Shown here piece by piece: positions 1-64,000 of a stretch of DNA of 64,000 nucleotides (positions are counted from its first letter, which is position 1; the number at the start of each line of letters is the position of its first letter). A model generated the notes under the pieces. That model saw only the letters and a program-made list of their open reading frames with translations, was not told where the DNA came from and did no database searches. The position numbers and the translations under genes are program-made. Source of the DNA: Synechococcus sp. MEDNS5 (lineage in GTDB: Bacteria > Cyanobacteriota > Cyanobacteriia > PCC-6307 > Cyanobiaceae). The stretch is from positions 434,001 through 498,000 of the forward strand of contig NZ_CP047952.1 of assembly GCF_014279875.1 (NCBI RefSeq), read 5' to 3'.

Positions 1-5
1 AGACC

Positions 6-311
6 ATGCCAACGCTGCCCCCCCGCCTCGAACTCGTGTTGCTTCTTTCTGCCGCAGCGACTGGTTACAACCTCACGATGCAGATCCTGCCCAGTCAGCG
101 CATCGACCTTGCGCAATTAGAGGCCGAAGAGCGCATTCAGGCTTCAGAGGCCTCTCGCCCAACTCAATCTGCGTCTGCTGCGAGAGCCTCCGTGAGCAGG
201 AATTCCACACCAGCTGTCGTGATGGATGTGGCCGTTGTGAACAAACGAGGGATCTGTGCTGTGCCTGCGACAGGTGGTCCCGCCCTGAACGACCAGTTTG
301 AACCCTGTTAA
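6..311 (+). CDS. small hypothetical protein, possibly exported or membrane-anchored
   Basis: A 101-residue protein that I do not recognise. It has a hydrophobic stretch at about residues 10-22, which could be a signal peptide or N-terminal anchor, followed by a polar Ala/Ser/Arg-rich middle and a Cys near the end (motif KRGICAVPA). It is convergent with the RND pump gene and overlaps its end by 4 bases. The start lies only 5 bases from the window edge, so a more upstream start cannot be excluded. A competing frame on the opposite strand (73-315) looks less protein-like. It may be genuine, but no function can be given. Confidence 0.45.
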   Translation: MPTLPPRLELVLLLSAAATGYNLTMQILPSQRIDLAQLEAEERIQASEASRPTQSASAARASVSRNSTPAVVMDVAVVNKRGICAVPATGGPALNDQFEPC

Positions 312-3300
312 CCATCCAGCTCCGGCATGGATGGGCCCACGCCGCGCCAGCGCTTGAGCTGTAGGTAGATCGCCGGGATTACGAACAGGGACAGCAGAGT
401 GGACACCAGCAATCCACTGAAGACCACTGTTCCGATGCTGATCCTGCTGGCTGACCCGCTTCCGCTGGCCAGAAGCAGGGGCAGGAAGCCTGCGAGCGAC
501 GTGACTGCTGTGAGCAGGATCGGTCGCATCCGATTGATGGCCGCTTCCTCAATCGCCTCAAGCAGGGGGATGCCTTGCTCGAGGCGTTGATTGGCGAATT
601 CCACAATCAGGATGCCATTCTTTGCTGCCAAGCTCACCAGAACGAGCAGACCCATCTGGGCATAGACATCCAGCGTGAGACCCCGAAGCTTCAAGCCGAT
701 CAAGGCACCGAGCAAGGCCATGGGCACGGTGAGCAGGATGATCAGTGGGTCGAGGAAACTTTCGTAAAGCCCTGCCAACAGCAGATACACAACCGTGAGG
801 CCCAGGGCAAACAGCACCCAGGTCACCGATTCAGCCCGGGTCTCTTCTTTGGCCAGTCCTGTGAAGGTGAGAGCCAGATTGGTTCCGCCGGTGCGATCGC
901 TTAGGGCTTGGAGTGAATCGATGGCCTGTCCGCTGCTCACAGCGTCGGTCGGCACGGCGGTGATGCTGATTGAGCGGTTCTGGTTGTAGTGGGTGATGCT
1001 GTTGGCCCCGGAATCCCGTTTCAGCGTCACAACGTTGGCGACCGACACCAACTCACCGCTGCGATTGCGCACCATCAGGCTTGTCAGGTCCCCTGGAGTG
1101 CTGCGATCGGATCCCTCGAGCTGAACGTAGATACTGCGGATCTGCCCGCCTTCAAACGTGTCATCGATGTAGCGGCCGCCGATGGCCGTTCCGATGTCGC
1201 GAAGGGTCGGGCCTACCGGCAAGTCGAGCGCTGCCATCTGGCTTCTGTCGATCTCCAAACGCCATCGCGGTGAACTGGCATCAAACCGGGTGCTCACCCG
1301 CTGGAAGAGGCCGGACTCCTGTGCTGATCGAATGAACCGCTGGGCCTGGGCTTCGAATTCTTGAAGACTCAGCTGGCCACCACTGCGGTCCAGCAGTTCC
1401 AACTGCAGACCTGATTCGCTGCTGAATCCCCGCACCGTGGGGGGTGTGGTGACAATCACCCTCGCTTCCGTAATTTGTTGCTTGAGGGCCTTGTTCAGGC
1501 GTTTCTTCAGAGCCTCGCTGCTGTTCTCGCGTCCCGGTCGTTCCTTGAGGGGGGCCAGACGCAGGTAGAACGCTCCCCGGTCTTCTCCGCTCTGACCGAA
1601 CGAACGGCCGGCATAGAAATTGCCACTGCGGATCAGTGGCTCCTCTGCGATCACCTGACGGATCCGTTCCATGACCGCTTCGGTGCGCTCAAGGCTGGCG
1701 CCTTCAGGCAGGGTGAAATACCCCCGCACTTGGCCCTGATCTTCATTGGGAATGAAGGAGGTAGGAATCGTGGCCAGTCCGATGCCCGTGAGCATCAAAC
1801 CCGTGAGGATCAGGCCCAGAACGATGCGACCGCGAGGGAGCCAGAGCGCCAGGGCTCGGCCATACCAGCTCTGCAGACGACGCATCCCATGACGCAGCCT
1901 CTGGCTGATGCGTTTCACAGGCCCGGGTAAGCGGCCGCTCCCTGAACTGAGCACTCGGGCACAGGCCATGGGGGTGAAGGTGAGGGCGTTGAAGGTTGAG
2001 AACAGGATGGCTCCGCTGATGGCCAGAGCAATCGGTTGGTAGAGGCGACCGATGGATCCTGGGATGAGCAGCACAGGCAGGAAGACAGCGGCCAGCACGA
2101 GGGAGGTCGCCACGACGGCCCCAGCGAGCTCGGCCATGGCGTCTTCAGCGGCACCCTGCGGCTCAGCTCCCTCTTCGATGCGCCCTGCGATGTCCTCGCT
2201 CACCACGATGGCGTCGTCGACCACGATTCCGGTGGCGAGAACCAGTCCGAACAGAATCAGGCTGTTGAGATTCGATCCGCTCAGCCTTACCACCACGAGG
2301 CTGCCGATCAGGGCGACAGGCACTGCGATGCCAGGGATCAGTGCCAGTCGCCAACGCCCAAGGAACAGCACCAGCACCACCAGTACGAGCACTACCGCAT
2401 CTCGGAGAGTGCCGGTGGTGCGATCCAGGTTGGCCTGCACGGTTTCGGCGACATCCACGATCACCTGCATGCTCAGGCTTGGAGGAAAATTGCTCTCCAG
2501 GCCCTTGAGCGCGTCCATCACAGCGCCACTCACTTCAAGGGCGTTGGCACCGTCCCGCTGGAAAATGCCCACTGCGACAGAGCTGTTCCCTTCAAGGTTC
2601 AGGGTGCTGCTGCCGTAACTGCGCTGGCCCAGTTGGACCCGTCCAACATCCTTCAGGCGAACGAGACCACCCGTCTCAGTGCGTTTGACCACCATGGTCT
2701 CGAAGTCAGCCTGACTGCGAAGACGTCCCTCCGCATCGATGGGCAGGCTGAACAGTTGTCCGGCTGGAGCTGGGGCTTCTCCCAGGCTGCCAACTGCAGC
2801 AAGAACATTTTGCTCGGCCAGCGCTGCGGTGATGTCGCTGGTGGAGAGGTTGAACTGCTCCAGACGATTGGGATCAAGCCAGAGTCGGAAGGCCAGTTCG
2901 CTGCTGCCGAACACGCGGATGTCGCCGACGCCAGGCGTTGCCCTGAGCGCTTCTCGCAGGTTTTGATCCAGCCAGCCGCCGATAAAGATCGGTTCGTAAA
3001 GGCCCGGTGGTGCGCTGAACCCCAGGATCAGCAGCAGGTCATCGGTGGAACGGTTCACGTTCAGGCCCTGGCGAGTCACGGCCTGGGGAAGCCGACGGCT
3101 GGCCAGGTTCACCTCGTTCTGAACCTTGATCGCATTCAGTTCGGGATCGCCTGATTCGAAGCGCAGGCTGAGGCTGGCGCCGCCCTGACGACTGCTGGAC
3201 GTCATGCTTTCGAGTCCTTCCAGCCCATTGAGCTGTTTTTCAAGAACGGCCGTGACGCTTTGCTCCACCACCTCCGGACTTGCAGCCGGGAAGGAGGCGC

Positions 3301-3445
3301 TCACTCTCACACGCGTTGGTGCCAGTTGGGGTAAGTCTTCAAGGCCGAGGCCCACCAGTGCCACAGAGCCCGCCAGCAGCACAAGCAAGCTGCAGACGAT
3401 GGTAAACACAGGCCGCCGCAGGAACGGCTGGGAGATGGACCGCAA
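308..3445 (-). CDS. RND-family efflux transporter (AcrB/HAE1 type inner-membrane pump)
   Basis: A full-length RND pump of 1045 residues that exports hydrophobic compounds across the inner membrane using the proton gradient. The sequence shows the typical first transmembrane helix at about residues 12-32, a large periplasmic loop, and the TM4 motif GIVVDDAIVVSED with the paired aspartates of proton relay. A second half repeats the architecture and ends in a hydrophobic block followed by LQLKRW. The start is TTG (reads MRSISQPFLRRPVF), which matches the family N-terminus. No membrane-fusion or outer-membrane partner is inside the window; a partner could lie beyond the left edge. The substrate is not predictable. 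Confidence 0.93.
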   Translation of the reverse strand: MRSISQPFLRRPVFTIVCSLLVLLAGSVALVGLGLEDLPQLAPTRVRVSASFPAASPEVVEQSVTAVLEKQLNGLEGLESMTSSSRQGGASLSLRFESGDPELNAIKVQNEVNLASRRLPQAVTRQGLNVNRSTDDLLLILGFSAPPGLYEPIFIGGWLDQNLREALRATPGVGDIRVFGSSELAFRLWLDPNRLEQFNLSTSDITAALAEQNVLAAVGSLGEAPAPAGQLFSLPIDAEGRLRSQADFETMVVKRTETGGLVRLKDVGRVQLGQRSYGSSTLNLEGNSSVAVGIFQRDGANALEVSGAVMDALKGLESNFPPSLSMQVIVDVAETVQANLDRTTGTLRDAVVLVLVVLVLFLGRWRLALIPGIAVPVALIGSLVVVRLSGSNLNSLILFGLVLATGIVVDDAIVVSEDIAGRIEEGAEPQGAAEDAMAELAGAVVATSLVLAAVFLPVLLIPGSIGRLYQPIALAISGAILFSTFNALTFTPMACARVLSSGSGRLPGPVKRISQRLRHGMRRLQSWYGRALALWLPRGRIVLGLILTGLMLTGIGLATIPTSFIPNEDQGQVRGYFTLPEGASLERTEAVMERIRQVIAEEPLIRSGNFYAGRSFGQSGEDRGAFYLRLAPLKERPGRENSSEALKKRLNKALKQQITEARVIVTTPPTVRGFSSESGLQLELLDRSGGQLSLQEFEAQAQRFIRSAQESGLFQRVSTRFDASSPRWRLEIDRSQMAALDLPVGPTLRDIGTAIGGRYIDDTFEGGQIRSIYVQLEGSDRSTPGDLTSLMVRNRSGELVSVANVVTLKRDSGANSITHYNQNRSISITAVPTDAVSSGQAIDSLQALSDRTGGTNLALTFTGLAKEETRAESVTWVLFALGLTVVYLLLAGLYESFLDPLIILLTVPMALLGALIGLKLRGLTLDVYAQMGLLVLVSLAAKNGILIVEFANQRLEQGIPLLEAIEEAAINRMRPILLTAVTSLAGFLPLLLASGSGSASRISIGTVVFSGLLVSTLLSLFVIPAIYLQLKRWRGVGPSMPELDG

Positions 3446-3485
3446 GGCGGCAGTGGCTCAGTAGCGCCAAGATCCTGACAGCAGA

Positions 3486-3520
3486 AAGCCCCGAATGCGC
3501 CATTCAGGAACATTCGGGGC
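3486..3520 (-). terminator. hairpin downstream of psaL
   Basis: A perfect 10-bp inverted repeat (GCCCCGAATG at 3488-3497 and CATTCGGGGC at 3511-3520) with a 13-base loop lies about 37 bases after the psaL stop. On the minus strand it is followed by TTTCT, a weak U-tract. It is placed to end the psaI-psaL transcript and to separate it from the RND gene on the same strand. Confidence 0.65.
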
Positions 3521-3556
3521 CTTGTGGTTTCTGAAGGGAGCTCCGGTTAAACCGGG

Positions 3557-4048
3557 TCAGTTCACGCTCCAGACTCCGCCAGCGATGTTCACGAGAGGGG
3601 CGACGAGGGCTGTGCCGGTGAGGAACCAGGCGAACGCAGCGCCACCACAGCCTCCGAGCCAGAAGCCACTGGCAAACTCAGCCCAACCAGCTTTGGTGAA
3701 CAGGTCGGCGGGAGGATTGTCGATCGTGGCATCAGCAGGCTGCACGTTGGGGCCATTGCCTGCGGTTCCATAGATGGAGAGGCACACCGTCAGGATGGAC
3801 ACCAGACCAATGGTGGCCAGCAATCCAGCGGTTGTGGAGTATTCGGTGAGTCGCAGGGGGCCGCAGATCGTGAACGGGCCATACAGAAAGAAGCCGTGGG
3901 CCATGCCCACTTCCAAGCCGCGACGGTTGGGTGAGAGGGCAGGTCTGTAAGCAGGAAGAGCGTTGAGGAAGGCCTTGGCGAAATAGCTGCTGTTCACCGG
4001 GGTGGCCAGGTTGCCGACTGTGGGGTCGGCCACGGGGGTCACGGTCAT
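3557..4048 (-). CDS. psaL: photosystem I reaction center subunit XI
   Basis: PsaL (163 residues) is the thylakoid membrane subunit that holds PSI monomers together in trimers. The N-terminal [16 protein letters not shown] region, the [18 protein letters not shown] segment and three hydrophobic helices are characteristic. It lies 58 bases after psaI on the same strand, so the two form a small PSI operon, followed by a hairpin terminator at 3488-3520. Length and start are normal for cyanobacteria. Confidence 0.98.
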
Positions 4049-4106
4049 GGATTTAATAGCGATTGAGGTGCGGAGCGCTGAAGCGGTCTGAAGGGCACGC
4101 GGCCAA

Positions 4107-4223
4107 TCAATCAGTGGCTTCGATCACGTTGAACAGCAGAGCCATGGCCACAGCTGGGCCCATGATCCCCACGAGGGGAACAAACACTGAGGGCATCCAG
4201 GCAGCGACAAATTCTCCGGTCAT
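4107..4223 (-). CDS. psaI: photosystem I reaction center subunit VIII
   Basis: A 38-residue single-helix protein, too short for routine gene finding. It begins [11 protein letters not shown] and continues through a hydrophobic helix with [16 protein letters not shown] to end FNVIEATD. Size, the single transmembrane span and the position directly upstream of psaL all identify PsaI, which packs against PsaL at the PSI trimer interface. Start and stop were read directly on the minus strand (ATG at 4223-4221, TGA at 4109-4107). Confidence 0.95.
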
Positions 4224-4337
4224 GGCAGCGGCCAAAAGGTCCGCCAGTACTGTAGTGAGTGCCTTTCTGTCGGTCTCGCGCCGACGGCAACGGCGACATA
4301 AAAGTTCAATCCCTGCGGCGTCAGTCGCGCAAGCTCC

Positions 4338-4832
4338 ATGACTCAGCTTCTTGCCGGTGGTGCAGCGTTCGTGCTGGTGGTTGTGCTCTGGTTGCTTGGA
4401 CGTCGTCCAAGCAAGACTCTCCTGCGCAGCACCGATGCGGGCTCGGTGGCAGCGATCAACCGGGCCCAGCTCGGCCTCGTTCGAAGCGACGCCTCCGCAT
4501 TGCCCGAGTCCTCAACCGCCGCTGAAGCGTCGGAGGTTTCTGCCGCCCAGGTCTTTGCCCTGCCTGTGGGGACCGCGGCGCGACTGGCTCTGGCAAAGGA
4601 GCTTCGTCAGGCCATGGATCAGGGCGGACCGGAGCAGCGTCTTGCGGCCGTCGAGCGTGCAGGACTCTGGGGGCATCGCTCGGTGCTGCCTGTGCTCCGC
4701 CGGGGCCTGCGTGATTCGGATCGTCGCGTTGTGCTGGCCGCCGCCGCCGGTATCGAGCGGCAGCGTGGTGCAACCCGTCCCAGTCTTTCTCAGTCGGCCC
4801 GGCCACCTCGCAACGTCGCCCGAATGCGGTAG
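4338..4832 (+). CDS. membrane-anchored conserved hypothetical protein with a HEAT-like C-terminus
   Basis: A 164-residue protein starting with a hydrophobic helix (about residues 5-21, AFVLVVVLWLLGRRPSK), then an Ala/Ser-rich linker. A C-terminal helical region with RAGLWGHRSVLPVLRRGLRDSDRRVV resembles a single HEAT repeat. It probably sits at a membrane with its C-terminus in the cytoplasm. It is divergent from psaI and its 3' end overlaps the convergent glycosyltransferase gene by 43 bases. The function is unknown. A perfect inverted repeat lies inside its 5' coding region (4392-4414). Confidence 0.75.
   Translation: MTQLLAGGAAFVLVVVLWLLGRRPSKTLLRSTDAGSVAAINRAQLGLVRSDASALPESSTAAEASEVSAAQVFALPVGTAARLALAKELRQAMDQGGPEQRLAAVERAGLWGHRSVLPVLRRGLRDSDRRVVLAAAAGIERQRGATRPSLSQSARPPRNVARMR
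4392..4414. repeat. perfect 10-bp inverted repeat with 3-base spacer inside a coding region
   Basis: TTGCTTGGAC, GTC, GTCCAAGCAA. It lies at codons about 19-26 of the membrane-anchored hypothetical protein, right after its transmembrane helix, and about 170 bases upstream of the psaI start on the opposite strand. It could form a hairpin in the mRNA or serve as a dyad operator; no function is shown. Confidence 0.5.
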
Positions 4833-5749
4833 ATCGGACGCCCCTGGCTTTCGTGATAAGTGCGGATCAGCAGTTCCGCCAGCAGCCCGAAGCAGAACAG
4901 TTGAATGCCGGCCAACCCAAGCACCACCGCAAGGATCAGCAGTGGCCGGGTGCCGATGTCATCGCCCATCAGCTTGATCACCAGGAGATAGGAGCTTGCA
5001 ATCAGGCTCAGGAGAATCGCAATCAGACCCCCAAATCCGAAGACGTACATCGGGCGCGTCAGAAACCGCTTCATGAACCACACCGTGAGCAGGTCCATGA
5101 GCACCCGGAAGGTGCGGTCAATGCCGTACTTGCTTGTGCCGTACTGGCGGGCTCGGTGATTCACCTTCACTTCTGTGATGCGTGCCCCCTCGATGAAGGC
5201 CAGCGCCGGCAGGAACCGGTGAAGCTCTCCGTAGAGACGCATGTCGGCGAGCACATCGCGGTCGTAGGCCTTCAGTGAACAGCCATAGTCATGCAGGCGC
5301 ACACCCGTGACGCGCCCGATGATCCGATTGGCGATTCTGGAGGGAAGCTTGCGTTGCAGCTCGGCGTCCTGACGATCGTGGCGCCAGCCACTCACCAGGT
5401 CATAGCCCTCGCGTTGCTTGGCCAGCAGTCGGGGGATATCGGCAGGATCGTTCTGAAGGTCGCCATCCAAACTCACGATGACCTTGCCTTGCGCGACGTC
5501 GAAGCCCGCTGCCATTGCAGCTGTCTGGCCGTAGTTCTTGCGCAGGAGCACTCCTACGAGCTCCGGCACGTCTGCGCCGATCTGTTCGAGAACAGCAGCC
5601 GTTGCATCGGTTGACCCATCGTTGACCAACACCAGTTCAAAGTGCTCTCCGGTCGGACGCAGCGCTGTGAGGAGCTGCTCGACCAGTTCCGGCAGACTCT
5701 CCTCCTCGTTGTAGAGGGGCACTACGACCGAAAGGTCAAGCCCTGCCAT
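4790..5749 (-). CDS. family 2 glycosyltransferase with C-terminal membrane helices (DPM/GtrB-like)
   Basis: A 319-residue polyprenyl-phosphate glycosyltransferase candidate. The GT-A domain starts at once with LSVVVPLYNEEESL. The signature VSLDGDLQNDPADIP (DxD-type metal site) and the QRKLPSRIANRI segment follow, then two hydrophobic helices near the C-terminus (around LIAILLSLIASSYLL and LLILAVVLGLAGIQL). These are typical of enzymes that load a sugar onto undecaprenyl or dolichyl phosphate. I place the start at ATG 5749; a longer frame to 5932 exists but would overlap the NlpC gene and precede the conserved fold. The sugar donor is unknown. Confidence 0.88.
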   Translation of the reverse strand: MAGLDLSVVVPLYNEEESLPELVEQLLTALRPTGEHFELVLVNDGSTDATAAVLEQIGADVPELVGVLLRKNYGQTAAMAAGFDVAQGKVIVSLDGDLQNDPADIPRLLAKQREGYDLVSGWRHDRQDAELQRKLPSRIANRIIGRVTGVRLHDYGCSLKAYDRDVLADMRLYGELHRFLPALAFIEGARITEVKVNHRARQYGTSKYGIDRTFRVLMDLLTVWFMKRFLTRPMYVFGFGGLIAILLSLIASSYLLVIKLMGDDIGTRPLLILAVVLGLAGIQLFCFGLLAELLIRTYHESQGRPIYRIRATLRGGRAD

Positions 5750-5801
5750 GGGGTTCAATCTCGTGTGGCAGCAACTTAATCGGCGCTTGGATCCCTTTTG
5801 C

Positions 5802-6542
5802 TCAGGGCAGGCGGGTGCCGTCGTGACATCGCATGATCCGACCAGCCCCACGCAGTTCGGCTCTGTAATGACTGGCAACAGGGTGTCGGTCATTGGGATG
5901 GAGGCTGTCGATGCCGATGCCATTGCGTCCATGCTCCCGTCCTGAGCTGTGCAGGTAGCGGCCGCGCTCGAGGTGGATGGCTACGTGCGTACAGCGTTGT
6001 GGTCGGCCGAAAAAAATCAGATCACCAGGTCGCAGTAGTTGGTCATTGCCGGGCCGAACCGCGACGGGTTCGCAGAAGCGTTCCTGCTGGTAAGCGTCTC
6101 TGGGGAGCCAGATGCCGGCACTGGCGAAGGCACACTGCACCAACCCCGAGCAGTCGAGATCAGGGCCCAGCGTTCCGCCCCAGAGGTACACATTCGGGCG
6201 AGCAGCAGCAACCTTGAGCCATGCGAGGACCGCAGGTATCCGCGCCGCGATCGCGTCACTCGTCAACAGTCGGGGCCTGGGGGATGTCGTTGAGCGTGCT
6301 TGCCCTGCGAGATCGGCCACATTCAGCCAGCAGCGGTAGCCGTCCTCGAGCAATTGCACCCGAATGCGGGTGCCGCCCGGCTTGTTCACAGAGCTGATCA
6401 CGCGGAATCTCCGGCCCGCCGCTGCCTGGGTTGCAAGGCTTTCACCAGCGGCTCGGGAGTACCCGTTGAGGCCCTTGAGCAGTTGCCAGCAGCTCCCTGG
6501 GGTGATCAGATCCGGAGCCAACGGAGTCCCTAAGGTCGGCAT
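5802..6542 (-). CDS. NlpC/P60 family cell-wall peptidase
   Basis: A 246-residue protein whose C-terminal half is an NlpC/P60 cysteine peptidase, expected to cut peptidoglycan stem peptides. The catalytic Cys is in GPDLDCSGLVQ (about residue 131), the His in RCTHVAIHL (about 186), and a third polar residue is in the YLHSSG region. The N-terminal part (about residues 15-85) looks like a bacterial SH3-type domain, as in cyanobacterial NlpC proteins. No signal peptide is visible, so the export route is unclear. It is divergent from the serine hydrolase at 6560, 17 bases away. Confidence 0.88.
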   Translation of the reverse strand: MPTLGTPLAPDLITPGSCWQLLKGLNGYSRAAGESLATQAAAGRRFRVISSVNKPGGTRIRVQLLEDGYRCWLNVADLAGQARSTTSPRPRLLTSDAIAARIPAVLAWLKVAAARPNVYLWGGTLGPDLDCSGLVQCAFASAGIWLPRDAYQQERFCEPVAVRPGNDQLLRPGDLIFFGRPQRCTHVAIHLERGRYLHSSGREHGRNGIGIDSLHPNDRHPVASHYRAELRGAGRIMRCHDGTRLP

Positions 6543-6559
6543 TAACGAAAGCCCGTGCT

Positions 6560-7459
6560 ATGGCGTTCTACCGTCCCGAGCCGACGATGCAGGAGCATCT
6601 GGCTGCTCTGATCGATCGACTCGCCGCCGATGGCCGCCCCGGACTGCATGATCGGATCGCTGTGACCTGGGTGCGTTACGACCAGTCATCACCAGTAACG
6701 GGCAGTGGCTGCGGGGCGTCTTGGGCGGATCAGAAACTCATTTATCCCGCCAGCGTGGTGAAGCTGATTTATGCAGTGGCAGCAGAGCACTGGCTTGAGA
6801 GAGATTTTCTTCTTGACAGTGAGGAATTCCGCCGCGCTTTGCTCGACATGCTGGCTGACTCCAGCAACGATGCCACTGGGTTGGTTGTGGATCTTCTGAC
6901 CGGCACCACCAGCGGGCCCGCCTTGCGTTCTCCGGCATGGGAGCAGTGGCAGCAACAGCGGCTGGCCGTGAATCGGTGGCTCTGGGATTTGGGATGGCCC
7001 GAACTGGACCGAGTGAATTGTTGCCAGAAAACTTGGGGAGAGGGGCCTTATGGCCGCGAAAAGGCTTTCTACGGCGAGACCAACGCCAATCGCAATGCTT
7101 TATGCACTGCAGCGGTGGGACGCATGCTGGAGGCGGTGATGACGGACGGTGTGCTGTCTCCACCTGCTTGTCAGCGCCTGAGGACTCGCCTGCTCCGCTC
7201 CCTGAATCAGGAGGCGAGAGCGGCAGATCCTGAGAATCAGGTCGATGGATTTCTCGGAGAAGGGTTGCCTGCAGGCAGCACGCTTTGGAGCAAGGCCGGT
7301 TGGATGAGCCAGGCGCGCCACGATGCCGCCTGGTGGTGTTTGAACAATGAACCACCAAGCCTGCTGGTGGTGTTCAGCGAAGGTGCCGAGCTGGCAAAAG
7401 ACGAAGCTCTGCTTCCCGCCGTCGCTAACAATCTGGCGCTCTTCGCAACCAGCGATTGA
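6560..7459 (+). CDS. serine hydrolase of the class A beta-lactamase/penicillin-binding fold
   Basis: A 299-residue protein with the active-site triad motifs of the family: SVVK (Ser about 65, Lys about 68), SSND (about 101-104, matching SxN), and KAGW (about 245) in place of KTG. True class A beta-lactamases have KTG or KSG and the omega-loop ExxLN motif, neither of which is obvious here. No signal peptide is seen. It is therefore more likely a cell-wall or peptide hydrolase than a resistance enzyme. The neighbouring NlpC peptidase fits a role around peptidoglycan. Confidence 0.8.
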   Translation: MAFYRPEPTMQEHLAALIDRLAADGRPGLHDRIAVTWVRYDQSSPVTGSGCGASWADQKLIYPASVVKLIYAVAAEHWLERDFLLDSEEFRRALLDMLADSSNDATGLVVDLLTGTTSGPALRSPAWEQWQQQRLAVNRWLWDLGWPELDRVNCCQKTWGEGPYGREKAFYGETNANRNALCTAAVGRMLEAVMTDGVLSPPACQRLRTRLLRSLNQEARAADPENQVDGFLGEGLPAGSTLWSKAGWMSQARHDAAWWCLNNEPPSLLVVFSEGAELAKDEALLPAVANNLALFATSD

Positions 7460-7475
7460 TCACGTTTAATTCAAC

Positions 7476-7563
7476 GGAGAGGGAGGGATTCGAACCCTCG
7501 ACAGAAGTTGCCTCCTGTAACTCCTTAGCAGGGAGCCGCTTTCAACCACTCAGCCACCTCTCC
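7476..7563 (-). tRNA. trnS-GCU: tRNA-Ser (GCT anticodon)
   Basis: A class II tRNA of 88 bases. The acceptor GGAGAGG pairs with CCTCTCC, the anticodon stem GCTCC/GGAGT encloses loop CTGCTAA, and there is a long variable arm and a GGTTCGAAT T-loop. It reads AGC/AGU serine codons. Confidence 0.97.
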
Positions 7564-7597
7564 AGCAGCCCGCCCACCCTATCAAGGGGTCGTCCCT

Positions 7598-8779
7598 TCA
7601 GACCACCACTCGGGGCAGTCGATGCTTGAAGCTGCAGAGCACTTCCCATGGGATCGAATCGGACAGCTCGGCCCAGTCCTGGGGAGGAATCACCGCGTCA
7701 CCGTCCGATCCAAGCAGGGTCACCACATCGCCCACATCCAGGGTTGGGTGGTCGGTGGCATCCACCATCAGTTGATCCATGGTGATCGCACCCACCTGCG
7801 GTAGGCGTTGGCCGGCGTGGAGCACCTCGATCTGGCCCGAGAGACAACGGCTCACGCCATCGGCATAGCCGATGCCCACCACGGCCAATCGGCTGGGACG
7901 GCTGGTGATGAAACGGTGGCCGTAACTCACGCCCACTCCCGCAGGTACGTCGCGGATCAGACTCACCCGGGCCTTCACCCCCATCGCAGGTTCTAGACAC
8001 ACGCTCTGGTTCAGGTGTTCACTGGGCGCATGGCCGTACAAAGCCAGGCCCACACGCACCTGGTCATGGTGGAGAGAGCGGTCGCGCAGCGTTCCGGCTG
8101 AATTGGCGAGATGGAGTTGAAGGTTGTCGCTGCGATGGGAGCGTGTGACCGCGACAAAGCGTTCCTGCTGCAATCGGGTGATGCGCTCAGCCTCACCCGA
8201 GGGGCCTCCATCGGCCAGGGCTAGATGGCTGTAAACCCCACGGAGCATCAGCTGGTCAAGTTGCTGGATGGCCTCGGTGAGACGGCCGCCGTCCTGCCAA
8301 TCGCAACCGAGGCGCGTCATGCCGGTGTCCAGCTTGAGCTGAACGGAGAAGCGTCTGCCGCTGCCACTCGCGAGGTTCTGGCAGAGCAGAGCTTCACGCA
8401 TGCTGCTCAAGGTGGGCATCAATTGCCAGTGCAAGCAAGCCCGCAGCTCCTCCGCCTGGATCAGATTGCCGAGCACCAGCACGGGCAGTTCGAGCCCTGC
8501 TCGCCGCAGCTCAATTCCCTCTTGAAGCGTGGCCACGCCGAGGCTGGTGGCTCCTCCACAAATGGCTGCTCTGGCAACCGTTTCAGCGCCGTGTCCGTAG
8601 CCGTCGGCTTTGACAACCGCCATCAGTGCAGAGCCAGGATTCAGAATCCCTCGCAGTGCTCGCGCATTGTTTTCTATCGCCTGAGCGGAGACTTCCATCC
8701 AGGCCCGTTGGCGAGGGTCGGATCCTTTCTGGTTCTCGAGCCCTGCAGATTGTGGGTTGTCGACGAACAGCTCGGACAT
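7598..8779 (-). CDS. alr: alanine racemase
   Basis: A PLP enzyme that interconverts L- and D-alanine for peptidoglycan. The PLP lysine is in AVVKADGYGHG (about residue 57), the catalytic tyrosine in GVSYGHRF, and GVGYADGVSR is also conserved. The start is ATG 8779 (393 residues). A longer frame to 8875 would add an unconserved leader that overlaps the divergent HNH gene. The tRNA-Ser gene follows about 35 bases downstream on the same strand. Confidence 0.96.
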   Translation of the reverse strand: MSELFVDNPQSAGLENQKGSDPRQRAWMEVSAQAIENNARALRGILNPGSALMAVVKADGYGHGAETVARAAICGGATSLGVATLQEGIELRRAGLELPVLVLGNLIQAEELRACLHWQLMPTLSSMREALLCQNLASGSGRRFSVQLKLDTGMTRLGCDWQDGGRLTEAIQQLDQLMLRGVYSHLALADGGPSGEAERITRLQQERFVAVTRSHRSDNLQLHLANSAGTLRDRSLHHDQVRVGLALYGHAPSEHLNQSVCLEPAMGVKARVSLIRDVPAGVGVSYGHRFITSRPSRLAVVGIGYADGVSRCLSGQIEVLHAGQRLPQVGAITMDQLMVDATDHPTLDVGDVVTLLGSDGDAVIPPQDWAELSDSIPWEVLCSFKHRLPRVVV

Positions 8780-8852
8780 GGACTTGAGGTAGTGAGGGTC
8801 ACAAAGTGTTCGTTGTGACCCCGTTAGCATGCCTTTTAATCTGGGAGCTTGC

Positions 8853-9350
8853 ATGAGCCAGGTTCTCGTTCTCAATGCGTCCTACGAGCCCCTCAATATC
8901 ACCACCTGGCGTAGGGCCTTGGTTATGATGCTCAAGGGCAAGGCTGAGAGCCTTGAGCATGATCCTGACCGGCTTGTACGCAGTGATTTGCATGTTCCAA
9001 CCGTGATCCGGTTGAGGCAATTCGTGCGTGTTCCGTTCCGTCAGGTTCCCTTGACCCGCCGCAATGTGTTTCAGAGAGACAATCACACCTGTCAGTACTG
9101 CGGCGCCAAGGAGAATCTCTCGATTGATCACGTGATGCCTCGCAGTCGTGGCGGCGGCGACAGCTGGGACAACGTGACCACAGCCTGCATGCGCTGCAAT
9201 GTTCGAAAAGGGAATCGCACGCCCCAGGAAGCAGTGATGCCTCTGCGGAAAATACCAAGAAGACCGCTGAGCAGTCTCAGTTTTGATGCCGTCCGTCAGA
9301 TCGATTCTGGTCGGCACAGTGAGTGGGCCAAATATGTGATCGGCGCCTGA
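8853..9350 (+). CDS. HNH endonuclease family protein
   Basis: A 165-residue protein (start ATG 8853, reading MSQVLVLNASYEPLN) with an HNH nuclease domain. CQYCG (about residues 80-84), the IDHVMPRSRGG core with the metal-binding His, the DNVTTAC Asn, and CMRCN (about 112-116) together form a zinc-stabilised HNH fold. This stand-alone family is widespread in cyanobacteria and chromosomally encoded. The cellular role is not established; nothing nearby suggests an intron, phage or restriction context. Confidence 0.88.
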   Translation: MSQVLVLNASYEPLNITTWRRALVMMLKGKAESLEHDPDRLVRSDLHVPTVIRLRQFVRVPFRQVPLTRRNVFQRDNHTCQYCGAKENLSIDHVMPRSRGGGDSWDNVTTACMRCNVRKGNRTPQEAVMPLRKIPRRPLSSLSFDAVRQIDSGRHSEWAKYVIGA

Positions 9351-9351
9351 T

Positions 9352-10449
9352 TTAGTCGTCTGACTGACGACTGAGCGCTTCGAGTTTGCTGCGCTGTTCC
9401 TCAGCGATACAGGCACCGATGACATCCTCCATTTGTCCCTGGAGCACCGGATCAAGGCTGAAGTTCCGGCCCAGGCGGTGATCCGTGACCCTGTTGTCTT
9501 TGGCGTTGTAGGTGCGGATCTTTTCACTGCGATCGCCTGTGCCCACTTGCGCGCGTCGTGCTGAGCTTTCCCGGGCGTTGGCTTCCGCCAGCTGGCGTTC
9601 GTAGAGCTTGGCCCGCAGAATCTCCATCGCCCGCTCCCGGTTCTGGAGCTGAGATCGCTCCTGGGTGCAAAACACTCGGATTCCGCTGGGGCGATGCATT
9701 AAATCCACGGCGGTTTCGACTTTGTTGACGTTTTGCCCCCCGGCTCCGCCGGAACGTGCAGTGCTGATCTCCAAATCGGCGGGTTCGATCTGGACTTCAA
9801 CAGGGTCGGCCTCTGGCATCACGGCCACGGTGGCTGTGGATGTATGAACGCGCCCCTGCGATTCTGTGGCTGGGACACGCTGCACCCTGTGAACTCCAGC
9901 TTCAAATTTCAGTTCGCTGAACACCGAATCTCCTTTCACCGAGAGGATCAGCTCCTTGAAGCCTCCAAGGTCGGCTTCACTGGCACTCACGGGTTGAACC
10001 GTCCAGCCGCGCCGGCTGCTGAAGCGTTCGTACATCCGTGCCAGATCTCCAGCCCAGAGGCAGGCTTCATCGCCGCCGGCTCCGGCACGGATCTCCAGCA
10101 TCACACTGCGTTCGTCCCGGTGATCTCTCGGCAGCAGTGCCAGGGTGAGCCGCTGAATCAGGGCCTCATGGCGCGTGTCCAGCTCCTCCAACTCCAGTTG
10201 CGCGAGGTTGGCCATTTCCTGATCACCACGGCTATCGCGTAGGAGCTCCCTGGCCTGTTCCCGCTCGGCCTGCACCGATTGCAGGCTGGTGTAATCGTTC
10301 ACCAAGGGTTCGAGTCTGGATCGTTCCCGAGCGATTGATTGCAGACGCGTGGGATCGGAGGCCACGTCTGGATCCGCCAGTTGGCGTTCCAGGTTGTGGA
10401 AACTGTTGCGTGCCGCCTCAAGGCGACTGATCAAGGTCGATGGATCCAT
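9352..10449 (-). CDS. prfA: peptide chain release factor 1
   Basis: RF1 recognises UAA and UAG and hydrolyses peptidyl-tRNA. The catalytic GGQ motif is in [14 protein letters not shown], followed by the typical [18 protein letters not shown] and [10 protein letters not shown] segments. The start is ATG 10449 (MDPSTL, 365 residues); a GTG at 10461 is possible. It is the last gene of the rplQ-truA-rplM-rpsI-rpmE-prfA order, but a strong terminator (10508-10541) sits between rpmE and prfA, so it probably has its own promoter or depends on read-through. Confidence 0.97.
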
Positions 10450-10502
10450 TCCCTCAGACACGGAGTTGATGCCTGGTCTGCAACGAACGATGGTGGGTCA
10501 AC

Positions 10503-10541
10503 AAAAACCCCCGAAGGCAGACGCAACCCTGCCTTCGGGGG
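10503..10541 (-). terminator. Rho-independent terminator after rpmE
   Basis: A perfect 13-bp stem (CCCCCGAAGGCAG at 10508-10520 with its complement at 10529-10541) and 8-base loop. On the minus strand it is followed by TTTTTG. It lies 22 bases after the rpmE stop and closes the long ribosomal-protein cluster. Confidence 0.92.
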
Positions 10542-10563
10542 AAAGACCATGGCAAGACAGTGC

Positions 10564-10833
10564 TCAGGCTTCAGCTTTGTCGTCGGCTTTATTGCCGGCT
10601 TTCTTGTCTTCGGCAGCTTTGCCAACTCCGCCCATTCCGTATTTGCGCATGAAGCGATCCACACGCCCCTCGGTATCGAGGATTTTTTGCGTGCCTGTGA
10701 AGAATGGGTGGTTGCCGCTCCACACATCAACGTGGATTTCAGGCTGCGTGGAGCCGGTGGTCATCACCACTTCTCCGTTGCAGATCACCTTGGCATCGGG
10801 ATACCAGGTGGGATGGATTTCGGGCTTGGGCAT
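10564..10833 (-). CDS. rpmE: 50S ribosomal protein L31
   Basis: L31 of 89 residues, beginning MPKPEIHPTWYPDAKVICNG and containing the conserved STQPEIHVDVWSGNHPFFTG segment. The CxxC zinc site of the zinc-binding form is absent, so this is the zinc-independent type. A charged Lys/Ala/Asp-rich tail follows residue 70. It is 8 bases after rpsI and directly before the cluster terminator. Confidence 0.96.
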   Translation of the reverse strand: MPKPEIHPTWYPDAKVICNGEVVMTTGSTQPEIHVDVWSGNHPFFTGTQKILDTEGRVDRFMRKYGMGGVGKAAEDKKAGNKADDKAEA

Positions 10834-10841
10834 GACAGAAA

Positions 10842-11246
10842 TCAGCGCTTGGAGAATTGGGGAGCTTTACGGGCTTTCTTGAGGCCGTACTTGCGACGTT
10901 CCTTGGCCCGTGGATCTCGGCTGAGATGACCTTCGGTCTTCAGGGGCTTGCGGTTGTCAGCTGAAAGCTCACACAAGGCGCGAGCGGCGCCTTGCTTGAT
11001 GGCATCAGCCTGACCGGTCAGACCACCTCCACGCACATTCACCAGAACGTCGTACTCCGTGAGGAGACCCAACGTCTGCAGTGGGGCGCGAACCGCAGCC
11101 AGATAGGCGGGGTTGTAGTTGAGGTAATTATCGCCGGGGCGACCGTTGATGGTGATGGTGCCGTCTCCTGGCACGAGGCGCACGCGGGCCACAGAGGTTT
11201 TGCGGCGGCCGGTACCCCAGTAAACGACTGAATTCGTGGTGCTCAT
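10842..11246 (-). CDS. rpsI: 30S ribosomal protein S9
   Basis: S9 (134 residues) of the small-subunit head, whose basic tail reaches the P-site tRNA. It has the [15 protein letters not shown]-terminus, the [19 protein letters not shown] helix and the [18 protein letters not shown] tail ending in KR. It overlaps the end of rplM by 4 bases, which indicates translational coupling. Confidence 0.97.
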
Positions 11247-11695
11247 TGGGCAGTAGCGGCGGGATCGAGCTGCAGGGGCTGGGGCTGCTGGGCGGCGTGC
11301 GGATGCTCGGCACCCTTGTACACCTTCAATTTGCGGAACATCTGCCGACCCAGGGCGTTGTGGGGAAGCATGCCTTTGATGGCCTTCTCCACGATCCGCT
11401 CGGGCAGGCGCTCCTGAAGGTGCGCGAAGGTTTCGACCTTCATGCCTCCGGGACGACCGGAGTGGCGGCGGTACAGCTTTTGTTGAGGCTTGTTGCCGCT
11501 CACCCGGATCTTGTCAGCGTTCACCACGACCACGAAATCACCGGTGTCGAGGTGAGGGGTGAAACTGGCTTTGTTCTTGCCGCGGAGCACGGAAGCTACC
11601 TCGGTTGCCAGTCGGCCGAGGGTTTGATTCTCAGCGTCCACCAGATACCACTGGCGGTCGATTGAATCGATGGAAGGGACAGAGGTCTTGTTCAT
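11243..11695 (-). CDS. rplM: 50S ribosomal protein L13
   Basis: L13 (150 residues), an early-assembly large-subunit protein. It shows [19 protein letters not shown] at the N-terminus, the [11 protein letters not shown] motif, and [18 protein letters not shown]. The C-terminus ends in a Gln/Pro/Ala-rich tail. It precedes rpsI with a 4-base overlap, as usual for this pair. Confidence 0.97.
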
Positions 11696-11850
11696 CGCGC
11701 CGGCATGCCGGTTCTGATATGCCCCGTCGCGAGCGACGAAGCTGGGCAGGGAGCGTTGGTTACGCCGTGGCGTTCCAACCAGAGCTCAAAGATCGACTCT
11801 ACCTTGTCGCCGTAACCCCATCCTCTCAATGTGGGTGGGTGTGGTGCGGT

Positions 11851-12756
11851 TCAGGTGCTGAATCGCCAGCCCGGAGGATCCGGAGGCGGATCTTCCGATG
11901 CCAGACAAAAAGTCGGTTGGCAATCATACCAGCCGCCTTTGCTGAAGATGGTGTCTTCGTAGCCTGCTCTGAGCAGGCACAGGCCCTGAGGTGGGGCCCC
12001 GTCTCTCACCTCTTCGCGCCGTCGTTCCCGCCAGCGGCGCTCGAACTGTTCCGGGGTCAGTCGATGTTCACCAACGGCGACCAGTTGCCCCATTAACAGG
12101 CGCACCATTCCATAGAGGAACCCGCTGGCCTGAATCTCCAGGTCAATCAGATCGCCACGCCGTTGAACGGAGACATCCTGAATGGTGGTTCGAGAGTGAG
12201 CTCTGCGGCTTCCAGCGCGCTGGAAAGCTGCAAAGTCATGACTGCCGAGCATTCCCTCCAAGGCCTCAGCCATTGCTTGGTCATCAAGACGCGCTTTGTA
12301 GCGATGCCAGCTCCAGGGTGCGAGAAAGAGATTGGGTCTGCGGCCGTTGTAGAGGGTGTAGCGATAGCGCCGGTAGGTGGCCGAGTAGCAGGCATGCCAC
12401 GAGAGAGGTCGTTCCACGGCCTCGCGGACCCTGATGCTGGCGGGTAGCCGGCCATTCAATGCTGGAGCCCAGCGACTGGCAGGAATCGGGCCGCTGCTGT
12501 CGAAATGCACCACCTGTCCGGCCGCGTGCACGCCGGCGTCAGTGCGGCCAGCGGCGACGGCATGGACTGGACGATGGGGGTCGAGATCTGCGATGGCCTG
12601 TTCAAGCACGCCCTGCACGCTTGTGCCCTGACGTTGCCGCTGCCAGCCACAAAAAAACGACCCCGCGTATTGGAGGCTGAGAGCAATCCGCTGAGGGGGA
12701 TCGGCTTCAGGTCCGGGTCGGGGGTCGTGAATCGTGCTCTGATCCGAAGGGTTCAG
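11851..12756 (-). CDS. truA: tRNA pseudouridine(38-40) synthase, apparently with a CTG start
   Basis: TruA converts U38-U40 of the tRNA anticodon arm to pseudouridine. The catalytic Asp is in [11 protein letters not shown], and the conserved N-terminal strand reads [16 protein letters not shown]. This strand lies upstream of the first usual start codon in the frame (GTG 12618), so that start is too late. The frame stays open to a TGA just before position 12760. Between them there is no ATG, GTG or TTG. A CTG at 12756 overlaps the rplQ stop as CTGA; an ATT at 12732 is another candidate. From CTG the protein is 301 residues. Confidence 0.85.
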
Positions 12757-13103
12757 ACCAACTCAATGATGGCCATCTCGGCATTGTCGCCACGGCGGCG
12801 GACCGTGCGGGTGATCCGGGTGTAACCGCCCTTGCGATCGCTGTAGCGGTCGGGGGCTTTTTCAAAGAGAGCATGCACGAGCTGCTTGTCGTACACGTAG
12901 CCGAGCACCCTTCGGCGAGACGCCAGGCTGCCCTCTTTTGCCAAGGTGATCATCCGCTCGGCTTCATCCCTCAGGGCCTTGGCACGAGCCTTGGTTGTCG
13001 TAACCCTGCCTTCGCGGATAAGCTGCGTGGTCAGGCCACGCAACATGGCTTTGCGTTGGTCAGCTGGGCGGCCCAGCTGAGGAACTCGACATTGGTGACG
13101 CAT
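12753..13103 (-). CDS. rplQ: 50S ribosomal protein L17
   Basis: L17 (116 residues) near the peptide exit tunnel. It begins [20 protein letters not shown] and carries the [18 protein letters not shown] helix and [19 protein letters not shown] near its end. It is 36 bases after rpoA, as in the alpha operon of most bacteria, and its stop overlaps the apparent CTG start of truA. Confidence 0.97.
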
Positions 13104-13139
13104 GGTTCGGGTGAGGTCTGGGAATGGAGTGAGAAACGA

Positions 13140-14078
13140 TCAGGCGCTGGTGCGACTTTGGGGGATCTGGATGCCGATGCGCTCGAGGGCCTCGATCACT
13201 TCGTCAGCAGACTTGGATCCGAAGTTCTTGATTTCCAGCAGATCCTCATAGCTGAAGCCCATGAGATCGGAAACCGAATTCACTTGAGCTCGCTTCAGGC
13301 AGTTGTAAGCACGAACCGAGAGGTTAAGTTCCTCGAGAGGAATCTGAGCCTCAGCCGTGGGCTCGGGTTCGGCGCTGACCTCTTCGACCATGGTGACAGT
13401 GGCCAGTGGCTGAAACAGCTCGATCAGCTGATTGGCAGCCTCTGCAATGGCATCGTCTGGGGTGATGGATCCATCGGTCACCACCTCCATGCGCAGACGC
13501 TCTCGGGCGGATCCGCCTTCGGCAACGGCCGTCTCGTCGATGGTGAAGTTCACCCGATGCACCGGCATGAACACGGCATCGATCTGCAGAAGGTCGATGG
13601 CACTGGTGTCTTCGTTGTGGCGATCCACCGGCCTGTAGCCGATGCCCCGCTCCACATGCACCTCGAGCTCGAGGCTGTAACCATCGCTAACGGTGGCGAT
13701 GGCACGCTCTCCGTCCACCACCTGGACCTGAGATGAGAACTGCAGGTCTCGGGCCTTCACGGTTGCAGGTCCGGCGACCACCAAGCGTCCGATTTCCAGC
13801 TCGCTCGTGCGACTGTTCACCGTGATCTGCTTGCAGTTCAGGAGAATGTCGAGAACATCCTCGCGAACTCCTGGGATGGTGGCGTATTCGTGATTGACAC
13901 CGGCAATCCTCACGGCAGTGACTGCTGTGCCCTCGAGGTTGCCCATCAGCACACGCCGCAGGGAGTTGCCAAGGGTCGTGGCCTGACCACGCTCCAAGGG
14001 GCCGATGAGAAACACACCGGTTTGCGAGCGATCGTCAGCGATCTGATGCTCGATACGGTCGATCTGGTATTGCAACAC
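13140..14078 (-). CDS. rpoA: DNA-directed RNA polymerase subunit alpha
   Basis: The alpha subunit (312 residues) that nucleates core RNA polymerase. The N-terminal assembly domain has [20 protein letters not shown], and the C-terminal DNA- and activator-binding domain has [19 protein letters not shown] and [18 protein letters not shown]. Both domains are intact, joined by an acidic linker ([15 protein letters not shown]). It lies between rpsK and rplQ, the standard alpha-operon place. Confidence 0.98.
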
Positions 14079-14123
14079 GGTCTGAGGCGGGGGGAGAGAG
14101 GGACCTGAACGGAAACGTGTGGA

Positions 14124-14516
14124 TCAGACGCGGCGACGCTTGGCACGGCGGCAGCCGTTGTGGGGCAACGGCGTGACGTCCCTGATCAGGGTGATCTCCA
14201 GGCCGGCGACCTGAAGAGCACGAATGGCGGTTTCCCGCCCGGAGCCGGGGCCACGAACGAGAACTTCGATCTGGCGCATCCCCTGATCGAGTGCGCGACG
14301 GGCCGCGGCTTCGGCTGCGGTCTGCGCTGCGAAGGGTGTGCCTTTTCGGGCACCCTTGAAACCGCTGGCGCCAGCCGACGACCAGGAGATGACCTCACCG
14401 GTGGTGTCGGTAATCGAGACGATCGTGTTATTGAACGTGCTCTGGATATGGGCGACGCCGTTGGGGACGTTGCGCTTGGCCTTCTTCGGGCCGGATTTCT
14501 TGACGGTCTTGGCCAT
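14124..14516 (-). CDS. rpsK: 30S ribosomal protein S11
   Basis: S11 (130 residues), located on the small-subunit platform at the mRNA exit. Recognisable by [19 protein letters not shown], the [19 protein letters not shown] segment and the [18 protein letters not shown]-terminus. It sits between rpsM and rpoA. Confidence 0.98.
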
Positions 14517-14573
14517 GGGCCTGGGGGTGATGGGAGCTGGAGGAACGGAGCGATCCGAACGAGCGCGGGAGGC

Positions 14574-14939
14574 TTACTTCTTCTTACCGGCCACGGTCTT
14601 ACGGGCGCCGCGACGGGTTCGGGCGTTGGTGCGGGTCCGCTGGCCGCGAACCGGCAGGCTCATGCGGTGACGGCGGCCACGCAAACAGCCGATGTCCTGC
14701 AGACGCTTGAGGGCCATGCCCTCCTGCCGGCGCAGATCACCCTCGATCGTGAAGGCTTCGGTGGCACCACGCAGTTTCTGCACGTCACCATCCTCGAGAT
14801 CCTTGACGCGGATGTCGGGATTGACCCCGGTCTTGGAGAGGATGGTTTTGGCCCGGGTAAGGCCGATTCCGTAGATGTAGGTGAGGGCGACTTCGATCCG
14901 CTTGTCGCGGGGAATGTCGACACCAGCAATCCGTGCCAC
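14574..14939 (-). CDS. rpsM: 30S ribosomal protein S13
   Basis: S13 (121 residues) in the 30S head, contacting the 50S bridge and the P-site. It begins [19 protein letters not shown] and contains [14 protein letters not shown] and the basic [13 protein letters not shown] tail, ending GKKK. It follows rpmJ with a gap of 74 bases. Confidence 0.98.
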
Positions 14940-15013
14940 TGAGCTAATAATCGAGGGGGACAGTTGCCGCCTTAGGCGGCGAATGGGCGATCAGAATTCC
15001 AGACGACGGGCGT

Positions 15014-15127
15014 TCAGCCCTGACGCTGCTTGTGCTTAGGGTTCTCGCAGATCACCATGACGCGGCCATGGCGACGAATCACCCGGCACTTGTCGCACAT
15101 TTTCTTGACCGAGGCGCGCACCTTCAT
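15014..15127 (-). CDS. rpmJ: 50S ribosomal protein L36
   Basis: A 37-residue protein read directly on the minus strand (ATG at 15127-15125, TGA at 15016-15014). It begins [19 protein letters not shown] and ends PKHKQRQG. The zinc ligands Cys-x-x-Cys, a later Cys and a His are all present, so it is the zinc-binding form. It lies between adk and rpsM. infA, often found between adk and rpmJ, is missing: the 47 bases before rpmJ cannot hold it. Confidence 0.97.
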
Positions 15128-15174
15128 TGGGTGTGGCTCTCCAAAATTCCAAACAGCTAACCTACCACAGTGGG

Positions 15175-15726
15175 TCAAGCCAGACTTGCTTCAAGTCTTG
15201 TCGTGATGGCTTCCACGCTGCCCTGGGCATCAACCGCGATCAAGAGTCCCTTGCTTCGGTAGTAGTCGATCAAAGGAGCGGTCTGCTCCCGATACACCTC
15301 GAGACGATTGCGGATCACGGACTCGTTGTCGTCCGCTCGACCCCGGCCTAGAAGTCGTTCGACGAGTACCTCGTCGTCGAGTTCCAGCAGGACAACTGTT
15401 TCGATGCTTTGCTGTAGTTCTCCGAGCAGAGGCTCCAATGCCTCAGCTTGAGCAACGTTTCTAGGAAAGCCGTCGAGCAGCCAGCCCTGACCGTTCAGCG
15501 CCGTGAGCTGGGAACGGACGATGGCGAGAACCAGGTCGTCGCTGACGAGTTCGCCGCGGTTCATGACCGCTTCCGCCTCCTTGCCAAGGGAGCTGCCTGC
15601 TGACACCTCCGAGCGCAGCAGGTCGCCGGTGGAGAGATGGCGAAGCCCGTGGGTGTCGCAGAGGCGTGAAGCCTGGGTACCCTTGCCGGCCCCTGGTGGG
15701 CCGATGAACAGCAGACGTTGCTTCAT
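15175..15726 (-). CDS. adk: adenylate kinase
   Basis: Adk (183 residues) interconverts AMP + ATP and 2 ADP. The P-loop is [13 protein letters not shown] (about residues 6-18), the AMP-binding region has [14 protein letters not shown], and [15 protein letters not shown] is conserved. The LID is short ([14 protein letters not shown]), with no zinc cysteines, as in short-form kinases. It follows secY in the spc operon order. Confidence 0.97.
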
Positions 15727-15818
15727 GGTGTCAATGGGATGGGGCAGGAGTTAAGGCAATGGGACGGCACGATTTCGTGCCTGACTCGTTCCTAAAGCGT
15801 TACGAGATAGTGCTCTTG

Positions 15819-17138
15819 CTATTCGCGAACCATTCCTTCGTAGCGCTGGGAGATCACGTAGGTCTGCACCTGTTTGGCGGTGTCGATGGCGACGCCGACC
15901 AGGATCAACAGTGATGTTGCGCCCAGTCCTTGGAATGTGGTGACGCTGGTGGCGCGCTCGACGGCGGAGGGAATGATGGCCACAGCCCCAAGGAATAAGC
16001 CGCCGAGCAGGGTGAGTCGATTTTTCACACCCTCGAGATAGCTGGCTGTGGCGCTCCCGGGGCGGACCCCTGGGATGGCGACCCCACCACGTTTGAGATT
16101 GGTAGCGACCTCAGTCGGATTAAAGGTGAGCGAGGCGTAGAAGTAGGAGAATCCCAGGATCAACGAGAAAAACAGCAGTGCGTAAGGCCAAGGGTTGGAT
16201 GCACTCGGATTCAATGCGCTCGCTGCGGTGATCAGCAGAGGGTTTTGACTGAAATTGGCGATTGTGATCGGCAGAAAGATCAGCGCAGAAGCGAAAATGA
16301 TCGGCATCACGCCACCTGCATTCAGCTTGAGAGGCAGATAGCTCTGACGGTTTGGCAAGAGGGCTGATCCTCCAACCTGACGCTTGGCACTCACGATCGG
16401 AAGCCGCCTGGCTCCTTCCTGAACGAAGATGATTCCAACGATCGTGACCAGAAACACCAGCACGAGAACGATGATTCCAAACACGTCGTTACGGTCGCCG
16501 GTTTGGGCCTTTTCGATCGTGGAGCCAAGAGCCTGAGGCAGGGTGGCCACGATGTTGAGAAAGATCACCAAGGAGGCTCCTTGGCCGATCCCACGCTCGG
16601 TGATCACTTCGCTGATCCACATCACAATCATCGACCCGGTCACCAAGGCCAGAGCTGTCTGAGTAATGAAGACGCTGTCTGACAGTCCTTCAAGCGCGTA
16701 GGGACGGAGAATCACTGCGAAGATCACGCTCTGAATTAGTCCCCAGCCCAGCGCCACGTAGCGGGTGATCTGGGCGATTTTGCGTCGACCGGCTTCTCCC
16801 TCATTTTTCTGCAGGTCTTCGAGTTGGGGCAGAGACGCTGTCAGCAGCTGCAGGATGATCGAAGCGTTAATGAAAGGGAGAATTCCGAGGGCAAAGATTC
16901 CCAGCGTGGAGATACCTCCACCTGTGAAGATGTCGAGGAAGCCAATCAACTGCCCTCCCTGTTGAATGAACTGCTGGAAGGCCACACGGTCGATCCCTGG
17001 CATGGGGATGTAGATGCCGAGGCGCACCAACATCAGCAAACCCAGAGTGGTGAGAACCCGGCCGCGCAGCTCCGGATTCTGCACCAGTTGGGTGATGACT
17101 TCAGCGGCACTGGGGTTGCGTCCCCGACTGACGAGCAT
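15819..17138 (-). CDS. secY: preprotein translocase subunit SecY
   Basis: The channel-forming subunit (439 residues) of the Sec translocon in plasma and thylakoid membranes. About ten hydrophobic helices alternate with short loops; the conserved N-terminal LGLLMLVRLGIYIPMPGID and the plug-region LGIFALGILPFINASIILQLL are clear. It lies between rplO and adk. The 106-base gap to rplO is long for this cluster. Confidence 0.98.
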   Translation of the reverse strand: MLVSRGRNPSAAEVITQLVQNPELRGRVLTTLGLLMLVRLGIYIPMPGIDRVAFQQFIQQGGQLIGFLDIFTGGGISTLGIFALGILPFINASIILQLLTASLPQLEDLQKNEGEAGRRKIAQITRYVALGWGLIQSVIFAVILRPYALEGLSDSVFITQTALALVTGSMIVMWISEVITERGIGQGASLVIFLNIVATLPQALGSTIEKAQTGDRNDVFGIIVLVLVFLVTIVGIIFVQEGARRLPIVSAKRQVGGSALLPNRQSYLPLKLNAGGVMPIIFASALIFLPITIANFSQNPLLITAASALNPSASNPWPYALLFFSLILGFSYFYASLTFNPTEVATNLKRGGVAIPGVRPGSATASYLEGVKNRLTLLGGLFLGAVAIIPSAVERATSVTTFQGLGATSLLILVGVAIDTAKQVQTYVISQRYEGMVRE

Positions 17139-17244
17139 GAAACAGAGAGCGTGGGTTTGGGCTTGATGCAGGAAAGCCGTCCGTGGATCGAAATCCTGCG
17201 GACGGCTCAGACCTTAGAGCTGGGCGGCATGACCTTGAAGGGTC

Positions 17245-17697
17245 TCACTCAGGAAGTTCGCAGGTTCCACCGGCGGCTTCGATCTTGGTGCGGGCTGATG
17301 CCGTGAAGGCGGCAGCCTGAACCGTGAGTTTGGCCTTCAGTTCTCCATTCCCCAAAATTTTCAAGGGATGCTTGGGGCTTGTGACGATGCCGTCCTTCAC
17401 CAACGAGTCGAGATTGACTGTGCTGCCTGCCTTGAGGTCATTCAGGGCCGACACATTCACCACAGTGAACTGCTTGGGGTTCACTAGGGGAAAGTGCTTC
17501 AGCTTCGGGACTCGGCGGTACAGGGGCATCTGGCCGCCCTCGAAGCCAGGGCGCGTTGGCCGGCCCGAGCGGGACTTCTGACCGCGCATGCCGAAGCCGC
17601 AGCTTGCGCCTTGGCCAGCGGCAATGCCGCGACCTTTGCGCAGTTTGCGGCGACGGGCGCCTTTGTTGGATTTGAGGGATTCGAGTCGGAGAGTCAT
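17245..17697 (-). CDS. rplO: 50S ribosomal protein L15
   Basis: L15 (150 residues), with the Gly/Arg-rich N-terminal extension that threads into 23S rRNA ([19 protein letters not shown], then [10 protein letters not shown]) and a globular C-terminal domain. It lies directly after rpsE (5-base gap). No rpmD (L30) gene lies between them, as is usual for cyanobacteria. Confidence 0.98.
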
Positions 17698-17702
17698 GGG
17701 AA

Positions 17703-18350
17703 TCAGGAGTAGATCTGCTCGAGGGAGATCCCCCGTTCCTTGGCGGTCTCCTTGTGGGTGCGGAGACTGTCCAGAGCCACCATGGCGGCTCGCGCGTTGT
17801 TAAGGGGAGTCTTGCTGCCCAGGCGCTTGGCCAGCACGTTCTTGATGCCGGCGAGCTCAAGAACCGTGCGGATCGAGCCGCCGGCGATCACACCCGTGCC
17901 GGGAGCGGCGGGGCGGATCAGCACGCTGGCGGCTCCATCACGCCCGTTGGAGAGGGTGGGAATTGAGTTGTGGCGAGTGAGCGGCACTTTCACGAGGTGC
18001 TTTTTGCCATCGGCAACGCCCTTGCGGACGGCCCCGATCACATCACCGGCCTTGCCGACGCCGACACCCACCTGTCCACGCTCGTTTCCGACGACGACGA
18101 TGGCGCGGAAACTCATTTTCTTACCACCTTTAACGGTCTTGGAGACCCGGCGGATCTGAACCACGCGCTCCTGCCATTCGGAGTCGCGCTCCTGGTTGCG
18201 GCGGTCACCGCGACGGCCACCACGACGGTCTCCGCGGTCACTGCGTCCACCGCCGCCGCGGCGCTGCTCCTGCTGTCCTTCGGCGGCTGCCGGGACATCA
18301 GCCGCCGATGGGATGTCGTTTGGGTTGGTCTGAGGGTTGGAATCGGTCAT
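17703..18350 (-). CDS. rpsE: 30S ribosomal protein S5
   Basis: S5 (215 residues) shapes the mRNA entry channel and affects decoding accuracy. The core starts near residue 58 ([21 protein letters not shown]) and includes [16 protein letters not shown] and [10 protein letters not shown]. The first 55 or so residues form an unstructured extension with [19 protein letters not shown]-type sequence, longer than in E. coli and likely to contact RNA. Confidence 0.98.
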
Positions 18351-18363
18351 GTTGAGAGCAGGA

Positions 18364-18732
18364 TCAGAACTGAAGGCCCGCTTCCCGGGCGGCGTCGGCG
18401 AGGGCTTTCACCCGGCCGTGATACAGGTTGCCGCCACGATCGAAGACCACCTGTTGGATGCCCTTGGCCAGGGCGCGTTTGGCGACGAGCTCGCCAACGA
18501 CGATGGAAGCATCGCAGGTGCTCCCTGTGTCCTTGAGGCTCGTGCGCACGTCCTTGTCAAGCGTCGATGCCGAGCAGAGCGTGCTCTGGGCCGCATCGTC
18601 GATGACCTGGGCGTAGATGTGGCTGTTGGAGCGAAACACAGCCAACCGGGGACGATCGGCGGTGCCGCTGAGATGGCGACGCAGGCGCCGGTGGCGCTTC
18701 TGGGTCTGTTGTTTGCGAGAGATGGTCGACAT
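18364..18732 (-). CDS. rplR: 50S ribosomal protein L18
   Basis: L18 (122 residues), which binds 5S rRNA together with L5. Conserved parts are [32 protein letters not shown] and the C-terminal [21 protein letters not shown]. It is 13 bases upstream of rpsE in the spc order. Confidence 0.97.
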
Positions 18733-18765
18733 GGTGGGTTATGCGGAGGAGTGTCTGGCGGGGAA

Positions 18766-19305
18766 TTACTTCTTGCCTGACTTGCCTGCCTTGCGCAGGA
18801 TGCGCTCGCCCGCGTACTTGATGCCTTTGCCCTTGTAGGGCTCAGGCGGACGGATGGCGCGGATCTTGGCCGCCTCATTGCCCACCAGCTCCTTGTCGGT
18901 GCCGGAGACAGTGACGTTGGTGTTGTTTTCAACCGCGAAGGTGATGCCTTCAGGGGCCAGCATCTCCACTGGGTGGCTGTAGCCGGCACTCACCACAAGG
19001 GTTTTGCCTTTGACTTGAGCCCTGGAGCCAACGCCCACGATTTCCAGTTTTTTGGAATACCCGTTGCTGACGCCTTCAATCATGTTGGCCACCAGGGTGC
19101 GGCACAGTCCGTGACGCTCTCTGGAGAGGCGCTTCTCGCTGGTGGGGGTCACCACAATGGTGTTGTCCACCTGATTCACGCTTACACCGTCGGGGAGCGT
19201 GCGCTTCAGTTCGCCTTTCGGTCCTTTCACGGTGACCGCGAGTCCGTCAAGACTCACACTCACCTTGTCGGGAATGGGGATGGGGTTTTTACCGATACGT
19301 GACAT
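18766..19305 (-). CDS. rplF: 50S ribosomal protein L6
   Basis: L6 (179 residues), two repeated domains near the factor-binding site. It begins [17 protein letters not shown], has [13 protein letters not shown] in domain 1, and ends with the conserved [20 protein letters not shown] block. It lies between rpsH and rplR. Confidence 0.98.
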
Positions 19306-19320
19306 GGTTCTGGCTCCGGA

Positions 19321-19722
19321 TCAATAGACGTAGCAGAGCACTTCACCGCCGACGCCCTGCTTGCGGGCGTCGCGATCGCTCATCACACCCTTGGAGGTGG
19401 AGATGATGGCCACCCCCAGTCCACCGAGGACTTTGGGTAGTCCGCGGGTGTTCTTGTAGATGCGCAAACCGGGCTTGCTCACCCGTTGCATGGAGCGGAT
19501 CGTGGGCAGTCGATGCTTGCCGCTGTACTTCAGTTCCAGCACCAGATTGGCGTGGACTCCTTCGCCTTCTTCGCTGATCTCAGCGATGAAACCCTCCTGC
19601 TGCAGCACCTTGGCGATGCTGCGGGACATTCGGGATGCGGGGACTTTGGTGTTCTGGTGACGTTTCTCACTCGCATTACGAATGCGGGTGAGCATGTCGG
19701 AAATAGGGTCGTGGTTGGCCAT
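19321..19722 (-). CDS. rpsH: 30S ribosomal protein S8
   Basis: S8 (133 residues) binds central-domain 16S rRNA and in other bacteria represses the spc operon. The start is ATG 19722 ([17 protein letters not shown]), matching all S8 proteins; the frame continues upstream to 19797 but that part overlaps rplE. The end [21 protein letters not shown] and GGEVLCYVY is standard. Confidence 0.98.
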
Positions 19723-19741
19723 GGTGGTTTCCGAGGAGGGC

Positions 19742-20281
19742 TCAGTTGCTGCGGAATGGCATTCCCATCTCGCGGAGGAGGGCCCGGCCCTCTTCATCCG
19801 TGCGGGCAGTGGTCACGATGGTGATGTCCATGCCCCTGATGGCATCGATCTTGTCGAAGGAGATTTCAGGGAAGATGATCTGCTCTCTCACCCCCAGGGT
19901 GTAGTTGCCCCGACCGTCGAAGCTCTTGGGGCTCACGCCTCTGAAGTCGCGGATTCGGGGGAGCGCCAGGTTGATGAGTCGCTCAAGGAACGCATACATG
20001 CGTTCGCCACGAAGGGTGACGGCACAACCGATCGGCATGCCTTGGCGGATTTTGAAACCGGCGATGGCTTTCTTGGCGCGGGTCACCACCACTTTTTGGC
20101 CGGTGATTTGAGCCAGCTCGTTCACGGAGGCCTCAAGGGACTTCGCGTTCTGGGCGGCTTCGCCAAGTCCTCGGTTGACGGTGACTTTCACCACCTTGGG
20201 GACTTCGTGGATGTTGGAGAGACTCAGGTCTTTCAGCAATTTGGGCTGAATGGTCTCCCGATAGCGCTGTTTCAGTGACAT
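19742..20281 (-). CDS. rplE: 50S ribosomal protein L5
   Basis: L5 (179 residues) binds 5S rRNA and the P-site tRNA. Conserved segments are [36 protein letters not shown] and [17 protein letters not shown]. rpsN (S14), which follows rplE in many bacteria, is not here; rpsH follows directly. Confidence 0.98.
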
Positions 20282-20330
20282 GGCTGGGGGATGGGACTTC
20301 TGGGCTTGGTCAGAAGGAGGGTCGGGGTGA

Positions 20331-20687
20331 TCAGTCGATCACCTCGCCTGTTTTCTTGAGACGGCGCTTCTTGCTGCCGTCTTTCTCGGTGATCAGCTCG
20401 ACTCGGCTGGCCACCTTTTTTGTGGTGGAGTAGAGCATCACGTTGGAGGCATGCAGTGATGCCTCTTCGGTGACGATCCGCCCGCTCTCACCTTCCTGGG
20501 TGGGCTTCACGTGGCGCGTGCGCATGTTCACGCCTTCCACGATCACGCGGTTTTCATTGGGCAGAGTGCGCAGCACTTCTCCGGTCTTGCCCTTGTCCTT
20601 GCCGGCAATGACCTGAACGGTATCGCCTTTGCGCAGACGCATTTTGATGCGCTGGGTCGGTGCGGATTGGGATGTTGCAGCGGCCAT
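20331..20687 (-). CDS. rplX: 50S ribosomal protein L24
   Basis: L24 (118 residues), an assembly initiator with a KOW motif near the N-terminus ([20 protein letters not shown]). The C-terminal part includes [19 protein letters not shown]. It is separated from rplN by only 2 bases. Confidence 0.97.
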
Positions 20688-20689
20688 GA

Positions 20690-21055
20690 TCAGATCACCT
20701 CCGGAGCGAGGGACACGATTTTGGTGAAGTTGCGCTCGCGGAGCTCACGGGCAACGGGACCGAAGACGCGGGTGCCCTTGGGATTTTTGTCGTCGTTGAT
20801 GATCACGGCGGCGTTGTCGTCGAACCGGATGGAATTTCCGGTGTCGCGACGCAGGGTCGCCTTGGTGCGAACCACCACAGCCTTGACCACATCAGACTTT
20901 TTCACGCCCATGTTGGGCATGGCGTCTTTCACGGCGGCGACAATGACATCACCAACGTGGGCGTAGCGACGGTTCGTGCCCAGCACACGAATGCACTGGA
21001 TGCGCTTGGCGCCACTGTTATCGGCGACGGTGAGGAACGATTCCTGCTGGATCAT
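20690..21055 (-). CDS. rplN: 50S ribosomal protein L14
   Basis: L14 (121 residues), at the 30S-50S interface. It begins [19 protein letters not shown], with the [19 protein letters not shown] loop and the C-terminal [19 protein letters not shown]. It overlaps rpsQ by 4 bases. Confidence 0.98.
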
Positions 21056-21318
21056 TTTTGACCCTCCTCAGCCTTGGGGCTGTTGCTGAGCACTTCGGCA
21101 ACGGCCCAGCGCTTGTGGCGGCTGAGCGGACGTGTTTCGGTGATGCGAACCCTGTCTCCGACGCGAACACTGTTGTTCTCGTCGTGAGCTTTGTAGCGGG
21201 TGGTGCGGCTCACCGTCTTTTGATAGATGGGATGTGGGAAGCGGTTTTCCACCGCCACCACCACCGTTTTGTCCATCTTGTCGCTGACGACGGTGCCGAC
21301 CCTTTCCTTGAGTGCCAT
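21052..21318 (-). CDS. rpsQ: 30S ribosomal protein S17
   Basis: S17 (88 residues), an OB-fold primary 16S rRNA binder. It has [20 protein letters not shown] and [20 protein letters not shown]. It overlaps rplN by 4 bases and follows rpmC after 17 bases. Confidence 0.98.
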
Positions 21319-21335
21319 GGGAATGAAGCGGGGGA

Positions 21336-21545
21336 TCAGGAGGCGGTGGAGCTTTGACGCTCCTTCTGCACCGTCAGCAGCTGAGCCAGCTTGATGCGGC
21401 TCTGCTTAAAACGGTGGGTGTTGCCCAGCTGCCGGGTGGCTTGCTGGAAGCGCAGATCGAACAGTTCACGGCGAAGACCGTTGATCTGTTCAGTGATGTC
21501 TGCGTCGGAGAGCTGACGCAGTTCGGAAGCGTTGGGACGTGCCAT
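21336..21545 (-). CDS. rpmC: 50S ribosomal protein L29
   Basis: L29 (69 residues), a two-helix protein at the exit tunnel. It has [20 protein letters not shown] and [18 protein letters not shown], then [18 protein letters not shown]. It lies between rplP (2-base gap) and rpsQ. Confidence 0.97.
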
Positions 21546-21547
21546 GG

Positions 21548-22021
21548 TCAGGACTCCACGGTGGCGGCAGCAGCGGCCGGAGCGTTCGCACCGGTGGACT
21601 GCTCCTGTTCATCGAGGCTGATGAACTTGGTTTTCACAGGGAGCTTGTATTGCGCCAGGCGCATGGCTTCCCGTGCGATTTCAGGGGTGATTTCGTCACC
21701 ACCCATTTCGAAAAGAATCCGACCGGGTTTGATCACAGCGACCCAGAATTCCGGGTTGCCCTTACCGGAACCCATGCGGGTTTCGGCGGGTCGCATGGTG
21801 ACCGGCTTGTCCGGGAAAATTCGGATCCAGATCTTGCCGCCACGCTTGACGTAGCGGGTCATGGCACGACGGCTGGCCTCGATCTGACGCGAGGTGATCC
21901 AGCCACATTCTTGTGCCTGCAGGGCGAACTGGCCGAAAGCAATGGTGTTGCCACGGGTGGCGACACCGCGCATACGGCCGCGTTGCTGCTTGCGGAATTT
22001 GACGCGTTTTGGACTCAGCAT
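21548..22021 (-). CDS. rplP: 50S ribosomal protein L16
   Basis: L16 (157 residues) near the A-site tRNA. It begins [19 protein letters not shown] and has [36 protein letters not shown] and the C-terminal [13 protein letters not shown]. An Ala-rich tail of about 20 residues extends beyond the E. coli length. It follows rpsC. Confidence 0.98.
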
Positions 22022-22037
22022 GGTTCAGGCCTCCTGT

Positions 22038-22769
22038 TCACCCCTCGTTGGAGCGGTCTTCGAACTGTTGGGGCCTGCGGCCGGCCCGACGCCGAGGGGT
22101 TGCCCCCACAGGCAGTTGCTGCTGGGCTTCATCCCCCAGCACTTCGCCCTTGAACACCCAAACCTTGATGCCCAGCACGCCGTAGGTCGTGCTGGCCACC
22201 TTGGTGGCGTAGTCGATGTCAGCGCGCAGGGTGTGAAGGGGAACACGCCCTTCGCGGGTCCACTCGGTCCGGGCAATCTCGGCACCGTTGAGGCGACCGG
22301 ACACCTGGATCTTGAGGCCGAGAACACCAGCCCGTTGGGCTCGCTGCACGGCCATGCGGATTGTGCGGCGGAAGGCCACCCGCTTTTCCAGTTGTTGGGC
22401 GATGTATTCGGCCAACAGGAATGCGTCGGCATCGACCCGTTCCACTTCAACCACGTTGATCCGAACCTGACGATTTGGATCACCAACAGTTTTTTGGATG
22501 CCGGAGCGAAGATCCTCAATGCCGCTGCCTTGGCGACCCACCAACACGCCGGGACGTGCGGTTTTGAGCTCCACTTCGAGCTGATCGGCCTTGCGGGCGA
22601 TCAGGACATCACTGATGCCGGCGGAGCCGTACTTCTTGTGGATGAACTTGCGGATCCGATCATCCTCTTGGAGGAGGGTCGGATAACTTTTGCTGGAGGC
22701 GTACCAGCGGGACCGGTGCTCCTGGGTGATCCCCAGGCGTAAGCCGGTTGGATGGATTTTGTGTCCCAT
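22038..22769 (-). CDS. rpsC: 30S ribosomal protein S3
   Basis: S3 (243 residues) at the mRNA entry site. The start is ATG 22769 ([20 protein letters not shown]), as in all S3 proteins, rather than 22817. The KH domain has [17 protein letters not shown], and the C-terminal domain has [18 protein letters not shown]. The last 25 residues ([14 protein letters not shown]) are a basic tail. Confidence 0.98.
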
Positions 22770-22788
22770 CAGTCGGTGTGCTCGGGGG

Positions 22789-23154
22789 TCAGGAGTCGGT
22801 CTGGGATGCCACAGCAATGCTGATGTGACAGGTCTGCTTTTTGATCGCGTAGGCGCGACCCTGGGCGCGGGGCCGATAGCGCTTCATGGAGGGGCCCATA
22901 TCGGCGCTGGCCTGGGAGATCACCAGGGTGGAAGGGTCAAGGCCGAGGTTGTGCTCGGCGTTGGCCACTGCGGAACGCAGCACCTTGGTGATCGGGCCGG
23001 TGGAGCGATAGGGCATGAACTCGAGCATGATCAGCGCATCGCGGTAAGTGCGTCCGCGGATCTGATCGAGCACCCGCCGCACCTTGGACACGGAGCCGCG
23101 GATGAAGCGGCCGTGGGCTAGCGCGGTGGTTGCCGTTGGGGATGACGTTGTCAT
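22789..23154 (-). CDS. rplV: 50S ribosomal protein L22
   Basis: L22 (121 residues), lining the exit tunnel. Conserved features are [36 protein letters not shown] and the tip region [19 protein letters not shown]. It sits between rpsS (4-base gap) and rpsC. Confidence 0.98.
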
Positions 23155-23158
23155 GGAC

Positions 23159-23434
23159 TCAGCGGCCTCCTTTCTTGTCTTTGATGTGGCCCTTGAAGGT
23201 GCGGGTCGGAGCGAATTCGCCCAGCTTGTGACCGACCATCTGCTCGGTCACGAAGACCGGCACGTGGGTTTTGCCGTTATGCACGGCAATGGTGTGACCG
23301 ATCATCATCGGCAGAATCGTGGAGGCCCTGGACCACGTCTTGATCACCGACTTGTCGTCGGCGGCATTTTGCTTTTCAACCTTGCGAAGAAGGCTGTCAG
23401 CGATGAAAGGGCCTTTTTTAAGTGAACGTCCCAT
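23159..23434 (-). CDS. rpsS: 30S ribosomal protein S19
   Basis: S19 (91 residues) in the 30S head. It begins [20 protein letters not shown] and has [20 protein letters not shown] and [17 protein letters not shown]. It follows rplB after 35 bases. Confidence 0.98.
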
Positions 23435-23469
23435 GGCGGATTAAGCGAACAGCAAAACAGTGATGAACA

Positions 23470-24333
23470 TCAGGAGTCGCGTCCGCCACGGCTCCGCTTG
23501 GACGTCTTGCGACGCTTCCGGAGGACGAACTTGTTACTCGGCTTGTTGCGCTTGCGGGTCTTCAGACCAAGGGCAGGTTTGCCCCAGGGCGTTACGGGAC
23601 CAGAGCGGCCGATGGGTGCCCGACCCTCACCACCACCATGGGGGTGGTCGCAAGGGTTCATCACACTGCCTCGCACCTGGGGACGACGTCCCAGCCAGCG
23701 GCGACGACCGGCCTTGCCGAGGCTGGTGTTGCGAATTTCGGAGTTACCGACTTCGCCCAGGGTGGCGTAGCACTCACGACGGACCAGGCGCACTTCAGTG
23801 GAGGGCAGCTTGAGGGCGACGTAGTCGCCTTCCTTTGCCATCACCTGGGCGCTGGCACCGGCCGTGCGCACCATCTGGCCTCCGCGTCCGGCATACAGCT
23901 CGACGCAATGCACACTCGAACCGAGCGGCACGGAGGAGAGCGGCATGGCATTGCCGTCCTCGATCGGGGCATCAGGCCCTGAAATCACGGTTTGTCCGAT
24001 CGTGACACCAGCAGGGGCAAGGATGTAGCGCTTCTCGCCATCGGTGTAGAAGAGCAGTGCCAACCGCGCATTGCGGTGTGGGTCGTAATGGATGGCCGCC
24101 ACTTTGGCGGGCACACCGTGCTTGTTGCGTCGGAAATCAACGACGCGGTACTGCCGCTTGTGGCCACCGCCGCGATGGCGGCAGGTGATCACGCCGCGGT
24201 TGTTGCGTCCCTTGCGGCGGTGCTTGGACACCACAAGCGAGCGTTCCGGCTTGCGGCCGGTGACTTCACTGAAGTCTGTGACCACCCGGGTGCGGGTTCC
24301 GGGGGTGTAGGGGCGGAAAGTGCGAATTGCCAT
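23470..24333 (-). CDS. rplB: 50S ribosomal protein L2
   Basis: L2 (287 residues), close to the peptidyl-transferase centre. It begins [17 protein letters not shown], with [20 protein letters not shown] and the hallmark [18 protein letters not shown], in which the His is functionally important. It sits between rplW and rpsS in the S10 order. Confidence 0.98.
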
Positions 24334-24348
24334 GACGTTTCAGACCCC

Positions 24349-24651
24349 TCAGGACTCAGGGAAGAGTTGGATGGAGTTGCCTTCGGCGAGGCGCACCACG
24401 GCCTTTTTCACCTGCGCACGCTTGCCGGCGAAACGGCCGACCCGACGGCTGCGGCGAGGAGGGTTCATGGTGCTGATGCCGGTGACCTTGACATCGAAGA
24501 GTTGCTCAACAGCAGCCTTGATGTCTGGTTTGGCAGCTCGGTGATCCACCTCGAAGGTGTACTGGTTGAGTTCCAGCGCACGGGTGGCTTTTTCTGTGAT
24601 CAGCGGCCGGCGGATCACATCCGCCAGGCGTCCGGTGAAGCGCTCAGTCAT
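24349..24651 (-). CDS. rplW: 50S ribosomal protein L23
   Basis: L23 (100 residues), the docking site for SRP and trigger factor at the exit tunnel. The start is ATG 24651 ([19 protein letters not shown]), giving an 8-base overlap with rplD; the frame extends to 24747 but lies within rpl[20 protein letters not shown] and [15 protein letters not shown] are conserved. Confidence 0.97.
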
Positions 24652-25279
24652 CGCCGTAAACCTCCTGGATGGTTGCGAGAGCCTCTTCCCCCAGCACCAG
24701 CGCGTTGGCATGGAGCAGGTCGAAGACGTTGAGTTGGTTGGCTGCAATCAGCTTCACCTTCTCGAGGTTGCGGACGGAACGACGCAGCACGTCCGAGGGG
24801 TTCCCCACCACGATCAATACTTTGGAATCGGCTTCGATGCCCAGGCGTCCGAGGGCATCGGTGATTTCCCGAGTCTTCGGAGCTTCCAGTGATGCTCCGA
24901 AATCCTTGACCACCGTGACGTCGTCGATGCGTGCCATCAGCGCGGTGCGCAGTGCCAAGCGACGCTCCTTGCGGTTCATCGCGAGGTTGTAGCTGCGGGG
25001 CTTCGGTCCGAACACGATGCCGCCACCGGGACGGAGAGGCGTACGGATCGAACCCTGACGGGCCCGGCCTGTGCCTTTCTGTTTGTAAGGCTTGCGACCG
25101 CCACCGCGAACTTCGGCCCGGGTCAGGGTGCTTGCGGTGCCCTGACGGCTGTGGGCCTGCTGACGCAGAACCGCACGGTGCATCAGATCAAGGGCTGTGG
25201 TCTCTTTGGCGACCTTCAGGTCGAGGGAGGCCTTGCCGGTTTCCTTGCCCTGCCAGTCGCGGACTACACAGTTAGCCAT
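24644..25279 (-). CDS. rplD: 50S ribosomal protein L4
   Basis: L4 (211 residues), part of the exit-tunnel constriction; in E. coli it also represses the S10 operon. It has [38 protein letters not shown] and [22 protein letters not shown] 25279 overlaps the rplC stop as TGATG, indicating coupled translation. A GTG at 25282 is possible. Confidence 0.98.
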
Positions 25280-25935
25280 CACTTACCTCCTTTGGCGGGC
25301 TTGGCACCCACGCGATTGGCGGGGCGGATGTTGAGCAGCGCTCCGGGCTTGCCAGGAACGGAGCCCTTCACCACCAACAGATTGCGATCACTGTCCACTC
25401 TGAGGATGGTGAGCCCTCTCGTGGTGATCTTCTTGCCGCCGTAACGCCCAGCCATGCGCTTGCCGGGGTAGATGCGACCCGGCGTTGTACCAGCGCCGGT
25501 GGAGCCTGGTTCACGGTGATTTTTGGAACCGTGCGTCATCGGACCGCGACTGAAGCCATGACGCTTCTGGTAACCGGCAAAGCCGCGTCCCATCGTGTCG
25601 CCGCTGACGTCAACCTTCTGGCCGGCTTCGAAGTCACCCACGGTGACTGAACCGCCGAGTTCCAGGCCGTTGACGTCGTCAACGCGGTACTCACTGAGGT
25701 GACGGAGTACACCTTCGCCGGATTTGGCGAGGTGCCCCTTGGCTGGTTTGTTGACCAGCTTTTCGCGGGTGTCCCCGAAGCCGATCTGAACGGCGATGTA
25801 GCCGTCCGTTTCTGTTGTTTTGAGTTGGGTGATCCGGCAAGGACCCGCCTCGATCAGAGTGACCGGGACGGCTTTGCCTTGCTCGTCGAAGAGCTGGGAC
25901 ATACCCAGCTTCTTCCCAAGGATGCCGATGGACAT
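25279..25935 (-). CDS. rplC: 50S ribosomal protein L3
   Basis: L3 (218 residues), first gene of this ribosomal cluster. The start is ATG 25935 ([18 protein letters not shown]); the frame runs open to 26187 without family similarity. Conserved segments are [19 protein letters not shown] and [19 protein letters not shown]. rpsJ, which precedes rplC in E. coli, is not adjacent: the upstream gene is divergent ndhN. The promoter must lie in 25936-26331. Confidence 0.98.
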
Positions 25936-26331
25936 GGGAGGTAGTGACGCCAGCGTGGACAACCCCGCTCGTGCATCCGAAGGTGCAGGAACGGTGGCCA
26001 AGTGGGGGCTGATCGAAGTGACGCAGTCGTGGCCGAAGCGACAGGCACCATGAGGGCCGGAACGATTCGGAATGGAGCTAGCGAGCGAATCAGCTGGCTG
26101 GGACTTGACCGATCGGATGGATCGGTAGTTTCCCGGCAGCAGAACAATCGGAATCGTTTTGCTGCTCTGGCCTGGGACCCGGCGCACTCGCCGGATCTGC
26201 TCTTGGAACTGGAGGCCCGGCTAGCGGACGGTCACAGTTCTTCAGAGCAAACAAAAACACTACACCAGCGAGTGTCTGCTTTCGTTCATCCCTGATCAGC
26301 TGCCAGACTCCCTTCCATCTGAGATGGACTC
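25936..26331. promoter_or_regulatory. divergent intergenic region between rplC and ndhN, with a hairpin
   Basis: These 396 bases must hold the promoter and leader of the ribosomal cluster (minus) and the promoter of ndhN-ldpA (plus). A perfect 7-bp hairpin (ACCGATC 26108-26114, GATCGGT 26120-26126) lies about 170 bases upstream of rplC and could be part of a leader RNA. I could not fix -35/-10 elements with confidence. A 97-codon plus-strand frame (26002-26295) includes the coding-like stretch [20 protein letters not shown]; it may be a small gene or chance. Confidence 0.5.
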
Positions 26332-26793
26332 ATGCCGCTGCTGCTTTCAGGTCGGGGTTTCCGCCGTGAGCTGGAGTCCGTGGGATGCATGGCTGTTCAT
26401 GCCCCTCTCGAGGGAGGAGCTGAGACGCGCCTGCTCCGGCGCCTGCGCGCGGCTGGCTATCGCACCCACTTGAGTTCCGCTCGCGGACTTGGCGATCCTG
26501 AGGTGTTCCTGTTTCAGAAACACGGGGTGCGCCCGCCCCATCTGGGTCACCAGAGCGTCGGACGCGGTGCTGCCGTTGGAGAGGTTCAGGAAGTGATGCC
26601 CCAGCTCGGGGAAGCTCTACTTGGTGAGAAGCCTGTCTTGCTCTGGTTGCTGGAAGGCCAGGTTCTGTCCCGCTCCGAACTTCTTACGCTCTGCGATCTC
26701 TGCCGAAGAGAGCCCCGACTCAAGATTGTTGTGGAAATGGGAGGAGCAAGGAGTTTGCGCTGGCAGCCAATGACTCAGCTGCTCGGGGCCTGA
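26332..26793 (+). CDS. ndhN: NAD(P)H-quinone oxidoreductase subunit N (NDH-1)
   Basis: NdhN (153 residues), a small stromal-side subunit of the cyanobacterial/chloroplast NDH-1 complex used in cyclic electron flow, respiration and CO2 uptake. The family pattern is visible in [35 protein letters not shown] and [14 protein letters not shown]. Its stop codon overlaps the apparent CTG start of ldpA, so the two are probably translated from one message. Confidence 0.93.
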
Positions 26794-27833
26794 TCGTTTC
26801 TCTGCCACGGCGTGCCGGTCTCACTGGCGATGAAGCGCTTCGTCAGGGGTGCTGGGTCAAGTTGATATGTGGTGCCAGCAATCAGGATCTGGCCTCGATC
26901 AGCGACCTGTGTGCTGTGTATGCCGCTGCGGGAGTGCACTGCGTGGATGTCGCGGCCGATGCGGCGGTGGTTCATGCGGCTCGCCTCGGCTTGAACTGGG
27001 CCCGCCAGCGCACCGGATCCTCACCCTGGTTGATGGTCAGCGTTAGTGATGGATCCGATGTGCATTTTCGCAAGGCTGTCTTTGACCCAGCGCTGTGCCC
27101 CCCCGACTGCCCGAGGCCTTGTGAACGGGTCTGCCCCGCCGGCGCCATCACTGCGGACAGAGGCGTTGAAGCCAGCGTCTGTTATGGATGTGGGCGCTGT
27201 CTTCCTGCCTGTCCCCAGCAGCTCATCCACGCCGAGGAGCACCAGGTTGGACTCGAGGGTTTGAGTCAATTGCTGCAGGAGCTGCAGCCGGATGCTCTGG
27301 AAATTCACACGGCACCGGAGCGAAGCGCTGCTTTCGAACGCACGCTGCTTGCGGTGGCCGCATCCCGTGTGCCCCTGCGTCGCTTGGCTGTCAGCTGTGG
27401 GATGGAGGGCCATGGCGTTACCCCAGCTGTTCTGGCTAGGGAGCTCTGGCATCGTCATGGCGCCCTGCGTCGACAGGGGATGCGACCCCTCTGGCAGTTG
27501 GATGGCCGGCCGATGAGCGGGGATGTAGGGGCTGGGACGGCCCGTGCCGCCCTGCGGCTCTGGCAGCAGCTGCGCACGATCGCTCCTCCAGGACCACTGC
27601 AGCTGGCAGGAGGCACCAATGACGTGACGATCAGCCTTCTGCAAACACTGGATTCATCATCAGAAGCTCGACCCTCAGGAGTGGCGTTTGGCGGGATGGC
27701 TCGGGCGCTCCTCCAGCCCCTGCTCCTCGAGGCGGAGTCTCGTCAGACCTCGCTGCGGGACTGGCCCACGGGTTGGGAGGAAGCTGTGACGCTGGCACGT
27801 TCTCTCGTTGCACCCTGGTTGCAGAGGCTCTGA
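26790..27833 (+). CDS. ldpA: LdpA, iron-sulfur circadian input protein, apparently with a CTG start
   Basis: LdpA (light-dependent period) is a redox-sensing Fe-S protein that adjusts the cyanobacterial clock to light intensity. Two cysteine clusters are seen: [14 protein letters not shown] (about residues 103-116) and [12 protein letters not shown] (about 131-142), the latter a ferredoxin-type 4Fe-4S motif. The conserved N-terminal [15 protein letters not shown] begins before the first usual start (TTG 26862), and no ATG, GTG or TTG lies in frame upstream within the plausible region. CTG 26790 overlaps the ndhN stop (CTGA) and gives 347 residues. Confidence 0.88.
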
Positions 27834-27905
27834 GCCGGCCTCACTGCATGGCCTCTCCCTGCTAGAAGGCGATCGGGACCTGACGGTTGGCGGGTTGATA
27901 CGGAC

Positions 27906-29543
27906 ATGAGCACCGAGCGCATCACCGATGACCTGCAGCGACTTTTGTCGCTTTTGCCCGCAACGGTGTGTCAGGTCTTGGAACAGGACGATCACAGCGA
28001 TCAGTTGCTCGAAGTGGTGCTGGATCTCGGAAGGCTTCCCGAGGCCCGTTATCCAGGACGCTCCCTGGCCTTGGGCGAACGCAGCCTCGAGCGCAAAGAC
28101 CTGGAGGAGATGGTGAACCGCCTTGGACAATTCGGTGCGGATAATCGGGCCGGCATCGAACGCACGCTTCACCGCATCAGCGCCATTCGCAATCGACGCG
28201 GTGATGTGGTGGGGCTCACCTGCAGGGTGGGGCGTGCTGTTTTTGGCACGGTCGCCATGGTGAGGGATCTGCTGGACAGTGAGCAATCTCTGCTGCTGAT
28301 GGGGCGGCCGGGTGTGGGAAAGACCACAGCTTTGCGCGAGATCGCCAGGGTGCTTGCGGATGACCTGGGGAAACGGGTTGTGGTGATCGACACCAGCAAC
28401 GAAATCGCCGGTGATGGTGACATTCCTCATCCGGCGATCGGCAGGGCGCGGCGCATGCAGGTTGCGCGCCCTGAGCTGCAGCACCAGGTGATGATCGAAG
28501 CCGTTGAGAATCACATGCCCGAGGTCATCGTGATCGATGAAATCGGCACCGAGCTTGAGGCGCAGGCTGCGCGCACCATCGCCGAGAGGGGGGTGATGCT
28601 GGTGGCCACGGCCCACGGAAACGCACTCACCAATCTCATCAAGAATCCAACCCTCTGTGATCTGGTGGGCGGAATTGAATCGGTCACCCTCGGGGATGAG
28701 GAGGCTCGGCGGCGGCGTAGCCAGAAGACAGTCCTGGAGCGGGCCGCTGAGCCGACGTTCCCGATCGCGATTGAGATGCACAGCCGTCATCGCTGGGCTG
28801 TTCATGACGATGTGGCCCGAACGGTTGATTTGCTCTTGAGGGGGCAGACCCCGAGGCCTCAGGAACGCGAATTGACAGAGGATGGGGGCGTACGGCTCGT
28901 GGACGCTGTTGTCCCGAAGTCCTTGCGGGCTCCGCAAAAGCGACCAGCTCTTGCCGTTGTTCCCATGCCGGATCCGGTGGCTGCACCGGTGCGGGATTCC
29001 CAGTTCAGAGAAGAGGAGGCGGAGGCGGTCCGCGATCCGGAAACGCTTCAGATTCTTTGCTGCGGACTCAGCCGTCAACGCCTTGAAGAAGCCGTCCGAT
29101 GTCATCGCTGGCCCGTTCAGGCTGTGAATGATCTCTCAGCCGCTGATGTTCTGCTCAGCGTGCGTCAGGGTCTTGGTCGCCAGCCGGATCTTCGTCGTCA
29201 GGCAAGGGATGCCGGAGTCCCCATTCTGGTGATCAAGTCCGACTCTTTGCCTCAGGTTGAGCGGGCTCTAGAGCGCCTGCTCAGTCGCCGCTCACGCGAT
29301 TGCGACCAACCTCCGTTGCTGACGTCCGGGTCGGAACCAGGGCGCGCTGATGCGCTTGCAGCCCTCGAGGAGTGTCGGTTGGCTGTCGAACAGGTTGTGA
29401 TGCCGGAGGGACGGCCTGTGGAGCTGCTGCCCCGCAGTGAAGTAGTGCTGCAGATGCAGGCTGATCTGGTGGCGCGCTACAGGCTGCGCAGTGATGTGTA
29501 CGGGCCTTCTGATCAGCGTCGGCTCAGGGTTTTCCCACCTTGA
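27906..29543 (+). CDS. ycf45: Ycf45/SpoIIIAA-like AAA ATPase with C-terminal R3H domain
   Basis: A 545-residue protein of the cyanobacterial/plastid Ycf45 family. The AAA core has Walker A GRPGVGKT (about 133-140), the [11 protein letters not shown] segment and Walker B VIVIDEIG (about 208-214). A variable linker follows, then a segment with [17 protein letters not shown]. The last 40 residues match an R3H single-stranded nucleic acid-binding motif ([20 protein letters not shown]). The ATPase resembles the sporulation protein SpoIIIAA. A nucleic-acid-related ATPase is likely; its exact job is unknown. Confidence 0.88.
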
Positions 29544-29643
29544 ACAAGGCTCTCCTGACACGGACGGATTGACGAAGTGTTGGCTGCTGTGCGTAACTAT
29601 CTGGACGCCGGACGACCGCGGATCGCGGGTTCTGCCGGAACAT

Positions 29644-29715
29644 TGGGCCGTCGCCAAGCGGTAAGGCAGCGGGTTTTGGTCTCGCCATTCCTAGGTTCGA
29701 ATCCTAGCGGCCCAG
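29644..29715 (+). tRNA. trnQ-UUG: tRNA-Gln (TTG anticodon)
   Basis: A 72-base tRNA. Acceptor TGGGCCG pairs with CGGCCCA, anticodon stem GCGGG/CTCGC encloses loop TTTTGGT, and the T-arm is CTAGG-TTCGAAT-CCTAG. It reads CAA and CAG. The next gene starts 17 bases downstream. Confidence 0.97.
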
Positions 29716-29731
29716 TTTTTTAAGGATTCCA

Positions 29732-30496
29732 GTGTTGTCCTGTGAACTCCTTGTCTTCGACTTCGACGGTGTGATCGTCGATGGTATGGACGAGTACTGG
29801 TGGAGTGCTCGCCGTGCCGCGTTGAGCCTCTGCCCCGGGGCCGCACTGCCAGAAGCCATTCCCGATGGGTTTCGCGCTCTGCGTCCCTGGATTCACCATG
29901 GCTGGGAGATGGTGCTGATCGCGTCGCTGTTCTCTGAACCCAGTCGGTCGCTGATGACGGGTGATCTTGATGGGGTGATCAGTGATTACAGCGCGTTCTG
30001 TTCCGAAGGCCTTTCCCGGTTCGGCTGGACCCCGAGTCTCCTGCAGGAGCGGCTTGAGCATGTCCGCCGTGAGGCTGTCCTGACGGATCGGATTGGCTGG
30101 CTGGCGATGCATCGGCCCTATCCAGGGGTGCCGGAACGCCTCGCGTCTTTGGACGATGAAGGAGTGGCCTGGGCGGTGCTCACCACCAAAGGCAAAGCCT
30201 TCACTGCAGAATTGCTGGCTTCGATGGGCCTGGCACCCGCGCGATTGGATGGACGGGAGTCGGGACCCAAGCCCGAGGTCTTGCTCAGTCTCAGTCGGGA
30301 CTGGCATTTGATGGGATTCATCGAGGACCGCAAGGCGACCCTGGAAACGGTGCGCGGCACAGAGGGTCTCGAGGACCTGCCTTGCTGGCTGGCCTCATGG
30401 GGATATCTGAAGCCGGATGACCCCGCGACCCTCCCCGACGGTGTGTCGCTACTCAGTCCGGAATGCTTCGCAGGGGCCTTGGCGAGCTGGAACTGA
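29732..30496 (+). CDS. HAD-superfamily hydrolase
   Basis: A 254-residue phosphatase-like protein of the haloacid dehalogenase fold, start GTG. Motif I is VFDFDGVIVDG (nucleophile Asp near residue 10), motif II is WAVLTTKGKAF, and motif III/IV is GFIEDRKATLE. A helical cap with WWSARRAALSLCPG lies after motif I. The substrate cannot be inferred. It follows tRNA-Gln and precedes recA, separated from it by a 152-base region with a LexA-type box. Confidence 0.82.
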   Translation: MLSCELLVFDFDGVIVDGMDEYWWSARRAALSLCPGAALPEAIPDGFRALRPWIHHGWEMVLIASLFSEPSRSLMTGDLDGVISDYSAFCSEGLSRFGWTPSLLQERLEHVRREAVLTDRIGWLAMHRPYPGVPERLASLDDEGVAWAVLTTKGKAFTAELLASMGLAPARLDGRESGPKPEVLLSLSRDWHLMGFIEDRKATLETVRGTEGLEDLPCWLASWGYLKPDDPATLPDGVSLLSPECFAGALASWN

Positions 30497-30504
30497 TTCG
30501 TTAA

Positions 30505-30518
30505 CGTACATCTGTACT
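30505..30518 (+). promoter_or_regulatory. LexA/SOS-type box upstream of recA
   Basis: CGTACATCTGTACT matches the cyanobacterial LexA consensus RGTACNNNDGTWCB at every defined position except the first. It lies about 130 bases upstream of the recA start, just past the end of the HAD gene, and contains the palindrome GTACA-TC-TGTAC. It suggests damage-inducible recA expression. Confidence 0.7.
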
Positions 30519-30576
30519 ACGTGTGACGGATGGTTCGTGATGGGGCACTGGATGCATTGTCCGGTGTCTGTTCCCG

Positions 30577-30602
30577 GGACAGCGGCGGTTCCGCCGCCGT
30601 CC
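30577..30602 (+). promoter_or_regulatory. GC-rich hairpin in the recA leader
   Basis: GGAC-A-GCGGCGG, a TT centre, CCGCCGC-C-GTCC: an inverted repeat with 11 paired positions and one A/C mismatch, between the LexA-type box and the recA start. No U-tract follows, so an RNA structure in the leader is more likely than a terminator. Confidence 0.5.
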
Positions 30603-30648
30603 TGATCAGCTGCCGCCGACGCCCTTTAGCTCCTTAACTGTTTAAGCC

Positions 30649-31797
30649 ATGCCAGTCGAAGTGAAATCCTCCCAGTCCTCCGGTGGAGATGTCCGCCCCG
30701 GTGAGCGTGATCAGGCGCTCAATCTCGTGCTCGGGCAGATCGAGCGCAATTTCGGGAAGGGGTCGATCATGCGTCTTGGAGACGCCTCCCGCATGCGGGT
30801 GGAGACCATCTCCACCGGAGCACTCACTCTCGACCTTGCCTTGGGGGGTGGTTATCCGAAAGGACGTGTTGTGGAGGTGTATGGGCCGGAAAGCTCCGGT
30901 AAAACCACGCTGACGTTGCATGCCATCGCTGAGGTGCAGCGGCGGGGAGGTGTGGCGGCCTTCGTGGATGCCGAGCATGCCCTCGATCCCGTTTACGCCG
31001 CTTCGCTCGGTGTCGATATCGAGAATCTGTTGGTGTCGCAGCCCGACACCGGTGAAATGGCCCTGGAGATCGTCGATCAGCTCGTGCGCTCTGCTGCCGT
31101 TGACATCGTTGTGGTGGACTCGGTCGCGGCGCTGACGCCCCGAGCCGAGATCGAAGGAGAAATGGGTGATCTGGCGGTGGGCTCCCAGGCGCGTCTGATG
31201 AGTCAGGCCATGCGCAAGATCACAGGCAACATCGGAAAATCCGGTTGCACCGTGATTTTCCTCAACCAGTTGCGTCTGAAAATCGGTGTGACCTATGGCA
31301 ATCCGGAAACAACTACCGGTGGTAACGCCCTCAAGTTCTATGCATCGGTGCGCCTCGATATTCGCCGGATTCAGACGCTGAAGCGCGGCACCGAGGAGTA
31401 CGGGATCCGGGCGAAGGTGAAGGTCGCCAAAAACAAGGTGGCTCCGCCCTTCCGAATCGCTGAATTCGACATTCTTTTCGGTCGTGGCATCAGCACGCTG
31501 GGATGCTTGTTGGATTTGGCGGAAGAAACAGGCGTCGTGACCCGCAAAGGAGCCTGGTACAGCTACGAAGGCGACAACATTGGCCAGGGCCGGGACAACA
31601 CCATTGGCTGGCTGGAGCAGAACCCTGAGGCCAAAGACACAATCGAGACGTTGGTTCGTCAGAAGCTCACCGAGGGCTCGGAGGTGACGTCTAACTCCAT
31701 GCGGCCTCTTGCTGCCGCCGCCCGATCGGCTGCAACCAAGCCTGCCGATAAGGCTTCTAACGGTCAGGCGGATGTCAAGACCAAAGGGGCTGCCTGA
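30649..31797 (+). CDS. recA: recombinase RecA
   Basis: RecA (382 residues) forms filaments on single-stranded DNA, drives homologous pairing and stimulates LexA self-cleavage. Walker A is GPESSGKT (about 79-86), Walker [15 protein letters not shown], and loop 2 includes [15 protein letters not shown]. The C-terminus ends in an Ala/Lys-rich tail after residue 345. The LexA-type box at 30505 fits SOS control. Confidence 0.98.
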
Positions 31798-31814
31798 CCG
31801 CTGCCCCCCTTGGC

Positions 31815-32159
31815 TCAGGCTTGAATCGAGCAGGAAGAGCCGCGTTGACTGCGGCTCTCCTGGAGATTGTCGGCAATGCGCTGAAGTTCCTGGATCGCTT
31901 CAGCACCTTCGAACTTCACCAATTCGCGTCCGTTGCGCGACTCAACCCAGCTGATGCCGAAGTCGGACACGAGAAATCGCACCATGTGCTGATCGCCGAG
32001 CTCAGCGACAAATGAGGCTCCAGATCCATCACGACCGTCGTCGCAGACGTAGCAGGTTGCTGTAACGCCAAGCTTCTGAAGGCTCTTGGCGAGAGCCTGA
32101 AGGCTCATCACCAGATCCTTAACAACAGTTCGATATTGCTCTGACAAACGCAAAAACAC
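31815..32159 (-). CDS. DUF1815 family protein
   Basis: A 114-residue cyanobacterial protein (GTG start) of the DUF1815 type. It has FLRLSEQYRTVVKDLVMSL at the N-terminus, a CYVCDDG motif near residue 40 and VRFLVSDFGISWVESRNGREL. It is convergent with recA, 17 bases apart. No function is known. The CxxC could bind a metal or be redox-active, but that is a guess. Confidence 0.85.
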   Translation of the reverse strand: MFLRLSEQYRTVVKDLVMSLQALAKSLQKLGVTATCYVCDDGRDGSGASFVAELGDQHMVRFLVSDFGISWVESRNGRELVKFEGAEAIQELQRIADNLQESRSQRGSSCSIQA

Positions 32160-32233
32160 TTCGATCTCCCGACGCTTGGGGAAATTCTAAAGGTTTTCTA
32201 TTGATTTGGCCGAGTCTCTGGTTCTTGGCTCTT

Positions 32234-32473
32234 TCAGGGTGTGTCTGCAAGGGTCCACCAGCCCGCTGCAGGACCAACAAATCGCACCACCACCCAGAAC
32301 ACAACCAACGCTCCGATTCCGATCCAAGCGCCGCGTGTGGTGATTGAAACGAACTGCGAGGCCTGGCTTCGGGTCAGGGGCAACCACTCAATGAAGCGCT
32401 CGGCATCCTTGGGATTGGTTTTCTGCTGACGGGGCGGCAGGCCCTGGCTGGCGCGACGGCGGGCTTCTCCCAT
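32234..32473 (-). CDS. DUF2839 family membrane protein
   Basis: A 79-residue cyanobacterial protein beginning MGEARRRASQGLPPR. A soluble N-terminal half with FIEWLPLTRSQASQF is followed by one transmembrane helix (about residues 50-70, WIGIGALVVFWVVVRFVG). It is conserved in picocyanobacteria; the function is unknown. It lies in the same direction as DUF1815, 74 bases upstream. Confidence 0.85.
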   Translation of the reverse strand: MGEARRRASQGLPPRQQKTNPKDAERFIEWLPLTRSQASQFVSITTRGAWIGIGALVVFWVVVRFVGPAAGWWTLADTP

Positions 32474-32510
32474 GGTTGTTCTATCCCTAAGACCAGCCTA
32501 GGGGTGTCCT

Positions 32511-33959
32511 TCAGTCCGGTCGAAGCCGTTGCAGTGAACTCCAAGGCTCCAGTGCTTGGAACACTTGCTCCCCCCAGCTTCGGCTTCGCACCCGACCATC
32601 CAGAATGGCCAGACGGCCGCCACTGCGCCTGAGGGGGGCAATGGCGGGAATCAGGATGGCCAACGCCTCTGGCAGAAGCAGGTCTCTGAACCAGTCGCGA
32701 CCTTGTTTTTTCAAAACTTTCACACGCGCAGCCGTGAGTGGATCTTCCAGGCTCGCGATCGGCAGCAGAGCTGTGATGAGCTGATCCGGTTCCGGCAGGG
32801 TTGGTTGATGCGTCATCCACCAGCTCCAACTGGTGCAGATCACGCCATTGGGTTTGTCGCAAGCACGATCCAGGGTCACCCTGCTGCCGAATTCCGCCGC
32901 CAGTTCGCTGGCCAGTCTCTGGAGCAGGGCTGTGTCATTCGCAAGAACCACCGTCAGACCTGAGCGGCCAAGGATGAGACGCCGGCATTGATCGAGCAGA
33001 TGGCTGGCGTAGATCTCCGTGTTGGGCAGGGGTTGCCTGCGGGGGGCGTAGATCGGGATCGGTTCGCTGCGTGGCGGCTCGCGTAGATCGATCCGGATGA
33101 CGGGATCGTCACGGTCGGGAGGTGTTGGATTGGAGGATCTGCGGCATCCCCCATCGCCATGAATCAGGGTCCAGGGCCGAGTGCTGAACAGGCCTTGGAT
33201 TTCCTCAAGGGGCTCCAGGGGCTGAAGCGTCCATTGCCACTGCAGGTGTTCATGGTCGAGTCGGGCCCAGCTCGCCCAGGTGTCCATCGCCATGGTTGTG
33301 AGCTGACACCAGGGTTCCGGCGCCTGGCCTGTCAGTTGCAGTAGATCGCGGATGCTGGTCAGGGCGCTGTCCGGCATGGAGAGCTGGCGGCACTTGCCGG
33401 AACCACGGGCGAATAGTTGCCGGCTCAAGCGTTCGTGCAGGTCCAGAAGTCCCTGGCCAGTGGCAGGAAAGGCGGTTCTGAGCTCTTCCCAATGGCGCGC
33501 CTCGAGCTGCACGGCCATGGCGTCCCGGAGTCGTGTGGCCAGATGCTCTGCCTCTGGAATCACCAGGTGGTCGTCATGCCGGAGGTGCCCGAGGCGGTAC
33601 GCCGTGATCAGCTGGCTGGGAGTGAGCAGCCACAATTGATCGCTCGTGGGTGGATGAACACTGCTCCAGCATCCGAGCCGTAGGTCGCTCTGGAGCAGGC
33701 GGGGACGCTCCAGGCTGAGAAAGCGCTGCCGTTGCTGCGGATCCAGCACCAGAACGGTGTTGCGGCTCTGGAGGCAGAGGGGAACGAGCAGGGCAAGCCA
33801 CCAGCGTTCATCGCTGCCGGCAGAGAGCTGGATGCTGGTTTGATCGCGGCGGCGCAGGCTACGGCCCACCAGCCGACTCAACGTCAGTTGATGCTCCCAC
33901 TGTCCGGCATCCGCACGGAGCAGATGCTTCAGCTGCTGATGGGCCTGAACTTCCAGCAT
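32511..33959 (-). CDS. degenerate DinG/XPD-like superfamily 2 helicase
   Basis: A 482-residue protein whose C-terminal part aligns by eye with the last helicase domain of DinG/Rad3 enzymes (SLEDPLTAARVKVLKKQGR, DWFRDLLLPEALAIL, GGRLAILDGRV). The catalytic motifs are worn down. The Walker A place reads SAGSDERWWLALL with no GxGKT, the DEAH place reads VIPEAEHLATRLRD, and the final Q..GR..R motif reads IPAIAPLRRS. It is probably unable to hydrolyse ATP, or works as a structural or DNA-binding relic. It is divergent from tyrA. Confidence 0.7.
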   Translation of the reverse strand: MLEVQAHQQLKHLLRADAGQWEHQLTLSRLVGRSLRRRDQTSIQLSAGSDERWWLALLVPLCLQSRNTVLVLDPQQRQRFLSLERPRLLQSDLRLGCWSSVHPPTSDQLWLLTPSQLITAYRLGHLRHDDHLVIPEAEHLATRLRDAMAVQLEARHWEELRTAFPATGQGLLDLHERLSRQLFARGSGKCRQLSMPDSALTSIRDLLQLTGQAPEPWCQLTTMAMDTWASWARLDHEHLQWQWTLQPLEPLEEIQGLFSTRPWTLIHGDGGCRRSSNPTPPDRDDPVIRIDLREPPRSEPIPIYAPRRQPLPNTEIYASHLLDQCRRLILGRSGLTVVLANDTALLQRLASELAAEFGSRVTLDRACDKPNGVICTSWSWWMTHQPTLPEPDQLITALLPIASLEDPLTAARVKVLKKQGRDWFRDLLLPEALAILIPAIAPLRRSGGRLAILDGRVRSRSWGEQVFQALEPWSSLQRLRPD

Positions 33960-34058
33960 CGGGTAACCCTACGGAGCCCTCTGATCAGGAATGGTTCAAC
34001 CTGACCATGCCTGCTTTGTTGAGAGGTGAAGCAACATGGTGGCCTTGGCTGGGTAGGC

Positions 34059-34964
34059 ATGGGCGAGGAGCGGAGCACTGGGCTGGAGGCTCTCGGAAAA
34101 GTTGGTGTGGTTGGCCTCGGTCTGATCGGTGGCTCGATCGCTCTCGACCTTCGTCAGCAGGGTGTGTCGGTCACCGGGCTTGTGCATCGCGACAGCACAG
34201 CGGCTCGTGCCATGCAGCGGGGGTTGGTGGACGAAGTCAGTTGCGATTCCTCCTGCCTCAGCGACTGCAACACCGTGATCCTGGCCCTTCCGATCGAAGC
34301 GCTGCTGAAGCCTGAGCCACAGTTGGTCGAGGCATTACCGGTCAATGCCGTTGTGACGGATGTGGGGTCCGTGAAAGGGGCGGTGCTTGAGGTCTGGCGC
34401 CACCGTCACCCTCGTTTCGTGGCGACCCATCCCATGGCAGGAACGGATCAGTCCGGTGTCGATGCAGGTTTACCTGGATTGTTCCGAGGCCGTCCGTGGG
34501 TGGCGACGCCTGAGCCGTCGACCGATCCCCAGGCCTTGGCCAGCGTGAAGGTGTTGGCTGAAGGGCTTGGAAGCGAGTGGATCACAGCGGATGCTGCCTG
34601 CCACGACCAGGCCGTGGCTCTGGTCTCCCACCTGCCGGTGATGGTGAGCGCTGCTTTGTTGAGGGCGGCAGGAGACGAACGGGATCCAAGGGTTCAGGAT
34701 CTCGCCCGGCGTCTGGCTTCCAGCGGTTTTGCTGACACCACCCGTGTTGGCGGGGGCAACCCTGCCCTGGGTACGGCGATGGCGTGCCGCAACACGGCAG
34801 CCCTGCTCAAGGCATTGGCCGCTTATCGCTGGAGCCTTGAACAGCTGGAGGAGGCAATTCTCAGTGGTCACTGGGCTCAGCTCGAAAATGAATTGCACAA
34901 GACCAGCGCCCTGCGTCCAGGGTTTGTCGAAAAGGGACCCGATCCGCTCAGTTCGCCAGAGTGA
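34059..34964 (+). CDS. tyrA: prephenate/arogenate dehydrogenase
   Basis: TyrA (301 residues from ATG 34059; a GTG at 34026 would add 11) makes tyrosine by oxidative decarboxylation of arogenate or prephenate. The nucleotide-binding motif is VVGLGLIGGS (about 17-26). ATHPMAGTDQSGVDAG carries the catalytic His of the family, and ACHDQAVALVSHLPVM is conserved. Cyanobacterial enzymes usually prefer arogenate with NADP. It is convergent with the CrtD-like gene, overlapping by 17 bases. Confidence 0.95.
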   Translation: MGEERSTGLEALGKVGVVGLGLIGGSIALDLRQQGVSVTGLVHRDSTAARAMQRGLVDEVSCDSSCLSDCNTVILALPIEALLKPEPQLVEALPVNAVVTDVGSVKGAVLEVWRHRHPRFVATHPMAGTDQSGVDAGLPGLFRGRPWVATPEPSTDPQALASVKVLAEGLGSEWITADAACHDQAVALVSHLPVMVSAALLRAAGDERDPRVQDLARRLASSGFADTTRVGGGNPALGTAMACRNTAALLKALAAYRWSLEQLEEAILSGHWAQLENELHKTSALRPGFVEKGPDPLSSPE

Positions 34965-36462
34965 GCGTTCGGCCTCGTTCCTCCACCAGCTGACTGCAAG
35001 CCATCAGGGCCGACAGCGTCACTCCGGCGGTCCCCTCGCCGGGGTGAATCGAATCACCGCAGAGCCAAAGCTTGCTGATCGGACTGCGACTGGCCAGACC
35101 GAATGGACCGAAGCGATCCGGACTTTGTCCCAGACCGCCCACAACACCCTTCGGGCGACCTGTCCAGTAGGCGAAGCCACGGGGGGTGGACAGCTCGGTG
35201 TGGAGCCAGGCCTCGGCAGGAAGCGTCAGGGCGTGTTCAACGCCGCGGCGCATTTGCTCCAGCACAGCTTGTTTGCGTTTCTGGTAGTCCTCTTCCGGAA
35301 GGTCATGCCAACCCTCAGGGGTGGTGAACACGCTGGCGATCACCGTGGCCTCGCCGGCCGGGGCACGGCCATCTCCATCCCTGCTGATCGAGAGGAAGAG
35401 GGACCCTGGCGTGTCCCAATCGCACTGCAGATGGCCTGGACAGGCTTCAGGAAGATCGCGTCGGTTCACCGCTCCGTAGAACACCAGTGCCCCACTGGGA
35501 GCGTGAAGGGTTTGGAGCCGGCGGCGATAGGACTGGCCGAGAACGTTCTTGTCTGGAATCAACGAGGGCAAGCACTGAGGCGGAAGACTGCACACCACAT
35601 CGGCTGCTTGCAAGGACCGTCGCTCACCTCCTGGCAGCTCCATCTGCACGGTCCAGCCGCCGCTGGTTCGGTTTCGCTCCAGCAAGACGGCGCGATGGCG
35701 TAGGAGTACCTCGGCGCCATCCCGCTGAAGGGAGGTCAGGAGATGGTGGCTGAGGCACTGCATGGAACCCTGCAGGTGCCAGAGGCCAAGGGGTGCCTGG
35801 CACATTTGCAAAACGGTGGCTCCGTAGAGCGCCGCCGTTTGATCGGCCGGCTGCTGGGAATAGAGCCTGAGCTGCAGGTCGAGAAAACGGCGCAGGCGAT
35901 GGTTGCTTCCGCAGCCGCAGAGCCTCTGAAGATCGGCAACGGTGAGAAGACTGAGAGGTGCCGTGGCGAGATTGCCGAGTGTGAGTGCTTTGAGCGTTCT
36001 GCTCAGATCCCAGCCTGAACGCACAGGCAGTACGGGGTCGGCTGCGGCGAATTGCCAGTTCTGGCGATGAATCCAGCTGCACAGCTCCCAGAACCGCTCC
36101 GTTCCAGGGAATTGGCGCGCCCGTTCCTCCAACCAGCGTTGGGGGTCATGCCAGAGGTGGATGGGGGGTGACCCGTCATTCAGATTCACCACACAGCCTG
36201 GATCGAGGCGTTCCGCGGCAGGAGGCTCCAGGCCGAGATGGCGAAACAGTCGGGCATGGCTTCCGCCCGGTTCAAGACCTGCCACCTGTGTGGCGCCGAC
36301 ATCGAAGGTGTAGCGCCCCCGCTTGAAGGTTCCAGCGCAGCCTCCGAGCTGGTGGTGGGCCTCCAAGAGGGTCACTGACAACCCTTCGCGAGCCAGCAAG
36401 GCCGCTGCAGTGAGGCCGGCAATGCCGCCTCCAATCACAATCGCGTCCCTGGAGCTGTCCAT
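34948..36462 (-). CDS. crtD: CrtI-family carotenoid desaturase/isomerase, CrtD-like
   Basis: A 504-residue FAD-dependent enzyme of the phytoene-desaturase superfamily. The dinucleotide motif IVIGGGIAGLTAAALL is at residues about 8-23, GGCAGTFKRGRYTFDVGA follows, and the C-terminal FAD motif is WLCGDSIHPGEGTAGVTLSAL. This form resembles the CrtD (C-3',4' desaturase) or CrtH (isomerase) branch; I favour CrtD, but the sequence alone does not settle substrate. The start is ATG 36462; the open frame to 36843 overlaps the divergent kinase gene. Confidence 0.75.
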   Translation of the reverse strand: MDSSRDAIVIGGGIAGLTAAALLAREGLSVTLLEAHHQLGGCAGTFKRGRYTFDVGATQVAGLEPGGSHARLFRHLGLEPPAAERLDPGCVVNLNDGSPPIHLWHDPQRWLEERARQFPGTERFWELCSWIHRQNWQFAAADPVLPVRSGWDLSRTLKALTLGNLATAPLSLLTVADLQRLCGCGSNHRLRRFLDLQLRLYSQQPADQTAALYGATVLQMCQAPLGLWHLQGSMQCLSHHLLTSLQRDGAEVLLRHRAVLLERNRTSGGWTVQMELPGGERRSLQAADVVCSLPPQCLPSLIPDKNVLGQSYRRRLQTLHAPSGALVFYGAVNRRDLPEACPGHLQCDWDTPGSLFLSISRDGDGRAPAGEATVIASVFTTPEGWHDLPEEDYQKRKQAVLEQMRRGVEHALTLPAEAWLHTELSTPRGFAYWTGRPKGVVGGLGQSPDRFGPFGLASRSPISKLWLCGDSIHPGEGTAGVTLSALMACSQLVEERGRTLTLAN

Positions 36463-36498
36463 GCCGGCATGCTGGCAGCTGCTTTCTGGTGCGTGTGG

Positions 36499-37380
36499 AT
36501 GCGGGATCAGCTCGAGCAGATCCTTTCCAAGGAACAAGACCTGCTGCGGGGACGGTGCGTGAGGTCGATCGGACCTGTCGGCGGTGGTGAGCTCGGAGCC
36601 TGTTGGAGAGCAGACCTCAGTGACGGCAGCGCTTGGTTTCTCAAGATCTCCGATCCTGCCCTTCTTGAGGCTGAGCAACGGGGGCTGCGGTCCCTGCGCC
36701 GGTGGGCTGATGCCAACCTTGTTGAGGTTGTGGATGTGCTGGCGTGGATCCCCCTCGAGTATCGGGGGGTTCTGGTGCTCCCTTGGTGGGAGATGGGGAA
36801 TGGCGATCAGTTCAACCTCGGCAGAGGTCTGGCCCGTTTGCACAGGAGGTCGTCGCTGAACGGTCCTTCACGGTTTGGTTGGGACCATGACGGCTTCATC
36901 GGTCTCGGCCCCCAGCCGGCCGGATGGTGTGATGACTGGGGTGAGGCCTTTGTTGAGCTGCGTTTGAAGCCTCAGCTGCGCTTGGCTGAGGCCTGGTCGT
37001 TGCATGAGAATCACTTCTCCTCTCTTCTTGCTCCGCTGGCCCAGTGGCTTGGCGAACATGGTCCCGACCCCTGTTTGGTGCATGGGGATCTCTGGGCGGG
37101 CAATGCCGGCGTGCTGGCCGATGGACGGGGGCTACTGATCGACCCTGCCAGCTGGTGGGCGGATCGCGAGGTCGATCTCGCCATGACGCAACTCTTCGGC
37201 GGATTTTCTCACCGTTTTCTCGACGGTTACAACCTTGAGTGGCCGCTGCCGGAAGGCGCTGAGCAACGAGTGGAGGCTCTGAATCTTTATCACCTGCTCA
37301 ATCACGCCAATTTGTTCGGCGGCGGCTATCAAGCTCGTTGCCGCCAAGTGATCGATCGGCTACGAAAGACGCTTCTGTAA
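36499..37380 (+). CDS. fructosamine/ketosamine-3-kinase family protein
   Basis: A 293-residue kinase of the aminoglycoside-phosphotransferase-like fold. The Brenner-type catalytic motif is HGDLWAGN (about residues 195-202), and LLIDPASWWADREVDLAM carries the metal-binding Asp. GPVGGGELGACWRADL near the N-terminus forms the nucleotide loop. FN3K-family enzymes phosphorylate sugar adducts on glycated proteins for repair. ATG 36499 (MRDQLEQIL) is chosen; ATG 36469 is possible. It is divergent from the CrtD-like gene. Confidence 0.88.
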   Translation: MRDQLEQILSKEQDLLRGRCVRSIGPVGGGELGACWRADLSDGSAWFLKISDPALLEAEQRGLRSLRRWADANLVEVVDVLAWIPLEYRGVLVLPWWEMGNGDQFNLGRGLARLHRRSSLNGPSRFGWDHDGFIGLGPQPAGWCDDWGEAFVELRLKPQLRLAEAWSLHENHFSSLLAPLAQWLGEHGPDPCLVHGDLWAGNAGVLADGRGLLIDPASWWADREVDLAMTQLFGGFSHRFLDGYNLEWPLPEGAEQRVEALNLYHLLNHANLFGGGYQARCRQVIDRLRKTLL

Positions 37381-37385
37381 GGAAT

Positions 37386-37410
37386 CGGAGGGGGACTTGA
37401 CCTCCCTCCG
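37386..37410. terminator. hairpin between convergent genes
   Basis: CGGAGGG (37386-37392) pairs with CCCTCCG (37404-37410), and the stem can extend by two more pairs. It sits between the stop codons of the FN3K-like gene and the CAAD gene. No clear U-tract is seen, so terminator activity is uncertain. Confidence 0.4.
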
Positions 37411-37416
37411 TAAACA

Positions 37417-37791
37417 TCAACCGAGGTATTCCTTGCGGAGTGTCTGGATGCGGGTGACGAGGGCTGAGCGCTTCTCACTGGTGGTGAGGTTTTTCCAACT
37501 CCACTGGCCGACAACAACCACGCCCAGAAGTTCCAGCAGGCCTGGTACGACGGGAAGCAGATTGATGGTGTCGAGAATGCCCTTGATCAAGATCTGGGCA
37601 ACGATCACCGCGGCGAAAATTCCTACAACCTTGCCGATACGACCGGCCTGGCCCCAATCGACTTTGTCGAGGGTCTCATTCACTTTGCCGAGAATGTCCT
37701 TGTATCGCTCAGCAAAATCGACGCTCTCACCAGCTGGGGCAGCATTCGTGACGTCGGTGTCATTCACCTGGGTGGTGCTTTCGTCGCTCAT
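37417..37791 (-). CDS. stand-alone CAAD-domain thylakoid membrane protein (CURT1-like)
   Basis: A 124-residue protein with an acidic N-terminus, an amphipathic helix (ERYKDILGKVNETLDKVD), two transmembrane helices (about residues 53-70 and 77-95, the second VPGLLELLGVVVVGQWSW), and a basic C-terminal helix (LVTRIQTLRKEYLG). This is the CAAD architecture first found appended to cyanobacterial aminoacyl-tRNA synthetases; the stand-alone form resembles plant CURVATURE THYLAKOID 1. A role in thylakoid membrane shape is likely from the family. Confidence 0.88.
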   Translation of the reverse strand: MSDESTTQVNDTDVTNAAPAGESVDFAERYKDILGKVNETLDKVDWGQAGRIGKVVGIFAAVIVAQILIKGILDTINLLPVVPGLLELLGVVVVGQWSWKNLTTSEKRSALVTRIQTLRKEYLG

Positions 37792-37802
37792 GACGCCTTG
37801 GC

Positions 37803-38402
37803 ATGGATCTAATGCTCGCTGACCTTATCGACAAGCCTCCGCAAATGCCATGGCGACTGTGCTTCGATCGGGATTGCCTGATCGTTTTGCGGAAATCGCT
37901 TCATGCAGTGACGCCGGAGGAGGGGTGCGCCCTGCTGCTGGGGGACTCCGGTCCTGAGCCGAGAGTGCGCGTGGTTTGGCCCTGCTGCAATGTCTGGCGT
38001 CCAGGCCTTCAGGGTCTTGAGGAGCAACCGGGCCGCGGCAGTGGCGTTCCTCCTTCACGCCAGACGCGGTTCGCTCTCGCTCCGCTCGAGCAGATTGCTG
38101 CGCACCGCTGGGCGCGTCGCCGGGGACTCCATGTTTTGGGGAACGCCCATTCTCATCCGGGAGGTGAGCCACATCCCAGCAGGAACGACAGACGTTGGGC
38201 TGCTGCGGATGGGGTGGTGGTGATCGACGCTGGTTCTGGTGGCCTGGCGGGATGGTGGATGGAGCGATCCCGCCCAAGACCTGGTTCCGATCCCGCCAGT
38301 GCTGCCAAGGTCCACCCCCTTCCCCTCGTGGATCCTGATGGTGCATCGTTGGATAGCACTGGCGTGAGTGCGATCAACAGTCATTGCCGCCCCCTTCGAT
38401 GA
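37803..38402 (+). CDS. JAMM/MPN-family metalloprotease (Mov34/PAD-1 type)
   Basis: A 199-residue protein with the JAMM zinc-peptidase signature: a Glu in TPEEGCALLLG and HSHPGGEPHPSRND (about residues 116-129), which supplies both His and the Asp. In bacteria such proteins cut C-terminal extensions from ubiquitin-like sulfur carriers (MoaD, ThiS or CysO type). The next gene, an E1-like adenylyltransferase with rhodanese, starts inside its stop codon (ATGA at 38399-38402), which supports a joint sulfur-transfer role. The start could be ATG 37803, 37812 or 37845. Confidence 0.85.
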   Translation: MDLMLADLIDKPPQMPWRLCFDRDCLIVLRKSLHAVTPEEGCALLLGDSGPEPRVRVVWPCCNVWRPGLQGLEEQPGRGSGVPPSRQTRFALAPLEQIAAHRWARRRGLHVLGNAHSHPGGEPHPSRNDRRWAAADGVVVIDAGSGGLAGWWMERSRPRPGSDPASAAKVHPLPLVDPDGASLDSTGVSAINSHCRPLR

Positions 38403-39562
38403 CGGATCAGCGTCAATTGTCTGAACTCAGCTCACAAGAACGGGGGCGGTACGCCCGCCACCTCACGCTGCCGGAACTTGGACTCGCCGGTCAGAGGCGT
38501 CTGAAGGCTGCCTCGGTGCTCTGTATCGGCGCTGGAGGCCTCGGTTCCCCGCTTCTCCTCTATTTAGCTGCTGCCGGGATCGGCCGACTCGGCATTGTGG
38601 ACGATGACCGCGTCGATCTCAGCAATCTTCAGCGGCAGGTGATCCACGGCCAGGATTCTGTCGGTGAGGTCAAAACCTCTTCAGCCAGCAAAAGGATTGG
38701 GGATCTCAATGGGCACTGTCAGGTGGAGGAGCATCCATGCAGGCTGACGGCGGAGAACGCTCTTCAGTTGATTGAGGGCTACGACCTTGTTGTGGATGGT
38801 TCGGATAATTTCCCGACCCGATATCTGATCAGCGACGCCTGCGTGATGCTCGGCAGACCGTTCATTTATGGATCCGTCCAGCGTTTTGAAGGCCAGGTCT
38901 CGGTGTTCAACCAAGGGCCACACTCTCCCGATTACCGCGACCTCGTGCCTCAGCCGCCTCCACGGGACCTTGTGCCATCTTGCGCCGATGGCGGTGTGAT
39001 GGGTGTGATGCCCGGATTGATCGGTCTCCTTCAGGCGACTGAAGCGATCAAGGTGATCACCGGTCTCGGTGACACCCTCGACGGGCGTTTGCTTTTGGTT
39101 GACAGCCTCAGCATGCGTTTCAGGGAGCTGCGCCTCGAACGCCGGCCTCATCGGCCCCCTATTGAACATCTGGAGAACTACGAGCAGTTCTGTAATCCTG
39201 GGGGTCCTGTTGAGGACGAGGAGTTCCAGGGAATGAACAGCATCTCAGTGCGTGAGCTCAAGGCGTTGCTCGATGAGAGAACCGATCTTGTGCTCCTGGA
39301 TGTTCGGCAGCAGGCTGAGGCTGATGTGGCGGTGATTCAGGGATCCCAGCTGATTCCTCTGGCCTCTATCGAATCGGGTGACGCGATCGAGCGGATCCGT
39401 TCGCTCGCGACCGGTCGAACTGTTTACGTGCATTGCAAACTGGGTGGTCGATCAGCCAAGGCCGTCGACCTGTTGACGAGCTTCGGAATCCAGGCGGTGA
39501 ATGTGACAGGAGGAATCGACGCCTGGAGCCAGGAGGTGGATGCCTCGGTGCCCCGTTATTGA
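38399..39562 (+). CDS. moeB: MoeB/ThiF-type adenylyltransferase with C-terminal rhodanese domain
   Basis: A 387-residue E1-like enzyme that adenylates the C-terminal glycine of ubiquitin-like sulfur carriers. The ATP site is GAGGLGSPLLLYLAAAG (about 41-57), with RLGIVDDDRVDLSNLQRQ and the VDGSDNFPTRYLI loop. PSCADGGVMGVMPG is the crossover-loop region. The rhodanese domain (from about 280) has active-site Cys in VHCKLGGRS (about 346) and could supply sulfur. The zinc-binding cysteine pairs of E. coli MoeB are replaced by SPDYRDL and RRPHRPP. Confidence 0.9.
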   Translation: MTDQRQLSELSSQERGRYARHLTLPELGLAGQRRLKAASVLCIGAGGLGSPLLLYLAAAGIGRLGIVDDDRVDLSNLQRQVIHGQDSVGEVKTSSASKRIGDLNGHCQVEEHPCRLTAENALQLIEGYDLVVDGSDNFPTRYLISDACVMLGRPFIYGSVQRFEGQVSVFNQGPHSPDYRDLVPQPPPRDLVPSCADGGVMGVMPGLIGLLQATEAIKVITGLGDTLDGRLLLVDSLSMRFRELRLERRPHRPPIEHLENYEQFCNPGGPVEDEEFQGMNSISVRELKALLDERTDLVLLDVRQQAEADVAVIQGSQLIPLASIESGDAIERIRSLATGRTVYVHCKLGGRSAKAVDLLTSFGIQAVNVTGGIDAWSQEVDASVPRY

Positions 39563-39565
39563 CCT

Positions 39566-40762
39566 TTAGTAATCAACCCCGCGTTTCAGATCAACGCCCT
39601 GCTCGGCGTAATGCTTGTGGCAGACCATCTCCGAGTGGACACTCGCGAGGTCGAAATAGGCCGGTGGATGTTTGCAACGGCCGGTGATGATCACCTCTGT
39701 TTCTGCAGGCTTGCGAAGCAGGGCCTGCACGATCGGCTCGACCGGCAGAAGCTCGAGATCAACGGTGGGATTGAGTTCATCGAGGATCACCGTTTTGTAA
39801 AGCCCGCTGGCGATTGCTGCACGGGCGATTTCCCAGGCCCTCTCTGCTTCCACGTAATCGATCGGCTGCTGCTGACCGCGCCAGACGATGGCGTCGCGGC
39901 CCGAACGCAAGTGATCCACCAGATGTGGATAGCTCTCGCGCAATGCTGCGATGGCGGCATCCTCGGTGTAACCGCTGCCCCCTTTCAGCCACTGAAGAAT
40001 GAGCACTCGGTGACTCTTGTCCTGGCTGATGCCGCGTCCGATGGCCTGCAGTGCTTTGCCGAGGGCGCTGGTGGATTTGCCCTTGCCTTCACCCGTGTAG
40101 ATCTCAATCCCTCCTGGTGTGGTGAAGGGCACCACAGGCTGGTTGTCATCTGAGGGCCGACGGTGGGCACGCATCTCAGAATGCAAGTCAGCGATTTGGA
40201 TCAGAGGCCTGGGTGCACCACGGCCGGTCACGATGATCTCCATTCCCTCCGGGCGGGAGGAGAGAGCTTGCACTACATCGTTGATCTCGAGAAGGCCGAG
40301 ATCCAGAACGGGATTGAGCTCGTCGAGCACCACGACGGAATACAGAGCGCTGGCAATGGCGCCACGGGCAATGTCCCAGCCCCTTTGTGCCTCCTGCTGA
40401 TCGAAGCGTGTGGCTTCTTCGGCATTGAAGTAATCGGCGCGGCCCGTGCGGACCTGATCGATCAGATGGGGAAAACCCTGTTGCAGGGCCTCGATGGCAG
40501 CGTCTTCGTCATAAGCCCGTCCAGGTCCCTTCAGAAATCGCAGCAGCAGCACCCGCGTGCGGCGCTGCTCGCAGATACCCAGGCCGATCGTGCGCAGCAC
40601 AACCCCCAGGGCCGCCTGACTTTTGCCCTTGCCGTCGCCGTCATAGACGTGCAACTGGCCGAGGCTGCGCTCCCTGCTGTCCGCCGCTGTGACGATGCCG
40701 ATGCCCCGGTTGCTACGCCGGCGCGCACCGTCTGAGGTATCGGATGAGCGTGTTGCGTCCAT
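39566..40762 (-). CDS. cobO: tandem-duplicated cob(I)yrinic acid a,c-diamide adenosyltransferase (CobO/BtuR type)
   Basis: A 398-residue protein made of two complete CobO-like P-loop domains, where the usual enzyme is about 200 residues. Domain 1 has Walker A DGDGKGKS (about 41-48), VVVLDELNPVLDLGLL and DLHSEMRAH. Domain 2 has TGEGKGKS (about 223-230), TVILDELNPTVDLELL and SVHSEMVCHKHY. These enzymes transfer the adenosyl group of ATP to cobalt in corrinoid synthesis. Both halves look catalytically intact. It is convergent with moeB (3-base gap) and divergent from larE. Confidence 0.92.
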   Translation of the reverse strand: MDATRSSDTSDGARRRSNRGIGIVTAADSRERSLGQLHVYDGDGKGKSQAALGVVLRTIGLGICEQRRTRVLLLRFLKGPGRAYDEDAAIEALQQGFPHLIDQVRTGRADYFNAEEATRFDQQEAQRGWDIARGAIASALYSVVVLDELNPVLDLGLLEINDVVQALSSRPEGMEIIVTGRGAPRPLIQIADLHSEMRAHRRPSDDNQPVVPFTTPGGIEIYTGEGKGKSTSALGKALQAIGRGISQDKSHRVLILQWLKGGSGYTEDAAIAALRESYPHLVDHLRSGRDAIVWRGQQQPIDYVEAERAWEIARAAIASGLYKTVILDELNPTVDLELLPVEPIVQALLRKPAETEVIITGRCKHPPAYFDLASVHSEMVCHKHYAEQGVDLKRGVDY

Positions 40763-40822
40763 CGACGTTTAGGAGATGGCGCTGCGTACGATCGGAGCAT
40801 ACTGAGATTCCTGTGTTCTTCA

Positions 40823-41674
40823 GTGGCCGAAACGCGCTTCCGTCCGCTGGAATCATTGCCTCGGGGCGACGAGGATCGCCTTGAGGCTCTGCGCGGCCTG
40901 TTGCGATCAGCCGGAAGCGTTTGTGTGGCCTACTCAGGCGGAGTGGACAGCACCCTTGTGGCGGCCATTGCTTGTGAACAATTGGGTGAGTCCGCCTTTG
41001 CCGTGACGGGTGTGTCTCCATCGCTTGCCCCTCATCTATTAGACGAGGCGCGACTCCAGGCCCGCTGGCTTGCGATCCGTCACCTGGAGGTGGGAACCAG
41101 CGAATTGGATGATCCGAACTACAGCTCGAATCCGATCGATCGCTGCTTCGCTTGCAAGCGGGAACTGCATCACCACCTCAAAGACATCGCCAGAGCCGCT
41201 GAAGGCGCAGTGGTTGTAGACGGGGTGAATCTCGATGACCTCGGAGACCATCGGCCCGGGATTGAAGCGGCCCGTCAGGCCGGTGTGCGATCGCCACTGG
41301 CCGAGCTGCAGATCGACAAAGCCACCATCAGGCGACTCTCCAAAGCCCTTGGTTTTCCCTGGTGGGATAAACCGGCCCAACCCTGTCTCGCCTCGCGATT
41401 CCCTTACGGGGAGGTGATCACGCACCAAAGACTGCGGCTGGTCGGAGCGGCGGAATCCTCGTTGATGGCCAGGGGATTTCCGCGCGTGCGCGTCCGCTGT
41501 CAAGGGCTTGCGGCTCGGATTGAAGTGCCTTCCAGCAAGCTCGGCGATTTTCTCAATGAGCCGATGCGCAGCGAACTGGTTCAGGAGTTCTTAGCCCTGG
41601 GGTTCACATCGGTCAGCGTTGATCTTGAGGGGCTGGTGAGTGGAAAGCTCAATCGCATGTCGACCATGCGCTGA
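40823..41674 (+). CDS. larE: LarE-type ATP-dependent sacrificial sulfur transferase (PP-loop)
   Basis: A 283-residue protein (GTG start) with PP-loop VAYSGGVDSTLVAA (about residues 36-49), RCFACKRELHHHL and the family block PCLASRFPYGEV with a Cys at about 188. LarE supplies sulfur from a protein cysteine for the nickel-pincer cofactor of lactate racemase. larA, larB and larC are not nearby, and many genomes hold LarE homologues without them, so the acceptor here may differ. It is divergent from cobO. Confidence 0.88.
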   Translation: MAETRFRPLESLPRGDEDRLEALRGLLRSAGSVCVAYSGGVDSTLVAAIACEQLGESAFAVTGVSPSLAPHLLDEARLQARWLAIRHLEVGTSELDDPNYSSNPIDRCFACKRELHHHLKDIARAAEGAVVVDGVNLDDLGDHRPGIEAARQAGVRSPLAELQIDKATIRRLSKALGFPWWDKPAQPCLASRFPYGEVITHQRLRLVGAAESSLMARGFPRVRVRCQGLAARIEVPSSKLGDFLNEPMRSELVQEFLALGFTSVSVDLEGLVSGKLNRMSTMR

Positions 41675-41711
41675 GGATTCCAGGCACCAACATTCGGTCA
41701 ATGGGAAGGCC

Positions 41712-42194
41712 TTAATGGGGAGACCAACCTGGCGTCCGCTCTGCTTCCGCCACAGCTGCCGGGGTTTCCCGTAAGAAGCTGCGTAGCGCATGGTTCATGG
41801 CCTTGAGTTCATCGCAGAGGTGCTGGCAAGCCTTCTCGGGCATGGTGTGATCGCCGCACGTGAAGACATCCACAGCTGCATACCCGGTTTCAGGCCAGGT
41901 GTGGATGGAGATGTGAGATTCCGCCAGAAGAGCCAGTCCAGTGACGCCTTGTGGTTCGAATCGATGGGTGATGAGGTTGAGAAGAGTGGCACCAGCACGT
42001 TTCGCAGCGGTCGTGATGGTGGTTCTCAAAAAAGCTTCGTCGTCGAGCTTGGTTTTGTCGCAATCGTAAAGCTCGAGAATGCAGTGCTTGCCCACCATGT
42101 CGGTGTCACTGGCAATCGGGGCACTGGCAGGGGTGCGGGTTTGAGCGTCGTCCCATCCCGGGTTGGGATGCAGGCATGACAGGGTCTGCTCCAT
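41712..42194 (-). CDS. speD: S-adenosylmethionine decarboxylase proenzyme
   Basis: SpeD (160 residues from ATG 42194) provides decarboxylated AdoMet for spermidine synthesis. The self-cleavage and pyruvoyl site is in [13 protein letters not shown], with cleavage expected between Glu 92 and Ser 93; a second conserved Cys is in [10 protein letters not shown]. The N-terminal 33 residues are longer than in short bacterial forms. It follows recF by 40 bases from this start (16 bases if ATG 42218 is used), so they may share a message. Confidence 0.94.
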
Positions 42195-42234
42195 CAGGAT
42201 GCAAAAGAAAACAGTCATCCACTTTAGCTGTATC

Positions 42235-43341
42235 TCAACCGTTTCTCAAATGATCAGCATTGAGAATCTGTGAGCGTTGCCGCCATTCGCCCTCAAAGGC
42301 GTTGAGATGGGTGGCACTCACAAGACACTGATGGCTGTCACCCACCGCTTCCAGCAAGGCCAGTTGTCGCTGCGGATCCAATTCCGCCAGCACATCGTCC
42401 AGCAGCAGGAGCGGTGGATGGCCGCAGAGCTCTCCCACCAGTTCCAGTTCCGCCAGTTTCAGCGCCAGAACAAGGGTGCGCTGTTGACCTGATGACCCGA
42501 AGCGACGGGCGATGGTGCCATTCAGCAGCATGTCGATCTCGTCCCGATGGGGGCCGACTCGGCAGCTGCCGAGCCGTTCCTCCTCACAGCGTTGGCGGTG
42601 CAGCTGCTGTTCGATCGCCAGTCGCCAGGGCTCTTCGGCCTCCTCCCCTTCCAAAACGCTCCCTGGGCTGTAGCGGAGCTCCAATTGTTCATGGCCCTGG
42701 CTCAAGCGTGACTGCCAGGCCGCTGCCAGGGGTTCGAGCCGCGACAGAGCCCGGCGTCGGCGCCGGTGAATTCGTGTGCAGACCAGAGCCATCTGAATGT
42801 CGAAGCTGTCCAGGAGCGCTTGGTGTTCGATGCTTGTTCCTCCGCCCCCTCGTCTCCAGAACTGGCTGCGCTGGCGCAGGAGGCGGTTGTACCGTCCGAT
42901 CAACTCGGCATAGATCGGCTCCAGTTGCAACACGACCCGATCGAGCCAGTGGCGTCTTAGGGCCGGTTCTCCCCGCACAAGATGAAGATCCAGGGCACTG
43001 AAGCCCACACAGCGCAGGGGCCCAATCAGATCCATCTGACGCTGCAGCACCTTGCCGTTGCGTCGTGCCTGACGGCCACCGCGGCGGCGGAGCTCCAGCT
43101 CAACTTCGATGTCGTCAACGCAGGAGGCCTTCAACAGAGCTCTTGAAGCGTTCCAGTGGATCAGATCCGCATCCTGACTGCTGCGGTGAGAGCGCAAACT
43201 CCCCAGGAGTTCCACTGATTCCAGCAGGTTGGATTTGCCGATGCCGTTGCTGCCGATCACCAGCAAACGCGGCGCTTCGATCTCCAGCTGCAGGTGGCAG
43301 TGGTTGCGGAACGCCTGCAGTTCAAGCCGGAGAAGCCGAAT
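42235..43341 (-). CDS. recF: DNA replication and repair protein RecF, with an unusual start
   Basis: RecF loads RecA at gapped DNA during repair. Walker A is GSNGIGKSN (about 30-38), the ABC-type signature is [18 protein letters not shown], and Walker B is [12 protein letters not shown]. The conserved RecF N-terminus ([12 protein letters not shown]) lies upstream of TTG 43266, the first usual start in frame. Between that and the upstream in-frame TAG there is no ATG or GTG. ATT 43341 gives a 368-residue protein with a canonical N-terminus; GTC or ACG-like starts are the alternatives. Confidence 0.85.
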
Positions 43342-43403
43342 CGGTCCGGGTGCGACGTGTCGCTAAGGTAACCAAATCGTGGTTGTTCTCCCAACTGCCG
43401 CGT

Positions 43404-43477
43404 GGGCATGTAGCTCAGTTGGATAGAGCATCAGATTCCGGTTCTGAGGGTCGGGGGTTCGAGTCCCTCCATGCTCG
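43404..43477 (+). tRNA. trnR-CCG: tRNA-Arg (CCG anticodon)
   Basis: A 74-base tRNA. Acceptor GGGCATG pairs with CATGCTC (one G-T), anticodon stem TCAGA/TCTGA encloses loop TTCCGGT, and the T-arm has GGTTCGAGT. It reads CGG. It overlaps, on the opposite strand, the last 63 bases of the GNAT reading frame. Confidence 0.97.
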
Positions 43478-43957
43478 TGTTTCGTCAGGCTCCACCAGGG
43501 CTCGGAGCCTTAACCCCATGGTTCGGATTCCCCCTGGATCGAGGATGTATCCATGGGTTTTCAGAGCGGTTAGGGCCTGGGGAGGTGCCGAAATCGAAAT
43601 ACTGCAGCCCGGAAGATCTCTGCGCAGAACCGCGAGGGAACGGTGAACAAGAACGTCAAGCAGATGGACTTGATCCGGCCCTGGCCGCGCTGCGAGGTTC
43701 CAGAGGTTGGCATTCAGAGCCTGATCGGTTGTGGTGCGTACAAACCCAGCAAGCGCATGATCGTTGTCCAGGATGGTCATGACCCAGAGACTGCGGCTTA
43801 GGGCGAGTGACCAGCGCTCCTCTGGATGGACCTGGTCACCGCAAGCCTTAAGCAGCGCATTGATGCTGGCTCCATCAGGGATGTGGTCAATTTTTAGGGA
43901 ATAACCCTCCTTGAGGGATGGCGCTGCGGGTTGTCTGCGGAAGGGAAGCAATGCCAA
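43415..43957 (-). CDS. GNAT-like acetyltransferase whose frame runs into antisense tRNA
   Basis: A 180-residue frame. Residues about 18-150 resemble a Gcn5-related N-acetyltransferase: DNDHALAGFVRTTTDQ forms the central strands, HLLDVLVHRSLAVLRRDL the acetyl-CoA helix region, and LKTHGYILDPGG the end of the fold. It starts directly after the ppc stop and is probably co-transcribed with trpE-gshA-ppc. The final 21 or so residues (RDSNPRPSEPESDALS) are a translation of the antisense strand of tRNA-Arg, a well-known annotation artefact motif, so no stop codon occurs before the tRNA gene. Confidence 0.72.
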   Translation of the reverse strand: MALLPFRRQPAAPSLKEGYSLKIDHIPDGASINALLKACGDQVHPEERWSLALSRSLWVMTILDNDHALAGFVRTTTDQALNANLWNLAARPGPDQVHLLDVLVHRSLAVLRRDLPGCSISISAPPQALTALKTHGYILDPGGIRTMGLRLRALVEPDETRAWRDSNPRPSEPESDALSN

Positions 43958-46900
43958 TCACCCGGTGTTGCGCATGCCTGCGGCGATGCCATTGATCGTG
44001 AGAAGGGCACCACGAAGCAGTTCGCTGCGGCTGTAGGTGCGACCGTCGCCGTCGCTGGGAGATTCGCTCATCGGTGGTTGGCGATTCTGGTCCCGTAAAC
44101 GGCGCAGCAGGGCGACCTGAAGAAATCCCAACGGCACGATGGTGCGGTTGCGCAAATCAACAGAGAGCTGAAGGGCTGGATCTGCGTCCAGCAGTCGCTC
44201 TTGCCCTGTGATCTCCAGAACAAGGCGGCGGGTAAGGCTGTATTCCTCGGCGATGGTCTTGTAGATGCCGTCGAACGCTTCGCGGTGATCGGCACTCCCC
44301 AGGCTGGTCACGTAGTGACGGGCCAGATCCAGATCCACCTTGGAAAGGGTCATCTCCACCTTGGAGATGAGCATCCTGAAGAAGGGCCATCGTTGGTGGA
44401 GGGTCCGCAGCAATGACATCTGATCGGGGTCGTTCTCAAGCTCTTCGTGCAGGGCTGTGCCCACACCAAACCAGCTGGGAAGCAGAAAGCGGCTTTGGGT
44501 CCAGCCAAACACCCAGGGAATTGCCCGCAGGCTGGAGAGATCGCGCGTTCCGGTTTTGCGCCGGGCCGGCCGGCTGGAGATCTGAAGCTTGCTGATCTCC
44601 TCGATCGGCGTCACCTGCTCGAAGAAAGCGACCAGATCTGGGTTGTCGTGCACCAAAGCGCGGTAGTGGCGCCGGGAGCAGCGGGCCAGTCGAGCCATCA
44701 AATCGTTCCAGCTGGGGGTGGCATCCAGTTGGTTCGTGACCAGGCTGTTCTGCACGACCGCGGTGGTCATGGTTTCGAGGTTGTAGAGAGCCAGCTCAGG
44801 GAGGCTGTACTTCGAGGCGAGGACTTCCCCTTGCTCCGTGATCTTGATGCGTCCCTGGAGCGTGCCACTGGGCTGAGCGAGAATCGCCTGGTAAGCAGGT
44901 CCCCCTCCTCTGCCGACTGAACCGCCGCGTCCGTGGAACAGCCTCAGGGCTAGGCCGTTCCTTGCCGCCAGGTCCTGGAGGGCAATCTGTGCTTTATGGA
45001 TCTCCCAATTGCTGGAGAGGAAGCCCGAATCCTTGTTGCTGTCGGAATACCCGAGCATCAGCTCTTGCAGGGGTTGGCCTTGGCTGCCAACTCTGGGAAG
45101 CAGGTTGCGATAAAGAGGGTTCTGGAACAGCTGTTCCATCACCTCTGGAGCTCTCTGCAGATCCTCCACGGTTTCGAAGAGAGGAACGACCAGAAGGTCG
45201 GCATGGCCTGCAGAAGGTTCCACAAGCCCCGCCTCCTTCGCCAGGAGAAGCACTTCGAGCAGGTCCGAAACGCTGTGACTCATTGAGATCACATAGGTTC
45301 GGCAAATGCGACTGCCAAATTCATCCTGGAGGCGATGCAGCGTCCGGAAGACATCAACAGTTTCTTCTGTAGTGGGTGACCAGCTCACGGAGGGTGGGAT
45401 CAAGGGGCGGCGGGTTTGCAGCTCCTGAAGCAGCCAGTTCACGCGTTCCTGTTCATTCAGATCTCCATAGGCCTGGTCGGGGTTGAGATAGCGGCTCACT
45501 TCATCCAGAGCATCGCTGTGGCGAGTGCTCTCCTGACGGATGTCCAGGCCGGCAAGGCAAAAACCGAAAATATGCACCTGGGTGAGCAGGGTGTCGAGGG
45601 GCTCGCAGGTGAGGTCTGTACTGACCAAACTCGTGCGAATCAGTTCAAGGTCACTGCGGAACTCGGCCACGGAGCCGTAGTGAAGCGATTCACTTTGAGG
45701 TCCTTCGGGGTTGGAGCTCACCAGTCCATCCGCTGGAGCCCGCCAGCCGGCGTCCGCCAGCTGCTGATTGCGGATCTGGGTGAGGCGCAGCCGCTCAAGC
45801 ACAAAACTCAGCTTGAGTCGGTAAGGCTCCAGGCGATAGCGGGTGGCACGCTCTTCGTAGACCTCGGGGAACCGCAACCGATCCATTTCCAGAGATTCAA
45901 GGAGTGGAGCACTGACCTGGCTCCACTGCATCGAGATGCTCAGCTGGTCTCGAAGCCCCTGGACCGCGCTCACATAGCGCTCCAGCATCAGCTGGCGCTG
46001 ATAGCAGGCCGTTCGCCAGGTGATGTCAGTCGTGACTGAGGGATTGCCATCGCGATCGGATCCAACCCAGGAACCGAAGGTGCAGAAGGATGACGGCGGC
46101 AGTTGAACATCCGGGTAGCTACAAGCCAGTGCCGAGGAGAGTCGCCGGCGCAGCTGGGGCATGGCATCGAAGAGCACCTGCTGGAAGTAGTGCAGGGCGT
46201 AATCAACCTCATCGAGAACCGATGGTTTGAACTGGTGCAGCTCATCAGTGCGCCACCACAGCCTGATTTCCTCTTCCAGTTGAAGGCGGATGGTTCCAGC
46301 TTCAAAGGCGTTGGATTCAGTTTTGGTTTCAAGCTGCTGCAGCAGGCTCGCGACCCGCCGCTGCTTATGGCGGACCGTGTGACGGACGATCTCGGTGGGG
46401 TGGGCGGTGAAGACCAGGCGGATATCGAGCTCCTGCAGCAGGGTTTCCAGCTGGGCAGGGGGAACGTTCAATCGGCGCAGGCGTTCAAAAAGTTCCCGGA
46501 AGGTTGCCGGTTCCGTTTGTGTGGCCAGGGGCGGTGCGAACGGGTTGATCTGTTCCGCCATGTCCTGCGAGCGGACGATGCTCTCCAGGTATCCGTCTTC
46601 CTCGATGCGTTGCTCGAGGATGTTCACCAATTGGAAATAGAGCGAAAAAGCCCGGGCCGCAGCGATGGCTTCCGACAGGTCCATGTCCCTGATCAGCGAC
46701 ACCAAAGCGTCACTGCTGATTGCGTTTCCGTCAGGGAGGACCGGGTCGCTGAGTTGTTTCATGCGGAGCAGGCGCTCCGCCTGCTCCGCTGGGCACTCGC
46801 TGCGAAGAACAGTCTGCCAAAGGTCCTCGACCAGGGCCAGTCGCTGCTGCAGGAGCTGTCCACCGACGGGAGCCTCGCTGACCGCAGCCCTGGGCTGTTC

Positions 46901-46969
46901 GCTCTCAGGAGTGACTGCGGAGGAGGAGGACATTGAAGACCCGCCGGGATCGGAAACCGTCATGATCAT
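43958..46969 (-). CDS. ppc: phosphoenolpyruvate carboxylase
   Basis: PEPC (1003 residues) makes oxaloacetate from PEP and bicarbonate, the main anaplerotic step in cyanobacteria. The catalytic-His motif is [13 protein letters not shown], the PEP-binding motif [14 protein letters not shown], and [14 protein letters not shown] and the C-terminal [11 protein letters not shown] are complete. ATG 46969 overlaps the gshA stop as ATGA; ATG 46963 is also possible. The full length indicates a working enzyme. Confidence 0.98.
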
Positions 46970-48114
46970 CCCAAAGCATGATGGCCGGGTGCGGAAACAA
47001 GTGGGGATTCCTCCGCTTCCATCGCCCTGATGCTGTTGCTGAGCACGGTTTGGATCGTGCCACCATCACGAATACTGGCCAGCCAGCGCATCGCCTGATT
47101 CCCCTGATCGAGGATGGTGGCCAGGGGCTGAAGCCGTTCGCTCAGGTGGAGTTCCGCTGCCAAAGGCTCCACGGATTCGATCAACATCAGCAGCCAGTCT
47201 CTGCACTGCAGTGGCCGGCCGTCTTCCCAGTGATGGAGGGTGGCCTCGAGGCTTGTCTGGGCTGCTGCCCGGTCATTGTCCAGGCTGAGCTGCTCGAGGT
47301 CGTCCAGGTTCAACGAGCTCCTGGTCATGGGGTCGTGAGCGGAGGGGGCACGGAGGATCTGCTGAACTCTGAGTTCGAGCAAGGTGGTGATCGCCAGCAG
47401 ATGGGCTGGATCGGTGATCAGATCACAGATGCGCAGCTCCAGCCGATTGAGTTGATGAGGCCGCTCAGGACCGTTGGGGCGCACGGATGTCCAGAGATGG
47501 CGCACGTTATGCATTGTCCCCGCTGCGATTTGCTCCTCTGTCCAGCGAATGAAGTGCTGATGATCGACGAACAACGGGACGCGAGCAGGCGTGAGGGGGA
47601 ACTGCAGCCAGCGCTGGGAATGGGCTCCGGTGACCTCGCCATTGAGAAATGGGGAACTGGCACTGAGGGCGAGCATCAGTGCCGCCTCACATCGAACCAG
47701 GCGTAAAGCCTGGAACAGTGCCTCTGGATTTTCGATGCCGAGGTTGATATGGATGCTGGCTGTCACCACATCCGTGCCGTAGGTGGCTTCAATCAGATCG
47801 TGGTACGGATTCTTGGGATCGGACCGTTCAAACCGTGTTGCATCTCCCAAACTGAGAGTGCTGCCGGGAAGCAAGGTCAAGTCCCGCGACTGAAGCCATG
47901 TCCGCAGGGTGCGTCGTGGCGAGAGCAGAGCCTCCGTGAGCGGTCCATAGTCCGATTCTGGAGCTGTGACGTATTCGAGGTTGCGGTGATCCGGCTCCGT
48001 GACGAAGCCTTCGAGTTCTTGTTTGGCGGTGGCTGCAATCCCGACGTTGCGACCATCGCGTCGACCGGTGAACAGTTCGACCTCAAAGCCTTTGAGCAAA
48101 TGATCCTTGGTCAT
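46966..48114 (-). CDS. gshA: glutamate-cysteine ligase, cyanobacterial type
   Basis: A 382-residue GCS2-type ligase that makes gamma-glutamylcysteine for glutathione. It begins [12 protein letters not shown] and shows [30 protein letters not shown] and [12 protein letters not shown], as in the cyanobacterial GshA family, which differs from the E. coli enzyme. It overlaps trpE and ppc by 4 bases each (ATGA), which implies one coupled operon. Confidence 0.93.
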
Positions 48115-49643
48115 GACCCGGTGCCCTCAAGGCAGGCCAGTGCGGTCAGCATGCCTCGGGCTTTATTCAGGGTTTCCTGGTATTCAGCCTCAGGTTTGGA
48201 GTCCGCGACGATGCCTGCGCCCGCCTGAACCTGCAGGGTCCAACTGCCGTCATGGTTGGGCCTGACGACCATCGTGCGGATGGTGATGGCGGTGTTCAAA
48301 GCGCCCGCCAGATCCACCGACCCATACACACCGGAGTAGGGGCCGCGAGGGTCGGGTTCAAGCTCATTAATCAGTTGCATCGCCCTGATCTTGGGAGCTC
48401 CGCTCACTGTGCCAGCAGGAAAGGACGCCATCAGCAGATCCCAGATGTCGTTTCCCGGAGCCAGTCGACCCTCCACCTCACTGACGATGTGCATGACATG
48501 GGAGTAGCGCTCGATCACCATCAGCTCGCGGACTGCCACTGACCCGGGAACACAGACGCGGCCGAGGTCGTTGCGACCGAGATCGACAAGCATCACGTGT
48601 TCGGCTCGCTCCTTTGGATCGGCGAGCAGCTCCGCTTCCAGGCTCCGATCCTCAAGTTCATTGCTTCCCCGAGGCCTTGTTCCTGCAATCGGCCGCAGCA
48701 CAGCGCGGATACCCCCTTGGTCAGGTTCGGCCTTAACCATCACTTCAGGACTGGATCCGATCAGCTGCCAGTCGCCAAAGTCGAAGAACGCCATGTATGG
48801 CGATGGATTCACCATGCGCAGACTCCGGTAGAGATCGAGGGGTGGGTGGCGGATCTCCGTGCTGAGTCTCTGGCTGATCACCAGTTGAAAGGCATCTCCG
48901 GCGGCGATGTGGTCCCTGGCCTTGAGAACCGCCTGCTGAAAGTCATCCTGGGTTCGATTGCTGGATGTCGATGGAGTGTCCCCTCGGCTGGGTGTCCAGT
49001 TGAGCGGGCGCACAGGGGGGAGTGGCTCGGCCATCGTCTGCTTCAGGGCCTGAATGCGCTCGATCGCATTAGTCCACGCTGCCTCTGGGTCGGTAGAAGC
49101 GTTGTGTTCTCCGGAGAGGTCGGCATAGGCCACGGCCGTGATCAGGCGTTTCACCTGATCGAAAATGAGGATGCTGTCCATCAGCATCCACAGTCCTTCC
49201 GGTGGCCCATCCCCATCATTCGAATGGACTGGCACCGAAGGCTCGATCCAGCGGATTAGTTCATAGCCCCACATTCCGTAGAGCTGGCCGAGCGGAGGCA
49301 GTCCGGAGAGGGTCGCCGGTTTGTAGGGCGTAAGGCAGTCGCGAAGGGTCTCGAAGGGATTGCCTGAAAACGTCTCTCGCAGCCCATCCCTCCAGATCCG
49401 TTGCTGCTGGTTGTGCCTGGCAGAGAGTGTCCAGAGCGGATTGCAAGCCACCACACTCCAACGCCCCAGGGTTTCGCCGCCCTCGACGGATTCGAGCAAA
49501 ACTCCCGGGGGATGTCCCTCGCCCACTTTCAACCAGGTGGTGAGGGGTGTTTCCAGATCTGCCGGCCAGCTGCTGGCCACAGGAATCAACGTGGAGCCTG
49601 ATGCAACGGCTTCCAGGAATGCGGTGCGGTCGGGTGTGAGCAT
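48111..49643 (-). CDS. trpE: anthranilate synthase component I
   Basis: TrpE (510 residues) converts chorismate to anthranilate with ammonia from TrpG, the first tryptophan step. The C-terminal chorismate-binding half has SPEVMVKAEPDQGG, RPIAGTRPRGSNELED, ELLADPKERAEHVMLVDLG and the IVADSKPEAEYQETLNKA end. The N-terminal half contains the EGGETLGRWS region that takes part in tryptophan feedback inhibition. trpG is not adjacent. It heads the trpE-gshA-ppc-GNAT cluster. Confidence 0.97.
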   Translation of the reverse strand: MLTPDRTAFLEAVASGSTLIPVASSWPADLETPLTTWLKVGEGHPPGVLLESVEGGETLGRWSVVACNPLWTLSARHNQQQRIWRDGLRETFSGNPFETLRDCLTPYKPATLSGLPPLGQLYGMWGYELIRWIEPSVPVHSNDGDGPPEGLWMLMDSILIFDQVKRLITAVAYADLSGEHNASTDPEAAWTNAIERIQALKQTMAEPLPPVRPLNWTPSRGDTPSTSSNRTQDDFQQAVLKARDHIAAGDAFQLVISQRLSTEIRHPPLDLYRSLRMVNPSPYMAFFDFGDWQLIGSSPEVMVKAEPDQGGIRAVLRPIAGTRPRGSNELEDRSLEAELLADPKERAEHVMLVDLGRNDLGRVCVPGSVAVRELMVIERYSHVMHIVSEVEGRLAPGNDIWDLLMASFPAGTVSGAPKIRAMQLINELEPDPRGPYSGVYGSVDLAGALNTAITIRTMVVRPNHDGSWTLQVQAGAGIVADSKPEAEYQETLNKARGMLTALACLEGTGS

Positions 49644-49721
49644 GAACAGAGATGTCGAACCGACCGCGAGCCATCATGCCGGTCGGGCCGACCGGGGGGA
49701 TGGGTCAAGCTTTTCAGCTGA

Positions 49722-50153
49722 TCAAGCGTCGAAGGTGTTGCGTCCGCTGAACTTGATGTTGGCCGGATTGGTGTTCTGACCGATGCGGCGTGGATTGTGT
49801 CCCACCATGGCCCGACCTTCGTTGACCTTTTCAGGGAACACGCCATCGCTGGGATGGAGATACTCAGTGTCACCACCGGGGAAAATCCGATAGATCTTGT
49901 AGTCCTCGATCCGGGGCTTGAACTTGGTCCGCAGCTGGGTGCCGAGCGCCAGGCACTGCTCCTTGCGGGCGAAATACATGATGTTTTCACCGGCGTTCAT
50001 CATGGCTGCGCCTCCGGTGGGAAGTTCGAAGGCCTGAGCGCTATTGCTCGTCCAGGTGATCGCGTACTTCTCTTCTGTTTCAGCAGAGTTGAGAAGACCT
50101 CCGGTGCTGCCGATGAACTGGGGAAGCTGTCCGTTCAACGCCGTTGCTGTCAT
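49722..50153 (-). CDS. psaD: photosystem I reaction center subunit II
   Basis: PsaD (143 residues), the cytoplasmic-side PSI subunit that docks ferredoxin and stabilises PsaC. Conserved parts are [19 protein letters not shown], the basic [17 protein letters not shown] and [19 protein letters not shown]. It lies 94 bases after the histidine kinase gene and 78 bases before trpE; its high expression suggests a private promoter in 50154-50247, but I cannot assign one. Confidence 0.98.
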
Positions 50154-50247
50154 GGCTGTCCTCGCGAAATCGGCATGCCTTTACGGCTGGAAAGTAGCAC
50201 CGTGATTCGGCCCTGATCGCCCTACAGGCCTGGAAACTTCACACCCG

Positions 50248-51603
50248 TCAACATTGTTCGGCGATTGGGAAGAACACAGTGAGTCCCCGGTCCCGACGTT
50301 GGGTCACTCGCCCCCCGAGGCTTTCCAGCAACCGTCGGGTCGCAGTTTGGCTGAGCTGCAGACTGCCGGTGTCGGTGTTCCAGCTGAGAACCGGCCCCAA
50401 GCGTTCCTGCGGCATCGGATCGATCGTCTGGGCCGCGATCTGTTCTGGGGTGCGGGAAATGAGTTGGAGTTTGAGGCGAGCTCCTGCGGGTTCCAGGGTC
50501 AGAAGCAGCTTGCTTCCGGGAGGAAGGCTGCGGCTGCAGCGATCCACCAGGCCCCCAAGCATCGGCTCCAGTCGGCTGGGATCGCTCAGCACGAAGGGCA
50601 TGCAGTCGGCAACGGTCATCGCGAAGCCCACCCCTCTGCGTTTGAGTTGCTGCGTCCAGATGGGGGACAGCAGTCGCAACATCGCTCCCAGATCGGTTCG
50701 GGCCAACGGTGATGGACCTTCGGGTTGCCTCTGCAGTTCCGCCGCTTGAAAGATCAGCCCGAAGCGATCGATCTGCTCGCTGCATTCGGTGTCAATCTGC
50801 TGAAGACGCTCCATCGCTTTCTCGGGAAGGTCGCGGCGGCGCAGGAGCGAGCGGATCAGCGTGCGGATGGTCGCCAGGGGGGTTCTCACCTCATGGGCGA
50901 TCGCTTCGAGCAGAGAGAGTTCGGCATCAATTTCGCCTGAGGCGTGCGATGGAGGAGCGTCCTGGGGCGTTTCGTGGGCGGTTTGAAGCGTCACGGTGGG
51001 AGCCATCGACGCCAGCCTCTGGGCGAGGTCTGGCCAAAATTGAAGTGCCAGATCCCCGCTGCTCTGAAGCGGGCCGAGGTCGTTCAGCGCCCGATGAAGA
51101 ACCTCGGCCTGTGCCGGATCATCCTCTTTGAGCCTTTGCTCCACCAGTCTCAATACCCCAGTCAGAAGGCTGGGCTCGCTGCGCATTAAAAGCCTGCGCT
51201 GGCCTTCATGGCCCTGCAGCGCCAGTGCGACTTGCAGTTTGGTGGTGATCACCAGCAGGAAAGGATCTTGGCTGTCCTCGGCATGCAGGGTCATGCGCTG
51301 GAATCGGTGGCTGAGGAGGGGCTCCTCTGCCACACCCGTCGGTGCGCTGATCAGGTCAGAAGGCAGCAGTGAGCTGCCCTGAAGCTCGTTGAGAAGCGTC
51401 AGGGCTTCAGGTGCCCATACCCAGCCTCGGTATCGCTGCAGTAGCTCGGGTGCGTAGAGGGCCGGTAGGGGAGCAGCGATCCATACTCCTTCCAAGCTGG
51501 AGTGATCGCTAAGCAACCGTTGCTGTAGAACCTCGAGCGCTCCCCACCAGAGACGCCGAGCATGGGCGTCATCTGCCTTGCCTGCAGGCACTCCTTCGGC
51601 CAT
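50248..51603 (-). CDS. histidine-kinase-like protein with an eroded ATP-binding domain
   Basis: A 451-residue soluble protein with an intact phospho-acceptor H-box (LLEAIAHEVRTPLATIR, His about 237) and dimerisation helices after it. The C-terminal ATPase region is abnormal: the N-box place reads MLGGLVDRCSRSL rather than NLxxNAxxxS, and no DxGxG box is present, although a weak GLTVFFPI end remains. The N-terminal 200 residues resemble a DICT/GAF-like sensor with FLLVITTKLQVALALQG. ATG 51603 is chosen; the frame to 51687 overlaps rodA. It is placed after mrp-rodA. Confidence 0.75.
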   Translation of the reverse strand: MAEGVPAGKADDAHARRLWWGALEVLQQRLLSDHSSLEGVWIAAPLPALYAPELLQRYRGWVWAPEALTLLNELQGSSLLPSDLISAPTGVAEEPLLSHRFQRMTLHAEDSQDPFLLVITTKLQVALALQGHEGQRRLLMRSEPSLLTGVLRLVEQRLKEDDPAQAEVLHRALNDLGPLQSSGDLALQFWPDLAQRLASMAPTVTLQTAHETPQDAPPSHASGEIDAELSLLEAIAHEVRTPLATIRTLIRSLLRRRDLPEKAMERLQQIDTECSEQIDRFGLIFQAAELQRQPEGPSPLARTDLGAMLRLLSPIWTQQLKRRGVGFAMTVADCMPFVLSDPSRLEPMLGGLVDRCSRSLPPGSKLLLTLEPAGARLKLQLISRTPEQIAAQTIDPMPQERLGPVLSWNTDTGSLQLSQTATRRLLESLGGRVTQRRDRGLTVFFPIAEQC

Positions 51604-51641
51604 CAGGCGGTGGATTGAATGCAGTGGCGTGCTGGTGTCCG

Positions 51642-52916
51642 TCAACGGACCAAGGCGCGCCGTGAGCGGCGAGCCACCGAAAGACACAGCCCCAGAGCGA
51701 TGAAATTCACGACCATGGCGCTACGTCCGTAACTCAGGAAAGGCAAGGGGATACCGGTGACGGGGCCCAGGCCGATGGTCATGAAGATGTTCACCACCAC
51801 CTGGAACATCAGCATGGTGGCGACTCCGATGACCACCAGAGATTCGAAATCCGAGCGTGCCCTCCCAGCCACCTGCAGGAGCCTCCACATCAGCAGCATG
51901 AAGCCCACCACGACGAGAGCTGTGCCGAGAAATCCGGTTTCCTCTCCCAGCGCGCTGAAGATGAAATCAGTGTGTTGTTCAGGGATGAATCGCAATTTGG
52001 TGAGTTGTCCCTGGAGGAGTCCGGTGCCGAACAGTCCTCCTGACCCAATGCCCACCGTGCTCTGGAGCAGGTGGTAGCCGCCACCCAAGGGGTCCTTTGT
52101 GGGATCGAGAAAGAGCACCAAACGATCGCGCTGGTAGTCCTGCAATCCGTTCTGCCAGAGCCAGGGAGTGATTAACGCCGAGGCCCCTTGTACCAGGGAG
52201 ACAAGGGCAAGGGCCACCCGTTTCCAAGGCAGGGATCGGTAGGCGATCGCAAGGGTCAGGGGAATCCAGGCGGCCAATCCCCAGGGAAAGAGGCCGGCCA
52301 GCAACGCTGTCATCAGCGGTGAGAGCAGCAGGAGCAACCACTCAAATGGCATTCCAGACCAATAGAGCATCGTGAGCAGCAGAGCTCCGAAGACCAGAGA
52401 GGTGCCGAGATCTGGCTGGATGAAAACCAAGAGCCAAGGAAGTGAAATCACGGCGAGTGGTCGGAGAAGATCCACTGGTCGTTCCACCGGGTGGCGATCC
52501 AGCACTGCGGCCAGCAGCAGGATGGCGGCCAGCTTGGCGAACTCTGATGGCTGCACATGCACGCCGCCGATGCTGATCCAGCGCTGGGCGCCAAGAGCGG
52601 TTGTGCCGATCATCCGCACCGCCACAAGGCTGATCACCGTTGCTCCATAGATCGGAATCAGCAAGGGTTTGAGCCTCAGCATCGACAGTCGCGCGAGCAG
52701 GAGCGCAATCCCGATTCCCACCCCTGCGGTGATCCAGTGTTGATACCAGTTGGCGTAGTTGGCTTGGCGCTGCGTGCTGGCGATCAGGAGACCGGCCACG
52801 GCAATCATGGCGAGCGGGATACCCCAGAGAATCCAGTCGCGATCACGGGTTCGGCGGCGCCGGCTCCCAGACTGCGAGAAAAGCTTTTGTCCGCTGCGGC
52901 CCAGTCCGGTCAGCAT
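51642..52916 (-). CDS. rodA: RodA peptidoglycan glycosyltransferase (SEDS family)
   Basis: RodA (424 residues) polymerises glycan strands during elongation. About ten transmembrane helices are visible. Signature segments are VHVQPSEFAKLAAILLLA, FIQPDLGTSLVFGALL, FIPEQHTDFIFSALGEE and GPVTGIPLPFLSYGRSAM. The last differs from the FtsW form and supports RodA. The N-terminal 25 residues are basic (RRRRTRDRDW). It is 2 bases after mrp. Confidence 0.95.
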   Translation of the reverse strand: MLTGLGRSGQKLFSQSGSRRRRTRDRDWILWGIPLAMIAVAGLLIASTQRQANYANWYQHWITAGVGIGIALLLARLSMLRLKPLLIPIYGATVISLVAVRMIGTTALGAQRWISIGGVHVQPSEFAKLAAILLLAAVLDRHPVERPVDLLRPLAVISLPWLLVFIQPDLGTSLVFGALLLTMLYWSGMPFEWLLLLLSPLMTALLAGLFPWGLAAWIPLTLAIAYRSLPWKRVALALVSLVQGASALITPWLWQNGLQDYQRDRLVLFLDPTKDPLGGGYHLLQSTVGIGSGGLFGTGLLQGQLTKLRFIPEQHTDFIFSALGEETGFLGTALVVVGFMLLMWRLLQVAGRARSDFESLVVIGVATMLMFQVVVNIFMTIGLGPVTGIPLPFLSYGRSAMVVNFIALGLCLSVARRSRRALVR

Positions 52917-52918
52917 GA

Positions 52919-53995
52919 TCAGCGGCCGGACTGCACCACTGGCGAGAGTCGGTCGGCCAGCTCGATGAACTGCCTGGCACTGATGGAGTCCGGCTGGGCC
53001 AGTGTGATCGGCTGGCCCAGATCGCCTCCTGCCTGCAGCTGCATCTCCATGGGGATCTCCGCCAGCAGGGGAACGTCGAAGGCATCCGCAAGGGTTTTGC
53101 CTCCACCAGACCCGAACAGGGCGTAACGCTTTTCAGGTTGATCCGGAGGGATGAACGCGCTCATGTTCTCGACAACGCCGAGCACCTGGATTCCCATCTG
53201 GCGGAACATGGCCAGTCCCCGACGGGCGTCCTGCAACGCCACCTGCTGAGGGGTTGTCACGATCACGACGCCTGCCATGGGAACGGCCTGCGCGAGTGAC
53301 AGCTGGGCATCGCCGGTCCCTGGTGGAAGGTCCACGACCAGCACATCCCGTTCACCCCAATTCACTTGATAAAGAAACTGACGGATGATCCCGTTAAGCA
53401 TTGGACCTCGCCAGATCACCGGCTGGTTTTCTTCAATCAAGAGCCCCATCGACACCATGGCCACACCACAGGTCTCGATCGGCTGCATGCACTGGTTCTC
53501 GCCGCTGCCGCTGACCTCGGGGGTACGGTCGGCCACTCCCAACATGGTGGGTGCATTGGGGCCGTAGATATCAGCATCCAGCAGTCCCACCCGCAGTCCC
53601 TGGCTGGCGAAGGCGCAGGCCAGATTGACGGCCACGGTGCTCTTGCCGACACCACCCTTGCCGCTGCTCACGGCGATCACATGGTGCACCCCAGGAATGG
53701 CCTGACGTTCAGCTGCCTGGCCATGACCTGCCTGACCGATCCCACCCTGGGATGGGGGCTGTCCCACCTCGATCTGCACTTCATCAATCCCCTCGAGTCC
53801 CAGCAGACGGGCGCGTGCGTCGTTGACGATTCGCTCGCGCTGGCCCTGGGCAAAGCCGGGCAGATTCAGACGGATCACAGCGCGCGGTGGAGAGATTCGC
53901 ACCTGATCAAGCCAGCCGAGGTCCAGAAGTGAGCGGTCGCTACCTGCATCACGGAGGTCGCTGAGCGCCTGAGTGGCCTGTTCCGCTGAGGTCAT
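52919..53995 (-). CDS. mrp: Mrp/NBP35-family iron-sulfur carrier ATPase
   Basis: Mrp/ApbC (358 residues) carries and delivers Fe-S clusters. An N-terminal DUF59-type domain (about residues 5-80) precedes the P-loop AVSSGKGGVGKSTVAVNLA (about 109-127, deviant Walker A). DADIYGPNAPTMLG and VDLPPGTGDAQLSLAQ follow. The CxxC bridging-cluster motif of many Mrp proteins is absent: the place reads ENMSAFIPPDQPEKRY. It starts a mrp-rodA-kinase run. Confidence 0.95.
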   Translation of the reverse strand: MTSAEQATQALSDLRDAGSDRSLLDLGWLDQVRISPPRAVIRLNLPGFAQGQRERIVNDARARLLGLEGIDEVQIEVGQPPSQGGIGQAGHGQAAERQAIPGVHHVIAVSSGKGGVGKSTVAVNLACAFASQGLRVGLLDADIYGPNAPTMLGVADRTPEVSGSGENQCMQPIETCGVAMVSMGLLIEENQPVIWRGPMLNGIIRQFLYQVNWGERDVLVVDLPPGTGDAQLSLAQAVPMAGVVIVTTPQQVALQDARRGLAMFRQMGIQVLGVVENMSAFIPPDQPEKRYALFGSGGGKTLADAFDVPLLAEIPMEMQLQAGGDLGQPITLAQPDSISARQFIELADRLSPVVQSGR

Positions 53996-54110
53996 CCGTC
54001 CCGTTCGTTGGGATGGATCCTAGGGGCGCTTCCCATAACAGTCCTTCACACCTTCTTGTCGGGAGAGGCACTGGGCTGAAATGGTCAAAAGCTCTCCATC
54101 TCTGCCAACC

Positions 54111-55214
54111 ATGATCCGTTCCCTGTTCAAGCGTTGGAAGGGGCAGCCACCGGAGGAAAGTTTGGTGTCAAGCACCTCCGAGAGGCCCGGGGAACGCCCT
54201 CCAGCCAACTCGCGTGAGCGCGCGCGGGCGCTTGTGATGGCACTTCAGGATGAAATCTGTGCTGGCCTGGAACAGATCGATGGGTCTGGTCGCTTCCAAG
54301 AGGAGAGCTGGAAGCGGCCTGAAGGAGGTGGCGGTCGTTCCAGGGTGATGCGTGAAGGCCGGATCTTTGAGCAGGGCGGGGTGAATTTCTCCGAGGTTCA
54401 GGGTGAGGAGCTTCCTCCTTCCATCCTCAAACAGCGGCCTGAGGCCAAGGGGCATCCGTGGTTCGCCACTGGAACATCCATGGTTCTGCATCCCCGGAAC
54501 CCTTTTGTGCCAACGGTTCATCTCAACTACCGCTACTTCGAGGCCGGTCCGGTGTGGTGGTTCGGAGGCGGTGCCGATCTCACTCCCTTCTATCCCTTCC
54601 TGGAGGATGCCCGTCTCTTCCACCGCACCCATCAAGAGGCGTGCGATTCGGTGGATCAGCGTCTTTATCAGGTGTTCAAGCCCTGGTGTGATGAGTACTT
54701 CTTCCTCAAGCACCGTCAGGAAACCCGGGGAGTGGGAGGCATCTTCTACGACTACCAGGATGGTTCCGGACGTCTCTACCGGGGGCAGGATCCTGAGGGG
54801 CCTGCAGCGCGTAAGGCTTCGGAGATCGGCGCGGTGCCCTTGAGCTGGGAACAGCTTTTTGCACTGGCTGGCGCCAACGGACGGGCGTTTTTGCCTGCTT
54901 ACGCGCCCATCATTGAGAGACGGAATGGGTTGTCCTATGGAGACCGTGAGCGCCAGTTCCAGTTGTATCGCCGGGGTCGTTATGTGGAGTTCAATCTGGT
55001 TTGGGATCGCGGCACGATCTTTGGATTGCAAACGAACGGACGCACCGAATCCATCCTGATGTCGCTCCCGCCACTGGCCCGGTGGGAGTACGCCTACCAG
55101 CCTGCTCCGGGATCAAGAGAAGCGTTGCTCACCGATCTCTTCACCCGTCCTCAGGACTGGTTTGGTGATTCTTCCCTCGAGGATCGCTGCCGCCCCCATC
55201 AAGCTGTGAACTGA
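54111..55214 (+). CDS. hemF: oxygen-dependent coproporphyrinogen III oxidase
   Basis: HemF (367 residues from ATG 54111) turns coproporphyrinogen III into protoporphyrinogen IX for chlorophyll and heme, using O2. Conserved blocks are [62 protein letters not shown] and [19 protein letters not shown]. The length and fold are complete. It is divergent from mrp, and its end overlaps the convergent amidase gene by 74 bases. Confidence 0.97.
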
Positions 55215-55977
55215 GAGTGGGGGGTGGAGCGTTGAGCCCCTGCTCGAGGGCCTCAATGATGCGGTGGGCCAGCGCTTCAATGACAGCGTCCTGGCTGGAT
55301 GGATCTCGCAGTCGGGCTTCGAGGTTTCCTTCCAGTTTGCCAATCTCCAGGATGCTGATCCCCCGTCTTGGTGCACCGAGGCCTCCTCGAAACTGCAGGG
55401 GGTAGCGACCGAAGTTCAGGGCCAGGCTTTCATCGATGCGGCTGGGTTCCCGTCTCAGGCTTGGAATCAGACCGGAACCGTACCCGTCAGGGCCGTAGGC
55501 ATCGAAGTGGATTTCAAGGGCATAACCACCCGCATCGTGGTGGCGGCGACCGACTGACCAGTTGGTGCGTGGGTCGTTTTCATCAAGGATCGTGAGGGCA
55601 TTCGGTTCGTAACCACTGATGTTGAGGGCGCGTGCCTGCCCTTGGCGAACCAACGCATCGCGGATCTTTCGGTTCCAGAACAGCTCGTCGCGCATTCTTG
55701 GATCCATGGGTCTGGCTCCGCGGCGGTCAACGGCGGCTCCCGAGGTGCCTGCTCCCTCAATGCCCTGAGAGTCGGCATGGCCTGCAAGAAGCAGGATCCG
55801 CACACCCTGGCGTTCACGGCGACGCCCGACCCAGTTTGCATCGAGTGGGACCTGAGGCCCAGTGAGAAGGTCGTCGCCAGACCGGCGCGGTGCGTCCGCC
55901 GCTGTCGCCAGGCCGAGCAGAAGAAGCAGCCCTGTGATGTTCAGACCTGCTGGCAGCAGCAATGGCCGGAGCTTCAC
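55141..55977 (-). CDS. exported N-acetylmuramoyl-L-alanine amidase-like protein
   Basis: A 278-residue protein (GTG start, directly after the CCB gene). An N-terminal hydrophobic segment (about residues 8-27, [19 protein letters not shown]) looks like a cleavable signal. Zinc and catalytic residues of Amidase_3 are suggested by [12 protein letters not shown] (His about 67), [11 protein letters not shown] (His), and the catalytic Glu in [12 protein letters not shown]. Such enzymes remove peptides from peptidoglycan glycan strands. The similarity is motif-level only. Confidence 0.72.
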
Positions 55978-55979
55978 GA

Positions 55980-56534
55980 TCAGATCGGAGACGAGAGCAG
56001 GGCGCCATCACTGGCCAGCTGCAGTGGGCCGCCCAGGGCGAGTTCAAGTGCGATCAGCTCATCGCGATGGGCTTGCAGCCGCAGGGTGCTGCCTTCGCTT
56101 GCTTCGGTTTCGACAAGACGAATTTGCAGGCCCTCTTCCCGCTGAGCTCTCCGGGTGTAAACCCATCCCGCCAAGGGGCCGAGGCTGGCGATCAACAAGG
56201 GCCACCAGCCAAGCCCAGCGTTCACTTGGCGGATGACGAGTCCCAGGCTGCCAGCTCCCACCGTGCCGAGAACGGACAACAGAATCGCAAGCGCAGAACT
56301 GCTCTCGACGCGGCCGCGGTATTCCAGCAGGCAGCGGTCGGCATCACCTCCATGGCGATTCCAGCCCCGCTGCTTGAGCCACTGATCAAGACCCTCAAGC
56401 ACTTCCAGTGGTGGGCGGGGTGAATGCACCTCCACAATGGTTGTTCGGTCTTTGCTGGCGGCACGGAGAAAGAAGATCAGGCCGATCCCCAGCAGGAGGG
56501 TGAGGAGCAGGGTGGAGGTCTGAGGCGAGGGCAT
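55980..56534 (-). CDS. CCB2/CCB4-like cytochrome b6f heme-assembly protein (DUF2930 type)
   Basis: A 184-residue membrane protein with an N-terminal helix (about residues 9-23), a soluble loop with VLEGLDQWLKQRGWNRHG, then two close helices (about 80-115). It matches the cyanobacterial family linked to CCB proteins, which attach heme c' to cytochrome b6 of the b6f complex. The assignment rests on overall pattern and cyanobacterial context and is moderate. Confidence 0.6.
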   Translation of the reverse strand: MPSPQTSTLLLTLLLGIGLIFFLRAASKDRTTIVEVHSPRPPLEVLEGLDQWLKQRGWNRHGGDADRCLLEYRGRVESSSALAILLSVLGTVGAGSLGLVIRQVNAGLGWWPLLIASLGPLAGWVYTRRAQREEGLQIRLVETEASEGSTLRLQAHRDELIALELALGGPLQLASDGALLSSPI

Positions 56535-56564
56535 CGGTAGCCGCCAAGGGCACTGAAGACCGTT

Positions 56565-56966
56565 CTAAGTGGTGATTGGGGCGTGCTCGTGGAGCCAGCG
56601 CGTCCAGGGCTTCATCAGGCGCTCAGCCTGATCGCGGGCGTCCTGATGCAGGTGGAGCATGCGACGGGGTCGGCCCCTGCTGGGACAGCGTTTTGTATAG
56701 CAATCGAGCATCTCCTGGCGTTCCAGGAAGTCAACAGCTTGATGCAGAACCGTTTCTGAGAGACGCAGTTGGGGATGGTCGTGCTGGAGTCGCTGGAGCA
56801 GGCCCGATGGATAGCTGTCGTTTTGCAGAAGACAGGCCAGAACCCAGCAGACTGCGAGCTCAAGATCCAGAAACTGCGGCGGTGGCTGCTGGAAGTAATC
56901 CTCGATGTCGGCCAGGCAGGCGCGCATGGGTTTGCGATGGGAGAGCATGAGACGCTGCTGTCTCAT
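56565..56966 (-). CDS. pex: PadR-like winged-helix regulator, Pex family candidate
   Basis: A 133-residue DNA-binding protein candidate. DIEDYFQQPPPQFLDLELAV is followed by a winged-helix block (CWVLACLLQNDSYPSGLLQ, recognition region LRLSETVLHQAVDFLERQ) and the wing motif RGRPRRMLHL. This order matches Pex, a PadR-type protein that lengthens the clock period by repressing kaiA in S. elongatus. kai genes are not in this window; ldpA, another clock-input gene, is. Starts at 56966, 56948 and 56927 are all possible. Confidence 0.6.
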   Translation of the reverse strand: MRQQRLMLSHRKPMRACLADIEDYFQQPPPQFLDLELAVCWVLACLLQNDSYPSGLLQRLQHDHPQLRLSETVLHQAVDFLERQEMLDCYTKRCPSRGRPRRMLHLHQDARDQAERLMKPWTRWLHEHAPITT

Positions 56967-57069
56967 TTTTGTCTAGCTCAGTCTCATTCTGATTTTCAAG
57001 CGGCGGGAGGAAGTTCATCCCTCAAGCCGTCAGAGTGGTGGATGTTCCGCCTGTTTCAAGTGGTCAGCC

Positions 57070-57714
57070 ATGGCTGAGATCCCCAGCGAGCCCCATGCCT
57101 TCGTTGTTCTCGATGGCGATTTAAACGAGGAGTGGTCGGAGCGCTACGCAGGGGCGACAGCTCTGGCTGTGGATACCGAAGCCATGGGGTTGATTCATGG
57201 TCGCGATCGGCTCTGCCTCGTTCAGATCTGTGATGACAAGGATCAGGTGTCCTGCATTCGGATTGCCCTGGGGCAGTCGGAAGCTCCCCGCCTCAAAGCG
57301 CTGATGGAAGCCGCGGCGATCGAGAAGGTTTTCCATTTCGCACGGTTCGATGTCGCAGCACTAGCTACTGGGCTGGGTATCAGAGTGAATCCTCTCTTTT
57401 GCACGAAGGTCGGCAGCCGTCTGGCTCGCACTTACACCCCGCGCCACGGTTTGAAGGATCTGGTGATGGAGCTTGTGGGAGTCGAACTTGATAAACAAGC
57501 TCAAAGCAGTGATTGGGGTCGGGTTGATGAACTCACCGATGTTCAACTGGCTTATGCAGCCAATGATGCCCGTTACCTGCTCCCCGCTCGGAGGCAGTTA
57601 GAGGTCATGTTGCGCCGTGAAGGGCGCTGGGAGCTGGCTCAGAGCTGCTTCCAGTGCATTCCCGTGATGTCGGATCTCGATCGCTTCCGTTTCGTCAATA
57701 CCTTCGAGCACTGA
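57070..57714 (+). CDS. rnd: ribonuclease D-like 3'-5' exonuclease
   Basis: A 214-residue DEDDy exonuclease. Exo I is ALAVDTEAMG (Asp 35, Glu 37), Exo II is HFARFDVAAL, and Exo III is LTDVQLAYAANDARYLLP with the Tyr and Asp. The HRDC domains of E. coli RNase D are missing, so this is the short form common in cyanobacteria; it probably trims tRNA or small RNA 3' ends. It is divergent from the Pex-like gene, 103 bases apart. Confidence 0.9.
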   Translation: MAEIPSEPHAFVVLDGDLNEEWSERYAGATALAVDTEAMGLIHGRDRLCLVQICDDKDQVSCIRIALGQSEAPRLKALMEAAAIEKVFHFARFDVAALATGLGIRVNPLFCTKVGSRLARTYTPRHGLKDLVMELVGVELDKQAQSSDWGRVDELTDVQLAYAANDARYLLPARRQLEVMLRREGRWELAQSCFQCIPVMSDLDRFRFVNTFEH

Positions 57715-57747
57715 TCCCTTGTCTTGGCTCAGCCCTCAGCGATTGGC

Positions 57748-58002
57748 TCAGTCCTCGAGCATGAAGTGCTGATCGATGGGTTGAGCCTCCAGCAACTGAT
57801 CGAGTGCTTCTCCCGAGGTGGCTTCGTCCTTGGCCTGATCAAGCAGTTTGGATGCAACCTGAAGACGGGCTGGGAGGTCTTTCGCGCCTGATCGTGCCGC
57901 TTCGTGTTCCACTCTCCGTCGCGCTGCGGACTGGCTGATGCTGAGGCAGCTCGCCAGTTCCGCGCACAGTCTCAGATAGTTGTGATCCTGGATCGCTGCC
58001 AT
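57748..58002 (-). CDS. small conserved hypothetical protein
   Basis: An 84-residue, mainly helical, soluble protein. The N-terminal half has YLRLCAELASCLSISQSAARRRVE, which could be a helix-turn-helix-like unit. The second half (LPARLQVASKLLDQAKDEA) is followed by an acidic end (HFMLED). No family with known function is recognised. It is convergent with rnd and lies 43 bases after the LpxB-related gene on the same strand. Confidence 0.6.
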   Translation of the reverse strand: MAAIQDHNYLRLCAELASCLSISQSAARRRVEHEAARSGAKDLPARLQVASKLLDQAKDEATSGEALDQLLEAQPIDQHFMLED

Positions 58003-58045
58003 GGCGGAGAGGGAGGGCAGAACTGCCTCTGTGATGCAATCAGTA

Positions 58046-59263
58046 TCAACCTCCGGGGGCGAGCACGCGGATTACGGCGCGGGCGATCGCTTCGCTTCCT
58101 CCAGGAGAGCCCATGCGCTGCCGCCCCCGCTGCCCGAGCTCCTGGCGTCTCGCGTGGTTCTCGAGCAGGGCTGTGAGTTGTTGAGACAATTCGAATTCGT
58201 TCGCGCAAACCTGCACAGCACCACCAAGGAGACGGCTCTGCCGTGAGGCGAAGCCACGGGTGAACTGCGGCCCGGGACCTGGAAGAGACAGAGCCGGTTT
58301 TCCGAGGCCGACGAGCTGTTCTGTGGCTGTGCCGGCAGTGGCGACACCCACCTCAGCCCAGGAAGCCCAGCGTTCAAACCGACCGCTCCCAAGGAGCAGC
58401 AGCAAGGGGCCTCGGACCCAGCACTGGTCTGCATGCAAGCTGCTGCTGGGGGGAGGGCAGCGTCGGAACCCCAATTGCTGCAGGGTGTCGACCAGATCTG
58501 ATTCTGTGGGTGTTGATCCAAGGGCTGCCATGACAGCGAGAGGCACCGGGCTCGGAAGGCGGATGAGGCAGTTCAACAAACGCCTGAAGTTTCGAAGGGC
58601 CTCTGGCATCCGGCTGCCGCAAAGCAGGAGAATCCGCCGGCATCGCTCGAGTGCGAGGGGAGGGGTGCTCTCCATCAGCCCATCCATCATTGGATTGCCA
58701 GGTGCCATGGCCCTGACGCCATGACGGCGTAGTCCTCGGGCTGTAAGCCGGTCACGCATCACCACGAGCCGGCATCGGCGCGCTCGCATCAAGCTCCATT
58801 CCCATGGATCCCACTCGCTGCCCTTCAGGGCGTGATAACGGTCGCTGAAGCTCGAGCCTGGGCCGCTGCTCCAGGTGTAATCACTTTTTGGAGTGCCAAC
58901 GAATCCGAAGGGTCGGCCGCTTGTCCAGGCCATCAGAAGAGGAAGAAGATCGCCAACGGCAAGGATTCCTGACACTGATGTGCGTTCCTGTCTCAGGCAG
59001 ACCCATTGCTTCATGCTGATCATCGGCAGCCCTCCCAGGAGATCAGCGAGGAGACCACGCAGGCTCTGGTTGCTGAATCCCCCGCTTGGCAAGCGAGCCG
59101 AGGGGCCGACGCGCTCCAGCCATCCCTGATCAACAGCCTGCTGAAAGCAGCGACCCTCACCCACCAGAGGCATGGCCTTCAGACGCCACTGCGGTTCAAG
59201 TCGGTGAAGAGCCTCAAGAATGCGCAGGGCGATCAGATCCTCACCATGACCGTTGCTGATCAC
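58046..59263 (-). CDS. LpxB-related glycosyltransferase (lipid-A-disaccharide synthase-related protein)
   Basis: A GT-B type protein of about 405 residues from the lipid-A-disaccharide-synthase-related family of cyanobacteria. Conserved parts are ISNGHGEDLIALRILEAL at the N-terminus, GILAVGDLLPLL, FVGTPKSDYTW, and the donor site VATAGTATEQLVGLGKPALSLPGPG. The frame is open up to 59578, but that part reads through the antisense of tRNA-Cys and cannot be the real N-terminus. Start candidates after the tRNA are GTG 59263 (used here) or CTG 59266/59269. The substrate is unknown. Confidence 0.8.
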   Translation of the reverse strand: MISNGHGEDLIALRILEALHRLEPQWRLKAMPLVGEGRCFQQAVDQGWLERVGPSARLPSGGFSNQSLRGLLADLLGGLPMISMKQWVCLRQERTSVSGILAVGDLLPLLMAWTSGRPFGFVGTPKSDYTWSSGPGSSFSDRYHALKGSEWDPWEWSLMRARRCRLVVMRDRLTARGLRRHGVRAMAPGNPMMDGLMESTPPLALERCRRILLLCGSRMPEALRNFRRLLNCLIRLPSPVPLAVMAALGSTPTESDLVDTLQQLGFRRCPPPSSSLHADQCWVRGPLLLLLGSGRFERWASWAEVGVATAGTATEQLVGLGKPALSLPGPGPQFTRGFASRQSRLLGGAVQVCANEFELSQQLTALLENHARRQELGQRGRQRMGSPGGSEAIARAVIRVLAPGG

Positions 59264-59323
59264 CAGCAGTGCCTGGGATGCCTCGCTGATACGATCCGTT
59301 GATGGGGAGGAAAGGCCCCGGAC

Positions 59324-59394
59324 GGCGGCATGGCCAAGTGGTAAGGCAGAGGATTGCAAATCCTTTATCCCCAGTTCGAATCTGGGTGCCGCCT
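59324..59394 (+). tRNA. trnC-GCA: tRNA-Cys (GCA anticodon)
   Basis: A 71-base tRNA. Acceptor GGCGGCA pairs with TGCCGCC, anticodon stem GAGGA/TCCTT encloses loop TTGCAAA, and the T-arm is CCCAG-TTCGAAT-CTGGG. It lies between the secreted hypothetical and the LpxB-related gene, both on the opposite strand. Confidence 0.97.
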
Positions 59395-59420
59395 TTGAAT
59401 GCATCGCGTCGATCGACGGT

Positions 59421-59933
59421 TCACAGCTTGGCCTGCGCATCGAGCTGTTCTCCTGTGACCACATCGACTTTGCAGCGAATCTGCCGTGCTTCCAGCTTGC
59501 AGTGCCCCTCTTTCGCAGGCCATGCCTTGGGAACTCCCTCGGCGATGCCGTCAGCGTCGAAGGCCGCTTCAGCAACACTGCTCACAGTGCCGCTCCAGGT
59601 TGTGCCAGACAGGCGGCAACGTCCTAGGTGACAGCTGAGTGGTGAGTCCTGTCCGTTTGTGGTGGTGACAAACGTGAGGCTTCGGCTTGACCCCCTCACC
59701 GGCCCGCGGCCGATGAAACGAACGCCTAGAACCGTGGCTGACCGCCCATCAATCTGAACAACGCGGCAACCACCAGAGTCGCCTTCAGACAGCGTGTATC
59801 GGCAGTCATTGCTCGTGGTTTCGAAACGACCAACGAACGGCTCTGCATGCCCAGGATGAAGATGAAAAAGGCTGACCATCAGGCCCAGGGCGATCCAGTG
59901 GCTCCCTTGTCCTCGGTTTGCCATTCCCCGCAT
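59421..59933 (-). CDS. secreted conserved hypothetical protein with four cysteines
   Basis: A 170-residue protein with an N-terminal signal peptide (hydrophobic WIALGLMVSLFHLH followed by PGHAEP, likely cleavage after HA). The mature part has cysteines in NDCRY, GGCRVVQ, LSCHLGRCRLSG and GHCKLEARQIRCKV, which could form disulfides in the periplasm. Its N-terminal repeat pattern (CRYTLSEGDSGGCRVV) and its C-terminus (CKVDVVTGEQLD) are not recognised. The start may be ATG 59933 or 59924. Confidence 0.65.
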   Translation of the reverse strand: MRGMANRGQGSHWIALGLMVSLFHLHPGHAEPFVGRFETTSNDCRYTLSEGDSGGCRVVQIDGRSATVLGVRFIGRGPVRGSSRSLTFVTTTNGQDSPLSCHLGRCRLSGTTWSGTVSSVAEAAFDADGIAEGVPKAWPAKEGHCKLEARQIRCKVDVVTGEQLDAQAKL

Positions 59934-60153
59934 CGGGACAGATCTCACAGGTCAGTACTCACTGTCAGCTACACACATTCCCAGGCAACGGATGCCATTG
60001 CTGGCTGTGCGACCGCAGTGATTGCACAGTACGGGGTCCTGATCTCCACCGCCCGCTGCAGAAGAAGGTGGTTGCTCCTCACTGGATTGCGGCTTCCTTT
60101 CTGCTGGGTGGGACGTCATCGCCAGGACCGGTCTGAGGCGATCATGGCGTGCA

Positions 60154-61128
60154 GTGATCCGAGGCGGTGTGACGGGAATCGGTTTCGGAACCTGGGCCTG
60201 GGGGAATCAGCTGCTCTGGGGATACAACCCTGACCTTGACGACTTGATTCTGGAGTCGACGTTCCAGCAAGCGGTTGCAGGGGGGCTTTGTCTGGTCGAC
60301 ACCGCTGATTCCTATGGAACCGGAGTCCTCAATGGCCGCAGTGAGGAACTGCTGGGGCACTTCCTCACTGCGATGAAGCCAGAGGACCGCGCCCAGCTCA
60401 CCGTGGCCACCAAACTGGCCCCTTTCCCCTGGCGACTCGGACGGCGCGGGCTGGTGAAGGCATTTCTCGCCAGCCAGCGGCGACTGCAAGGCTGTATGGA
60501 TCGGGTCCAGTTGCACTGGAGCACGGCCCGTTATGCCCCCTGGCAAGAGCGTCCCCTTCTCGATGGGTTGGCAGATCTTGTGGAGCAGGGAGCTGTCAGG
60601 GAGATCGGCGTGTCCAATGTCGGTCCTCGTCGCCTCACCCTCTTGCATCGTTATCTCAAGGACCGTGGAATCCCGCTCACCAGCATCCAGGTTCAGTTCT
60701 CCCTACTGGCCCCCAAGCCGCGTCTCCCTGGAGGTGTCCTGGAGATCAGCAGGGATCTCGGGGTTGAAGTGCTTGCCTACAGCCCCCTCGCTCTTGGTGT
60801 TCTCGCCAGGGAGCCAGGTTGGACTCCCCAGGGGCTGACGTTGTTGCGACGTGGATTGTTCCTTCGTCTGCTGCCGGCATCGGAGTCCTTGCGCCAGACC
60901 ATGGTTTCGATCGCCGAAGCCCGAGGGGTTACACAGGTGCAGGTGGCTCTGAACTGGTGCCGATCCCATGGCGCTTGTCCGATCCCTGGGTTGAGACGAC
61001 CCAGCCAGGTGATCGATGCCCAGCAGGCACTGTTGTGGTCGCTGTCGGCCGATGAACGAATGCGCTTGGACGAGACCAGCGCCGCGATGTCGGTGAGGAT
61101 GCCTGAAAATCCGTTTCAGAGTGCCTGA
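60154..61128 (+). CDS. aldo/keto reductase
   Basis: An NAD(P)H-dependent oxidoreductase of 324 residues with a TIM-barrel fold. It starts GTG (reads MIRGGVTGIGFGTWAWG). LCLVDTADSYGTG holds the catalytic Asp and Tyr, TVATKLAPFPW the Lys, and RVQLHWS the His. The C-terminal IPGLRRPSQVIDAQQAL binds the cofactor. The cyanobacterial substrate is unknown; plastid relatives act as pyridoxal or aldehyde reductases. Confidence 0.92.
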   Translation: MIRGGVTGIGFGTWAWGNQLLWGYNPDLDDLILESTFQQAVAGGLCLVDTADSYGTGVLNGRSEELLGHFLTAMKPEDRAQLTVATKLAPFPWRLGRRGLVKAFLASQRRLQGCMDRVQLHWSTARYAPWQERPLLDGLADLVEQGAVREIGVSNVGPRRLTLLHRYLKDRGIPLTSIQVQFSLLAPKPRLPGGVLEISRDLGVEVLAYSPLALGVLAREPGWTPQGLTLLRRGLFLRLLPASESLRQTMVSIAEARGVTQVQVALNWCRSHGACPIPGLRRPSQVIDAQQALLWSLSADERMRLDETSAAMSVRMPENPFQSA

Positions 61129-61634
61129 TCGGTCGGTTCAGGATCAGGACTCACCACGACCGGCAGGGATGCGTTCGAGGAAGGCAAGGAGACCACTTTG
61201 AGGTCAGGTTTGGGAGGGGCGACCTGGGATTCAGCCGATTGTTCACAGGCGGAGAGGGCTTCCTGCAGCAGTGAATCAAACGTGGCGCCAGGCAGGCGGT
61301 GCCTGGCGATCTCCAGGAATGTGCGGGGGAGCGACTCAGCTGCTGCGCTGCGGACGGCTGGGTTGTCTTTCCGTTGCTGTTGCTCCTCCTCGATGGCTCT
61401 GAGGAAGCGATGGGTGACGTCCCGCTTCGTGCAGGCTTTGATCAGGGTGTCCCTGTCTCCCTGAAGGGTCTCGAGCTCCGCGATCCGTCGCTCCAGGCTG
61501 ACCAAAACTTCAGATGCCTCTTTGCTGATGTTGGCTAGCTGGCCATCCGACAGGAAGGGCATGTCAGCAACGAAAACCTTCCCGTGATCTTTCAGTGCCA
61601 GAAAGGTCGGTCGTGGTCCACCTTGGCGGTGCAT
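61116..61634 (-). CDS. conserved hypothetical protein, helical
   Basis: A 172-residue protein from ATG 61634 (MHRQGGPRPTFLALKDHGK). It has GKVFVADMPFLSDGQLANI, a predicted coiled-coil part (EVLVSLERRIAELETLQGD), then KACTKRDVTHRFLRAIEEEQ, and a Pro/Ser-rich tail. I do not recognise its function; the type is common in marine picocyanobacteria. The end is convergent with the aldo/keto reductase gene and overlaps it by 13 bases. A longer frame to 61733 adds an unlikely basic leader. Confidence 0.6.
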   Translation of the reverse strand: MHRQGGPRPTFLALKDHGKVFVADMPFLSDGQLANISKEASEVLVSLERRIAELETLQGDRDTLIKACTKRDVTHRFLRAIEEEQQQRKDNPAVRSAAAESLPRTFLEIARHRLPGATFDSLLQEALSACEQSAESQVAPPKPDLKVVSLPSSNASLPVVVSPDPEPTDQAL

Positions 61635-61822
61635 TGTCTGCCTGTCATGACCATTAAGAGCTGGTCGGCGTGGTGGAGTGGGTCCTGCCGAAGTACGGCG
61701 CCGGGTTGTGCGCTGAGGTCTTTCAAAGGGCATTGGTATTAAGACGTATTTGACGTCGCGTCGATCGGTTCAAGCCCGATCTGTCTGTGTTGACAATAAC
61801 GAGTTAAGCGAGGGTTGGTGCT

Positions 61823-61842
61823 TCACATCACATTGGATGTGA
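61823..61842 (-). terminator. small hairpin downstream of purM
   Basis: TCACATC (61823-61829) and GATGTGA (61836-61842) form a 7-bp stem with a 6-base loop, 22 bases after the purM stop. No U-tract follows on the minus strand, so it is only a weak terminator candidate. Confidence 0.35.
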
Positions 61843-61863
61843 CAACGGATCTCGCTGTGTTCA

Positions 61864-62901
61864 TCAGGCGGGTAGTCCGAGCACCGGCGCCTCCTGTGGC
61901 CCAGTGGCTGGGATCACCTGGCCGATCACCCAGCTCTCAAAACCGCTGTCTTTGCAGAGGGTTCGAGTGCCAGCCACCTCCGACTCCGGAAGGATCAGGC
62001 AGTAACCGATCCCCAGGTTGAAGGTGTGCCAAAGGTCCCGTTCCTGAAGATCCCCTTGGGTTTTCAACCAATTGAAGAGCTCTGGGCGCGGCCAGCTGTT
62101 CTGATCAACACTGGCTCTCAATCCTTCCGGTAAAGCGCGGGGCAGGTTCTCAGGAATCCCGCCTCCTGTGATGTGAGCCATGGCGTGAATGGGAGTGCCT
62201 GCCGCCAGAAGAGTTCTGATGAGGGATCCATAGAGATGGGTGGGTTTCAGCAGTGCGTCAATCACGCCTGTTTGTTCCGGCCCGAAACGGGAGACGGCCC
62301 CTGCATCGCAGCGCTCCAGAATCTTGCGAACCAGGCTGAATCCGTTGCTGTGAACGCCGCTACTGGCAATTCCCAGGATGGAATCGCCGGCTTGTACACG
62401 GTGGCCATCAATCAGGTTGTCCTCCTCCACCACGGCAACACAAAAACCTGCAAGGTCATAACGGCCTTGTGGGTAGAAGCCAGGCATCTCCGCCGTTTCT
62501 CCCCCCAGCAGGGCACACCCGCTTTGGCGGCAACCATCGGCAATACCCTCCACGACCTCAGCCATGGCGTCCGGGCTCAGAGCCCCTGTGGCCATGTAGT
62601 CGAGAAAGAACAGTGGTTCGGCGCCGCTGGTGATCACGTCGTTGACACACATGGCAACGAGATCAAGTCCCACGTTGTGGTGGCTGTTGTGTTCCTGAGC
62701 GAGCTCCAGTTTGGTGCCGACTCCGTCTGTTCCGGATACGAGGAGTGGCTTGCGCAGGCCCTCAGGCAACCGAATCAGGCCTCCAAAGCCGCCGAGCCCA
62801 CCCACGACTTCGGGGCGATGGGTGGCCTCCACGCTGGTTCGGATCCGGTCCACAAAGGCCCTGCCGGCTTCCACGTCGACACCGGCGGATCGGTAGTCCA
62901 T
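61864..62901 (-). CDS. purM: phosphoribosylformylglycinamidine cyclo-ligase (AIR synthetase)
   Basis: PurM (345 residues) closes the imidazole ring in purine synthesis. It begins [20 protein letters not shown] and has [56 protein letters not shown] and [15 protein letters not shown]. The start ATG 62901 is preferred to TTG 62904. It is divergent from rlpA, with a 308-base gap between the two starts. Confidence 0.97.
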
Positions 62902-63209
62902 CAATTGGTTGGGAACTGATGCGATCCTCCCTCCTCGTGGGGCACGCCGGGGGCTTAGCCGGCTGTGCCGATCAAGGCATCGACCTGGCCTCGATCAGCT
63001 TTGCTTGTAAGGGCCATAGCCCTGGCTGATCTTTGTGGTCTGCTCATTGCGCTTCGGAAGCCTGTGACGGCGAGGGATAGCAGCGCTGTCGCGAAGGTCC
63101 TCTTCTCGGATTCCAAGACCGCGGTGGAGACCAGTGAAGGGTGGGTATTTATACGGTTGCTTCATCTAAAAGCGGCTGCTGTCACCGAGCAATTCAGCGT
63201 TTCCCCGAT
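62902..63209. other. 308-base divergent intergenic region, purM to rlpA
   Basis: No convincing coding frame or RNA gene is seen. The region must hold the promoters of purM (minus) and rlpA (plus). A possible -10 for rlpA lies in TATTTATACG at about 63146-63155, some 55-60 bases upstream of the rlpA start; I see no matching -35 with confidence. Confidence 0.4.
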
Positions 63210-63758
63210 ATGCAACGTCATTGGTTCCTTACAGCCCTCATCACGGGCATTGCCGCGTCAGGGGCTGCGCTGTATCCGGTGATTGCCAGAGACCTCGAGG
63301 GGTTCGACTTCGTCGACCCCCTCGACCTTGTTCTTCCTGCTGAAGAAGCCACTGCTGTGGAACCAACTCCAGCCAGCCTTGAGTTGGAGACCTCCCTCGC
63401 CGAGCCGGTTGCTCCTGAACCGGTCGCTCCTGCAGAACCGCCCAAGTCAGTGGGACCTGTCGTTGTCTCCACGCATTCCGGCGAGGCCAGCTGGTACGGG
63501 CCTGGGTTTTACGGAAATCGCACAGCCAGTGGAGAAGTCTTCCGCCCCGGCACCATGACGGCGGCTCATCGCTCACTTCCATTTGGAACCAAGGTGCGGG
63601 TGACCAATCTTTGGAACGGCCGCAAAGCTGTGGTGCGCATTAACGACCGCGGACCATTCGTCGGCCATCGCGTGATTGATTTGGGCCATGGTGCGGCCAG
63701 GCATCTCGGGCTCACGTCAAGCGGTGTGGCCCAGGTGAAGCTCGAGGTTCTGCGCTGA
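63210..63758 (+). CDS. rlpA: RlpA-family septal ring lytic transglycosylase-like protein
   Basis: A 182-residue exported protein. A signal peptide ([17 protein letters not shown]) is followed by an acidic Pro/Ala/Val-rich linker ([14 protein letters not shown]) and a C-terminal double-psi beta barrel from about residue 88: [35 protein letters not shown], and [15 protein letters not shown] with the active-site-type Asp. RlpA cleaves peptide-free glycan strands during septation; no SPOR domain is present. ATG 63210 is chosen over 63141. Its stop overlaps the apparent panC start. Confidence 0.9.
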
Positions 63759-64000
63759 GCCTTCAGATCCTCAGGACGGCTTCGGAGTTTCGCTCCTGGC
63801 GTTTGGCCTGCCAGGCCCCCATTGCCTTTGTTCCCACCATGGGGGGGCTTCACCAGGGGCATGCCCGTTTGATCGGCGCGGCGGTGAAGGACCAAGGCTC
63901 GATGGGCCCCGTCCTGGTCAGCACATTCATCAATCCATTGCAGTTCGGAGTGGATGAAGACTTCGATCGTTATCCACGCACCTTTGAGGCTGACTGCACG
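63755..64000 (+). CDS. panC: pantothenate synthetase (panC, possibly panC/cmk), 5' part, apparently with a CTG start
   Basis: The first 82 codons of a gene cut by the window edge. [14 protein letters not shown] and [16 protein letters not shown] (with the HxGH-type ATP motif) and [21 protein letters not shown] are diagnostic of pantothenate synthetase; cyanobacteria usually fuse it to cytidylate kinase. There is no ATG, GTG or TTG at or upstream of the conserved N-terminus in this frame. CTG 63755 overlaps the rlpA stop as CTGA and gives the expected N-terminus. Confidence 0.88.

Follow-up and report, generated by a model that had tools for sequence, protein, structure and literature searches.

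CTG as the probable start codon of panC-cmk in marine Synechococcus and part of Prochlorococcus

The rlpA-panC junction and the N-terminus of PanC

Where does translation of panC begin in a Synechococcus genome whose panC reading frame lacks ATG, GTG and TTG at the expected place? The question arises near the end of the window, i.e., the whole stretch of 64,000 nucleotides that was analysed (61% GC, from a genome of 2.44 Mb), where an rlpA-like gene is followed by panC, fused to cmk. The rlpA-like gene occupies 63210..63758 on the + strand (ATG start, 182 aa, TGA stop), and the stretch from 63189 matches DPBB_1 (PF03330) and TIGR00413 (rlpA). The product of the downstream gene was assigned by profile search to NF010004, bifunctional pantoate--beta-alanine ligase/(d)CMP kinase, with 715 bits against a cut-off of 524, identifying it as the fused form; its 5' part lies at 63755..64000 (+), and the gene, coding for 518 aa if read from CTG, extends to about G000:C1:499311. 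PanC-CMK, being both a vitamin B5 and a nucleotide enzyme, joins the supply of coenzyme A with that of pyrimidine nucleotides. The closest named relative in the scan, from which records of very near genomes are possibly omitted, was Synechococcus WH7803 (88% in PanC-CMK).

The original prediction placed the start of panC at CTG 63755..63757 (+), overlapping the rlpA stop TGA (63756..63758, +) as CTGA, and the sequence bears out its description of the site. The CTG lies in the panC frame, which opens after an upstream TGA (63677..63679, +), and no ATG, GTG or TTG occurs in frame from that stop to the next canonical codon, TTG 63803..63805 (+, codon 17). The CTG is the sole NTG near the conserved N-terminus. 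The protein read from it matches pantoate ligase profiles from residue 4-5 (entering PF02569 and TIGR00018 at position 2, and the panC-cmk profile NF010004 at position 3), and the alignment with the best solved PanC, 5ucr_A, begins at query residue 3, opposite a Met of 5ucr_A. The N-terminus read from CTG thus has normal length, in agreement with the claim that the usual PanC N-terminus follows directly. A sequencing error is a very unlikely source of the CTG, because independent genomes share it, e.g., Synechococcus WH7803 (L003, CT971583.1).

An initial screen for missing starts was dropped, as it was confounded by conserved DNA 5' of starts, and was replaced by a heuristic applied to 73 gene families in six genomes, in which a first ATG, GTG or TTG more than 12 residues past the conserved onset counted as lack of a nearby start. 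By this measure, panC alone lacked a nearby canonical start in 6/6 genomes; 66 families were clean in all genomes, five were affected in one to three, and one other, the gene at 42238-43362 (minus strand), in 5/6. In the latter, the conserved onset precedes the first canonical start by about 30 codons in these five genomes, reflecting either conservation of the DNA upstream or a further unusual start. No Rfam matches at gathering score were obtained across 6.5 kb around the rlpA-panC junction, no shared RNA structure was seen by eye in nine single folds at the junction, and no promoter-like sites were found in 62800-64000.

Conservation of the overlap and of a Shine-Dalgarno element

PanC loci of relatives came from four collections: genome contigs gave 80 loci, from which L003-L036 were retained; 400 genomes of the family, 367 of them matching, gave 30 loci; 60 additional stretches of these 400 genomes were included; and a genus sample of Prochlorococcus type yielded 12 loci, with matches in 25 of its 31 genomes. 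Duplicates and L037-L082, i.e., cmk-only matches and one distant PanC, were left out of the counts, and rlpA was scored as absent if tblastn gave no match in the DNA examined around panC. Among 122 distinct PanC loci, the rlpA TGA overlaps the panC frame in 62, rlpA is present without overlap in 32, and 28 have no rlpA match, the incomplete L027 possibly being one of the latter. After addition of 31 more genera or genomes, the full set, from which L027 was excluded, comprised 154 loci.

When the overlap was judged solely from where rlpA stops, it was present in 63 of 96 rlpA-bearing loci and absent from 33, mostly Cyanobium-type and filamentous. All 63 overlaps read CTGA, the last rlpA codon being CGC in 62 of them and CAC in one (L244); the alternation of CTGA with ATGA or GTGA that had been suggested for relatives does not occur. 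In the set of 122, rlpA of the 62 overlapping loci always ends in CGC and TGA, the two preceding codons being variable, and both the last codon and the stop vary in the 32 non-overlapping loci. None of the 63 overlapping loci has a canonical codon between the upstream stop and codon 4, and an in-frame stop is located 12 nt 5' of the CTG in 39/62.

The original prediction did not mention a conserved Shine-Dalgarno (SD) GAGG, which in the window is part of GAGGTT at 63744..63749 (+), within Glu-Val codons of rlpA and 5 nt 5' of the CTG. At positions -11 to -6, the 62 overlapping loci read GAGGTG (47 loci), GAGGTA, GAGGTT or GAGGTC (14) or GAGATT (one). The rlpA Glu codon at this place is GAG in 63/63 overlapping loci, without any change on the tree; among the 33 non-overlapping loci, Glu occupies the site in 23, and its codon is GAA in 21 of these. 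Since both 16S copies found in the genome end in ...GGATCACCTCCTAAC, GAGGTG could pair over six bases. As judged from such sequence patterns, SD assistance of panC initiation is well supported.

Substitution patterns were evaluated on a FastTree quick tree. Of 28 rlpA codons for nearly invariant residues, 26 show 5-26 third-base changes on the PanC tree, and the two without any change are the last codon, which contributes the C of CTG, and the GAG of the SD. The 64 rows of this test, including one non-overlapping locus (L270), were preselected by the letters CTGA, which made its zero at the C inevitable; both zeros persist if rows are selected solely for where rlpA ends. In a position-by-position test of 62 rows, likewise picked by the letters CTGA and excluding L149 with its one-codon deletion, the only frozen wobble sites within the last 12 rlpA codons were -9 and 0. 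Wobble changes follow the rlpA frame (mean 13.3) and, after the junction, the panC frame; in panC codons 3-16, third positions average 13.7 changes, as compared to 8.0 and 6.6 at the other positions. The CTG itself is constrained, being unchanged in the 63 overlapping loci and retained in seven loci that lack rlpA.

These seven (L153, L260, L262, L264, L292-L294) belong to a clade of 56 loci in the 154-locus tree (support 100) from which rlpA is missing and which contains the named Prochlorococcus loci. Each has an SD-like GAGG, GGAG or AAGG, and the first canonical codon occurs at codon 21 or later, or is absent; in L293, no further NTG and no ATN codon precedes the PTMG motif. In L260 the site reads CTGG, i.e., no TGA overlaps the CTG. 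Upstream of L153, L260, L262 and L264, rlpA is gone, and the DNA in its place reads as an apparent divergent purM start. SD-like 4-mers are present in 7/7 of the CTG loci, as compared to 6/51 of those rlpA-less loci that start canonically (Fisher p 6e-6, calculated from rows that are not independent). The seven loci represent a small number of lineages, possibly two, and the branches there are weakly supported (53). Retention of both SD and CTG in loci without rlpA suggests that the CTG is usable without coupling.

In the remaining 49 loci of the clade, GTG, TTG or ATG is found at the start place or close to it. Where a canonical start precedes the old CTG place by one codon (19 loci), this place is occupied by 14 different codons, and in L155 and L247 GTG lies directly 5' of a still intact CTG; these two are likely intermediate stages of start-codon replacement. 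Parsimony on the 154-locus tree, with L096 and L138 scored as CTG though they also have a canonical codon 5, requires four changes, and a single gain of CTG needs six losses. The most recent node uniting all CTG loci (support 96) comprises 119 of the 154 loci, none of which has a non-overlapping rlpA. The CUG start of panC appears to be old, occurring in marine Synechococcus and some Prochlorococcus.

Stop context and competing start sites

In six syntenic marine Synechococcus regions (window 1-64000 and L272-L291), the base before TGA is C at 233 of 338 such stops (69%), and of the 38 families in which all six genomes use TGA, 19 have C before it throughout, which amounts to a strong stop context. 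Conservation of the C was, given this base rate, rejected as proof of a start in its own right, and part of it may be due to stop context; the case rests instead on the SD switch, the missing other starts, the rlpA-less loci and a control within the same genomes. With C so common before TGA, CTGA at a gene end is ordinary, and the mere number of three such junctions in the window is no evidence. The truA and ldpA junctions, which the original prediction had invoked as parallels to panC, are not conserved and lend it no support. Seven of 28 rplQ-truA loci, the window's own included, cannot use CTGA, owing to TAA stops (two), in-frame stops just after (two) or shifted frames (three); L188, one of these seven, is from a draft genome. 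At ldpA, the frame fits in 18/24 loci and is another one in 6/24, again including the window's own, and in 10 of the 18 fitting loci a canonical codon occurs at +11 to +35, counted from the upstream stop.

In this genome, truA (12753-12756, minus strand) has no ATG, GTG or TTG near the conserved start, and its relatives (L185-L213) differ widely, with in-frame stops, shifted frames, or GTG or ATG further in; the truA start may be non-canonical in some lineages. At ldpA (26790), CTG occurs at -1 and at +11 from the upstream stop, and several relatives (L214-L238) have ATG or GTG at +11.

The base rate raises the possibility that CTG is indeed the start of panC, but has been kept by stop context and codon bias, which favour C before TGA, rather than by selection for a weak start. 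This explanation deserves serious consideration, even if we would not bet on it. It is favoured by rplQ, which keeps GTC before its stop in 27/28 loci, including those with a closed downstream frame. However, in 38 overlapping genomes (rows again picked by the letters CTGA), C precedes the own stop of panC-cmk in only 27, with eight changes on the tree, as compared to none before the rlpA stop, and two other invariant Arg codons of rlpA show 17 and 22 wobble changes. Moreover, the seven rlpA-less CTG loci have 37-43% GC, with 13-18% C at the third positions of their panC, and nevertheless retain the CTG, even as CTGG in L260. Because of the rlpA-less loci and the own-stop control, selection for a weak start seems favoured over a trap set by the stop context, albeit without proof.

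That panC starts at a downstream canonical codon, such as TTG 63803 here or GTG at codon 23 or 26 elsewhere, and that the CTG is merely the end of rlpA, is improbable. Canonical codons between codon 5 and PTMG are present in 47/62 overlapping loci, mostly at codon 23 or 26, beside or within FVPTMG, but 15/62 loci have none, the positions are not common to the loci, and codon 17 is TTG in 2/62. Codons 3-16 evolve as protein and match the PanC profiles and the solved PanC, and a downstream start would leave unexplained both the SD at -11 and its persistence without rlpA. Even less credible is another non-canonical start such as ATC 63767: an ATC is present at codon 5 in the window, but relatives have GTT, CTC, TTC, GTG and others at this place, L293 has no ATN to offer, and the SD spacing suits the CTG. 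A RlpA-PanC fusion arising from a -1 frameshift close to the stop of rlpA, for which the four-base overlap of the two frames would be suited, can practically be dismissed, since no slippery heptamer was found at the junction by eye, rlpA-less loci keep the CTG, and RlpA is an exported protein whereas PanC and Cmk are cytosolic enzymes.

Possible mode of initiation and comparison with known systems

CTG 63755 is thus very probably the start codon of panC. The observations as a whole are best explained, with a probability of roughly 0.86, by initiation of panC-cmk at CUG 63755, aided by the SD and by termination-reinitiation. The original prediction had proposed that translational coupling lets ribosomes that stop at the TGA restart on the CTG. 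The invariable CTGA overlap is consistent with this idea, and termination-reinitiation coupling of panC to rlpA is plausible where rlpA is present; however, in view of the seven rlpA-less loci and the CTGG of L260, coupling does not seem to be what makes the CTG usable. Ribosomes finishing rlpA would stay by the junction, held by the GAGG, which lies within the end of rlpA at normal spacing, and would restart with initiator fMet-tRNA on the CUG overlapping the TGA. After loss of rlpA in the Prochlorococcus ancestor, the same SD-CTG pair might have served as an ordinary start in some lineages, while others would have switched to GTG, TTG or ATG, with gradual loss of the SD and drift at the CTG codon.

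CUG initiates poorly in work on E. coli (PMC11497404). It might have been kept as a weak, SD-dependent start that holds the output of PanC-CMK low relative to RlpA or renders it responsive to initiation factor IF3, which is a weaker part of the proposal. We tentatively consider, with somewhat less than even confidence, that the CUG, from the ancestor shared by marine Synechococcus and Prochlorococcus onwards, has been maintained by selection as a control point of PanC-CMK that is deliberately weak, SD-dependent and perhaps IF3-sensitive, and that would have outlived the loss of the coupled upstream gene. We know of no link between PanC-CMK and IF3. The infC gene of E. coli has an AUU start and is subject to feedback by IF3; it resembles the proposed situation in that a weak start codon has a regulatory role in infC, but the codon is AUU there and CUG at panC.

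Gene callers restricted to ATG, GTG and TTG should shorten PanC in these genomes. A clade-wide CUG start with its own ribosome binding site, together with natural replacements by GTG, TTG and ATG, would provide a comparative system in which to study the retention of a weak start. CUG starts are described as very rare (PMC5622118, PMC9845219), and a report of a CTG start of panC was not among the matches listed for CTG/CUG starts or panC starts in a search whose coverage largely excludes subscription journals. Overlaps of the -4 type have been described as ATGA or GTGA, with termination-reinitiation (PMC10666635; the term CTG was not found in its main text). The panC junction shares this four-base geometry and likely the coupling, but differs from the overlaps described there in that CTGA is fixed and that the CTG survives loss of the upstream gene.

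Another likeness is to sigR of Streptomyces, as reported by Feeney et al. (2017, PMC5472188), where a GTC start behind AGGAGGTG is found in 32/34 species and is repressed by IF3. In both cases, a conserved non-canonical start codon follows a conserved strong ribosome binding site, and in sigR the weakness of the start is functional, via IF3 repression. In contrast to the GTC of sigR, which belongs to a sigma factor gene and was proved as start by mutation, the putative CUG start of panC belongs to an enzyme gene, overlaps rlpA, and is deduced from sequence alone.
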